From NCBI GenBank assembly GCA_017618115.1, contig JAFZUX010000016.1, positions 1 through 42,756 of the forward strand: 42,756 bases of DNA. The letters run 5' to 3'. The notes under the pieces are model-generated. The model had not been told where the DNA came from, did not search any database, and saw nothing but the letters and a program-made list of their open reading frames with translations. Source of the DNA: Bacteroidales bacterium (GTDB taxonomy: Bacteria; Bacteroidota; Bacteroidia; Bacteroidales; UBA932). Below are positions 1 through 42,756 of this stretch, piece by piece. The translations under genes and the position numbers were made by a program. The first letter of the stretch is position 1, and each line of letters begins with the position of its first letter.

Positions 1-11
1 CGACAGAATGA
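1..11 (+). repeat. possible truncated third copy of island repeat R2
   Basis: The first bases of the window (CGACAGAATG) resemble the right end of the R2 copy that ends near 3773 (GGCGACAGAATTG). If so, the window opens inside another R2 copy. Only about 10 bases can be compared, so this is weak alone; its position just ahead of the first gene fits the alternating order of the other copies. Confidence 0.3.
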
Positions 12-93
12 AGTGAGTTTTGATGGTATAAATCACTCCCGGAAGGAGCCTAAAATGATATTTATATGTCCCTTCTATCTCCTACAAATTCCT

Positions 94-101
94 TAACTTT
101 G
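94..101 (+). promoter_or_regulatory. -7 promoter element TAACTTTG
   Basis: TAACTTTG matches the Bacteroidota consensus TAnnTTTG. It ends five bases before the GTG start codon at 107, so transcription would begin at or next to the start codon. No convincing -33 TTTG is present. Confidence 0.5.
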
Positions 102-106
102 AGGTT

Positions 107-580
107 GTGAAAAGACATCTTCTATCATATAAGACAATCCTCCTTTTCCTGCTTCTGACACGGGTGCTTTATGCCAGTGGGCAGGAGAAAGATATAGTCG
201 TGATAGATGGCATTCCAGCGTTGCCAACTGCAGAGACAGATAGCCTTTTTAGAAATATCGGACCAGACAAGAAAGATACTCTGTTATTCTGTGAAAAAAT
301 ACTAATTGCATATAATCTAGAATCCAAAGACATACAATCTTGTGTTTGGATGAGGCCGAGCATACATTCCATTGGTTGTAATCCTGCTTCTTCTGTTCTT
401 TATTTCCAGACCAAGAAAATTAGACAGTTCTATCTGAATGGCAAACTGAAAAGAAGAAGGAAAGGCATTCCTATCAGTTATTTCAAATATTACCAGAAAC
501 TGCTCCCCGAAGCTGTAAGAAAGAACTGGAGAATTGGTCAGGAAAAGCTGGAGCAGATAGAAATCATCATACCGGATTAA
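107..580 (+). CDS. secreted protein of unknown function
   Basis: A 157-residue protein of no family I recognise. The N-terminus has basic residues, then a leucine-rich stretch and a small-residue region near residues 22-25 (YASG), which reads as a signal peptide, so it is probably exported. The mature part is polar, with a basic stretch near residues 113-119 and an isoleucine-rich end. The start is GTG: the next in-frame methionine lies past residue 80 and would remove the signal peptide. A TAACTTTG promoter box ends five bases before the GTG, suggesting a leaderless message. The stop codon lies inside repeat R1. The gene is isolated, with an inward-facing gene beyond the repeat. Confidence 0.6.
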   Translation: MKRHLLSYKTILLFLLLTRVLYASGQEKDIVVIDGIPALPTAETDSLFRNIGPDKKDTLLFCEKILIAYNLESKDIQSCVWMRPSIHSIGCNPASSVLYFQTKKIRQFYLNGKLKRRRKGIPISYFKYYQKLLPEAVRKNWRIGQEKLEQIEIIIPD

Positions 581-628
581 GCTCTTGAACACTTTTCCGA
601 ACGTGCTTGCGGGGAGAATCCGGAAAAG
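576..628 (+). repeat. island repeat R1, copy 1 (hairpin-forming)
   Basis: Direct repeat of 2840-2893. Both copies begin ATTAAGCTCTTGAACAC and continue through TTTTCCGAACG[T/C]GCTTG to CGGAAAAG. In this copy CTTTTCCG (592-599) and CGGAAAAG (621-628) form a perfect 8-bp stem around a 21-nt loop. The repeat contains the stop codon of the preceding gene, so the hairpin may act as its transcript end, although no T-run follows. Confidence 0.75.
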
Positions 629-665
629 GGAAACTATAATGACTGGAGAACGTTAATAAGATGCA

Positions 666-1148
666 TCAGTGATTTATATTTAGTTTGCTGATAACCAGCG
701 GGTGCTCCTGTTCAAACTTCTCTTTTGACAATATCCTTTCGGTATCAAATCCTTCAATCTTTTGCTTAGAAGAAATAGCATCTATTCCAGCTTGAAAATA
801 TAAATAAAGATTAAATTTTTCTACGTCGGTTAAGTTATCTATAGCTATAGAAAACGTACTGTCACCTACCTCGTCAAGAATATTTATCATATTTTCTCCG
901 TGCTCATAAGCACATTCTCCGTAAAAGAACAGTGAGGCTAATTCTTTGATACTATTAGCATTACCCCTTAAAGATTCATAGTATTCTATATTGTAATTAA
1001 AGTGATGATTATTTTGGGCGTAATAACTTATATTATGCGTAGTAGTCTTATTAGCCCATATTGAAAGAACTGCCAGTCCTGTGATTCCCAATAAGAGTAA
1101 TCCCAAGACCATATAGTTTCTCCAATGAAAGTAACGTTGATATTGCAT
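666..1148 (-). CDS. single-pass membrane-anchored protein of unknown function
   Basis: A 160-residue protein of no family I recognise. Residues 13-33 form one strongly hydrophobic segment rich in Leu, Gly and Val after a short basic N-terminus, so it is probably an N-terminally anchored protein with an extracytoplasmic domain. The rest is polar and rich in Asn, Glu and Tyr. A longer frame opens at 1169, but a TATCTTTG promoter box sits at 1161-1154, downstream of that ATG, so the ATG at 1148 is the likelier start. It lies five bases after the box, predicting a leaderless message. The gene lies between R1 and R2 and faces the preceding gene. Confidence 0.55.
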   Translation of the reverse strand: MQYQRYFHWRNYMVLGLLLLGITGLAVLSIWANKTTTHNISYYAQNNHHFNYNIEYYESLRGNANSIKELASLFFYGECAYEHGENMINILDEVGDSTFSIAIDNLTDVEKFNLYLYFQAGIDAISSKQKIEGFDTERILSKEKFEQEHPLVISKLNINH

Positions 1149-1153
1149 TTTTG

Positions 1154-1161
1154 CAAAGATA
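1154..1161 (-). promoter_or_regulatory. -7 promoter element TATCTTTG
   Basis: On the minus strand TATCTTTG is followed by CAAAA and then the ATG at 1148. This fixes the start of the 160-residue membrane protein and predicts little or no 5' leader. Confidence 0.55.
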
Positions 1162-1192
1162 AGAAACAAGCCGGCAATAAATAGATTTCTGT

Positions 1193-1222
1193 GCTCTAAT
1201 TTTGGCGACGGATAGGCTACAA
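1193..1222 (+). repeat. island repeat R2, copy A
   Basis: Shares GCTCT[A/C]ATTTTGGCGACG followed by [G/T]ATAGGC[T/G]ACA with 3740-3769, with three or four mismatches over about 30 bases and in the same orientation. It lies between two minus-strand genes. It encodes nothing visible and has no clear inverted symmetry. Confidence 0.65.
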
Positions 1223-1325
1223 ACTTGAGCGAATATAGCCGTTAAAAACATATCGCACAAGGGGCCCAAAGATTCTCCTGATGACTGACTTATATTCTTT
1301 TGCCAGTTTTTCCCAAGTGCCCAAA

Positions 1326-1820
1326 TTAGTTCATGGTTCTTTTTCTTCCAAGGACTAGCACAATGAAATACAAGAGACTTCGACCCCCAATATATAAGCT
1401 ATCGAATATCACAAACTCTCGCACACATTGAATCTGCTCAGCTTTACTCCAAAATGATAATGAAATGTTCCTGTTTCCTTCACAAACCAGATTAGGATAG
1501 TTTGCAATCAATATTATCACTAATGCAACAGATGCAATATACACTAATGCCTGAATATAAGGGAGAAACTTTTTTGAATTAACTACTTTTATAATCTGAG
1601 CGATACAATCAATAACAATTAAAAGACAACATATAACAAGGATGTTCCAGTAGCGGTTATAAGCTGAGTTGTTTCCAATACCATCAAGATTATACTTTTC
1701 TGTTACCCCGAAACAAATGAAGGTGTAAATGAAGAACAGTAGCCCTATCAATCTGGTGACCAATAAGATTTTTTCTAGTGTCTTCCATTTCATAATACTC
1801 CAATTCCCATTTTTCAGCAC
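1326..1820 (-). CDS. four-TM membrane protein of unknown function
   Basis: A 164-residue protein with four hydrophobic segments near residues 18-38, 52-72, 88-108 and 140-160, predicted to be an integral inner-membrane protein. I recognise no family. The loop between the third and fourth segments is polar and contains Cys and Asn residues. A second possible start (Met10, at 1793) fits the first membrane segment equally well. It is the last gene of a run that begins with the AbrB/PIN pair, 27 bases behind the 60-residue membrane protein, so it may be co-transcribed with the toxin-antitoxin genes. Confidence 0.55.
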   Translation of the reverse strand: MLKNGNWSIMKWKTLEKILLVTRLIGLLFFIYTFICFGVTEKYNLDGIGNNSAYNRYWNILVICCLLIVIDCIAQIIKVVNSKKFLPYIQALVYIASVALVIILIANYPNLVCEGNRNISLSFWSKAEQIQCVREFVIFDSLYIGGRSLLYFIVLVLGRKRTMN

Positions 1821-1847
1821 ATTAGTTTAATCCAGAGCAGAGGAAAC

Positions 1848-2030
1848 CTATCCCCATCTCCTCCATCTCGGATCTTCACCCTTCTCTCTCTTCTCCTTCT
1901 TCTCCCGATAGATATCCCTTATTATGAGAATGATCTTGATAACGCAGAACAATCCCAATATCACAAACGCTGGAATCAGGATATACTGTCCCATTGCACC
2001 AAAAACCTCTTCCCTATAAAGAATAATCAT
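1848..2030 (-). CDS. small single-TM protein of unknown function
   Basis: A 60-residue protein with one hydrophobic helix (about residues 15-37, rich in Ile, Leu and Val) and a very charged C-terminal tail of Lys, Glu and Arg ending in WRRWG. This is a membrane-anchored microprotein with a cytoplasmic basic tail. It starts eight bases after the PIN-domain gene; Met13 (at 1994) is an alternative start that would shorten the N-terminus. Its function is unknown; close spacing suggests it belongs to the toxin-antitoxin transcript. Confidence 0.5.
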   Translation of the reverse strand: MIILYREEVFGAMGQYILIPAFVILGLFCVIKIILIIRDIYREKKEKREKGEDPRWRRWG

Positions 2031-2038
2031 ATACTTCC

Positions 2039-2446
2039 TTATTCCGGCTTTTCTATGCGGTCCAAGAAATCTGCGACAGTGAGTATCTCGATACCCTCAT
2101 AATTCTCGATGGAGAGCAAATCGCTGTCTCCGCTCACGATATAAATACACCTCCCGTCAACAGCACATGATATAAACTTGTCATCATCAGGATCTCGACT
2201 GATACGAATATCGGAAGTAACACGGATGATTTCAAATCTGGCAAGAAAATCTTGAAGCGGAATCTTTGTACTGATATCAGGGTACTTCTGCTTAAGGCGA
2301 AGAACAATTTCTTCGTACTCGTCCACAATCTCCTTGCTTGCCACGACATCCACCCGGTTCTCCATTATGTGACGGAGAAGCTGGTAGGGCTTACCACCAA
2401 AGAAGACAGCGGAGGCAACGACATTTGTATCTATAACGATTCTCAT
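2039..2446 (-). CDS. PIN-domain toxin of a type II toxin-antitoxin pair
   Basis: A 135-residue PIN-domain protein of the group annotated as PIN-family toxin-antitoxin toxin components, in which four acidic residues bind metal to cleave RNA. Visible motifs are IDTNVV at the N-terminus (Asp6), the acidic helix EIVDEYEEI (about 39-47), the SRDPDDDKF stretch and GDSDLL near the C-terminus. The length is normal and all expected acidic positions appear present, so it is probably active. Its ATG overlaps the antitoxin stop codon by four bases, the usual coupling for such pairs. The RNA target cannot be read from sequence. Confidence 0.85.
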   Translation of the reverse strand: MRIVIDTNVVASAVFFGGKPYQLLRHIMENRVDVVASKEIVDEYEEIVLRLKQKYPDISTKIPLQDFLARFEIIRVTSDIRISRDPDDDKFISCAVDGRCIYIVSGDSDLLSIENYEGIEILTVADFLDRIEKPE

Positions 2447-2706
2447 TTGCGTTTCTCCGCTCTCATTGACTTGATTTCCGCATTAATCTCCTCCTCTGTA
2501 AGTCCAAGCTGCCTGGCAGTTTTCTGAGCCTGCTCGATTAACGAGTAGAATTCATCCAGAGAAGGATCCCTAACGGGTTTAAGGAGGATGTTCTCGTTGT
2601 CTGTTAAGACCAGGAACTGAGAACCTTCCCCAAGATTGAGTTTCCTGCGGATTGAGATAGGAAGGACTATCTGTCCTCTCGATGACATTGCTGCAATTGT
2701 TGCCAT
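2443..2706 (-). CDS. AbrB/SpoVT-fold antitoxin
   Basis: An 87-residue protein whose first 45 residues are a swapped-hairpin AbrB domain: SSRGQIVLPISIRRKLNLGEG, then an FLVLTDNENILLKPV strand pair. The remaining residues form a charged helical tail, probably the part that binds the PIN toxin. Such antitoxins bind DNA as dimers and repress their own operon. A consensus promoter (2780-2750) and an inverted repeat (2728-2742) lie directly upstream, consistent with autoregulation. It is the first gene of a run that continues through the toxin into two membrane proteins. Confidence 0.85.
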   Translation of the reverse strand: MATIAAMSSRGQIVLPISIRRKLNLGEGSQFLVLTDNENILLKPVRDPSLDEFYSLIEQAQKTARQLGLTEEEINAEIKSMRAEKRK

Positions 2707-2727
2707 ATTTTCCGATATTTAAGACAG

Positions 2728-2742
2728 GTAAGAATTACTTAC
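2728..2742. promoter_or_regulatory. candidate antitoxin operator (GTAAG-N5-CTTAC)
   Basis: A perfect inverted repeat, GTAAG-aatta-CTTAC, lies between the predicted transcription start (about 2745) and the antitoxin start codon. Its position and symmetry suit a dimeric AbrB repressor, but no binding site is known for this protein. Confidence 0.45.
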
Positions 2743-2749
2743 TTTTCTG

Positions 2750-2780
2750 CAAAAATAGAAAATATTAATAAAAAAACAAA
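2750..2780 (-). promoter_or_regulatory. toxin-antitoxin operon promoter
   Basis: On the minus strand TTTG (2780-2777) is followed by 19 bases and TATTTTTG (2757-2750), a full match to the Bacteroidota TTTG / TAnnTTTG promoter. It gives a leader of about 40 bases before the antitoxin ATG at 2706. Confidence 0.65.
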
Positions 2781-2839
2781 AGCCAGGAGTTCTACTTTCT
2801 ATCAACTTTCTCCACTCCACCCCTATTCTATCAACCTGT

Positions 2840-2893
2840 ATTAAGCTCTTGAACACTTTTTCCGAACGCGCTTGGAATGCGAATACGGAAAAG
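2840..2893 (+). repeat. island repeat R1, copy 2 (hairpin-forming)
   Basis: Second copy of the repeat at 576-628. Here TTTTCCG (2858-2864) pairs with CGGAAAA (2886-2892) around a 21-nt loop, the same loop length as copy 1 although the loop sequences diverge. It lies between the toxin-antitoxin promoter and the promoter of the gene at 2994, so it does not follow a gene here. Confidence 0.75.
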
Positions 2894-2913
2894 ACTGGGG
2901 AATGGATAGGATA

Positions 2914-2946
2914 TTTGCTCCATTTCCATTGATTATCCTATCTTTG
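2914..2946 (+). promoter_or_regulatory. promoter of the secreted protein at 2994
   Basis: TTTG (2914-2917), a 21-base spacer and TATCTTTG (2939-2946) match the Bacteroidota promoter. Transcription would begin near 2952, which excludes the longer frame opening at 2946 and supports the ATG at 2994. Confidence 0.6.
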
Positions 2947-2993
2947 TGCTAACTGGAGCTCCTATACAATTTAGCACAGATAATAAGGACTGT

Positions 2994-3674
2994 ATGAAAA
3001 GGATCTTACTGATATTGCTGACAATCTTCTTGGGGATGGCAACGGAAGGAAAAGCACAAAACAGACTTTATCCTCCTAGTTTTAACGATATTAAACACCT
3101 GTCTTGGAATAAGAATAACGGAAAAATAAGAAATTTTGCATTTCAAATTTTACCTGATATTCAATATGAATTGAAATCATATACTTGTTATTACGATGAT
3201 ACTGATTCTGTCCTTGTTTTAGAAATATATAAGGGCATTGTTTCTAACTCTTTATTCGGGAAAATAAAAAGGCTGTTTGGAGGAAGGGTAAAACTTAAAG
3301 CCCAAATTGAAAAATATCGTTGCCAAATATCACCTGAAGCAACAATATGTTTCAGAAAATTGTTTTTATCCGCAATAAACTCTTCATCATATCTATCAGA
3401 CCCTTTGGGAAATGATGGAGATGACTATAGATTTTATGCTGAAAGATTTGGAAGTATCGGAAGTATTATTATGGCTGAAGGCTGGAGCCCTTCCTCTCCT
3501 GACAGTAATTGCGGAATATTGGTAGATATACTCTATCGAATTACTGATGCAGTCAAAAACAATAGTCCAGAGGAATTAGAGAATCTTATTCCTATCGCAG
3601 AAGAATTAACAGAGAAATTCAAATCCTTGTATCCTGAAGATTTTAAAAAATGGGGAAACGTGTTGAAGAGATAA
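2994..3674 (+). CDS. secreted protein of unknown function
   Basis: A 226-residue protein with a clear signal peptide (MKRILLILLTIFLG, cleavage near GKAQN, residues 19-23). The mature part is soluble and mixed alpha/beta, with a basic patch near residues 85-97 and a helical, acidic C-terminus. I recognise no family. The frame is open from 2946, but the promoter box overlaps that position, so the ATG at 2994 is chosen; it also places the signal peptide correctly. A strong terminator follows at 3688. The gene is monocistronic and lies between repeats R1 and R2. Confidence 0.65.
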   Translation: MKRILLILLTIFLGMATEGKAQNRLYPPSFNDIKHLSWNKNNGKIRNFAFQILPDIQYELKSYTCYYDDTDSVLVLEIYKGIVSNSLFGKIKRLFGGRVKLKAQIEKYRCQISPEATICFRKLFLSAINSSSYLSDPLGNDGDDYRFYAERFGSIGSIIMAEGWSPSSPDSNCGILVDILYRITDAVKNNSPEELENLIPIAEELTEKFKSLYPEDFKKWGNVLKR

Positions 3675-3687
3675 TACGTTAATCTTA

Positions 3688-3726
3688 AGGTGACACATCT
3701 TTAGCTGGTGTGTCACCTCATTTTTG
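3688..3726 (+). terminator. rho-independent terminator
   Basis: AGGTGACACA (3688-3697) and TGTGTCACCT (3709-3718) form a perfect 10-bp stem with an 11-nt loop, followed by CATTTTTG. It ends the transcript of the 2994 gene. Confidence 0.8.
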
Positions 3727-3739
3727 ATAGTCTCCCTTT

Positions 3740-3770
3740 GCTCTCATTTTGGCGACGTATAGGCGACAGA
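3740..3770 (+). repeat. island repeat R2, copy B
   Basis: Second full copy of R2 (see 1193-1222), in the same orientation. GGCGAC occurs twice within it, eleven bases apart. It lies just beyond the terminator of the secreted protein and is the last island repeat before the tRNA gene. Confidence 0.65.
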
Positions 3771-3845
3771 ATTGCATATTTTTCCCATTTTTCTGGATTT
3801 TTGGGGTGAATGGGAAGAGTGGGAGATGATGACCTGATTTGATAG

Positions 3846-3881
3846 AAAATCCCTGTTCTATGCACCCAGAAAGGGGATTTT
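3846..3881 (-). terminator. second hairpin downstream of the tRNA
   Basis: AAAATCCC (3846-3853) pairs with GGGATTTT (3874-3881). Read on the minus strand it lies just beyond the first tRNA terminator and could be a back-up terminator; the T-run is part of the stem. Confidence 0.4.
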
Positions 3882-3888
3882 ATATAGG

Positions 3889-3931
3889 AAAAGGGATTGC
3901 CAGGTCAGGTGTTAAACTGCTTGACAATCCC
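3889..3931 (-). terminator. probable tRNA transcript terminator
   Basis: On the minus strand GGGATTG, a 25-nt loop and CAATCCC are followed by TTTT, seven bases beyond the tRNA 3' end. The 7-bp stem with a U-run suits a rho-independent terminator, though the loop is long. Confidence 0.5.
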
Positions 3932-3937
3932 CTGTTG

Positions 3938-4011
3938 TGGGCCCACCAGGGCATGATCCTGGGACCCCCTGATTATGAGTCAGGTGCTCTAACCAACTGA
4001 GCTATGAGCCC
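3938..4011 (-). tRNA. tRNA with CAU anticodon, probably elongator tRNA-Met
   Basis: A complete cloverleaf of 74 bases reads on the minus strand. The acceptor stem GGGCTCA pairs with TGGGCCC with one G-U pair, the D-loop is AGTTGGTTA, the anticodon stem CCTGA/TCAGG encloses CTCATAA (anticodon CAT), and the T-stem is CCAGG/CCTGG. CCA is not encoded. The D-arm and anticodon arm resemble bacterial elongator tRNA-Met; tRNA-Ile2 with a lysidine-modified CAU cannot be excluded. The T-loop is ATCATGC, not TTCRANN: the universal T54-A58 pair is replaced by A54 and T58. The gene has its own TATCTTTG promoter and follows rpsJ. Confidence 0.9.
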
Positions 4012-4018
4012 CAATCCA

Positions 4019-4041
4019 GCGGCCGTTGGTTATTCGGCCGC
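4019..4041 (-). other. GC-rich hairpin in the tRNA leader
   Basis: GCGGCCG (4019-4025) and CGGCCGC (4035-4041) form a perfect 7-bp stem around a 9-nt loop, between the tRNA promoter and the mature tRNA 5' end. No T-run follows on the minus strand, so a processing signal in the precursor is more likely than a terminator for rpsJ. Confidence 0.5.
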
Positions 4042-4055
4042 TAACTTGTACTGTA

Positions 4056-4084
4056 CAAAGATAATACTTTTTTGTACTATCAAA
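4056..4084 (-). promoter_or_regulatory. tRNA promoter
   Basis: TATCTTTG (4063-4056, minus strand) has TTTG (4084-4081) upstream with a rather short 17-base spacer. It would start an RNA of about 40 leader bases before the tRNA, giving the tRNA its own promoter within the rpsJ 3' end. Confidence 0.5.
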
Positions 4085-4385
4085 CCTTAATCTCAACCTC
4101 AACACCGCTAGGAAGCTCGAGCTTCATCAGAGCGTCAACAGTCTTTGATGAAGAGGAGTAGATATCCAGAAGACGGCAGAAAGAATTGAGCTCAAACTGC
4201 TCGCGAGCCTTCTTATTAACGAAGGTAGAGCGGTTTACGGTGAATATCTTCTTGCTGGTCGGAAGTGGAATAGGACCGCTGACGATAGCACCTGTAGCCT
4301 TTACAGTCTCAACAATCTTAGCAGCTGATTTGTCAACCAGTGCGTGATCATAAGACTTCAGTTTAATTCTAATCTTTTGGCTCAT
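4080..4385 (-). CDS. rpsJ: 30S ribosomal protein S10
   Basis: A 101-residue S10 of normal length, a component of the 30S head and a partner of NusB in antitermination. Typical stretches are [15 protein letters not shown] at the N-terminus and [14 protein letters not shown] (about 37-50). It follows fusA by 37 bases and is the last gene of the str operon here. In Bacteroidota rpsJ normally leads into rplC and the rest of the S10 operon; here it is followed by a tRNA gene and an accessory island. Confidence 0.97.
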
Positions 4386-4422
4386 TTTTATAATTTTTTA
4401 AATTTCTTCTTTTAAATCCGGT

Positions 4423-6537
4423 TTATTCATCATCATCTGCAAGATGCACACCCGCCTTCTCAATAACCTCTTTAGCAAGGTTAGCAGGAAGCTCTGCATA
4501 GTGAGAGAATTCCATAGTACTTGTTGCACGTCCGGATGAGAGTGTTCTCAGAACTGTCACATAACCAAACTGTTCTGAAAGCGGAACTTTTGCCTTAATA
4601 ATTCTGGCACCGCCTCTTGAGTCCATATTGGTTATCTGTCCGCGACGTTTGTTGAGGTCTCCGATTACATCACCCATACTCTCCTCAGGTGTTACAACCT
4701 CCAGAGCCATAATAGGTTCCATAATCACAGGAGCTGCCTTGCGAGCTGCTTTGCGGAATGCCTGGCGGGCACAGATTTCAAATGAAAGCTGGTCTGAATC
4801 AACAGGGTGGAATGAACCATCCTTAAGAACAACCTTCATTGATGTAACCTCGTAGCCTGCCAAAACACCGTTTGCCATTGCAGCCTTGAAGCCCTTCTCA
4901 ACTGCAGGGATAAACTCTCTAGGAACGTTACCACCCTTAACCTCGTCTACAAACTGGAGTCCTGTAACTCCCTCATCTGCAGGGCCGAGTTCAACGATGA
5001 TATCCGCAAACTTACCGCGGCCTCCGGTCTGCTTCTTGAATACCTCTCTGTGCTGAACCGTCTGGCAGAGAGCCTCTTTGTAGTTAACCTGAGGTGCACC
5101 CTGGTTAATCTCTACGCCGAACTCTCTCTTAAGACGATCTACCAAAATCTCAAGGTGAAGCTCACCCATTCCGCTGATGACGGTCTGACCTGTCTCAGTA
5201 TCCGCCTTAACGGTAAAGGTTGGATCCTCCTCTGCAAGTTTACCGAGTGCAATTCCCAGCTTGTCCAGATCTCCCTGAGTCTTAGGCTCTACGGCCAGTC
5301 CGATAACCGGCGTAGGGAATACCATAGACTCCAGAACAATCGGATGGTTCTCAGCACATACGGTATCTCCCGTACGGAGATCCTTAAAGCCTACAACCGC
5401 ACAGATGTCTCCTGCCTCAACGAACTCAATTGGGTTCTGTTTGTTGGAGTGCATCTGATAGAGTCTTGCAACTCTCTCTTTCTTACCGCTTCTGGTGTTG
5501 AGCACATAAGAACCGGAATCAAGTTTTCCGGAGTATGCTCTCATATATGCCAATCTTCCTACGAACGGATCTGTAGCAATTTTGAATACCAGACCGCAGA
5601 AAGGCTCTGATGCTGAAGGTTTTCTCTCAACCTCAGAACCGTCCTTAGGGTTGGTACCAACTACATTACCCTTATCCAGAGGACTTGGCAAATATCTAAC
5701 TATTGCATCCAAAAGGAACTGCACGCCCTTGTTCTTAAAGGATGAACCACAGCAAATTGGAACAATCTGCATCTCAATGGTTCCCTTTCTGATTGCGGCA
5801 ATTATCTCCTCTTTGGTGATAGTGTCCGGATCGTCAAAGTACTTCTGCATCAGAGCCTCATCAAACTCAGCCGCAGTCTCCAGGAGGTTGTTTCTCCAGG
5901 TTGCCGCCTCGTCCATAAGCTCTGCCGGAACATCCTTGACTTGATAGTTCACAAGCTCTTTGTTATCAGGATCATAAACGATAGCTTTCATATCTATCAA
6001 GTCTACGATTCCCTGGAACTTATCCTCAGCACCTATCGGGATACAGATAGGAACTGCGTGAGCACCGAGCTTGTTCTTAATGTCATCTACAACCGCCATG
6101 AAATCTGCACCTACACGGTCCATCTTGTTCACGTAAGCGATCTTAGGGACATTGTACTTATCTGCCTGTCTCCAAACGGTTTCGCTCTGTGGCTGAACAC
6201 GTCCTACAGCGCAGAATGTTGCTACTGTACCGTCAAGAACACGCAGTGAACGCTCCACCTCAACGGTGAAGTCTACGTGACCTGGGGTATCAATTAAATT
6301 GATCTGGTAACTGTCACTGTTGTAGTGCCAAAATGCGGTAGTGGCTGCAGAAGTGATGGTTATACCTCTCTCCTGCTCCTCCACCATCCAGTCCATAGTG
6401 GCTGCACCGTCGTGAACCTCACCAATCTTGTGAGTCTTACCAGTGTAGTAAAGGATTCTTTCAGATGTGGTTGTTTTGCCGGCATCAATGTGAGCCATGA
6501 TACCGATGTTTCTAGTATATTTAAGATCTCTAGCCAT
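4423..6537 (-). CDS. fusA: translation elongation factor G
   Basis: A 704-residue EF-G, the GTPase that drives translocation on the ribosome. The P-loop AHIDAGKTT, the switch region [17 protein letters not shown] and the NKMD guanine-specificity motif are all present in order in the first 145 residues, followed by domains II-V of normal length. The sequence after DTPGHVDF reads [14 protein letters not shown], where nearly all EF-G proteins have Gly-Gly; here the second Gly is Arg. It is third in the rpsL-rpsG-fusA-rpsJ operon and ends in an acidic tail. Length and motifs indicate a functional housekeeping EF-G. Confidence 0.97.
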
Positions 6538-6557
6538 TTACGCTTGCTCCTTAAATA

Positions 6558-7034
6558 CTAAAAACGGAAATGAGCGAATGCCTTGTTGGCCTCAGCCATC
6601 TTGTGCATATCCTCTTTTCTCTTGAAGGCACCACCTTCGTTATTATATGCTGCCATGATCTCCGCCGCTAACTTTTCAGCCATTGATTTGCCCGGTCTTT
6701 TGCGAGCGTAAAGAATCATGTTCTTCATACTCAGCGAGATTTTTCTCTCCGGACGCACTTCCGTCGGAACCTGGAAGTTAGCACCACCCACTCTGCGGCT
6801 CTTAACCTCAATCTGTGGGGTTACATTCTCAAGTGCTTTTTTCCAAATTTCCATAGGAGCCTTGCCAGAATCTTTCATCTTCTCGCCAATCATGTCGATT
6901 GAGTCATAAAAAATAGCGTAAGCGATACTCTTCTTCCCCTGCAACATAAGGTTATTCACGAATCTTGTTACCATAACATCGTGATACTTAGGATCTGGAA
7001 GTAGAATCCTCTTTTTAGGCTTTGCTTTTCTCAT
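6558..7034 (-). CDS. rpsG: 30S ribosomal protein S7
   Basis: A 158-residue S7, the primary 16S rRNA binding protein of the 30S head. It shows the basic N-terminus MRKAKPKKR, the central [17 protein letters not shown] stretch and the C-terminal [14 protein letters not shown]. The length is that of the bacterial family. It lies between rpsL (26 bases upstream) and fusA (20 bases downstream) and is expressed from the rpsL promoter. S7 represses the str operon in other bacteria; no such binding site could be recognised here. Confidence 0.97.
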
Positions 7035-7060
7035 TGTTGGAAATGTTTTAAATTAATGAC

Positions 7061-7444
7061 TTACTTCTTAGGTTGCTTTGGTCTCTTTGCTCCGTACAAT
7101 GAACGGCCCTGTTTACGTCCGTCCACTCCTGCAGTATCCAAAGCGCCTCTAAGAATGTGATAACGTACTCCAGGAAGATCCTTAACACGGCCTCCTCTTA
7201 CAAGCACAATACTGTGCTCCTGAAGGTTGTGTCCCTCTCCTGGGATGTAGGCATTCACCTCTTTCTGGTTTGTCAGTCTAACACGGGCAACTTTTCTCAT
7301 TGCTGAGTTAGGCTTCTTAGGAGTTGTTGTGTAAACACGTACACATACTCCACGTTTCTGAGGGCTTGAATCAAGCGCGCGAGACTTTGACTTTGTAACA
7401 ATTCTCTTGCGCCCGTTCCTTACCAATTGTTGGATTGTTGGCAT
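7061..7444 (-). CDS. rpsL: 30S ribosomal protein S12
   Basis: A 127-residue S12 of the decoding centre. The conserved stretches [19 protein letters not shown] and [14 protein letters not shown] are intact, with lysine at both positions (K43 and K88 in E. coli numbering) where changes give streptomycin resistance, so the ribosome should be of the sensitive type at this protein. It is the first gene of the str operon, behind a consensus promoter at 7528-7498 that gives a leader of about 48 bases, and is divergent from rocD. Confidence 0.97.
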
Positions 7445-7497
7445 AAAATACTGTTAATCTTAATTTTATGTTATTTACCGCCTTAAAAAGCGGGTTG

Positions 7498-7528
7498 CAA
7501 AGATAATCATACTTTTCTATTCTGCAAA
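7498..7528 (-). promoter_or_regulatory. str operon promoter
   Basis: On the minus strand TTTG (7528-7525), 19 bases and TATCTTTG (7505-7498) match the Bacteroidota promoter exactly. It overlaps the divergent rocD promoter, so the two units may compete for polymerase. Confidence 0.7.
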
Positions 7529-7543
7529 AATTTAGTAGTTTTG
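7513..7543 (+). promoter_or_regulatory. rocD-ctlX promoter
   Basis: TTTT (7513-7516), a 19-base spacer and TAGTTTTG (7536-7543) form a promoter directed at rocD, with a leader of about 37 bases. It is interleaved with the rpsL promoter on the other strand. Confidence 0.6.
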
Positions 7544-7586
7544 GGGATGCAAAATCACCATTAGATAGATATAAAACTACAATATT

Positions 7587-8840
7587 ATGGCTACAAACAG
7601 CAAAAAAATTAAAGGCGCACTGAGTAAGAAGTTTATGGACATGGAGTCCAAGTACGGAGCAAAGAACTACCATCCGCTTCCCGTGGTGCTTACAAAGAGT
7701 AAGGGCATCTACGTTTGGGACGTAGAGGGCAAGAAATACTTTGATTTCCTCTCCTCCTACTCTGCAGTAAACCAGGGACACAACCACCCAAAGATTGTGA
7801 AGGCCCTCAAGGATCAGGCAGACAGACTCTCTCTTACCTCCCGTGCCTTTTACAACGACGCACTCTGCGAGTTTGAAAAGTATATTCACGATTATTTTGG
7901 TTATGACCGCGTACTCCCGATGAATACCGGCGCGGAGGGCGTTGAGACCGCCATCAAACTGGCAAGACGCTGGGGCGCCGTAAAGAAGGGCATACCGAAC
8001 AACAAGATAAAGATCATCTGCTGCAACGGAAACTTCCACGGCAGAACCGTTACTGTTATCACCATGAGTAACGACCCAAGCTCTTACGAGAACTACGGTC
8101 CGCTCACCCCTGGCTTTATCCGCATACCTTATAATGATGTAAAGGCCCTTGAGAAGGCTTTGGAGAAGCACGGCAAAGAGGTCTGCGCCTTTTTGGTGGA
8201 GCCAATCCAGGGAGAGGCCGGCATCTACGTACCGGATGACGGATATCTTAAGAAGTGTTATGACCTCTGCCACAAACATAACGTTCTGCTCATTGCAGAC
8301 GAGGTTCAGACCGGTATTGCCCGCACCGGAAAGATGCTCTGCTCTATGCATGACGGCATCCGTCCGGATATAGTTGTTCTGGGTAAAGCCCTCGGCGGAG
8401 GAGTGCTCCCGGTTTCCGCCTGCCTGGCAGACGATGACATTATGCTCAACATCAAACCCGGAGAGCACGGCTCAACATTCGGAGGATTCCCTCTGGCGGC
8501 AAGAGTTGCCGTTGCCGCACTCAAAGTTGTGAAGGAGGAGAAACTCACCCAGAAGGCGGAAAAACTTGGAAAGATTTTCAGAGAGGAGATAGCAAAGATT
8601 AAATCTCCAATGATTGTAGGCGTAAGAGGAAGAGGTCTGCTCAATGCAGTCCTTACCAAACCTATGAAGAACGGAAAGACAGCCTGGGATCTTTGTATTA
8701 AGATGATGGAAAACGGATTGCTTGCAAAGCCAACTCACAACACCATCATAAGATTTGCTCCGCCTTTGGTAATCACTGAGGCTGAACTCCGTAAGGCAAT
8801 AGCCATTATTGCAAAGTCCATTAAAGAGATGGAGGAGTAA
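7587..8840 (+). CDS. rocD: ornithine--oxo-acid aminotransferase
   Basis: A 417-residue class-III aminotransferase that converts ornithine and 2-oxoglutarate to glutamate semialdehyde and glutamate with PLP. Family features are [17 protein letters not shown] (about 112-128), NFHGRT near 149-154, the ADEVQTG aspartate motif near 237 and the PLP lysine in [10 protein letters not shown] near 263. The length matches bacterial RocD. The next gene begins in the overlap TAATG and encodes a CtlX-type citrulline hydrolase, so this enzyme probably disposes of ornithine made from citrulline. It is divergent from the str operon. Confidence 0.93.
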
Positions 8841-9769
8841 TGCAGACCACCAATAAAGTTCTGATGGTAAGGCCTGTACGCTTTGCCTTTAATGAAGAGA
8901 CCGCGGCAAACAACGCCTTTCAGGTAAAGACGGGAAATGAGCAACAGGCGCAGAAGATTCAACAGCAGGCTGTTACAGAGTTTGACAACTATGTTCAGCT
9001 CTTAAGAGATAACGGAATAGAGGTGGAGGTTCTTCAAGATACTGAAGAACCTTTCACTCCGGATTCCATCTTCCCAAACAACTGCTTCTCCACCCACCTG
9101 GAGAAAAACCCTCTTACCGAGCAGGATGAAAGAACCCTTGTGCTCTATCCTATGTTTGCACCCAACCGCCGTAAGGAGCGCACGAAACTCCTTAAAGTGC
9201 TGGGCAAGATGCCTTTCCAAAAGATCATAGACCTAACCGGAAACGAGAAGGAGGAGAAATTTTTGGAGGGTACCGGTTCACTTATTCTGGATAGAGAACA
9301 CCGCCTTGCTTTTGCCTGCGCTTCTCCAAGAACCAATGAGGATGTGCTGGAGAAATGGGCTTCCAAAACAAACTATGATTACTTCCTCTTTAATGCTGAA
9401 GATGAGAACGGTACGCCAATCTATCACACCAACGTCATGATGCACGTAGGTACCCGCTTTGCCGTTGTCTGCTTAGATTCCGTAACAGATATCAATGAGA
9501 GAGAAAGCCTCATAGAACTGCTGGAAGAGAATGATAAAGAGATAGTTGAAATCTCCTTTGAACAGATGCATCAGTTTGCCGGCAACATGCTTGAACTTCA
9601 CGCCGGCAGCCGCAAGTTCCTCATAATGAGCGCCACCGCAAAACGCTCACTCACAGAGGAACAGATAGCACTGCTGGAAGAAGATGTAACAATCCTTGCC
9701 CCGGAACTCACCGCCATAGAGACCGCCGGCGGCGGCTCCGCCCGCTGCATGCTGGCCGAACTCTACTAA
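8840..9769 (+). CDS. ctlX: citrulline hydrolase (CtlX type, amidinotransferase fold)
   Basis: A 309-residue member of the guanidino-group-modifying superfamily resembling CtlX, which splits citrulline to ornithine. It shows SIFPNNCFSTH (about 75-85), LEGTGSLILD (about 143-152), the catalytic histidine in YHTNVMMHVG (about 191-200) and the C-terminal cysteine in GGGSARCMLAELY. The start overlaps the rocD stop by one base, indicating translational coupling and a shared role: citrulline to ornithine, then to glutamate semialdehyde. An agmatine or arginine deiminase activity is possible for this fold; the partner gene favours ornithine as product. The 3' end overlaps the convergent peptidase gene by four bases. 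Confidence 0.85.
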   Translation: MQTTNKVLMVRPVRFAFNEETAANNAFQVKTGNEQQAQKIQQQAVTEFDNYVQLLRDNGIEVEVLQDTEEPFTPDSIFPNNCFSTHLEKNPLTEQDERTLVLYPMFAPNRRKERTKLLKVLGKMPFQKIIDLTGNEKEEKFLEGTGSLILDREHRLAFACASPRTNEDVLEKWASKTNYDYFLFNAEDENGTPIYHTNVMMHVGTRFAVVCLDSVTDINERESLIELLEENDKEIVEISFEQMHQFAGNMLELHAGSRKFLIMSATAKRSLTEEQIALLEEDVTILAPELTAIETAGGGSARCMLAELY

Positions 9770-11877
9770 TCTTTCTCCAAGCGGTGCAGATCCTTAATCA
9801 GCACATCGCGGAGAGAAGATTTCATATTCAGAGAGTTGCGCATTGTGGCATCAAAGGAAGGATTAGAGAGCATACGTTTAATTTCTTTTAACACGTCACT
9901 CTTCTTGTAAGAGTATTCATACCAACCGAGCACATCTGCCAAAACCAGTCTGAGTTCGGTATTAAGGGATTCGTCCTCAACCATGGAGACAAAGAGAGGA
10001 ATATAATCCGGGAAAGGTGTATTCTTTGCCGTAATAGAGTGAAGTATTCTCCTGTCTGATCCAGTGTTTTTATCTGTAATTACAAGATGTTGTATTCCTT
10101 TTTGTTTATAAATAGCATCTTTCTGCTTTGAGATAAAAATAGTTACGGAAGGATCTTTACTGAGAGGGTGATTCTCAAAGGCTTTTAACATTTCCTCTTT
10201 AGGAATCATGCCAAGCGCTACCATTACCTTACTCAAACACCTAGGACGATTCATATTTAGCTTTATGGAATAAAGCAAGGCATCTTCAAGACGAGGATCC
10301 GCAAACTGTGTAGCAACCATTCCGGATTGTCTTACTACAAACTCGGAGTTGGATTTTAACCCTTCGTTCAACACAGAGAGAAGATCTTCCCTTGCTATTG
10401 AATCACAGCCTCTTCCATATATTTCTGCTGTTTGTAAAATGCACTCCAGCATAACGCTTGGAGATAGTTTTTTGCCCCAGAAGTTTGCAAGGTCAGTAGA
10501 GGAGAGTTTGCGCATATTGCAGAGGCGGTTAATGGCAACGGAAGTAATAGTTTTGTTTCTCTCTCCTTCAACGCCAACAGGCACTCCCGTTTCCATTGCG
10601 TGTCTCCAATATTCCTCATTATCAATATTTTTCACAGTAAAGTCTTTCAGGTCATAGTTATAAACGGTCTTAAAGTGGAAGGTAGGATCTCCAAATATTG
10701 TTCGCTCCAAAAGGGGTTCCAATCTGAACGCTTCACCAACCCTCGCACCTCCGTAGATTATTCCGTAATAACGAGAATCCCACTCATCCTGGTGCGAGTT
10801 GATTCCAACTGACTGAACTGCAAGCACATTCCCGGGTGAAAAGAGAAAGGCGGGAGCCATATCGCGATTACGGAAAAGAGCACCGTTAAAACAAGAGTTC
10901 AGCAAAACTAAGAAAGGTTGAACAGGTGTCTTTAATATTTCTGCATCCTTTATTTCAGCACCGGAAGAGCCGTGAGTAGGCATAAATCCCGGGGCCATTA
11001 CTCCGTAATTGCCGTGTCCTCTATAGTAGAAAACAGTGTTCTGACTTTGCTTAAGAGCCTCCATCAACCTATCCTTTTGAGACGGCGTATCTTTACTGAA
11101 ATCAATTACTTGTATCTGGTTGGGGCGGTTAAGAAAAGATATCTGATCCTTCAACATTTCAACAACACCAACTCTGGCGTTAAAGTCTTCATCTTCAGAA
11201 AGCGCACCTCTGGAAAGCAGCATTGCCTTCATCTGAGGAGGAGCAAGATGTGCTGCCGCCGCCCTCTCTAAAAACTTGCCAATCTCCTTGTATTTATCTC
11301 CCTTAAAACCGCTTGGAAATAAAATTCTTCCGCTATAAAAATTAGGATTCAAATACTGCCTGCTATCCGGCTTCAACGCATAGAAAAAGAGCTCTCTTCC
11401 TCCCGTTTCTTTCACACTGGAAGATTTTGTAAGAAACTCAAAATCAAGGCCTAAATCATCATAAAAACGGTCAGATGGAACAGAAGAACGCCCCTTTTCA
11501 AACTTATTTTCATTCATTTTAAAAGAGCGAGTCAGATTCTGAGCATTCCTTACCATAACAACAGGAATATCTCCAACAAGCACAACTCCCTCAAAGTTCT
11601 TAGGATTCTCAGTATAAACCTTTTTAATCTCCTCTTTTACCTGCTCAGGGTTCTCCCACTCTCCGCTGATTATGTATGTAGACAGCCCGTCTTTTTCCAA
11701 TGCATCCCGATAGGCATATACCTCTTTCTTACACTTTTGAAAAGTCTTACCGTCTATCACCACTGCAAACCTAACCCCCGTCTCAGTCTTAGGTTTCTCA
11801 ATATCAACCTTCTGCCCATAGGAAACCATTCCCCCTATGAACATCGCCAATAGCAACAATATCTTTTTCATAACCAT
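9766..11877 (-). CDS. C25 (gingipain-like) cysteine peptidase, secreted
   Basis: A 703-residue exported protein with a signal peptide (KKILLLLAMFIGG, ending near SYGQ) and a caspase-like peptidase domain at about residues 35-420. The catalytic pair is visible as histidine in FYYRGHGNYG and cysteine in VLLNSCFNGA. After about residue 480 the protein is helical with HEAT-like repeats, unlike the Ig and adhesin domains of gingipains, and no C-terminal sorting domain is evident, so type IX secretion is not supported. The frame is open from 11904, but a TAACTTTG box at 11900-11893 places transcription downstream of that codon; the ATG at 11877 follows an A-rich leader. The substrate is unknown. 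Confidence 0.8.
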   Translation of the reverse strand: MVMKKILLLLAMFIGGMVSYGQKVDIEKPKTETGVRFAVVIDGKTFQKCKKEVYAYRDALEKDGLSTYIISGEWENPEQVKEEIKKVYTENPKNFEGVVLVGDIPVVMVRNAQNLTRSFKMNENKFEKGRSSVPSDRFYDDLGLDFEFLTKSSSVKETGGRELFFYALKPDSRQYLNPNFYSGRILFPSGFKGDKYKEIGKFLERAAAAHLAPPQMKAMLLSRGALSEDEDFNARVGVVEMLKDQISFLNRPNQIQVIDFSKDTPSQKDRLMEALKQSQNTVFYYRGHGNYGVMAPGFMPTHGSSGAEIKDAEILKTPVQPFLVLLNSCFNGALFRNRDMAPAFLFSPGNVLAVQSVGINSHQDEWDSRYYGIIYGGARVGEAFRLEPLLERTIFGDPTFHFKTVYNYDLKDFTVKNIDNEEYWRHAMETGVPVGVEGERNKTITSVAINRLCNMRKLSSTDLANFWGKKLSPSVMLECILQTAEIYGRGCDSIAREDLLSVLNEGLKSNSEFVVRQSGMVATQFADPRLEDALLYSIKLNMNRPRCLSKVMVALGMIPKEEMLKAFENHPLSKDPSVTIFISKQKDAIYKQKGIQHLVITDKNTGSDRRILHSITAKNTPFPDYIPLFVSMVEDESLNTELRLVLADVLGWYEYSYKKSDVLKEIKRMLSNPSFDATMRNSLNMKSSLRDVLIKDLHRLEKD

Positions 11878-11892
11878 GTTTTTTGGTTTAAA

Positions 11893-11900
11893 CAAAGTTA
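11893..11900 (-). promoter_or_regulatory. -7 element of the C25 peptidase gene
   Basis: TAACTTTG on the minus strand, 15 bases before the ATG at 11877. Its last base overlaps the 8-bp palindrome GTTTAAAC (11886-11893). Confidence 0.5.
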
Positions 11901-11944
11901 ACAAAATCTACTCAAAAGAGGTAAATCGGCCTAAAAACTGCATT

Positions 11945-12568
11945 ATGATTTATGGTTATATTCGCGTAAGCACAAACAAGCAAACTGTTCTTAATCAACG
12001 GTTTGAAATTAGCAAATATTGCTCTGCAAACAATCTTACAATAGACGGTTGGATAGAGGAAACAATCTCAGGAACCAAGAATTATGACAAGCGTAAATTA
12101 GGTCATCTTCTCAAAAGAATACACAGCGGAGATTTGATAATCTGTGCGGAACTCTCACGTCTGGGCAGAAGCCTCTTTATGATAATGGAAGTTCTAAATA
12201 TCTGCATGACAAAGCAGTGCAGAGTCTGGACCGTTAAAGAGGGTTACAAACTTGGAGAGGACATTCAGTCAAAAGTGCTGGCTTTTGCATTTGGGCTCTC
12301 TGCAGAAATTGAGAGAAAACTTATAAGCCAAAGAACAAAAGAGGCGTTAGACAGAAAGAGGGCGGAGGGGCATCAGCTGGGCCGCCCAAAGGGTTCCAAG
12401 AACAAACACTACAGGCTTGAGGTAAAGGATAAACTTATCCAACGCCTTACGCAGCAAGGAGTTAAGATGCAGGAGATTGCTTCCCGCTGCCGTGTCTCTT
12501 ATAAAACTCTTTACAACCATCTTCACAGACAAACCCCTATAAAAAAATCAGATAACAGAAGTAATTAA
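11945..12568 (+). CDS. Mpi-family serine recombinase (DNA invertase)
   Basis: A 207-residue serine recombinase closely resembling Mpi, the master invertase of Bacteroides that flips promoters of surface polysaccharide loci. Visible features are GYIRVSTNKQT with the nucleophilic serine (residue 9), the arginine-bearing ELSRLGRSL (about 66-74), the long helix AEIERKLISQRTKEAL, the linker GRPKGSKN and a C-terminal helix-turn-helix. The frame opens at 11837, but only the ATG at 11945 begins at the family N-terminus. It is divergent from the C25 gene and followed by no mobile-element genes. No invertible segment is recognisable nearby, so it probably acts elsewhere in the genome. Confidence 0.88.
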   Translation: MIYGYIRVSTNKQTVLNQRFEISKYCSANNLTIDGWIEETISGTKNYDKRKLGHLLKRIHSGDLIICAELSRLGRSLFMIMEVLNICMTKQCRVWTVKEGYKLGEDIQSKVLAFAFGLSAEIERKLISQRTKEALDRKRAEGHQLGRPKGSKNKHYRLEVKDKLIQRLTQQGVKMQEIASRCRVSYKTLYNHLHRQTPIKKSDNRSN

Positions 12569-12578
12569 GGATCTTCTT

Positions 12579-13913
12579 TTAAGGCCTACAGGTTAAGTTA
12601 GAGGAGGGGCGAGCAGGAGGGATTTGTGTGTAAACGTCACGGTGGAAGAAGAGGTGGAGGTAGAGGGTGCGGACTGCTATGTGCACCATGTAGGCAATGT
12701 AGAGGGCTTGGATGCCCAGGATGCTATAGAGGGCGTAATACGCTATGAAAAAGCCTATTACGGATAGTATCATTGCATACATTATCCTCTTGGTTGCAAT
12801 AGCTCCAACGTAGATGCCGTCATAAACAAAGGCCGGAGTGGAGAGTGCCGGCATAAGCCAAAGCCAGATCCAGAAAGGCTTAGAGGCCTCTATAACAGTC
12901 TGGTTATCTGTCATAAGCGCAACCATCTGACGGCTGAAAGCAACGTAAAGAACGGTTGCAACAACAGCTATCCACAAGCACCAGCGGAAGATCACCTTTG
13001 TGGAAAGATGAAGTGATGCTCTGTTTTGTTCTCCTATGTATCTTCCCGTAAGTGCCTCACCTGCATAGGCAAAGCCGTCTATGAAGAATGAGAAGAACAT
13101 AAGAAGTTTCATAATGATGGTGCTTACCGCAAGTTGAGTATCTCCGTATTTTGCAGAGAGAGAGGTGAAGCCCACGTATATGAAAAGGAAGCAGGCGGAG
13201 CGAATAAAGAGGTTGCCGTTCACGGAGAAGAAACGCAGCATCTCCCTAATTTTCAAAGAACTCCTAATGCTTAAATGTTTAAGGAGAGAGCGGTAACGCA
13301 GAAGGAAAATTGCTATGCAGAGCAGAAGTCCGGTGTACTGCGCGGTAAAGACCGCCCAGGCAATGCCCCTGAATCCCAGCCCAATCTTAAAGGCCAGAAG
13401 AATGCTGAGCAGAAGGTTGAGAACGTTCACCGTTATGTCTGCAACCATCGGGCTTACAGCATCCTGCATTCCTATAAAAAATCCTTTAAAGACAAAGAGT
13501 GAGAGCGTTGCAGGCGCCGCCCAGATTCTTATGTAGTAGTACTCTCTTGCAAGAGAGGCAACCTCACTGCTGCAAGGAATAAACTTTAGAGCAACCTCCA
13601 CATAGACATATTGCAGAGCAAAGATTAAAAGAGCAATGGAGAGCGCGGTTCCCAATCCCTGGGTAAAGATCTTCATCACATCCTTAAAGTCCCTTCTTCC
13701 AAAGGCTTGCGCCACCATACCGCCGGTACCCACTCTTAAGAATCCGAGGTTCCAGTAGAGCAGATCAAAGAGCATTGTGGAGATGGCCATAGCCCCAATG
13801 GCAACAGCATCACCCAGGCGGCCGGAGACCCCCACATCTACCATTCCTACAAGGGGAACCGTAATGTTTGCCAAAATACTGGGAACGGCAAGAGAAAGAA
13901 CCCTCTTATTCAT
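12579..13913 (-). CDS. MATE-family efflux transporter (DinF-like)
   Basis: A 444-residue membrane protein with about twelve hydrophobic segments and the two-lobed repeat of MATE transporters. The N-terminus has IPxL-like residues in PSILANITVPLVGMVDVGVSGRLG, typical of the DinF branch. It exports organic cations or other compounds using a Na+ or H+ gradient; the substrate is unknown. It starts three bases after the rsgA stop codon, so the two genes share a transcript. It is convergent with the recombinase gene, with only ten bases between them. Confidence 0.9.
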   Translation of the reverse strand: MNKRVLSLAVPSILANITVPLVGMVDVGVSGRLGDAVAIGAMAISTMLFDLLYWNLGFLRVGTGGMVAQAFGRRDFKDVMKIFTQGLGTALSIALLIFALQYVYVEVALKFIPCSSEVASLAREYYYIRIWAAPATLSLFVFKGFFIGMQDAVSPMVADITVNVLNLLLSILLAFKIGLGFRGIAWAVFTAQYTGLLLCIAIFLLRYRSLLKHLSIRSSLKIREMLRFFSVNGNLFIRSACFLFIYVGFTSLSAKYGDTQLAVSTIIMKLLMFFSFFIDGFAYAGEALTGRYIGEQNRASLHLSTKVIFRWCLWIAVVATVLYVAFSRQMVALMTDNQTVIEASKPFWIWLWLMPALSTPAFVYDGIYVGAIATKRIMYAMILSVIGFFIAYYALYSILGIQALYIAYMVHIAVRTLYLHLFFHRDVYTQIPPARPSSNLTCRP

Positions 13914-13916
13914 AGA

Positions 13917-14921
13917 CTATTCGCTTTCACGATACTTTCCGTCCTCCTCCAACATTGCCAGGTAGGAGTCATATCTGAGTTGAGAAATCTCACCTTTTTC
14001 CACCGCCTCTTTAACGGCGCAGCCGGGCTCGTGAGTATGGGTGCATGGATTGAACTTACAGTCATCCTGAACTCTCATCATCTCCGGGAAATAGTTGCTC
14101 AGTTCCTCCTTTGAGAAGTTGACCAGACCAAAGCCCCTAATGCCCGGAGTATCCACCACAAAACCGCCGCTTGAGATTGGGTGCATCTGATAGAAGGTTG
14201 TGGTGTGCTTTCCCTGCAGATGAGCGGCAGAAATCTCTGCCGTCTTGAGGTTGAGTTTAGGGTCCAACGCATTGATAAGAGAAGATTTACCAACACCGCT
14301 CTGGCCGCTGAACAGCACGACTTTGTCTTTGCAGAGTTCTCTCAGTTTCTCAATGTTCAGACCGCTCTTTACGGAGGTCTCAATCACCTCATATCCTGCG
14401 TTGGTATATATCTGAGAAAAGCCGGCAGCCATTGCTGCAAGTTCTTCATCTTTAAGTTCTTCTGAATCCTCATCTCCACGGTATACATCCGCCTTGTTCA
14501 GCAGAATAGTGACGGGAACATCGTACGCCTGACAGGTGACAAGAAAGCGGTCTACAAACTGAAGTTTTACCTCGGGATCTTTGAGTGTAACGGTAAGAAA
14601 AACGCGGTCTATGTTGGCGGCAATAAGGTGATTCTGCCTGGATAAATTAGTTGAGCGTCTAACAATACAGTTGCGCCTTTCCAACACCCGTTTAATGGTG
14701 CATGGGTTTTCAGCTGAGGTGGAGGCGGGAGTCCCCTCATACTCAACAATATCCCCTACCGCAATGGGGTTGGTGTTGGTGGTATCGTCCAAACGGAGTT
14801 TACCCTTAACTACCGCCATAAAGGGGTCCCAATCAGGGAGATGAGAGAGCAAATAGTGGCTCCCCGTGTGTTTTACAACCACGGCCGTGTTTTCTATATT
14901 TTTCTCCTTGTTCTCCGCCAT
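13917..14921 (-). CDS. rsgA: small ribosomal subunit biogenesis GTPase RsgA
   Basis: A 334-residue circularly permuted GTPase that helps mature the 30S subunit. Motifs appear in permuted order: NKADV (G4), then the P-loop GQSGVGKSS (G1), the threonine-rich switch in KHTTTFYQMH and DTPGIRGF (G3). They are preceded by an OB fold and followed by the zinc site with Cys and His in CKFNPCTHTHEPGC. The frame opens ten codons earlier, but Met11 (MAENKEKN) is the likelier start. It is co-transcribed with the MATE gene and divergent from the polyprenyl synthase. Confidence 0.95.
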   Translation of the reverse strand: MAENKEKNIENTAVVVKHTGSHYLLSHLPDWDPFMAVVKGKLRLDDTTNTNPIAVGDIVEYEGTPASTSAENPCTIKRVLERRNCIVRRSTNLSRQNHLIAANIDRVFLTVTLKDPEVKLQFVDRFLVTCQAYDVPVTILLNKADVYRGDEDSEELKDEELAAMAAGFSQIYTNAGYEVIETSVKSGLNIEKLRELCKDKVVLFSGQSGVGKSSLINALDPKLNLKTAEISAAHLQGKHTTTFYQMHPISSGGFVVDTPGIRGFGLVNFSKEELSNYFPEMMRVQDDCKFNPCTHTHEPGCAVKEAVEKGEISQLRYDSYLAMLEEDGKYRESE

Positions 14922-14967
14922 AACACTCTGAAAGATTTGCGAATTTAGCAAAATAGAACAAAAAGGT

Positions 14968-14975
14968 TAAATTTG
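14968..14975 (+). promoter_or_regulatory. -7 element of the polyprenyl synthase operon
   Basis: TAAATTTG matches TAnnTTTG, 19 bases before the ATG at 14995; TTTA (14944-14947) stands about 20 bases upstream as a weak -33. Confidence 0.5.
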
Positions 14976-14994
14976 TGGAGACAATAATTGAATT

Positions 14995-15969
14995 ATGCTT
15001 CCGTTAGAAGAACTTTACAAGATTATAGATGAAGCGGTTGAAAAGACCCAATGGCCGGCCGAGCCGCACTACCTATATGCACCCCTGAAATATATGTTGA
15101 ACATTGGCGGAAAGAGAATCCGTCCCCGCTTCTGCCTTGTCACTTACAACCTTTTCAAGGATGACATAGGCCCTCACATTGTGAACCCCGCAATGGCTGT
15201 GGAACTCTTCCATACCTTCACTCTTATTCACGATGATATTATGGATAATGCGGATTTGAGAAGAGGCAAGCCTACCATCTTTAAAAAGTGGAACAGCAAT
15301 ATCGCGATATTGTCCGGAGACACAATGTGTATCTCCTCTTACCAGTTGCTATCTTCAACACCAAGAGAGTGTGTAAATGAGGTGGTTACGCTCTTCTCCA
15401 AAACAGCCATCGAGATATGCGAGGGGCAGCAGCTGGATATGGATTTTGAGGAGATGAACAATGTGAGCATGGATGAGTATGTGAATATGATCACCCTCAA
15501 AACCGCTGTGCTTCTGGCCTGTGCGGCAAAGATGGGAGCTATCATCGCAGGGGCGGACAAAGAACTCTGCAACCAGATTTATGACTTTGGTCTCAAACTG
15601 GGTCTGGCATTCCAAATTGAAGACGATTATCTGGACTGCTTTGGAGATGAAAAGAGTTTTGGAAAGAAGATTGGCGGAGATATTCTGAACAACAAAAAGA
15701 GCTGGCTTTTAACACGTTGCAGAGAGGAGGCACTGCTTAAGGGAGAGGGAACAAAGCTGGACGCCCTCTTGGAAACGGAGCCTACGGACGAGAAGATTGC
15801 AGCATTCCAGGAGTTCTACAAAAAACTGGGCGTCAACAAAATGGCAGAAGACGCCATTGAGAAGAACTATTACCAGGCAATGGATATCCTTAAGGAAATG
15901 GATCTTACAGAGGCACAAAAGACTCAGCTTCAGCAATATGCCACTTCACTCATTAAACGAATCAAATAG
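14995..15969 (+). CDS. polyprenyl synthetase (trans-isoprenyl diphosphate synthase)
   Basis: A 324-residue class-I isoprenyl diphosphate synthase that condenses isopentenyl diphosphate onto allylic diphosphates. Both Asp-rich motifs are present: DDIMDNADLRRG (about 79-90) and FQIEDDYLDCFGD (about 206-218), together with GGKRIRPRFC near 39-48. Its role is probably farnesyl, geranylgeranyl or longer-chain diphosphate for quinone or undecaprenyl synthesis. Chain length depends on residues before the first motif (ELFHTFTLIH), which lack the paired aromatic residues of short-chain enzymes, so a longer product is possible. It abuts the U32 peptidase gene with no spacer. Confidence 0.9.
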   Translation: MLPLEELYKIIDEAVEKTQWPAEPHYLYAPLKYMLNIGGKRIRPRFCLVTYNLFKDDIGPHIVNPAMAVELFHTFTLIHDDIMDNADLRRGKPTIFKKWNSNIAILSGDTMCISSYQLLSSTPRECVNEVVTLFSKTAIEICEGQQLDMDFEEMNNVSMDEYVNMITLKTAVLLACAAKMGAIIAGADKELCNQIYDFGLKLGLAFQIEDDYLDCFGDEKSFGKKIGGDILNNKKSWLLTRCREEALLKGEGTKLDALLETEPTDEKIAAFQEFYKKLGVNKMAEDAIEKNYYQAMDILKEMDLTEAQKTQLQQYATSLIKRIK

Positions 15970-17208
15970 ATGAAGAATGATATTGAGATAATGGCTCCGG
16001 CCGGTAACTTTGAGTGCCTGATGGCTGCCATTCAGGGTGGTGCAAATTCCGTATACTTTGGCGTGGGAAATCTCAATATGAGATCTCACTCCGCAAACAA
16101 CTTTGCTCCGGAAGATCTGAGCAAGATTACGGAGATTTGCCGGGAGCACAACGTTAAGACCTACATGACCCTCAATATCGTTGTATATCAATCAGATCTG
16201 GAGAATGTAAGAAAGGCGTTGGAGGAGGCAAAAAAGGCGCAGGTGAGTGCCATCATCGCTTCAGATATGGCGGTCATTCAGATGTGCAGAGAGATGGGAT
16301 TGGAGGTGCACATCTCCACCCAACTCAACGTCTCCAATTTTGAAGCGGTTAAGTTCTACGCTCAGTTTGCAGATGTGATTGTACTTGCCAGAGAACTCAC
16401 GCTGCCTCAGATAAAAGAGATTAGCCAAAAGATTATAGCAGAGCAGATTAAAGGCCCATCGGGGAACTTGCTGCGTCTGGAACTCTTTGTTCACGGAGCG
16501 CTCTGCATGGCAATCTCCGGAAAGTGTTACCTCAGCCTTCAGGAGTACAACTCCTCCGCCAACCGCGGCAGTTGTTTCCAACTCTGCAGAAGAGGTTACA
16601 GAGTTACGGATTTGGAAACGGGCAGAGAACTGGAGATAGACAACAAGTACATCATGTCTCCTAAAGACCTCTGTACCATTGAGTTCATAGACAAGATAAT
16701 AGACGCAGGCATAACCGTCTTTAAGATAGAAGGGCGCGCCCGCAGTGCAGAGTATGTAAAGATGGTAACCGCAGCTTACCGCTCCGCGGCAGATGCCGTG
16801 CTGAGTGAAGAGGGTTACACGGAAGAGAAGAAAAAAGAGTTAAAAGAGAAACTATCGGGAGTCTTCAACAGAGGCTTCTGGGACGGCTACTACCAGGGAG
16901 CAAGGTTGGGCGAGTGGAGCGAGGTATACGGCAACAAAGCCACAAGAAAAAAGAGTTACGTGGCAAAGATTACCAACTACTTCTCAAACCTCTCTGTTGC
17001 AGAGGTTTTGGTAGAGGCGGGAGAACTCAATGTTGGAGACGAGATACTTATCATTGGCCCGTCCACCGGCTGCATTGAACATACTATCAAGGAGATACGA
17101 GTAGACCTCAAGCCTGTGCAAAAAGCCGTTAAAGGAGATCTCTGTTCTATCCCCGTAAAAGAAAAATTAAGACGTTCAGATAAGATTTATATCTGGGAAG
17201 AAGCTTAA
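15970..17208 (+). CDS. U32 family peptidase-like protein (RlhA/TrhP type)
   Basis: A 412-residue U32 protein. Family members hydroxylate RNA using prephenate-dependent chemistry (TrhP on tRNA U34, RlhA on 23S rRNA) rather than cleave peptides. The N-terminal PAGNFECLMAAIQGGANSVYFG stretch and the cysteine cluster in HGALCMAISGKCYLS through SCFQLCRRGY are typical and probably ligate iron-sulfur. The C-terminal part (after about 300) matches the RlhA/TrhP accessory domain. Which RNA is modified cannot be said. The ATG directly follows the stop codon of the polyprenyl synthase. Confidence 0.85.
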   Translation: MKNDIEIMAPAGNFECLMAAIQGGANSVYFGVGNLNMRSHSANNFAPEDLSKITEICREHNVKTYMTLNIVVYQSDLENVRKALEEAKKAQVSAIIASDMAVIQMCREMGLEVHISTQLNVSNFEAVKFYAQFADVIVLARELTLPQIKEISQKIIAEQIKGPSGNLLRLELFVHGALCMAISGKCYLSLQEYNSSANRGSCFQLCRRGYRVTDLETGRELEIDNKYIMSPKDLCTIEFIDKIIDAGITVFKIEGRARSAEYVKMVTAAYRSAADAVLSEEGYTEEKKKELKEKLSGVFNRGFWDGYYQGARLGEWSEVYGNKATRKKSYVAKITNYFSNLSVAEVLVEAGELNVGDEILIIGPSTGCIEHTIKEIRVDLKPVQKAVKGDLCSIPVKEKLRRSDKIYIWEEA

Positions 17209-18383
17209 GGAGTCATTACCGCATTCCAAACGGCGGTGCGGAGAGTTCCCTTGCTGTCATCCTGGTCATACTCCCAGTACATAAGTCCCAAAAGACCCTT
17301 CTGACGTGCCCAGTTTCCCTTGATTCCTATACTCTTAGGATTGTCATAACCCATATAGAAGACGCCCTGCATTGTCTCAACGTACGGACAGTTTGCAGTT
17401 GCATCCCACTTGTTACGTCTGAATTGTTTAGGATCCAGAGTAATTATCTTCTTGTACGTATATTCTCTTGGAGAGTTGCTAAAGGAGCGTCTGCCGTAGA
17501 ACGGAATTCCAAGCACCAATTTCTTAGGGTTAACCCCGGCATTCAGATAGGAGTTAACAGCACGGTTGCAGTCCATATAAGCCCTTGTATCTGCCAATGC
17601 TGAATGGTGATGAGGAGCCTCGTCCAAATCGTATGTCATTATGTTTACATAATCTACATACTTATCCATTGCAGCAATATCGTTATAGCAGTAACCGCCC
17701 GTAATAGAAACTTTGTTTTTACAATATCCGGCGTAAGAGAGTTCATATTTATCTCCCAAAACCTCTCTGAGTTTCTTTACCAATTTGACGTAATTTTCTG
17801 TATCACAGCTTGGATCACAGGCCGCGCCGCTCCAGCTAAGTCCCGGGAACTCCCAGTCCAAATCAATACCGTCTATACCCCATTCCTTGAGGAAAGCTAG
17901 GCAGTCCTCAGCAAACTTTTGCATATTCTCTTCACTCTTACATAAAGCAGAAAAACTACCGCCCTGCTTGTTGTTTGAATTTGCAACACCGTGAGTAAAG
18001 CTTAGACTTATTTTAAGATTTGGATATAGCTTTTTAAGATTAGCAATGTTTTGGAATCTTGTCTTAGTTCCCTGGAGGTCAAACTTTTGATAAACACCGT
18101 CTACCATATAGAGTTCCGCAAACGCATAACATATATGGGTAAGAACGCTGGGATCCGGAATGAGACTTCCGTAATAAGTGACGTATGCCGTAACATGGCG
18201 GCCGTCATCTATGCGGGCAACAGGCGCAACAAGCGGCTCATTGATAGGAGGATCCACCTCTTCTACAGGTTTTGCAGGTTCCGGAGTCAGATCATCTCCT
18301 TTACTTCCTCCACCACCGCCACCGCAGGCGGAAAGTGTAAGCGAAATCACAGCAAGTGCTGCCCAAAAACTTATTCTTTTCAT
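17205..18383 (-). CDS. GH18 chitinase-like lipoprotein
   Basis: A 392-residue lipoprotein. The signal ends in LSAC at residue 20, followed by six glycines and a Pro/Glu-rich linker, typical of Bacteroidota surface lipoproteins. The GH18 domain (about 65-390) has the catalytic motif DGIDLDWEFPG (DxxDxDxE), the YAGYC and NIMTYDL strands and a terminal MYWEYDQDD. It should hydrolyse chitin, chito-oligosaccharides or the N-glycan core (endo-beta-N-acetylglucosaminidase). No polysaccharide-utilisation genes flank it. A TAGCTTTG box ends four bases before the ATG, suggesting a leaderless message. The 3' end overlaps the U32 gene by four bases. Confidence 0.88.
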   Translation of the reverse strand: MKRISFWAALAVISLTLSACGGGGGGSKGDDLTPEPAKPVEEVDPPINEPLVAPVARIDDGRHVTAYVTYYGSLIPDPSVLTHICYAFAELYMVDGVYQKFDLQGTKTRFQNIANLKKLYPNLKISLSFTHGVANSNNKQGGSFSALCKSEENMQKFAEDCLAFLKEWGIDGIDLDWEFPGLSWSGAACDPSCDTENYVKLVKKLREVLGDKYELSYAGYCKNKVSITGGYCYNDIAAMDKYVDYVNIMTYDLDEAPHHHSALADTRAYMDCNRAVNSYLNAGVNPKKLVLGIPFYGRRSFSNSPREYTYKKIITLDPKQFRRNKWDATANCPYVETMQGVFYMGYDNPKSIGIKGNWARQKGLLGLMYWEYDQDDSKGTLRTAVWNAVMTP

Positions 18384-18387
18384 ATCG

Positions 18388-18395
18388 CAAAGCTA
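18388..18395 (-). promoter_or_regulatory. -7 element of the chitinase gene
   Basis: TAGCTTTG on the minus strand, followed by CGAT and the ATG at 18383. Placed inside the short gap after the thioesterase gene, it gives the chitinase its own start. Confidence 0.5.
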
Positions 18396-18408
18396 ACAAA
18401 TTTTGAGG

Positions 18409-18795
18409 CTAGTTGCCCTTGGCTTTCATCTTATCACCGAACTTCCTTTCGTCAATAATGAATCGTTGGTGGGTGCCGTGCCCAATGACACCGTCCTTGT
18501 CATAAACCGTTACCTTAAAGGTAATCTTGCGTCTGTCTATCTCAATCACCTCACTCTCACACCATACCGTGCTGCCCAGCGGAGCAGCTGCGTCATGATA
18601 GACATCTACGTGAATGCCAACACTTCCCTGCCCCTCTTCCAGGTAAGGTTTAATAGACCACAGACTGGTCTGTTCCATAAGTGCAATCATCATTGGAGTG
18701 GCCAGAACCAACACCGTTCCGCTTCCAATATGCTTGGCGGTATGCTCCTCAGCCACAACCAATTCTCTTCTTCCTTTTATTCCTATTTCTACCAT
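18409..18795 (-). CDS. hotdog-fold thioesterase, FlK-like
   Basis: A 128-residue single hotdog domain resembling the fluoroacetyl-CoA thioesterase FlK group. It has the central helix segment GSGTVLVLATPMMIALMEQTS, with the Thr and Glu positions expected for catalysis, and the strand HVDVYHDAAAPLGSTVW. It probably hydrolyses a small acyl-CoA; the substrate is unknown and true fluoroacetyl specificity should not be assumed. It lies 44 bases after the ctpA-like gene and may share its transcript. The gap holds no clear promoter box. Confidence 0.8.
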   Translation of the reverse strand: MVEIGIKGRRELVVAEEHTAKHIGSGTVLVLATPMMIALMEQTSLWSIKPYLEEGQGSVGIHVDVYHDAAAPLGSTVWCESEVIEIDRRKITFKVTVYDKDGVIGHGTHQRFIIDERKFGDKMKAKGN

Positions 18796-18839
18796 AAATT
18801 TCTAAATATCAATCTTATTTATTAATAGCTCTTTTGCGG

Positions 18840-20525
18840 TTACTTCCAGGCGGCAAGGGACTTAAGCAACTGAACGTCTGTGTTAAGCATGTGCTTAATG
18901 CGCTCGCCGGTAAAGAAATACTTCTGAATAATTTCCTCCTCAACCATAGGCTTAAGATCTTCCTTGTACTGGTTGAGTACCTGCTCTTTTGTGAGGTTCA
19001 GTTTTGAAGAGAGCGCATCAAACTCCGCCTTATCCTTCTCATAGAGTTTCTCCTCCTTGGCCTCTTTAATCAACTGCTCCAGAACAACTTCCGCAGCCGA
19101 ACGCTGGTCAAACTTTTTAGATGCGGCATACTTTACAAAATCATGATACTGCTCATCCGTAAGATTAATCTCTTCCGGAGATGAGATGTTCGGATTCTTG
19201 GAATAGAAGTCTACTCCATATTCCTCCATAATTCCGCTCATCACAAGAGCATAAACCGGACGGCTGTAACTATTTGATTTTATGGTTGTATCCGGAGTGA
19301 TTCCTCCGCCGTCATAAACAGTTCTTCCGTTTTTAGTCTTAAAGGCTTTCTTCAAAGAATCCGGAACTGCGCCCGCACTTCCGTCTGCGTTACGATGTGA
19401 GTAATCCAAAATCTGAATACATCTTCCGCTTGGCGTGTAGTATTTGGATGTGGTAAGTTTCAATTTTCCGTTGTATCCAACAGGGCGGAAAGATTGTACC
19501 AGGCCCTTGCCGTAAGTTCTTGTTCCAATGATGGTTGCACGGTCCAAATCCTGAAGTGCTCCCGCCACAATTTCAGAAGATGAAGCGGAAGATGAGTTCA
19601 CCAGAACTGCAAGTTTAATCAGCGTATCCACAGGATCCTTCTCTGTTACACAGGTGAAACTGGAACCTTCTCCGCGTCCCTTTGCAGAAGCAACAAGAGT
19701 TCCTTTTGGAACAAAGAGAGAAACAATATCTATCGCCTCGTTCATAAGTCCTCCACCGTTTCCTCTGAGATCCAGCACAATACGCTCAGCCCCCTTCTCC
19801 TTAAGTTCCATAAGGGCGCGTCTTACATCGTCCGCTCCGTTAAGGGTGAAACTGCTCACTCTTATATAACCGGTCTTAGATAAATCAAACGCAGGCTTCT
19901 CAATATCAGCACCGTAAACAACGTTGTCAAGCATGCCATAGTAGGCAACGTCTGAGGTATGAACTCTATCGCGAGTTACAACAATATCCTCAACCTTGCC
20001 GGTGCGGCCCTTCTTTACGGTAAAGGTCACCTGGGTTCCGGGTGCACCCCTCATCCTCTTGCTGCACTCATCCACGGTAAGGGGTCTTAAATCAGCGCCG
20101 TCTATCTTAAGGATGATGTCTCCCGGTTCAAGGTTGAACTTCACAGCCGGAGAGTTGGGATATGGCTGCATAATCATCACGCCCAGGGAGTCAATCTTAC
20201 GGATTGTAGCACCTATTCCGCCGTATGAGGCCGTGGTGATGAGTTCAATAGACTCCTCGTTCTCCTCCGGCACAAACTCTGTATAAGGGTCCAGAGACTC
20301 AAGCATTGCGTCTATTCCGTAGCGCAGAATCTTGGAGAAGGAGAGCGTATCTACATACTCGGTTGCAAGGGTTCTCAGAATATTGTACTGAACCTCAAGA
20401 TCTTGAACCAACTTAAAGTTCTTGCTCTGACCAAAGGAGACACCGGATGTGGCCGCGGTCAGAAAAAGTGCTCCCGCTGCACTCAGCAGAAGCTTTTTAA
20501 GGAATCTATATCTTCTCATAATCAT
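18840..20525 (-). CDS. S41 C-terminal processing peptidase (CtpA/Prc type)
   Basis: A 561-residue periplasmic serine protease with a signal peptide (about 1-32), a PDZ domain (about 95-170) and the S41 catalytic core. The Ser-Lys dyad is visible as serine in NSSSASSSEIVAG and lysine in GTRTYGKGLVQ, and the carboxylate-binding LRGNGGG loop is present. The region after about 440 is helical and charged, as in Bacteroidota homologues. Such enzymes trim C-termini of envelope proteins. The ATG at 20525 follows a TATTTTTG box by five bases; Met3 (20519) is the alternative start. It is divergent from rdgB. Confidence 0.92.
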   Translation of the reverse strand: MIMRRYRFLKKLLLSAAGALFLTAATSGVSFGQSKNFKLVQDLEVQYNILRTLATEYVDTLSFSKILRYGIDAMLESLDPYTEFVPEENEESIELITTASYGGIGATIRKIDSLGVMIMQPYPNSPAVKFNLEPGDIILKIDGADLRPLTVDECSKRMRGAPGTQVTFTVKKGRTGKVEDIVVTRDRVHTSDVAYYGMLDNVVYGADIEKPAFDLSKTGYIRVSSFTLNGADDVRRALMELKEKGAERIVLDLRGNGGGLMNEAIDIVSLFVPKGTLVASAKGRGEGSSFTCVTEKDPVDTLIKLAVLVNSSSASSSEIVAGALQDLDRATIIGTRTYGKGLVQSFRPVGYNGKLKLTTSKYYTPSGRCIQILDYSHRNADGSAGAVPDSLKKAFKTKNGRTVYDGGGITPDTTIKSNSYSRPVYALVMSGIMEEYGVDFYSKNPNISSPEEINLTDEQYHDFVKYAASKKFDQRSAAEVVLEQLIKEAKEEKLYEKDKAEFDALSSKLNLTKEQVLNQYKEDLKPMVEEEIIQKYFFTGERIKHMLNTDVQLLKSLAAWK

Positions 20526-20530
20526 ACATC

Positions 20531-20538
20531 CAAAAATA
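20531..20538 (-). promoter_or_regulatory. -7 element of the S41 peptidase gene
   Basis: TATTTTTG on the minus strand, followed by GATGT and the ATG at 20525, another case of the five-base spacing. It is back to back with the rdgB promoter. Confidence 0.5.
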
Positions 20539-20550
20539 GTAAACTTTTGC

Positions 20551-20558
20551 TAACTTTG
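20551..20558 (+). promoter_or_regulatory. -7 element of the rdgB-recO unit
   Basis: TAACTTTG, 20 bases before the rdgB ATG; no good -33 is visible. Confidence 0.5.
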
Positions 20559-20578
20559 AGTGGACTAAACAAATAAGT

Positions 20579-21169
20579 ATGGAACTGATCTTTGCTACAG
20601 CTAATCCAGACAAACTTAGAGAAGCCTCCGAAATACTCGGTAAAGGTATTACACTAATTATGCCAAAGAAGCTTGGTTACAAGGGAGATATTCCTGAGAC
20701 CGGAGCCACCATTGAGGCCAATTCAAAGATGAAATGCCAGTTTATCTGGAACAAATTCAACAAGAGTTGTTTTGCAGACGATACCGCACTGGAGGTTGCC
20801 TCCCTGGGCGGTGCGCCCGGAGTCTATTCCGCACGCTACGCCGGAGAACAGCATGACTCCAAAGCCAACATAGCCAAGTTGTTAGCAGAGTTGGAAAAGG
20901 TAGACAAGAGAAAGAAGAACATACGCGCCGCAAGGTTCCGCACCGTCATAACACTCATCCACAAAGGGACTTTGTACACCTTCAACGGTGTGATGAACGG
21001 AACCATCGCGGAGAAAGAGAGCGGAGACGGCGGGTTTGGTTATGACTCTGTTTTTATTCCGGAGGGCTGCAGTTGCACCTTTGCAGAGATGTCTGAAAAT
21101 CAGAAAAATGCCATATCTCACCGTGGCATCGCGATGAGAAAACTGGCCCACTTCCTCTCTCAACTTTAA
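20579..21169 (+). CDS. rdgB: non-canonical purine NTP pyrophosphatase (RdgB/HAM1)
   Basis: A 196-residue Ham1-family enzyme that hydrolyses dITP, ITP and XTP to monophosphates and keeps deaminated purines out of nucleic acids. It shows the N-terminal FATANPDKLREASEIL substrate loop, the catalytic FADDTALEVASLGGAPGVYSARYAG region (about 65-90), GFGYDSVFIPEG (about 150-161) and the C-terminal SHRGIAMRKL. Length is normal. It precedes recO by five bases, placing two genome-maintenance functions in one transcript. Confidence 0.95.
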   Translation: MELIFATANPDKLREASEILGKGITLIMPKKLGYKGDIPETGATIEANSKMKCQFIWNKFNKSCFADDTALEVASLGGAPGVYSARYAGEQHDSKANIAKLLAELEKVDKRKKNIRAARFRTVITLIHKGTLYTFNGVMNGTIAEKESGDGGFGYDSVFIPEGCSCTFAEMSENQKNAISHRGIAMRKLAHFLSQL

Positions 21170-21174
21170 AAGGG

Positions 21175-21894
21175 ATGCTCACTAAAAGCAGGATCATAGT
21201 TCTTCACACCATAAAACATTCAGACTCAGGAGTTGTGGTGCAGTGTTACTCTGACACCAAAGGAAGAACCGCCTGCTACTTCTATCCAAAGAGCAAGCAG
21301 TCAAAGAGTTCCGTCACCTTCCCGCTCAACATTCTGGACGTTGTACTCCACTCAAAACGGGGAGGAGAGGGTACAATGCCGCTCATAAAAGAGGCTGACA
21401 CGGTCTTCCCGCTCACTGATATTCAGACAGATATACGCAAGAACGCCATAGCGCTCTATATGTGCGAGCTCATCCTAAGAAGCGTTCGTGAAAGCGAGCC
21501 GGACCCGGGACTTTTTGCCTTCCTCACCAACTCCATTCTCATACTCAACGAGATTAAAGAAGGGTGTGAAAATTTCCATCTGCACTTTACCGTCAACCTC
21601 TGTAAACTGTTGGGTTACATGCCTCAAGACAACTACTCGGCGGAGAGAAAACACTTCAACTTTACCCAGGCGCAGTTTGTGGAAAAGTATCAGGAGACCT
21701 TCTGTTTTTCTCCCGATGAGTCTCTGCTTCTGCACACCATTCTCTCCACTCCGCTTAAAGACATCCCAACCGTAAAGTGCAGCGGCGAACTCCGCAACCG
21801 CTTTCTAACCAAGGTATTGGAGTACTTCTCATTCCACTCCGCACTCAAAACGGAACTTAAATCTTTGGGCGTACTTAGGGAACTCTTCATATAA
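21175..21894 (+). CDS. recO: DNA repair protein RecO
   Basis: A 239-residue RecO, the mediator that loads RecA on SSB-coated single strands in the RecFOR pathway. It has an N-terminal OB fold (SRIIVLHTIKHSDSGVVVQCYS) and a helical C-terminal domain. The four cysteines that bind zinc in many RecO proteins are not in the usual place, as in other Bacteroidota. Translation is probably coupled to rdgB. A promoter for the next gene starts inside the last few bases of this unit. Confidence 0.85.
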   Translation: MLTKSRIIVLHTIKHSDSGVVVQCYSDTKGRTACYFYPKSKQSKSSVTFPLNILDVVLHSKRGGEGTMPLIKEADTVFPLTDIQTDIRKNAIALYMCELILRSVRESEPDPGLFAFLTNSILILNEIKEGCENFHLHFTVNLCKLLGYMPQDNYSAERKHFNFTQAQFVEKYQETFCFSPDESLLLHTILSTPLKDIPTVKCSGELRNRFLTKVLEYFSFHSALKTELKSLGVLRELFI

Positions 21895-21898
21895 TTTC

Positions 21899-21906
21899 TA
21901 TTTTTG
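21899..21906 (+). promoter_or_regulatory. -7 element of the GH3-family gene
   Basis: TATTTTTG immediately after the recO stop, followed by CAGTG and the ATG at 21912; five-base spacing again. It indicates separate transcription of the GH3 gene despite an 17-base gap to recO. Confidence 0.5.
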
Positions 21907-21911
21907 CAGTG

Positions 21912-23840
21912 ATGGCTTCCAGGAGTTTAACACGGTTAATTAACGGCGCCGCCCTCACCTTTGGAAAGAAGTTTTTAAAGGATGTTGAGCGGAGCAAAAG
22001 CCATGCGCCCGAGCTTCAGCACGCCCTCTTTAACCATCTGATTTCCTGCGGGAAAGAGACCAAGTACGGGGTAGAAAAAAACTTCTCCGCCATCAAAGAT
22101 TTTGAAGATTTCAGAAAGAGGGTTCCCCTTTGCCGTTACAACGATTTTGTTCCCTACATAGAGCGCCTCCGCCGCGGAGAAGACTACGTTCTTTGGAACC
22201 AGAAGGTGCGTTGGTTTGCCAAATCCAGCGGCACCTCTTCAGACAAGAGCAAGTATATTCCCATCACGCCGGACTCACTCTATATCAACCACTTTGGAGG
22301 AATGAAGCGGATGCTCTTCAACTACGTCCATCTTCATCCCGATAGTAAAATCTTCACCACCAAGGCCCTCACTTTGGGCGGAAGCGTTCAGCCCGATTCA
22401 CTGGCGCAGAACGGATTGAACATTTTTAATGGAGACCTCTCCGCTGTGATGCTCAAGAACTCTCCAAAGATGGCGGAACTTGTAAGAACGCCAAGCCGGC
22501 AAACCGCTCTAATTGCGGAGTTTGAGAAGAAGGTTATGCGGATTTGCAAAGAGTGCACAACCCAAAACGTCTCCAACTTTTCCGGAGTTCCAAGCTGGAA
22601 TCTGGTTTTAATGAACAAGGTTTTGGAGTACACTCAAAAGAGCAACCTGCTTGAGGTATGGCCTCATCTTGAGCTCTTTATGCATGGAGGCATCTCCTTT
22701 GCTCCGTACCGTGAAGCCTATAAAAAACTCATTCCATCTGAAAACATGCACTACCTTGAAAACTACAACGCCTCAGAGGGTTACTTTGCATTCCAGGATG
22801 AGTTTCCAAAAGACCCGCTTTCAGACAGTTCGCAGGCACAGATGCTGCTTACCGTAAACAACGGCATCTTCTACGAGTTCATTCCGTTTAAGGAGATGAC
22901 CGGTGACAACGAGACGGATGCTCTCAAAAGCGTTCCGCTTGAGGGAGTTAAGACGGGCATAGATTACGCCATAGTCATCACTACCTGCGGCGGCCTGTGG
23001 AGATATATGCCGGAAGACTGCGTGCGCTTCACCTCCGTAAACCCTTACAGGATAATAGTTTCCGGCAGAACCAAACTCTACATCAACGCCTTTGGAGAGG
23101 AACTGATGATAGACAACGCAGAGCGCGCCCTCCAGAACACCTGCAGGAAGTTCAACCTCCAAGTCACAGACTTCACCGTTGCCCCGGAGTTCATGGGGAT
23201 TGCCGCGGGAGCAGGCATGGCCCGCTCCGGCAGTGGTAGCAGCACGTCCGGCTCCTGCAGTTCGGGTGCCATGTCCGGCAGTCCCGGCGCCGCGTCCGGC
23301 AATCCCGGAGCCGCGTCCAACAGTCCCGGCGCCGCATCCAGCAGTCCCGGAGCCGCGTCCAAGTCCAGCCGCACACCCTCCGCTAACAACCTCAGCAACA
23401 GCCCTTACGGCAGCCAGTCCGTTTCCAGCAGCTCAGACTCCGCATCAGTTTCCGGTAGCATATTCGCCGCGGAGTCAGGCATGGGCAACGGAACATCCGG
23501 CGGGAGCGCACCGCAACGCTTCACGCTTCAGCAAGGCTGCCACATTTGGGCCATAGAGTTCTGTGATCCGCAGCGCAATCCAAACAGTCCAACATTTGAT
23601 CCTGCTGCCGTAGAAGAGTTCGCAGAAGCGCTGGACCGTGAACTCACAACCATCAACTCAGATTATGAAGCCAAGCGCAGCCCAGGCTCCACAATGCAGC
23701 GCCTCAAGATCTTGCCGCTTGCCCCCGGCACCTTCCTCAAGTGGATGCAGCAGAGAGGCAAGCTCGGCGGCCAGAACAAAGTTCCCCGCCTCTGGAAAGA
23801 CCAGACATTCATTAACCAACTGAAGGACATTAAGTTATGA
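21912..23840 (+). CDS. GH3-family acyl-adenylate/amide-forming protein with low-complexity insertion
   Basis: A 642-residue member of the GH3 family, ANL-type enzymes that adenylate a carboxylate and join it to an amino acid; the bacterial substrates are unknown. The ATP-site motif FAKSSGTSSDKSKYIP (about 97-112), the FMHGGISFAPYREAY segment and YNASEGYFAFQD are clear. Between about residues 434 and 530, where relatives have a short loop before GCHIWAIEF, there is a Ser/Gly/Ala/Pro-rich insertion containing four 7-residue repeats. Usual length is near 500, so the insertion explains the excess. The ATG at 21912 is preferred over GTG at 21909 because it keeps the five-base distance from TATTTTTG. 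Confidence 0.82.
   Translation: MASRSLTRLINGAALTFGKKFLKDVERSKSHAPELQHALFNHLISCGKETKYGVEKNFSAIKDFEDFRKRVPLCRYNDFVPYIERLRRGEDYVLWNQKVRWFAKSSGTSSDKSKYIPITPDSLYINHFGGMKRMLFNYVHLHPDSKIFTTKALTLGGSVQPDSLAQNGLNIFNGDLSAVMLKNSPKMAELVRTPSRQTALIAEFEKKVMRICKECTTQNVSNFSGVPSWNLVLMNKVLEYTQKSNLLEVWPHLELFMHGGISFAPYREAYKKLIPSENMHYLENYNASEGYFAFQDEFPKDPLSDSSQAQMLLTVNNGIFYEFIPFKEMTGDNETDALKSVPLEGVKTGIDYAIVITTCGGLWRYMPEDCVRFTSVNPYRIIVSGRTKLYINAFGEELMIDNAERALQNTCRKFNLQVTDFTVAPEFMGIAAGAGMARSGSGSSTSGSCSSGAMSGSPGAASGNPGAASNSPGAASSSPGAASKSSRTPSANNLSNSPYGSQSVSSSSDSASVSGSIFAAESGMGNGTSGGSAPQRFTLQQGCHIWAIEFCDPQRNPNSPTFDPAAVEEFAEALDRELTTINSDYEAKRSPGSTMQRLKILPLAPGTFLKWMQQRGKLGGQNKVPRLWKDQTFINQLKDIKL
23277..23360 (+). repeat. 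21-bp in-frame tandem repeat in the GH3 gene (4 units)
   Basis: Four consecutive 21-bp units (starting 23277, 23298, 23319, 23340) encode [G/N/S][S/N]PGAAS. They differ mainly at third codon positions and at the first codon. The units lie in a longer Ser/Gly/Ala-rich stretch (about 23210-23500). A replication-slippage origin is likely. Confidence 0.85.
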
Positions 23841-23862
23841 GCCACAGGGTTCCAATATGGTA

Positions 23863-23988
23863 TAGAGAATTTAAAGAAGAATCTAAAAATGATAATAGGA
23901 TTTGAAAGAATATAAAGGGGGAGAGTGAGAAGAAGATGATGATAATGATAGTGATGATGACAGAGAAGAGATAGTTGGAGAAAAAGGA
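23863..23988 (+). other. C-depleted, purine-rich leader with GAT repeats
   Basis: This gap between the GH3 and LuxE-like genes has only two or three C residues in about 125 bases and contains a GATGATGATAATGATAGTG stretch. A 12-codon frame (ATG at 23936, MMIMIVMMTEKR, then TAG) lies in it. No TAnnTTTG box is present, so the downstream gene may be read through from GH3. Confidence 0.5.
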
Positions 23989-25395
23989 ATGATTATAAAT
24001 GATTTTAAGAATAGAATTTTTGGGATAAAGAGCGTGGAGGAATTCAACGCCCTTGCTCTGCAAGCCTTTGAATACCAGCGTGAAAACTGTGCCGTCTATA
24101 GGCAGTACTTGGAGCTCACAGGCCGCCTTAACCTCACACCAAAGAGCCCGTTTGAGATTCCCTTCCTCCCCATCCGCCTCTTCAAAACCCAGGACATTGT
24201 AACCCCCCTCTCCACCTCAAGCCAGAAGATTCAGTCTACGTGCTCTTCATGCACAACAACAGCTCCAAGTGCTGAAGGTGTCCCTGTTTTACGGACACCT
24301 CAAGCAAAAAAGGCTCAAAACGCTCAAGGTGTCCCTGTTTTCCGGACACCTCAAGCACCCAACACCTCATCAAGTGTTCCCGGTGTCCCTGATTTCCGGA
24401 CACTAGGCACAAAAAAGGCCCAAAACGTTCCCGGTGTCCCTATTTTCCGGACACCTGGCACACCCATAACTTTCACCTCCTCCGCTACAACGGGAATGGT
24501 GCCCTCCCACCACATAGTTCAGGACATCAGCATCTATGAGCAAAGTTTCCGCAGTGCCTTCCATCACTTCTACGGAGAAGACTTCAACCTCTTGGCACTG
24601 CTCCCATCCTATCTGGAGAGAGAAGGCTCCTCCCTGGTCTATATGGCAGACTCCCTCATCAAAGAGGCCCAACAAAAAGGCAACACCGGAGGCTTCTTCC
24701 TCTACAACCACAGTGAACTCCTTAATACCCTCCAAGCGTTATCCTCTGGGATCCAGGAAAATAACAGCGAGGGCAGAAAGACTATTCTCTTAGGAGTCAG
24801 CTTTGCTCTTCTGGATTTTGCAGCGTTCATCAAAGAACAAATACCAAACAAAGATGAACGTAGAGCAATCTTCAAAGATGTCATCATAATGGAAACAGGT
24901 GGAATGAAAGGCCGCGGCAAAGAGCTATCCCGCAGCGAGTTACACAGCACACTTTCAGAGGCCTTTGCAACCTCCGCCATCCACTCCGAATACGGAATGT
25001 GCGAACTCCTCTCTCAGGCCTACTCCTTTCCTATCAATAACGGAAACACAAAAGTAGCAGCCACAGACAACAAAGCCCACATCCAACAAAACGATATTTC
25101 CGTCACAGGAATCTTTTTCACGCCTCCATGGATGCAGGTTTTACTCAGAGACTTACAAGACCCCTTCAAGATTCTGAGTGCCGCTCCAAACAAAGTGTCT
25201 GCAAAAACTCTTTCTGGAGGCATCAACATCATAGATCTTGCAAACATCGGTTCCTGCTGCTTCATTGAAACAGAAGACCGCGGAACACTCTATCCATCAG
25301 CTATTACCGCAGCCTACAGCATCCACCCTCCATTCACCGTAGACAGCCGCATCAAGAACTCCGAACTCCGCGGCTGCAACATGCTAATTGAGTAA
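23989..25395 (+). CDS. LuxE-type acyl-protein synthetase with palindrome-encoded insertion
   Basis: A 468-residue protein of the LuxE/acyl-protein synthetase family (ANL-like), which activates an acyl group as an adenylate. N-terminal FEIPFLPIRLFKTQDIV (about 55-71) and ITFTSSATTGMVPSHHIV (ATP loop, about 161-178) are normally almost adjacent; here about 90 residues separate them, including four GVPxFRTP units encoded by palindromic DNA. The ATP loop reads SATTG where SGTTG is usual. Downstream motifs (FHHFYGEDFNLLALLPSYLER, GGMKGRGKELSR, HSEYGMCELLSQAY) are intact. It lies 148 bases after the GH3 gene, another adenylating enzyme, so a shared pathway is plausible but unproven. No frameshift is seen. 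Confidence 0.78.
   Translation: MIINDFKNRIFGIKSVEEFNALALQAFEYQRENCAVYRQYLELTGRLNLTPKSPFEIPFLPIRLFKTQDIVTPLSTSSQKIQSTCSSCTTTAPSAEGVPVLRTPQAKKAQNAQGVPVFRTPQAPNTSSSVPGVPDFRTLGTKKAQNVPGVPIFRTPGTPITFTSSATTGMVPSHHIVQDISIYEQSFRSAFHHFYGEDFNLLALLPSYLEREGSSLVYMADSLIKEAQQKGNTGGFFLYNHSELLNTLQALSSGIQENNSEGRKTILLGVSFALLDFAAFIKEQIPNKDERRAIFKDVIIMETGGMKGRGKELSRSELHSTLSEAFATSAIHSEYGMCELLSQAYSFPINNGNTKVAATDNKAHIQQNDISVTGIFFTPPWMQVLLRDLQDPFKILSAAPNKVSAKTLSGGINIIDLANIGSCCFIETEDRGTLYPSAITAAYSIHPPFTVDSRIKNSELRGCNMLIE
24277..24455 (+). repeat. four in-frame 23-bp palindromes within the LuxE-like gene
   Basis: Units at 24277-24299, 24328-24350, 24382-24404 and 24433-24455 each read GGTGTCC, a 9-base centre (CTGTTTTAC, CTGTTTTCC, CTGATTTCC, CTATTTTCC) and GGACAC[C/T]. 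Arms are 7-8 bp inverted repeats. Starts are 51, 54 and 51 bases apart, all multiples of three. Units 1 and 3 share their spacer (AAAAAAGGC[T/C]CAAAACG), and 2 and 4 share theirs (CACCCA), so the array looks like a duplicated 105-bp pair. Each unit encodes GVPxxRT. Confidence 0.92.
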
Positions 25396-25463
25396 AAAAA
25401 CAGGATAGTCATTTTATAAATACTCCTGCATTTTTTGCATTTGAGTCAAATTTACCCAATTGC

Positions 25464-25494
25464 TTGGAGGTCAGGTATTTCCAAATTATATTTG
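25464..25494 (+). promoter_or_regulatory. promoter of the orphan gene at 25520
   Basis: TTG (25464-25466), a 20-base spacer and TATATTTG (25487-25494). The predicted start near 25500 rules out the longer frame from 25460 and supports the ATG at 25520. Confidence 0.6.
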
Positions 25495-25519
25495 CCGCAA
25501 AACTAAAAAGATTTTGCAT

Positions 25520-26005
25520 ATGGCAATCAAGAGTAAGAGGTGCGTAGGGAGTGAAAAAGAAAAGGACTCAACGCAGTATTATTATGAGATGGCAAGGAAG
25601 GCAAGAGCTGAGGCCTTAGAATTGGCGAATAAGTATAAGTTATCGCCTTTGACATTTGAGATTACTAATGTCATAAAGATGAAGATACAGGTTACAAAAA
25701 CAGACATTAGAACAATTGTTGGAAAGAATACTTCTGACGATCGCTTTAATTGGGCAAAAAATGAGACAGCTAAAGATATTAAGGCTTTTCTGGAGAATGC
25801 AAAATATGAAGGATGGGCAGATGTTCTGCCCGGAAAACATCCTGAGAGTGTATACTTTGTCTACTATAGCAAGAGAAAGAGAAGGAAATTGGTGCTGTGT
25901 GTAAGAAAAGTTAAAGATTTAGATGTTTATAAACCCTACGCTATAATATCTCACGCTGATTTCAAGAGTGGGAAAGCTAAAATAAAAAAAGGGACTCCGC
26001 TTTAA
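25520..26005 (+). CDS. orphan protein of unknown function, AT-rich
   Basis: A 161-residue basic, soluble protein with no signal peptide or membrane segment. The first half is helical (EMARKARAEALELANKY), then FNWAKNETAKDIKAFLENAKYEGWA, then alternating strands (ESVYFVYYSK, RKLVLCVRKV, YKPYAIISH). This helix-then-sheet order is seen in small RelE/barnase-like nucleases, including phage-associated ones, but no catalytic set can be assigned, so this is only a hint. The gene is AT-rich with many AAG/AAA and GAT codons, unlike the neighbouring genes, and has its own promoter, suggesting acquisition. Confidence 0.55.
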   Translation: MAIKSKRCVGSEKEKDSTQYYYEMARKARAEALELANKYKLSPLTFEITNVIKMKIQVTKTDIRTIVGKNTSDDRFNWAKNETAKDIKAFLENAKYEGWADVLPGKHPESVYFVYYSKRKRRKLVLCVRKVKDLDVYKPYAIISHADFKSGKAKIKKGTPL

Positions 26006-26063
26006 TGGGTAGCTTGCCGCTAACAATCGGGGCCCCCATCTTAAGTCGAATCCCTTCTGAGTG

Positions 26064-26093
26064 CAAAGGTAATGAAACTATCGTTACTTGCAA
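26064..26093 (-). promoter_or_regulatory. possible antisense promoter over a 12-bp palindrome
   Basis: On the minus strand TTG (26093-26091), 19 bases and TACCTTTG (26071-26064) read toward the 3' end of the orphan gene. The -33 lies within the perfect palindrome TACTTGCAAGTA (26085-26096). No convincing gene follows; only a 20-codon frame is seen. Confidence 0.3.
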
Positions 26094-26101
26094 GTATTTG
26101 A

Positions 26102-26135
26102 GTAAAAACTTTGAAGCGATGTTCAAAGTTTTTAC
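26102..26135. terminator. bidirectional-looking terminator hairpin
   Basis: A perfect 14-bp stem, GTAAAAACTTTGAA (26102-26115) and TTCAAAGTTTTTAC (26122-26135), with loop GCGATG. It overlaps the stop codon of the minus-strand DUF2723 gene and is also downstream of the plus-strand orphan gene, with A/T runs inside the stem on both strands. Confidence 0.65.
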
Positions 26136-29100
26136 CCGTTTGCTTCCTCTTTACTTTCTTCCGGTTCCTCCAGGGTTTCACCGGTGAAGGCCTTAACGTA
26201 GGTGTTGGCCAGAGTGCGGAGTGCTTTGCCCTCTTCCGTTGCACCGGCAGCTTTGTAAGTATCTGACAGCCAGATGAGATAGTAGAGGTTCTTTTGAACA
26301 CCCTCCCAGGATGGATACTCGCCGCGGTATGGTTTTGAGTAGAGCTTAATGTGGTTGAGTGTCTCCTCTGTAAAGCGTTTGCCTAAATCAAGTGCCTTAT
26401 CGTTTGCTCCGCAGGCAAAGTAAACTCCAACCGCATCAAGAACCGCCATATCATTAACGGATGAAATCAACGAGCAGTTGAGCGGGAAGTTCTTATCCGG
26501 CATAACCTTCTCCATTCTCTCCAAAACCTCCAGCGCCTTGGTTGGCTCGTTGTTGAATACGAGCAGTTTAGCGGTGGTGGTCATAAGGTCTCTGATAGAG
26601 ATCAATGAGCTGAATGTGAGCAGGTTCTGGTAATCAATATTAACCGGAGCGGCCAAAGATTCAAACCTGTAAACGTTCATCACTCTGTTGTAAAGAGTAT
26701 CAACATCTGTGTACTGATCTACGTTATCCTGCTTAAGTCCGGTAGCGGATTTTATAGGAACAAATTTGTGACCGAAGCCGTCATACTGCAGGTAAGATTT
26801 CTCACCTATGTCAATATCTCCGCCTCTTTGCAGGAAGTAGAGTGGACGGTCCCAGTTGTAGTTTGCCAAAAGATCCAGAGTCATGAGAGATGTTTTATCC
26901 AGTGATGTAACTCCCTCTGGGATATCAAGTTGCAGGGTGTCCAAAATCTTGTCGTAATCTTTTGGAGAGACAATGCCGTACTTGATAACGTTCTCTTTGT
27001 TCACAGGAATAAGAAGATGACGGCCGGCAATAACGTTGTGGTTCTTGCTGTCTCCCATCCTCAGAGTAACCTTTGGATCTTTGAAAATCTTCATTATCTC
27101 CGATGCCAAAACAGGACTCTTCACATAGTCAATCACCGGAACAAAATCGTTCTTTCCGTAGTAGTAATCCTCTCTTGTGAGAGTGAACGGAACCGGCTCG
27201 GAATCGTACTGCTTACACTTCATTTGGTCTATGTACCAGTCAGTTCCGAGCAAGGATGTGTTCATAATCCTGACATCCGTTCTCACTCCTTCTACCTCCT
27301 GAGCATACCAAAGCGGGAAGGTATCGTTGTCACCGTGAGTAACCAATATGGCATTTTTATCCAGACCAATAAGGTAGTTATATGCCATATCCCGACAGGT
27401 ATATCTTCCGCTTCTGTCATGGTCATCCCACGTCTGTGACACCATCTGAACCGGCACTGCAAGACAGAGGGCGGAAGCAACAACGGCCCCTGCAACCTCT
27501 TGTTTCTTAAAGAGTTTATTGAGCAGGTCCGCAAACCACATAACTGCAAATCCAATCCAGATTGTAAAGACATAGAATGAACCTGCGTATGCATAATCTC
27601 TCTCTCTTGGCTGATAAGGCGGCTGGTTAAGGTAAATCACAACCGCAATACCTGTAAGGAAGAAGAGAAGGAAGGTAACCAGGAAGTTGCGCTTGTCTCT
27701 CTTAAGCTGATAGATAAGTCCTATGATACCGAGTATCAGAGGCAAGAAATAGAAGTGGTTCTTGGCTCTGCTATTTACAATATAATCAGGACCTTCTGAC
27801 TGGTCTCCCAGATGCATCTCATCTATGAAACCAATACCGCTCTCCCAGTTTCCGCGGTGCATATCTCCCGGAATGGAAGCATGTAAATCGTTCTGACGTC
27901 CAACAAAGTTCCAGAGGAAATATCTCCAGTACATAAAGTTCATCTGGTAGCCAATAAAGTATTTCATATTGGCGCCGAATGTCGGAATGTTGTCCGGACC
28001 AATTCCCTTACCCTCTGTATACAACTGATAGAAAGCCTCGTATGAACTTGAAGCATTGGAGTACATTCTTGGGAAGAACATCTTCTCTCCATAAACAGGC
28101 TGTGCCGGTCCTTCAAGTTTGCGGTAACGTCCGTCTACATAGTTGTAGTAAGTTGGACACTTTACATCTATCATCTTGGATTTGTAGGTCTGTCCGTATA
28201 TCAACGGAGCGGAACCGTACTGCTCTCTGCCCAAGTATCTTACAAGGGTGTAAGGGTTATCAGGCTGGTACTCGTTGGTAGGAGTGTTTACAGATGAACG
28301 TATGATTACAACTGCAAAGAGCGAGTAACCTACAACGAACGCTGCAGCACACAAAAAGATGTTGTTCCAAACTGCGCGGTTTTTCTTGTAAGATCTGTAA
28401 GCTCCAAAGAAACAGCCTGCTATAATGGCCAACACCCAGAATATTGCTCCGCTGTTCTTTGGCAGATGGAATCCGTTTACAAACAATCTGTCAAACAGAG
28501 CGGAAGTAGATGGCAGATAATGGATTGCTACCAAGAGGATTGCCACAAGAATAGCACAGGATACGATAAACGCTTTCCAGCCTCCCCAGGTTGTAACCTT
28601 GCCCTTCTTAAAGTAATAGAGAAGACCCATTGCCGGAATGGTAAGCAGGTTAAGCAGATGGACTCCAATGGAGATACCCATTGCAAAGGCTATCAGAACC
28701 AGCCAACGGTTGGCGTAAGGCTCGTCCGCAACATCCTCCCACTTGAGCATTGCCCAGAATACCAGTGCGGTAGCCAGGGAACTCATTGCATAAACCTCAC
28801 CCTCAACGGCAGAGAACCAGAAGGTGTCAGACCAGCAGTAAGCCAGTGCTCCCACCACCCCGCTCGCGATAAGTTTCACCGCATCTGCGGTTGTAACCGC
28901 CCCATCCTTCAGAAAACCACCCGTGCGTTTTTCAAAGATTCGGCGAGACAGGTGCACTATCGTGAGATAGAGAAGCATTATGGTAAGGGCGGAGCAGAGC
29001 GCACTCATTGCGTTTACAAGCATTGCGGCGTGCTCCTTGTCTCCAAAGAGGGTAAAAAATCTGGCTATAACCTGGAAGGTTGGGTTTCCAGGAGGGTGTC

Positions 29101-29254
29101 CCACCTCAAGTTTGTATGAAGATGCTATAAACTCTCCGCAGTCCCAAAAACTGGCTGTAGGCTCTATTGTGGAGAGGTAGGTGAAAGACGCCACCGCCAA
29201 TACGGCCACCGCCACAATGTTATTAAGCCTTTTGAATCTCTTTATTTCCATCAA
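26132..29254 (-). CDS. DUF2723 membrane glycosyltransferase-like protein (TMEM260 family)
   Basis: A 1040-residue multi-pass membrane protein. The N-terminal DUF2723 region (about 1-250) has ASFTYLSTIEPTASFWDCGEFI and KLEVGHPPGNPTF, with the acidic residue in the first luminal loop typical of C-type protein O-mannosyltransferases; human TMEM260 belongs to this group. About ten to twelve helices are visible before residue 620, followed by a soluble domain with a THGDNDTFPLWYAQEVEGVRTD segment and TPR-like helices at the end. It probably transfers a lipid-linked sugar to exported proteins. A TATCTTTG box at 29283-29276 lies upstream; Met2 (29251) is an alternative start. Confidence 0.85.
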   Translation of the reverse strand: MMEIKRFKRLNNIVAVAVLAVASFTYLSTIEPTASFWDCGEFIASSYKLEVGHPPGNPTFQVIARFFTLFGDKEHAAMLVNAMSALCSALTIMLLYLTIVHLSRRIFEKRTGGFLKDGAVTTADAVKLIASGVVGALAYCWSDTFWFSAVEGEVYAMSSLATALVFWAMLKWEDVADEPYANRWLVLIAFAMGISIGVHLLNLLTIPAMGLLYYFKKGKVTTWGGWKAFIVSCAILVAILLVAIHYLPSTSALFDRLFVNGFHLPKNSGAIFWVLAIIAGCFFGAYRSYKKNRAVWNNIFLCAAAFVVGYSLFAVVIIRSSVNTPTNEYQPDNPYTLVRYLGREQYGSAPLIYGQTYKSKMIDVKCPTYYNYVDGRYRKLEGPAQPVYGEKMFFPRMYSNASSSYEAFYQLYTEGKGIGPDNIPTFGANMKYFIGYQMNFMYWRYFLWNFVGRQNDLHASIPGDMHRGNWESGIGFIDEMHLGDQSEGPDYIVNSRAKNHFYFLPLILGIIGLIYQLKRDKRNFLVTFLLFFLTGIAVVIYLNQPPYQPRERDYAYAGSFYVFTIWIGFAVMWFADLLNKLFKKQEVAGAVVASALCLAVPVQMVSQTWDDHDRSGRYTCRDMAYNYLIGLDKNAILVTHGDNDTFPLWYAQEVEGVRTDVRIMNTSLLGTDWYIDQMKCKQYDSEPVPFTLTREDYYYGKNDFVPVIDYVKSPVLASEIMKIFKDPKVTLRMGDSKNHNVIAGRHLLIPVNKENVIKYGIVSPKDYDKILDTLQLDIPEGVTSLDKTSLMTLDLLANYNWDRPLYFLQRGGDIDIGEKSYLQYDGFGHKFVPIKSATGLKQDNVDQYTDVDTLYNRVMNVYRFESLAAPVNIDYQNLLTFSSLISIRDLMTTTAKLLVFNNEPTKALEVLERMEKVMPDKNFPLNCSLISSVNDMAVLDAVGVYFACGANDKALDLGKRFTEETLNHIKLYSKPYRGEYPSWEGVQKNLYYLIWLSDTYKAAGATEEGKALRTLANTYVKAFTGETLEEPEESKEEANG

Positions 29255-29275
29255 ATCAAAATTTGTCTATTCGGC

Positions 29276-29283
29276 AAAGATAA
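29276..29283 (-). promoter_or_regulatory. -7 element of the DUF2723 gene
   Basis: TATCTTTG on the minus strand, 21 bases before the ATG at 29254, divergent from the SUI1 promoter. Confidence 0.5.
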
Positions 29284-29304
29284 CCTTTTAACCTATTTAA
29301 ATGC

Positions 29305-29312
29305 TACCTTTG
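29305..29312 (+). promoter_or_regulatory. -7 element of the SUI1-DUF4271-hemD-rnpA unit
   Basis: TACCTTTG, 18 bases before the ATG at 29331. It lies downstream of the ATG at 29301, which therefore cannot be the start. The four genes that follow are packed with gaps or overlaps of a few bases and probably share this promoter. Confidence 0.5.
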
Positions 29313-29330
29313 CGGCAGAAAAACGGAATT

Positions 29331-29678
29331 ATGGGTAAAAACGATTGGAAGAAGAGAGAGGGAGTAGTCTTCTCCACAAATCCAAACTTCAACTACAAAA
29401 ATGATGCTCAGGAGGAGGAACAACAGACTCTGCCCCCTCAGCAGCAGAAGTTAATTGTTGCAATAGACCGCAGCGGCAGGGCGGGTAAACAGGTAACTCT
29501 GGTCAAAGGCTTTGTTGGCTCGGACGATGATCTGCAGGCTCTGGGCAAGATGCTCAAGACCAAGTGCGGCGTTGGCGGAAGCGTTAAGGAGGGGGAGATT
29601 CTCATTCAGGGAGACTTTAGAGATAAACTCGTACAACTCTTAACAGCAGCCGGTTACAAGGCCAAAAGAGGTAACTGA
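29331..29678 (+). CDS. translation initiation factor SUI1-like (YciH/eIF1)
   Basis: A 115-residue protein whose last 70 residues form the SUI1 fold: [48 protein letters not shown] and a GYKAKRG end. Bacterial SUI1 proteins can influence start-codon selection on the 30S subunit. The first 40 residues are polar and unstructured. The ATG at 29331 is used because the promoter lies after the earlier ATG. It starts a tight run into DUF4271, hemD and the rnpA-yidD fusion. Confidence 0.85.
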
Positions 29679-29679
29679 T

Positions 29680-30366
29680 ATGTTGCAGGACACCCTCCTT
29701 ATATCTGAAGATTCCATGCTTGTGGCGCAAGATAGCGTTGCCTTTGGCGGTTTGGGCGGGAGCAAGACCCTCTTCACCTCTGCAGAGGTAACTCCGTTTT
29801 GCGCCAAGTCCAAGGAGGTGGAGATTTTCAACCTTGTGGTGGTGGCGCTGCTTATCATCTGTTTCCTCGTTGCCACCCTCAGAATAGTTGGCGGAGTCCT
29901 TCACGCATGGAGTTCGCTCTTCTCTTCCAGGAAACAGCAGGAAATTGATTACGAACTGACCCTCAGGGGCTTAAGGCGAGAGGCAGCACTCTTTTGCACC
30001 ACCGTTGCACTCTTTGCCATCACCCCCTCACCGGTATCTTTTATCATCTCGATGGTTTGCTTCGTTCTCTTTTTTCTTCTTCGCGACGGTCTCTTCTCCC
30101 TTTTGGACTATGTTAACAACACCACCTGTTTCCGTTACATTGGAAGAAACAGCGCAAACTACCTCACGGTAGCCTCTTCCACAGCTATTATACTCCTGAT
30201 TTACAAGCCGTTACTTATTATGCTAGTAGTGGTATCCGTGCTCTTCTTCATAATGGAGGCCAGGGTGATTTTCAAAAACAAGTTTTCTCTTTTTTTCTAC
30301 ATTTTATATCTTTGCACCCTTGAAATTTTACCGGTGGCACTGATTGTAAAATTATTATTGAGATGA
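29680..30366 (+). CDS. DUF4271 membrane protein
   Basis: A 228-residue membrane protein with about six hydrophobic segments after a polar N-terminus (about 1-45). It resembles DUF4271 proteins, which in Bacteroidota usually precede hemD. The function is unknown. It starts one base after the SUI1 gene stop and overlaps the hemD ATG by four bases. The conserved pairing suggests a link with the haem pathway or the membrane, but that is inference. Confidence 0.75.
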   Translation: MLQDTLLISEDSMLVAQDSVAFGGLGGSKTLFTSAEVTPFCAKSKEVEIFNLVVVALLIICFLVATLRIVGGVLHAWSSLFSSRKQQEIDYELTLRGLRREAALFCTTVALFAITPSPVSFIISMVCFVLFFLLRDGLFSLLDYVNNTTCFRYIGRNSANYLTVASSTAIILLIYKPLLIMLVVVSVLFFIMEARVIFKNKFSLFFYILYLCTLEILPVALIVKLLLR

Positions 30367-31868
30367 AGATAGATAGAATTCTTATAGCTCAGCCGGGCGT
30401 TGCAAGTGCAAATCCTCACTATGCAAACCTCATCCACAAATACAACGTTAAGATAGACTTTAAGCCTTTCTTCAGCATGGTTCCTCTGAGTGTCAGAGAG
30501 TTCCGCGCACAGAAGGTTAACATCCCGGACTATACCGCAATAGTATTTACATCCAAGGGAACAATAGACGCCTTCTTTAAACTTTGTTTGGAGCAGAGAA
30601 TAAAGATTCCGGATTCTCAGAAGTATTTCTGCACATCCGAGAACATTTCATACTATCTGCAGAAGCACATCATCTACCGCAAGAGAAAGATTTTCTACGG
30701 AGACGGTACATTTGCTTCGGTAGTAAGACTTGCAAAGGCAGACAAGCATAAGGATGACAAGTTCCTGCTTGCTTCACCGGATCACATCTATCCGGAGTGG
30801 ATATCTATGTTCCAGGAGACCAAACTCAAGTTTGCCTCCGCAGTGGTTGCAAAGTTTGTAGATAATGACCTTAAGGATCTCAACCTTAATGACTATCAAA
30901 TCATTGCCTTCTACAACGCACTGGATATCACCTCTCTCAAGAATAACTTCCCTAACTACAAACCGGGAGAGACCAAGTTTGTGGCATTCGGTTCCGGTAT
31001 CCGCAAGGCTATGACAGAGGCCGGTTTGAACTATGCAATCGGAGGTCCAACCGCAGAGTTCCCGTCTCTGGCAAACGCCCTTGAGAAACTTATTGTTGAG
31101 CCGGACTTCAAACAGACCATAATGCCTGTAGAGAAGAAACCGGTTGCAGCACCAAAGGCTGCAGAAAAGCCGGCGCCTGCAAAACCAGCCGCTCCAAAAC
31201 CTGCTGAAAAGAAGCCGGTTGCAAAGCCTGAGGTTAAGAAAGCAGAGCCTGAAGTAAAGAAGGCGGAGCCAAAACCTGTTGTTAAAAAGGAAGTTGCAAA
31301 ACCTGCTACTAAGAAGCAAGTTACAAAGCCTGCTGTTAAAAAAGTTGTTGCTAAACCTGTGGCAAAGAAGGCGGTTCCTGCAAAGAAAAACGCACCAAAG
31401 CCTGTTGCAAAACCGGTAGTTAAGAAGGTTGCTCCAAAACCAACAGCTAAGAAGGCTGCAGTGAAACCTGCTGCTAAGAAGCAAGTTACAAAGCCTGCTG
31501 CTAAAAAAGTTGTTGCTAAACCTGCAGCAAAGAAAAGCACGCCTGTAAAGAAAAATGCTCCAAAGCCTGCAGCAAAAAAGAGCGTACCTGTAAAGAAAAA
31601 TGCGCCAAAGTCTGCTGCAAAAAAGAGCGTACCTGCAAAGAAGAACGCAGCAAAGCCTGCTGCAAAAAAGAGCGTTCCTGCAAAGAAAAATGCGCCAAAG
31701 TCTGCTGCAAAAAAGAGCGTACCTGTAAAGAAAAACGCTCCAAAGCAAGCGGCTAAAAAAGTTGCGGCTAAGAAAGCTATCGTGAAAAAGGCTGTCAAGA
31801 AGCAAGTTGCAAAGAAGGCCACTCCAAAGACAAAGAAACCCGTAGCAAAAAAGGCGGGTAAGAGATAA
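30363..31868 (+). CDS. hemD: uroporphyrinogen-III synthase with histone-H1-like tail
   Basis: A 501-residue protein. Residues 1-255 form a two-lobed HemD domain that cyclises hydroxymethylbilane to uroporphyrinogen III: LIAQPGVASANPHYA, the TSKGTIDAFF loop, FYNALDITSL and IGGPTAEFPSLANAL. Residues from about 258 to 501 are almost entirely Lys, Ala, Pro and Val, with KKxVAKP and KKSVPxKKNAPKxAA repeats, like eukaryotic histone H1 or Hc1-type proteins. HemD alone is near 250 residues, so the tail doubles it. It probably binds nucleic acid or acidic surfaces; this is inference. The ATG overlaps DUF4271. Confidence 0.88.
   Translation: MKIDRILIAQPGVASANPHYANLIHKYNVKIDFKPFFSMVPLSVREFRAQKVNIPDYTAIVFTSKGTIDAFFKLCLEQRIKIPDSQKYFCTSENISYYLQKHIIYRKRKIFYGDGTFASVVRLAKADKHKDDKFLLASPDHIYPEWISMFQETKLKFASAVVAKFVDNDLKDLNLNDYQIIAFYNALDITSLKNNFPNYKPGETKFVAFGSGIRKAMTEAGLNYAIGGPTAEFPSLANALEKLIVEPDFKQTIMPVEKKPVAAPKAAEKPAPAKPAAPKPAEKKPVAKPEVKKAEPEVKKAEPKPVVKKEVAKPATKKQVTKPAVKKVVAKPVAKKAVPAKKNAPKPVAKPVVKKVAPKPTAKKAAVKPAAKKQVTKPAAKKVVAKPAAKKSTPVKKNAPKPAAKKSVPVKKNAPKSAAKKSVPAKKNAAKPAAKKSVPAKKNAPKSAAKKSVPVKKNAPKQAAKKVAAKKAIVKKAVKKQVAKKATPKTKKPVAKKAGKR
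31530..31754 (+). repeat. 45-bp in-frame tandem repeat in the hemD tail (5 units)
   Basis: Five 45-bp units (starts 31530, 31575, 31620, 31665, 31710) encode KKS[T/V]P[V/A]KKNA[P/A]K[P/S/Q]AA. They differ by a few bases each, so copy number may change by slippage. Less regular KKxxxKPxx units precede them from about 31200. Confidence 0.88.
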
Positions 31869-31871
31869 TCA

Positions 31872-32567
31872 ATGTCCCTTACTGTAAGGCATACTTTCAA
31901 GAAGAATGAAAGAGTAACTTCACGCAGAGAGATACTTCAACTTGTCTCTCGGGGGCATCGCATTGAGTCCGCACCAATCCTTGCAAGATATATTGCAGCA
32001 GCAGAGAAGAGCGTTAACAAGGTAATGGTTGTTGCACCTAAGAAAAGCTTCAAAAGAGCGGTAGACCGTAACCTTCTAAAGCGCAGGATGAGAGAGGCTT
32101 ACCGCCTTCATAAAGATATCCTTCCTCAGCGTGGACTCTCCATAAGTCTTCTGTACGTAGCAAAGGAAATCCGTTCTTACAAAGAGATTGAGTCCGCCGT
32201 TGTTGAAATTCTGCAGAAGATTTCCGCAGCTACCCCATCAGACGGCAACTCCACCGGTACAGACAGTTCAGCAGATAGCTCCTCTTCAGCCAGTTGCGCT
32301 ACCAGCCGGCCAGCCGGCAGTTTTTGGAAAAAAGTGTGGCGGGGAGTGAAGGCTGTGTTGAGTTTTCCGTTTGTGCTGCTCATTAAGTTCTATCAGGTCT
32401 GCATATCTCCCTTAAAGCCTGCGAGTTGCCGCTTCACACCAACGTGCTCTCAATATGCTGTTGAGGCTTTCCGTAAGTACGGGCCGTTGAAGGGATTTTA
32501 CCTTGCCGCAAAAAGGATTCTCCGTTGCCATCCGTGGGGCGGCAGCGGCTATGACCCTGTTCCCTAG
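31872..32567 (+). CDS. rnpA-yidD: RnpA-YidD fusion (RNase P protein component fused to YidD)
   Basis: A 231-residue protein made of two proteins that are usually separate neighbours. Residues 1-117 are RnpA, the protein subunit of RNase P, with [15 protein letters not shown] and the RNA-binding [13 protein letters not shown] motif. Residues 118-150 are a Ser/Thr/Ala-rich linker. Residues 151-231 are YidD, a small factor that assists membrane protein insertion, with the amphipathic [19 protein letters not shown] helix, [15 protein letters not shown] and [16 protein letters not shown]. No stop or frameshift occurs between them. It begins three bases after hemD and converges on the OlsF-like gene. 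Confidence 0.88.
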
Positions 32568-34354
32568 AGGTTAGCGCCGTAGAAACGGCGGTAGACAGGG
32601 GTGCGGTCTGCAAAGTCTTTGGAGAGCGTATCTACCTCATCTGTAGGCATATCCTCAAGAGCTAACAGGATAAGACCGTCCAGACAATCGTGGAAATCAG
32701 GGTCCACATTGTAGTCAATAATCTTTGCTCCAAGTTTGATGTATTTCTTCACCAGGGCAGGTAAGCGGTATTGGCCGCCGCTCATTCTAAGCAGGAAGCG
32801 GTCAAACATCTCAAGGTTGGTGGTCTTGCCGTAGAGCAGTGCGTTAACATCCACTCTGCCAAAGTCCGGAACAAACGGATGAACCGGATTTACCAGATTC
32901 TTATAACCCGGAGTGCAGTGATGTTCTCTTAGGTAGTGAACCATTAAGCTTCTGTAAAGCATAGGATACCAGGAACTTATACTTACAGGACCTATAAGGT
33001 AACGGTACTCCGGATACCTCATCATTGTATGGAGCAGCCCCTTAAAGAGGAGCATCAGCGCCAATGTATCTTTTTGGTGTTCAACGCTTACAAACGAGCG
33101 TCCCAACTCCACGCACTTTGAGAGAAGTTGGTGAGCCTCTTCGGTGTCATTGTAACGGAAGAGCATATCTGCATAGAAGCCGTGTATGCCCTTGGTTTTC
33201 AGAATCTCCTGTCCCATGCCCAGACGGTATGCTCCAACCAGCACCTTCTCCTTGGTGTTCCAAAGTATAAGCTGTTTGTAGTAATCGTCGTATGAGTCTG
33301 TATCCATGGTGAGATTGGTACCCTCACCTACAGCACGGAAGGCCTCCTCCCTCTTGCGGGCAATCTCTCGCATAAGGTTAGGAATATTCTGTTTGTCAAA
33401 GAGATAGCAGGAGGTCTCACCCACATCAAAGAGGTGGTCTCTCTCGTAATTCTCTTCCAACTCCTTGAGTATCAGATTTACATCTACCGGAGGTATTACC
33501 TCTGTGGTGTAGAAACTCTTGTCCTTCTCTTCAACGTTCGCCTCCAGCATATAGGAACGGCTCCTCAGATAGTGAGCCACAGCACGGTCATCTTTCTGTT
33601 TTTCAAGCTCCTGCGTGTTTATTACGGAGCCTACTCTCATCTTTATCACCTCACCCTTCTTGTCCAACATCTCGTGAGTAACGCGTAGGTCGCTCAGCTT
33701 GGTGCTTATCTTGGAGAGGAACTGGAAATACTTGGAGTTGTGGCCGTGGAAGTATACCGGAATCACCGGTGCCTTTGATTTTCTAATCTGACGGGCCAAC
33801 AGTATGTACCACTGCTTATCCTCCACAACCTTTCCCTGAGTGTTGTATGTGGAGACCTCTCCGGCAGGGAAGAGAACCAGTGCGCCGCCCTTACTCAAAT
33901 GCTCTTCTGCAGCTCTGTATCCCGATATGGAACCGGCTTCAAACTTTCCAAAGCCGTATGTGGTGGTACTCGCAATAAAGTTCTCCTTGGTGTTAGGAAT
34001 CTTTGCCAGAATGAGGTTGGTAAATATCTTAAGATCCGGTCTTACCTTACCCAGAACGCTCAGAGCAGCCATACCGTCCAGAGCACCAAACGGGTGGTTG
34101 GCAGTAAAGATCACCGCACCCTCTTTAGGAATGTTGGCCAGGGCCTCTTCATTGAGATTAATGGTAATCCCAAGATATTCAATAAGTTTTGCAGCAAACT
34201 CCACCCCCTCGTACTGGGAGATGTGCTTGTAAATCTCATTGAACTTACCCCAACCCGCAACCTTCATAGTAAGGCCGGAGAGCACTCTGCCCGTAAAACC
34301 CGGAATACCCAGCGAGTTCTTCAGTTCGTTTTTATTGTTTACTTTTGCACACAT
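32564..34354 (-). CDS. OlsF-like bifunctional acyltransferase (PlsC + GNAT hemolysin domains)
   Basis: About 596 residues. The N-terminal part (about 15-280) is a PlsC-type O-acyltransferase with [14 protein letters not shown] in place of the usual HX4D box and the FPAGEVSTY motif. The C-terminal part (about 310-580) is the hemolysin-like GNAT N-acyltransferase (OlsB/GlsB), with [22 protein letters not shown]. The same pair is separate as GlsA and GlsB in Bacteroides, making glycine lipids, and fused as OlsF making ornithine lipids. Which amino acid is acylated is not decided by sequence. An upstream ATG at 34366 is possible; a TATCTTTG box at 34382-34375 leaves it almost no leader, so 34354 is preferred. 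Confidence 0.82.
34340..34347 (+). promoter_or_regulatory. -7 element of uvrC
   Basis: TACTTTTG, 13 bases before the uvrC ATG at 34361; it lies within the 5' end of the oppositely oriented acyltransferase gene. Confidence 0.5.
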
Positions 34355-34360
34355 CGGCTT

Positions 34361-36247
34361 ATGCAAATTCTAGACAAAGATAGAATAAAAAAGGAGATTC
34401 TGCCCCTACTTCCGTTCCTTCCCGGCGTCTATAGGTTTTTAGACTCATCGGGGAAGATAATCTATGTGGGAAAGGCCAAAAATCTTAAGAAGAGAGTCTC
34501 CTCCTACTTTGTTGCGGAGAGCCGTCTGAACGCCAAAACTCAGGTCCTTGTAAGCAAGATTGCAAACGTTGAATACACGGTTGTGGAAAACGAGCAGGAC
34601 GCCTTCCTTCTGGAGAACAACCTCATTAAGGAAAACCAGCCGCGTTACAACATTATGCTCAAAGACAGCAAGACCTATCCGTGGATTTGCATAAAGGCGG
34701 AACCTTTCCCAAGAGTCTTCATAACAAGACGCGTTACAAGAGACGGTTCGCTCTATTTTGGCCCCTACAGTTCAGCCACTTACGCGCATCAGTTGATAGA
34801 GATGTTTCACACTCTCTTCCGTCTTAGAACCTGTGCGTTGAAGTTGAACAAGGAGGATATTGCGGCGGGAAAGTTTAAGGAGTGTCTGAATTGGCACATA
34901 CAAAAATGTGATGCACCGTGCATTGGAAAAATAACTGAAGAGGAGTATTCGGAAAACATTGAGGCGGTAAAGAATATTCTAAAGGGCAACAGTTCCCAGA
35001 TGATACGCCTCTTTAAGGAGAAGATGATGCACGCCTCTGATTATCTGAACTTTGAAGAGGCGCAACTCTACAAGGAGAGGATGGAACTTTTGGGAGCGCA
35101 CTACAACAAATCACTCATAGTTCAATCCAATCTTACAAACCTTGATGTCTTCTCCATTCTCTTTACGGACAAGATTGGAGAAAAGAGCAAGAGCGCCTCT
35201 GCGTTCGGCAACTTTATGAGAGTGACCAACGGCTGCATAACCCGAGTGTTGAATTTGGAACTCAAAACTGCTGAAGATTTAAGCAACGGAGAAATATCCA
35301 CGGAGCAGGAGGAGGCCCTAACGCACTTTATCTTAAGCGTTTACAATATACTTGCGGAGGCCGGCGAGAAGCCTTGCCGCCAGATACTTGTACCGTTTAT
35401 GCCGGCCGGCGGAATCCTCTCTTCCGAGCATGAAATTCATATCCCGATGCGTGGAGACAAACTCTCCCTTTTGGAACTCTCTACTAAAAACGCTCGCGAG
35501 TTTATGCTGCAAGCCCTTAAGCAAGAGGCTCTTAAAAATCCCGATGAGAAAAAAAGTATTGGAGTTGAGATGCTCAAGAGAGACCTTCACCTTAAGGAAT
35601 ACCCTGTGCACATTGAATGTTTTGACAACTCTAACATACAGGGAACCAACCCGGTAGCCTCATGCGTAGTTTTCAAAAACGGCAAACCGTCCAAGAAAGA
35701 TTACCGCAAGTTCAATATAAAAACCGTTGTGGGTGCAAACGATTTTGCCTCTATGCACGAGGTGGTTTTCAGAAGATATTCCAGACTGTTAAATGAAGGA
35801 GAACCGCTTCCTAATCTTGTAGTAGTTGACGGCGGACGTGGACAGTTAGACTTTGCATACCAGGCACTTACGGAGTTGGGCCTGGAGAAGAAACTCCCTA
35901 TCATAGGCATAGCAAAAAGATTGGAGGAACTTATCCGTCCCGGAGATCCGAACCCTCTCTTCCTGGATAAAAACTCCCCGTCTCTTAAACTCATTATGCA
36001 ACTCAGAGATGAGGCTCACCGCTTTGGAATCACCTTCCACAGAAGCCTAAGAAGCAAAGGCCAGATAAAGTCTGAACTCTCTGAGATAAAGGGGATTGGA
36101 GAAACCACTATACAAAAACTCCTGCAACACTTCCGCAGCGTTGCAAGAGTTAAGAAGGCAAGTTTTGAGGAACTTTCATCCGTGGTAGGAAAATCCTACG
36201 CCCGGAAAATCTCAGACTACTTTCTATCTGAAAGAGATTCCGAATAA
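34361..36247 (+). CDS. uvrC: excinuclease ABC subunit C
   Basis: A 628-residue UvrC, the nuclease that cuts on both sides of a lesion in nucleotide excision repair. The GIY-YIG domain is at the N-terminus (GVYRFLDSSGKIIYVGKAK). It is followed by a UVR coiled coil (about 200-240), the RNase H-like nuclease with FDNSNIQGTNPVAS and VVDGGRGQL, and a C-terminal helix-hairpin-helix pair (IKGIGETTIQKLL). The frame is open far upstream, but only the ATG at 34361 gives the family N-terminus. Its first bases contain the promoter box of the divergent acyltransferase, and its 3' end overlaps the convergent gene by 24 bases. Confidence 0.94.
   Translation: MQILDKDRIKKEILPLLPFLPGVYRFLDSSGKIIYVGKAKNLKKRVSSYFVAESRLNAKTQVLVSKIANVEYTVVENEQDAFLLENNLIKENQPRYNIMLKDSKTYPWICIKAEPFPRVFITRRVTRDGSLYFGPYSSATYAHQLIEMFHTLFRLRTCALKLNKEDIAAGKFKECLNWHIQKCDAPCIGKITEEEYSENIEAVKNILKGNSSQMIRLFKEKMMHASDYLNFEEAQLYKERMELLGAHYNKSLIVQSNLTNLDVFSILFTDKIGEKSKSASAFGNFMRVTNGCITRVLNLELKTAEDLSNGEISTEQEEALTHFILSVYNILAEAGEKPCRQILVPFMPAGGILSSEHEIHIPMRGDKLSLLELSTKNAREFMLQALKQEALKNPDEKKSIGVEMLKRDLHLKEYPVHIECFDNSNIQGTNPVASCVVFKNGKPSKKDYRKFNIKTVVGANDFASMHEVVFRRYSRLLNEGEPLPNLVVVDGGRGQLDFAYQALTELGLEKKLPIIGIAKRLEELIRPGDPNPLFLDKNSPSLKLIMQLRDEAHRFGITFHRSLRSKGQIKSELSEIKGIGETTIQKLLQHFRSVARVKKASFEELSSVVGKSYARKISDYFLSERDSE
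34375..34382 (-). promoter_or_regulatory. -7 element of the OlsF-like gene, inside uvrC
   Basis: TATCTTTG on the minus strand lies within codons 5-8 of uvrC. The divergent transcripts therefore overlap at their 5' ends. Confidence 0.45.
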
Positions 36248-39200
36248 AAGTCCTATGTAATCTTTACGGCCGTTGCCGTCATAAATTGCCGGAGTTGCAT
36301 TACCCATATCTCCCGGCTTGTTGGTTCTTGCATAGCGAATTCCAATCTCCAACGGGAATCCGATTCTGAAGAAGTTTCCGACTATTGTAACATCCGCTCC
36401 GTATGAGAAACGGTTGTGCCAATTCCACACCATAGTATTATTGAACTGACTGATAGTGTGAGGAATCTCCACGCGTCCGTAATCTATGAACGGAATAACC
36501 TTCAGTTGTTTCAGGTATGCAAAGAAGCCCAAACTGACATCTCCCAAATAGATAGGAATTGCATAGTCTGCAGTTGCGCGGAAATAGTTGCGGCCGTAGA
36601 AATCCTCCGTAAAGCCTCTAGGCATAGAGAGAATGTTATCCATCCAAAGAAGCTTACCCTCAACGTCTTGTCTCTGATAAGCGGCACTTAGTCTCAGCCC
36701 CTGGTTGAATCCCAATCCAGGCAGATAGCCGTAAAGTATTCCGGCATAGACATTTCCAAAGTTGCTTCCGCCGTCCATATTGAACATACCTGCAAGAGAA
36801 GCACCAATTCCCAACCTAGGATATATCTGAGAACGAGCCATATCCATAGTGTTAACAATGTTAAGGCCGGCAATAAAGTTGTTTCTTTCTATCTGACGGA
36901 AAGTGACTCTGTTAAAGTTTACCTCCGGAATAGACTCGTCATTTCTGTAAGTCCAGGCAATGTAAGGTTCCACCTCCAACTCAGATTTGAAGAGGTCAAA
37001 TTCCTGAGGAACGGATATGGTTACCTGAGAGCGGAAGGAGTACTTGTTGTTGGAAATCATTGCCTTGTCATTAAAGTGAGCGTCAGCCTCAATGACCGGA
37101 TACCACCCTGAATATGAGAAGGCTGCGTGAGCGGCGTGGAGATTCCTCGTTGGAGTTCCCAACCTTGAAGCTCTCTGATATGAGTAGGCCGCCATTGCTC
37201 TCATAGTTCCCAAAGTGTTCTGTGAATAGAACGTTACACCCAATCCGTTCTCCTCAACAAACTCATTGCCCGATGTCTCCCCGGTAAGCTGAGTGTAAGC
37301 CGGATACCAGGAGTGAATGCGGAAGGCGTGAGCTATGCGGCTGTAATCCTCTTCTACATAACTGTTTGCCTCTGCCTCTATCTTTTCCTCCGCGATAGGA
37401 TTATCCCATTTTTCTTTGTATTGACGGCTCAGCTCTTCTGCCAAAGGATAGGTGAATTCCAAACCTGGAGCAACATCTACGCTTACAAGTTTCTCCTTGA
37501 ACGGGAAGCAACCTTTGTCTCCCACTCCGCGTGAGATGTAAACTACATCATCCTCGCAATCAGAAACATAGAAGTTATCAATATTGTCAGCCAAAGAAGC
37601 CAGACGCACCTTGCAATCCGTTACATCCATACGGCAGAGGTTGGTGTTTCCAAAGTAATCGGTAACAAAGAAGACCTCGTTGCCCTTGCTCTTAAGTTTG
37701 GAGATTGTATGATATGACGGCTCAATAAGAGTTCTGGTAAAATACTTTCCGCCGTCTTTCCAAGCCTTCTTTAAGGCAAGTCCCTCATCCGTAACCACGG
37801 TGTAGATAATCTCCTTACCCACTGATGTAAAGGAGGTTGCCTGCCCCTCCACCGGATATTCCGGAAGAGAAGAGACATCCTCGTTTTCATTATCCAGATA
37901 ATATATTGGAGTAATGTTGGATGAGGCGTGCATGGTAGAAGGATCATAAGTAATGGCGTACATCACAGGACGCCCATCTACCATAACTACCGCAGGTTCA
38001 TTAAGATAGCCGCCCTCTCTGGAGGTGAACTCTCCAATGACGTCTATATCCTCTTTCTCTTTAATGTTGTATCCTGCAATAATGCTTCTTTTGATTTGTC
38101 CCCAGCGGGAGTTTGACCTAATCTCAGATTTCCACAAAACTCCATCGTGATAATAGAAATTCTCCGTGCCTTCAAAATAGGTTAGAATTTTATGCTTCCA
38201 CTCTCCGTTCTCCTTTGTCATAAGAACAAGATAAGGGCTTGTTCCATAACCCTCTACAACAGCAACAACGGAGTCTTTTCCAATCTCCACAGGAGCCTTG
38301 TAAATTGTAAAGTATCCCCTCTTTTCACCGCTTCTTGCAAGAGGATTTGCATTCAAACTCTCAGGTGAGTAGTTGCTTTCTGAGCGCAGGTTGTTCAGAA
38401 GATTTATGAACTCCTTGTTTGAGTTGAGTTCCATAAAGTTATGGAGTTCATCCTCTGCAACATACTTTCTGTGAGTCTTGCCGCTGCCCGCCTTAAAGGC
38501 AGATGCAACTACGTTTGCACTAAGGAAGTGATTGACTTCGTAGTTGAGAATTTTGTGAGTGAGATTTACGTCCTTGCTTCTGTATCTTGCAAGTGAGTTA
38601 ATCATATAACCCACATCGTAAGCGCTTGGAGAAAAAGCCTTTAGAGAGCCAAGGCGCCAGCGGTCCCAACTGCGCTGCTTTCCGTAAAAGTATTTGGAAA
38701 GGTCAGTTTCACCATCGGGAATAATACAACGAAGAGAGCGGGAGAGGAACCCTGCACTGCGGCCTCGCCCACCGCGGCTCATCTCTGTCTCTGCCACCAC
38801 GGCGTCTCCCTCTAACATCCAGACAGAAGGGTAGATAGAGCTTGCACTTCCAATAACTTGATCTCCGGCAAACCAATAGAGAACTTTAAAGATTCCGCGG
38901 TTAAAGTGGGCCATCTGCCAGGCGTGTCTTCCTTCGTGAGTGGCAAGGGAGACATCCCACGGCTCGGTGGAGATGATAGAGGTTGGCGGAAGGGCAAAAA
39001 AGTCTATCTGACGGGGCGCCCAAACGGAAACTCCGTTACTCTGAGCGTTGAAGGGGTGCAGAACCGTAGGGAAACGTTTAGGGATTCCGTAGGTGAGTCT
39101 TACGGAGTCATTCTGAACTCCGTAGGCCAACTCCATCATTGCCAGATATTTGCTTGCGGCCTCCTTTCCAAACCGTCCGTTAAGGTTTCCGCCAAAACGG

Positions 39201-39376
39201 CTCAGCTTTACAACGGAGGTACTGTCCGGGTAGAGAATTGAAAAGTGGGCGGACTTCAGAATCTTCCACTTAACCCCCGCAGGCTCGTTTCCTATATCGT
39301 AAAATTGAGAAAATGCCGGTGCTGCCAGCAGCAGAGCAGCAGCCAAGGTCAATATCTTTCTTCCTAAAAATCTCAT
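36224..39376 (-). CDS. secreted metallopeptidase-like / beta-barrel outer-membrane protein
   Basis: A 1050-residue exported protein with a signal peptide (about 1-23, ending PAFSQ). Residues 30-250 resemble a gluzincin metallopeptidase: HEGRH (147-151) fits HExxH and Glu189 in WMLEGDAVVAE fits the third zinc ligand. Residues 330-650 show repeated four-strand segments like a TolB-type beta-propeller, and the last 350 or so alternate as amphipathic strands of an outer-membrane barrel ending in Phe-Arg. A peptidase, propeller and barrel in one chain is unusual. The function is unknown. The 3' end overlaps uvrC by 24 bases. Confidence 0.72.
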   Translation of the reverse strand: MRFLGRKILTLAAALLLAAPAFSQFYDIGNEPAGVKWKILKSAHFSILYPDSTSVVKLSRFGGNLNGRFGKEAASKYLAMMELAYGVQNDSVRLTYGIPKRFPTVLHPFNAQSNGVSVWAPRQIDFFALPPTSIISTEPWDVSLATHEGRHAWQMAHFNRGIFKVLYWFAGDQVIGSASSIYPSVWMLEGDAVVAETEMSRGGRGRSAGFLSRSLRCIIPDGETDLSKYFYGKQRSWDRWRLGSLKAFSPSAYDVGYMINSLARYRSKDVNLTHKILNYEVNHFLSANVVASAFKAGSGKTHRKYVAEDELHNFMELNSNKEFINLLNNLRSESNYSPESLNANPLARSGEKRGYFTIYKAPVEIGKDSVVAVVEGYGTSPYLVLMTKENGEWKHKILTYFEGTENFYYHDGVLWKSEIRSNSRWGQIKRSIIAGYNIKEKEDIDVIGEFTSREGGYLNEPAVVMVDGRPVMYAITYDPSTMHASSNITPIYYLDNENEDVSSLPEYPVEGQATSFTSVGKEIIYTVVTDEGLALKKAWKDGGKYFTRTLIEPSYHTISKLKSKGNEVFFVTDYFGNTNLCRMDVTDCKVRLASLADNIDNFYVSDCEDDVVYISRGVGDKGCFPFKEKLVSVDVAPGLEFTYPLAEELSRQYKEKWDNPIAEEKIEAEANSYVEEDYSRIAHAFRIHSWYPAYTQLTGETSGNEFVEENGLGVTFYSQNTLGTMRAMAAYSYQRASRLGTPTRNLHAAHAAFSYSGWYPVIEADAHFNDKAMISNNKYSFRSQVTISVPQEFDLFKSELEVEPYIAWTYRNDESIPEVNFNRVTFRQIERNNFIAGLNIVNTMDMARSQIYPRLGIGASLAGMFNMDGGSNFGNVYAGILYGYLPGLGFNQGLRLSAAYQRQDVEGKLLWMDNILSMPRGFTEDFYGRNYFRATADYAIPIYLGDVSLGFFAYLKQLKVIPFIDYGRVEIPHTISQFNNTMVWNWHNRFSYGADVTIVGNFFRIGFPLEIGIRYARTNKPGDMGNATPAIYDGNGRKDYIGLLFGISFR

Positions 39377-39394
39377 AATTGTAAAAATTTGGGG

Positions 39395-39402
39395 CCAAGA
39401 TA
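39395..39402 (-). promoter_or_regulatory. near-consensus -7 element TATCTTGG
   Basis: One mismatch to TAnnTTTG, 18 bases before the ATG at 39376 on the minus strand. Confidence 0.35.
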
Positions 39403-39435
39403 GCCATTTTATTTTTCAGGCTCAATTATTAGAAT

Positions 39436-39443
39436 TATATTTG
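39436..39443 (+). promoter_or_regulatory. -7 element of the Na/Pi transporter gene
   Basis: TATATTTG, followed by TTGAG and the ATG at 39449; TTTT (39412-39415) lies 20 bases upstream as a weak -33. Five-base spacing predicts a leaderless message. Confidence 0.5.
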
Positions 39444-39448
39444 TTGAG

Positions 39449-41137
39449 ATGAACATTGCATTATCATTATTCAAACTGTTCGGCTCACTTGCTCTATTCC
39501 TCTTTGGAATGACAATGATGAGTGAGAACCTTCAGAAGGTTGCCGGAGACAAACTCAGAAGTTTCCTGGCAATGATGACATCAAATGCATTCAAGAGAAT
39601 TCTCACCGGTCTCACAATTACCGCCTGCATACAATCATCCGCTGCAACAACCTTAATGGTTGTAAGTTTCGTAAACGCAGGACTTTTGAGTCTGGCACAA
39701 TCTATAGGAGTTATAATGGGAGCCAACATAGGAACTACGGTTTCTGCCTGGCTCTTCTCTTTGGTAGGTTTCCGCGGAGGTATTGCCACGGTTGCCGTAC
39801 CGCTCATTGCCGTAGGATTTATCCTCACAATGTTCAAATCCAAGAAGAGAAAATCCATTGGCTCCATGATTATGGGATTCGCCATTATGTTCCTGGGACT
39901 CAGCATGGTACAGAGTTCTGTAGACCCTGCTATTTTGGAGAAGACCAAGGAACTCATTAACGGTTGGAGCGTTTACGGTTTCTGGAGCGTATTGCTCTGC
40001 GTGCTAATAGGAACCGTAATCACCATACTGTTGCAATCTTCCGCAGCCACTATGGCTCTGACACTTATGATGTGTAACAACGGCCTCAACTTTGAACTTG
40101 GAGCCGCCCTTGTGCTTGGAGAAAACATAGGAACTACACTCACCGCCAACATAGCCGCCTCTGTTGCAAACATCTCCGCAAGACGAGCCGCGGCCGGCCA
40201 CGCCTTCTTCAACCTCTTTGGAGTCTTATGGGTACTCATCTTATACCACCCGTTCTTATGGGTTGTCTCTAAGGTGATTATGGCGGTTGGACTGGATAAT
40301 CCGCTCTCCGGAAGTGCCTCCAGTTTCTCAATACTCTGTTCTATCGCGATGGTTCATACCCTCTTCAATGTGAGCAACACCGCCATTTTAGTGGGCTTTA
40401 CCAACCGCATTGTAAAGTTTGTCACCAAGTTGCTGCCGGGCAAGCCGGAAGACGAGGGCTACCGCCTGCAGTACATTCAGGGAGGCCCGCTCTCTACCGC
40501 AGAGTTGTCACTTGAGCAGGCAAAGGGTGAGATACTGCACTTTGAGCAAATCTGCAGGGAGCAGTATAACTATGCCGTTGAGTGTCTGAACACTACAGAC
40601 CCGGACAAGTTTGACGAACTCTATCACAAACTTGAACATTACGAGCAGATAACAGATAAGATTGAGTTTGAAATTGCCAAATATCTCAACGATGTTTCCG
40701 AGTGGGATCTCTCTGAGGAATCCGCCCGCCGCATTCAGGCAATGTTCAAGGTTATCAGCGAGTTGGAGAGTATTGGAGACAGCGGTTTCAACTTTGGCCG
40801 CATACTCCAGAGACGCAACATCCACGGCGCTGCTTTTGATGAGGTTATGCTTGCCAAACTCAACAACATGATGCAGCTCATCTTCACCGGCTTTGATGCA
40901 ATGGAAGAGAACCTCAAACTCGGCTACGATTCCATCACCAACATTGCCAACGCACAGGATGTTGAGCAGCAGATTAACGAGTACCGCAACTCCCTCAAGG
41001 AGGAGCACCTCCTCAACCTTGAGAACAACACATACAGCTATCTTACAGGAGTTTACTACATGGACCTCATCAACGAATGCGAACACGTTGGAGACTTCAT
41101 GATCAACATCTCCGAGGCCATCATAGAGATAAAGTAA
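39449..41137 (+). CDS. Na/Pi cotransporter family protein with PhoU-like domain
   Basis: A 562-residue PNaS-family transporter. Two inverted halves each carry the QSSAATT signature (CIQSSAATTLMVV near residue 62 and LLQSSAATMALTL near 195) with GANIGTT and GENIGTT. About nine to ten membrane segments occupy the first 330 residues. The last 200 or so are a helical PhoU-like domain that probably senses phosphate status. It imports phosphate with Na+ or exports it. It is divergent from the outer-membrane protein gene and followed after 18 bases by the AraC gene. Confidence 0.92.
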   Translation: MNIALSLFKLFGSLALFLFGMTMMSENLQKVAGDKLRSFLAMMTSNAFKRILTGLTITACIQSSAATTLMVVSFVNAGLLSLAQSIGVIMGANIGTTVSAWLFSLVGFRGGIATVAVPLIAVGFILTMFKSKKRKSIGSMIMGFAIMFLGLSMVQSSVDPAILEKTKELINGWSVYGFWSVLLCVLIGTVITILLQSSAATMALTLMMCNNGLNFELGAALVLGENIGTTLTANIAASVANISARRAAAGHAFFNLFGVLWVLILYHPFLWVVSKVIMAVGLDNPLSGSASSFSILCSIAMVHTLFNVSNTAILVGFTNRIVKFVTKLLPGKPEDEGYRLQYIQGGPLSTAELSLEQAKGEILHFEQICREQYNYAVECLNTTDPDKFDELYHKLEHYEQITDKIEFEIAKYLNDVSEWDLSEESARRIQAMFKVISELESIGDSGFNFGRILQRRNIHGAAFDEVMLAKLNNMMQLIFTGFDAMEENLKLGYDSITNIANAQDVEQQINEYRNSLKEEHLLNLENNTYSYLTGVYYMDLINECEHVGDFMINISEAIIEIK

Positions 41138-41155
41138 AATGAGGCCGAATTCCCT

Positions 41156-42259
41156 ATGGAACCACAAGAGTATTTTCAACAAGATATAGTCTTTGTTCTC
41201 CTTTGCGGGGGTGTAATTATGCTGAGCGTTGTGGCTGCTTTTTATCTGTTGCTGCGGCGGTCTAATGCCATTGCTTCAGGAGTGACGCCACCTCTGCGCC
41301 TTCGCCAATGGGCTGCGGCCTTTATGCTGTTTGCCGCTGTGAGCCATGTGACCTGGATTATATACATTTACTATCCTTCAACTCTGGGTTATACGCTGGC
41401 CTACACCCTGGACATCCTGTTGTTCTTTCCAACTGTAGCCGGCATCCTGCTCTCTATGCTGCAAGACCGGAAGCGGCCGGTATGGCAGGTGGCAGTAGCG
41501 CTAGTCCCGGTTATTGTATTGTCTGCCTTGAGTATAATCCGTGGAGATGACGCATTTCTGTTTTGGCAGGCCATCTATGTTATTGTTCTCTATGCATCGT
41601 TTATGGTGTATATGTTCTTTGCTGTCAGACGATATGGAAAATGGCTCCGCGATAACTATGCAGATCTGGAGAACAAGGAGGTCTGGCAGAGTTTTCTTAT
41701 TCTTGCCGTGTTCCTGCTGTTCTTCATTCTTTACAGCAGCACCAATGAACAGAACATTGTTGTGGCCTATCTTCTCCAAATAGACTGCATTATAATTGTA
41801 ACGCTGCTGCTGTGGCGCACAGAGACCTTGCAGCAACTGAGCGAAAGTATCACGGAGGAAGAGGAAGAGCCGGCCCAAGAAGAGCAGAAAGTATCGGTAC
41901 CCAAAGCCATCCCTGTAGATATTGAATCTCTCCTAAAAAAGCACTGTGAAAACAAGCATCTTTATCTGCAGTATAACCTCTCACTGTCTCAGCTTGCCCT
42001 GGCTATAGGCACAAACCATTCTTATCTTAGCCGGTACTTCTCTCAGCAAGGGCTTACATATAACGCATACATCAATGGTCTACGCATACGCCATTTTATT
42101 AGCCTGTACCAGAAGGCTTTAGCCGAGGGGCGCACATTCACCGCTCAGCAGCTCTCATCAGAGAGCGGTTACCACAGCTACAGCACCTTCAGTGCTGCGT
42201 TCAAACAGTACACCGGTAAGACCGTGACCGCTTTTCACCTTCAGAATCTGCAAAAGTAG
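41156..42259 (+). CDS. membrane-anchored AraC-family transcriptional regulator
   Basis: A 367-residue protein with about seven hydrophobic segments in residues 10-220, an acidic linker (EEEEEPAQEE, about 232-241) and a C-terminal AraC DNA-binding domain (about 270-365). The two helix-turn-helix motifs appear as LSLSQLALAIGTNHSYLSRYFSQQG-like and TAQQLSSESGYHSYSTFSAAFKQYTG-like segments (split here for length). A membrane sensor fused to AraC fits control by an envelope signal. Two 15-bp direct repeats begin in its last codons, and a small peptide gene and a secreted protein follow, which are likely targets. Confidence 0.85.
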   Translation: MEPQEYFQQDIVFVLLCGGVIMLSVVAAFYLLLRRSNAIASGVTPPLRLRQWAAAFMLFAAVSHVTWIIYIYYPSTLGYTLAYTLDILLFFPTVAGILLSMLQDRKRPVWQVAVALVPVIVLSALSIIRGDDAFLFWQAIYVIVLYASFMVYMFFAVRRYGKWLRDNYADLENKEVWQSFLILAVFLLFFILYSSTNEQNIVVAYLLQIDCIIIVTLLLWRTETLQQLSESITEEEEEPAQEEQKVSVPKAIPVDIESLLKKHCENKHLYLQYNLSLSQLALAIGTNHSYLSRYFSQQGLTYNAYINGLRIRHFISLYQKALAEGRTFTAQQLSSESGYHSYSTFSAAFKQYTGKTVTAFHLQNLQK

Positions 42260-42275
42260 TTTCAGAATCTGCAAA
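42240..42275 (+). repeat. two 15-bp direct repeats, 21 bases apart
   Basis: TTCAGAATCTGCAAA occurs at 42240-42254 and 42261-42275. The 21-base period is two helical turns, the usual spacing of paired AraC half-sites. The first copy lies within the last codons of the AraC gene. Confidence 0.7.
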
Positions 42276-42308
42276 TCTTGCTGTCCGCCACTCTCAACCT
42301 ATTGGAAA

Positions 42309-42340
42309 TTTGGTTTAGGGGGGGGTAACTTAGTGCTTTG
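42309..42340 (+). promoter_or_regulatory. candidate promoter containing a G8 tract
   Basis: TTTG (42309-42312), a 20-base spacer and GTGCTTTG (42333-42340, two mismatches to TAnnTTTG) precede the small gene at 42379. Eight G residues (42318-42325) fill the spacer, so slippage would change its length. Confidence 0.4.
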
Positions 42341-42378
42341 AATTTTGAATCCAGAGTATTTTATTAATCATCAACAAT

Positions 42379-42519
42379 ATGGAAACAAAACACAAAGTGT
42401 TTTATGAGGCTCCATGGACGGAAGTCCTGGAGTTAAAAACCGAATCCAACCTCCTGACAACGAGCGACTACAAATTTGGTGGTCAGGATGAGGATGTGCC
42501 GAGTTTTTTATTTTTTTAA
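42379..42519 (+). CDS. 46-residue peptide, unknown function
   Basis: A 46-residue open frame (METKHKVFYEAPWTEVLELK at the start). The YEAPxxEVLELKxE pattern with a glycine/aspartate-rich end resembles small peptides often encoded ahead of surface-protein genes in Bacteroidales; I know no function. There is no signal peptide. The stop codon TAA overlaps an AAGGAGG motif, so translation of this frame would run onto the ribosome-binding site of the next gene. It has a candidate promoter with a G8 tract upstream. Confidence 0.6.
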   Translation: METKHKVFYEAPWTEVLELKTESNLLTTSDYKFGGQDEDVPSFLFF

Positions 42520-42524
42520 GGAGG
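42518..42524 (+). promoter_or_regulatory. Shine-Dalgarno-like AAGGAGG
   Basis: AAGGAGG ends eight bases before the ATG at 42533, the ideal spacing, and overlaps the stop codon of the peptide gene. Such sites are rare in Bacteroidota and no other gene in the window has one this good. Confidence 0.6.
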
Positions 42525-42532
42525 GCACAGAC

Positions 42533-42756
42533 ATGAGAATCACAAACAGAATCAAAATCCTATTCCTTGCCCTGCTGCTCATTACTGTATCACAAATGGC
42601 ATGGGCCAAGACCATCAATCTGGCGAATTGCAAAGCCGATACTCAATATGACATATCTAATGGTGATGTGTTGACGGGTACACTAAGTGTTTATGCACGA
42701 ATTGTTATTAAAGCCGGAGCTACCGTGACGCTTGACGGTATAGATATCAATGTCAC
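42533..42756 (+). CDS. secreted beta-repeat surface protein, 5' part only
   Basis: An open frame of 74 complete codons that runs off the window. It begins with a clear signal peptide (basic start RITNRIK, then FLALLLITVSQMAWA, cleavage near residue 26) and continues with short beta strands (GTLSVYARIVIKAGATVTL), as in right-handed beta-helix or adhesin-like proteins. The family cannot be named from the fragment. The gene sits behind the peptide gene and the membrane AraC regulator, consistent with a controlled surface protein. Confidence 0.65.
   Translation, partial: MRITNRIKILFLALLLITVSQMAWAKTINLANCKADTQYDISNGDVLTGTLSVYARIVIKAGATVTLDGIDINV

Follow-up and report, generated by a model that had tools for sequence, protein, structure and literature searches.

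A probable RAYT-associated palindromic element lying in frame within enzyme genes of uncultured Bacteroidales

A LuxE-family gene of an uncultured Bacteroidales genome contains a tandem array of four short palindromes within its open reading frame. Related palindromes are dispersed over the same genome, mostly outside recognised genes, and adjoin a gene for a divergent RAYT, a relative of the HuH/Y1 transposases. On these grounds we consider it probable that the array is a RAYT-associated, REP-like palindromic element that entered a loop of the enzyme, was translated and was kept open. Coordinates without a contig name refer to the window, the whole stretch of 42,756 nucleotides that was analysed, and G000 denotes the genome of 1.85 Mb to which it belongs.

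The array in the LuxE-family gene

The gene and the elements of the array are as follows.

23989..25395, + strand: LuxE-family (acyl-protein synthetase-like) gene carrying the array, an ORF of 468 aa
24268..24463, + strand: in-frame palindromic array including its outer arms, with AGTG at 24268-24271
24277..24299, + strand: palindrome unit 1, loop CTGTTTTAC, translation GVPVLRTP
24328..24350, + strand: palindrome unit 2, loop CTGTTTTCC, translation GVPVFRTP
24382..24404, + strand: palindrome unit 3, loop CTGATTTCC, final base T, translation GVPDFRTL
24433..24455, + strand: palindrome unit 4, loop CTATTTTCC, translation GVPIFRTP
24472..24498, + strand: codons of FTSSATTGM, the conserved loop directly 3' of the array

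An earlier, sequence-only reading had placed here, directly before a conserved loop of a LuxE-type protein, four in-frame palindromes, and this description stands: units of the form GGTGTCC-N9-GGACAC[C/T] occupy 24277-24455 in the frame of the ORF, spaced 51, 54 and 51 bases apart, and are followed directly by the FTSSATTGM loop. The stricter form given in that reading, GGTGTCC-N9-GGACACC, is exact in three of the four units, the third ending in GGACACT with one change. The duplication of two units with a shift of 105 bases, also proposed there, is recovered as 78% identity over 96 bases between 24266-24361 and 24371-24466. When up to three mismatches are allowed, these four palindromes are the only ones in the window (0, 0, 1 and 0 mismatches); at the same tolerance, shuffled windows (n=100) contain 0.92 matches on average and one in 100 attains four. 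Because such lax matching also scores in shuffles, the strength of the array lies in its exactness and tandem order. Its TRF score is 189. Other repeats were seen in the window as well: the upstream gene of the GH3 family (21909-23840) has another low-complexity insert, an in-frame 21-base tandem repeat of SPGAAS type at 23273-23362 that sits between the central and C-terminal domains, and strong 45/90-base tandem repeats (TRF 319 and 354) lie at 31221-31761, within the span of the ORF 30363-31868.

Taken alone, the window protein found nothing at E <= 0.01 in either Pfam or the PDB, and in NCBIfam only a weak LuxE match (E 0.0029, 16.6 bits, cut-off 550). An alignment with eight array-free relatives (A2) was more informative: five of its nine members match Pfam LuxE (PF04443, best E 7e-9), and its profile matches the LuxE of PDB 7xc6 with E 1.6e-18. 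The latter protein has FTSSGTSG where the window protein has FTSSATTGM, and is devoid of the insert. Homologues were matched in 27 genomes of the genus, of which 26 were aligned (G035 was left out). The stretch from PIRLFK to FTSSATTGM, both included, comprises 80-110 residues with GVPxFRTP-like units in four of them (G000, G030, G019 and G026) and 29-60 residues without units in the other 22. The view that this enzyme normally lacks the insertion is borne out by this comparison, and the insertion is not a feature that all homologues share.

Dispersal of the palindrome within and among genomes

The motif is not confined to the LuxE gene. With up to two mismatches it gives 41 matches in G000 (backward control 3); inspection suggests that two of them, C18:202328 and C25:61472, are chance matches, and the other 39 are spread over 12 places. 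The exact shorter core GTGTCC-N7..12-GGACAC is also found 39 times, with a control of 0, these being not necessarily the same 39. Together with the presence or absence of the array among homologues, this dispersal supports the earlier proposal of a dispersed palindromic element that would tolerate being read through. As in REP elements, a short palindrome occurs in many dispersed copies, and these lie predominantly between genes: 31 of the 39 fall outside the two recognised carrier genes (four copies in LuxE and four in AroE), the ORF context being that of a script check at the fetched places rather than of a full annotation. Neighbouring copies are typically 52 bases apart. Three G000 contigs end at or near arrays: C24 and C26 inside one or just past it, C21 some 350 bases beyond.

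The stem extends beyond the 23-bp palindrome and has two common forms, GTGCTTGA-GGTGTCC-N9-GGACACC-TC[AG]AGCAC and GTGTTCCC-[AG]GTGTCC-N9-GGACAC[CT]-GGGAACAC. Covariation is seen among 28 intergenic units of G000: five of the 15 pairs differ in both partners, and the covariation score of 0.212 compares with 0.135 for shuffles and no more than 0.071 after sliding. Of five measures, two (pairs changed on both sides and further pair types) went the opposite way, with 498 and 499 of 500 shuffles reaching or exceeding the observed value. Wobble pairs gave a null result for strand asymmetry (G-T versus A-C on the strand of the T-rich loop, 71 vs 52, p 0.10). Short and rich in A/T, the loops come up repeatedly, both inside one array and in different arrays (ctgttttcc many times). 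The regularity of the repeats and their 9-base loops might suggest a CRISPR- or TIGR-like array with the N9 loops as guides, but such short, A/T-rich and recurring loops, in arrays found at many scattered places and inside enzymes, make this reading extremely improbable.

Canonical REPs are described as having GT[AG]G at the foot of the hairpin (PMC6006769). At the corresponding positions -9 to -6 of 88 ends, from 44 arrays of four genomes in which either end could be read, AGTG was found 36 times, ACTG 12, GGTG 9 and AACG 8, besides others; GTAG, GTGG and CGTC occurred at none of these 88 ends, and by this measure the family is not canonical REP. AGTG stands at exactly one end in 30 of the 44 arrays, at both in 3 and at neither in 11 (raw counts, in which orthologous arrays are counted repeatedly), a hint that the element may be directional. 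A clean target site was not seen.

Among 148 genomes searched, including 39 of the genus with G000 among them, only four are rich in exact copies, namely G000 (39), G019 (30), G030 (13) and G026 (12), and the others have 0-2; backward controls in this search gave 0-8, and 39 in G134, one genome of another family. A covariance model was built from the 28 intergenic G000 units, so that the matches in G000 are partly by construction, and was applied to both strands, with 146 of up to 946 first-look candidates scored per genome. It matched at least 80 times in G000, 79 in G019, 38 in G030 and 32 in G026. Weaker matches number at least 22 in G028, and there are at least 7 matches in G011, at least 3 in G032 and at least 1 each in G018, G021 and G029; among the 146 candidates scored per genome, none was found in 29 of the 39 genus genomes. 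The counts for G011 are doubtful because one contig stretch (L252, G011:C8) is 100% identical to G030 (L253, G030:C3) over 11.3 kb, by either mis-binning or very recent transfer, and the palindrome matches at C8 were set aside.

A scan of GTDB with a longer core, covering one genome per species and possibly omitting records of the window's own genome, picked out 63 stretches. Where these stand in tandem or have the outer arms of the family, they belong to uncultured Bacteroidales/Bacteroidia MAGs, some with ruminant names, among them RUG12750, RUG13987, Reindeer_2_mag_152 and RGIG7798. Stretches from Streptomyces, Frankia, Planctomycetota and other distant groups were judged by eye to be single chance matches and not members of the family. 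Five stretches in a viral collection with GAGGTGTCC-N9-GGACACCTC, whose surroundings by eye are unlike the family, were likewise rejected.

Units in other genes, reading frame and spacing

In-frame units that are missing from homologues are also found in other conserved genes. AroE, matched in 38 of the 39 genus genomes and aligned for 18, has four units in G000 and one in G019, in the linker before VLV(V/I)GCGGAGK, the other 16 being free of units by eye. An AddB-like nuclease (named by analogy; Pfam PDDEXK_1) has one unit in G030, a net 87 bases relative to G000, and none in G000, G019 and G026. In the PrmC gene of G028 (Pfam PrmC_N), two related units, both model matches with starts 54 bases apart, precede KIFDVCTGSGC; the same linker is longer in G011, G032 and G027 (of 18 aligned), by eye a decayed copy. 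An outer-membrane barrel-like protein of SRR8387719_bin.86 (L109; Pfam 23.9 bits, below the cut-off of 27) probably holds in-frame units too. Arrays in L128, L137, L138, L082 and L080 are covered by ORFs for which Pfam gave no match at E <= 0.001, and these ORFs were left out of the gene count; L010 and L155 were likewise left out, the array there preceding the likely start codon. In LuxE, AroE and PrmC alike the insert precedes a nucleotide- or cofactor-binding loop, a spot at which it may do little harm.

Inserts of another kind were noticed in AroE: in both G000 (L012, 1047-2015) and G019 (L158, 1416-2615) the gene also contains an N-terminal insert rich in Ser, along with a tandem repeat of TKTETNSCS, the point where the G000 contig C21 breaks off. 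Such in-frame inserts of low complexity may be widespread in the clade.

The array might instead be an ordinary protein repeat, in which PxFRTP serves LuxE in structure or binding and is under selection, the palindrome in the DNA being a by-product. The array has indeed persisted in four species, and its dN/dS stays under 1 in each of four overlapping species pairs (0.66, 0.24, 0.48 and 0.80). These values exceed those of the rest of the gene (0.15, 0.21, 0.23 and 0.16) in all four pairs, however, so that constraint on the array appears relaxed, but not absent. The array is moreover missing from 22 of the 26 homologues, and the same DNA palindrome stands between genes and, within AroE (CPEIRDT) and the AddB-like gene (GVRKTGTP), in frames that both differ from that of LuxE. 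We regard a protein-level origin as very unlikely.

The spacing of the units differs between genic and intergenic arrays. Adjacent intergenic units in four genomes are 52 bases apart in 49 of 50 cases and 53 in the remaining one; the ten spacings within LuxE and AroE are 51 in six cases, 54 in two, and 53 and 52 in one each. Fisher's test gives p 7e-9, which overstates the difference, since the LuxE arrays of the four species are homologous and the ten genic spacings are not independent. Both four-unit genic arrays of G000 total 156 bases, as 51+54+51 and 51+53+52. Doublets in other Bacteroidales MAGs also have a period of 51, so that this period alone is no proof of frame keeping.

A second trace of the reading frame concerns the units of GCT type. 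All 17 such intergenic units of G000 read GCTTGA on the strand that LuxE uses; the two in LuxE read GCTGAA and GCTCAA instead, at the cost of two stem pairs, and are thereby without an in-frame TGA. Over four genomes the TGA is present in 19 of 32 intergenic GCT-type arms vs none of six in LuxE, or, without loops of equal A and T, in 18 of 29 vs none of six (p 0.008); the avoidance of TGA in LuxE is weaker over the four genomes than in G000 alone.

These data also bear on a possible role at the RNA level, in which mRNA hairpins would have been placed in LuxE for regulation through attenuation, stability or termination. As RNA, the LuxE array folds strongly (z = -5.7 against 200 shuffles), and most copies of the family lie outside recognised genes, as such a role would allow. 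Against it, nothing between 23700 and 25500 matched Rfam at gathering scores, the genic copies hold the reading frame, and the outer arms in LuxE have lost pairs with the frame still open. A regulatory RNA is, in our judgement, quite unlikely.

RAYT genes and the origin of the palindromes

G000 has three IS200-type (Y1_Tnp) genes at E <= 0.001. The two RAYT genes considered here are the following.

G000 C5:24401-25258: RAYT1, a divergent RAYT, HuH/Y1 transposase relative
G000 C19:128266-129126: RAYT2, a paralogue, about 50% identical to RAYT1

All 13 relatives in the alignment share the HuH motif NH[VI]H and the motif YV[QH]MN[SP][VI]AAN, whose tyrosine is, by analogy, the predicted catalytic residue; the subclasses with Bacteroidetes described in PMC6006769 have YIxNNP or YIH[QN]NP in its stead. 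All 13 also match the NCBIfam model of the REP-associated tyrosine transposase (REP_Tyr_transpos, NF047646), with the best E of 1.5e-12 for RAYT1. The scores lie below the cut-offs, at 47.6 for RAYT1 and 35.9 for RAYT2 with this model (cut-off 80) and at 22.0 and 19.1 with Pfam Y1_Tnp (cut-off 23), and a search of the PDB with the RAYT profile gave nothing at E <= 0.01.

Among the 39 genus genomes, the only ones with relatives at least 80% identical to RAYT1 are G030 and G019, two palindrome-rich genomes; the next best relatives are at most 60% identical. At the 3' end of RAYT1 the nearest model match lies 16 bases away in G000, 8 in G019 and 61 in G030, as coordinate differences. G019 has further matches some 0.2 kb upstream of the gene, the only case on the 5' side within less than 0.3 kb. 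In G028, where the RAYT1 relative is 55% identical, related palindromes are found 32 bases from the 3' end and others about 1 kb upstream, and in G032 a weak match (E 0.012) stands 7 bases past the gene.

RAYT2 is accompanied by a different palindrome, AAAGTGTGCAAGGTG-N15-CACCTTGCACACTTT, located at its stop. In all three of G000, G019 and G030, AAGGTG-N15-CACCTT follows the last RAYT2 codon at 10-11 bases, and the gene is preceded at 2.3-3.3 kb by two copies facing the opposite way; in G000 a gene that by eye is radical-SAM-like stands in between. Among 12 genomes asked, CAAGGTG-N13..17-CACCTTG has 11 copies in G000, 7 in G019, 12 in G030 and a single one in G026; the two copies in G011 are at the doubtful contig, and the other seven genomes have none. 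A reversed-pattern control gave 0 in G000, G019 and G030. That two paralogues are each paired with a palindrome type of their own is the strongest indication that the RAYTs act on these palindromes. Since the four carrier species may belong to a single clade, and the RAYT2 loci of G000, G019 and G030 look orthologous, the co-occurrence of RAYTs and palindromes may represent few events.

RAYT2 has hardly diverged between G000 and G030 (branch lengths 0.006-0.007; L247, L248 and L249), while RAYT1 is at 87% identity, which could reflect either stronger constraint or later transfer. Two more distant RAYT relatives of the genus have other palindromes nearby, L033 (G007) with TTGGGGAACA..TGTTCCCCAA as an array and L041 (G015) with GTTCAGATGC..GCATCTGAAC about 300 bases apart.

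The palindromes might also have spread independently of the RAYT, by replication slippage, template switching or gene conversion, with the RAYT a bystander. Tandem 52-base copies and differences in copy number do suggest slippage within arrays, and G026, a genome 73% complete, carries palindromes without a close RAYT match. Yet at the 3' end of each of the two RAYT paralogues stands a palindrome type that matches it, and different genes have been struck in different species; we therefore judge spread without the RAYT unlikely. In the RAYT-associated scenario that we favour, the RAYT would presumably act as known RAYTs do, seeding copies by cutting palindromes in single-stranded form and joining them again. 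One insertion into the LuxE loop, probably before the four carrier species split, would have been followed by the rise of tandem copies within the array. The insert would then have been retained because its frame was open and the spacing of its units had moved from 52 to 51/54, presumably as a translated, nearly neutral linker that is tolerated, rather than as a functional domain.

In several respects the system resembles the 'REPtrons' formed by REP or REPIN sequences and RAYT (TnpA_REP) genes, as portrayed in PMC2817692 and PMC6006769: short imperfect palindromes in multiple copies with covarying stems, mostly outside genes, adjoin a HuH/Y1 RAYT relative, and each RAYT paralogue has its own palindrome type. 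It differs from them in the absence of a GT[AG]G hairpin foot, with AGTG at 36 of 88 array ends, in direct tandem arrays with a 52-base period, and in the inverted copies around RAYT2, which are not immediate on the 5' side. REP lengths are given as 20-40 bases (PMC3733652) or 21-65 nt (PMC6006769). In the report that introduced RAYTs (Nunvar 2010, PMC2817692), those meeting its criteria came only from gammaproteobacteria; a later classification lists for Bacteroidetes a subclass 2.6 with atypical surrounding secondary structures, and describes in-frame REPs inside tnpA_REP genes of subclass 2.4 (Quentin 2018, PMC6006769).

Palindromes within genes have precedents. Intragenic REPs, as set out by Di Nocera (2013, PMC3733652), lie within ORFs singly, as dimers or in groups, encode from 20-30 to 43-82 aa (43-82 when grouped) and include recombination and repair genes among their targets; that work also covers Rickettsia RPE-4 and RPE-6. 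The palindrome family and the host group differ here, and presence or absence across related species and an altered genic spacing are added. In Rickettsia, too, RPEs lie in frame within protein genes, and the sequence-only reading had likened the LuxE array to them in principle; with in-frame inserts in LuxE, AroE, the AddB-like gene and PrmC the likeness holds for the way in which the element works, and no kinship is claimed. To our knowledge, Rickettsia RPEs have no assigned transposase or mobilising enzyme. Intragenic REPs and Rickettsia RPEs are thus already published; what is new here is the branch of RAYTs, the frame adjustment and the tandem arrays of 52-base period whose foot is AGTG rather than GT[AG]G, and the best matches in the open-licence PMC literature contain no account of this palindrome family in rumen Bacteroidales.

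A broader proposal, to which we give somewhat less than even chances, is that rumen Bacteroidales possess an unnamed RAYT branch in which each paralogue drives a lineage-specific palindrome family of its own, and that these families are still inserting into the loops of housekeeping enzymes, with tandem arrays tuned from a 52-base to a codon-compatible spacing. If so, these genomes would have an ongoing supply of new translated linkers with an identifiable enzyme behind it, such as RPEs are not known to have. Palindromes that have entered enzyme genes and left the frame intact point to one route by which new protein segments can arise. The question of how palindromic selfish DNA lives within protein genes, which dates from the Rickettsia RPEs, is here tied to a candidate enzyme, and with two paralogues, two palindrome types and species with and without the insertions, mobilisation, tolerance and frame adaptation each become testable.
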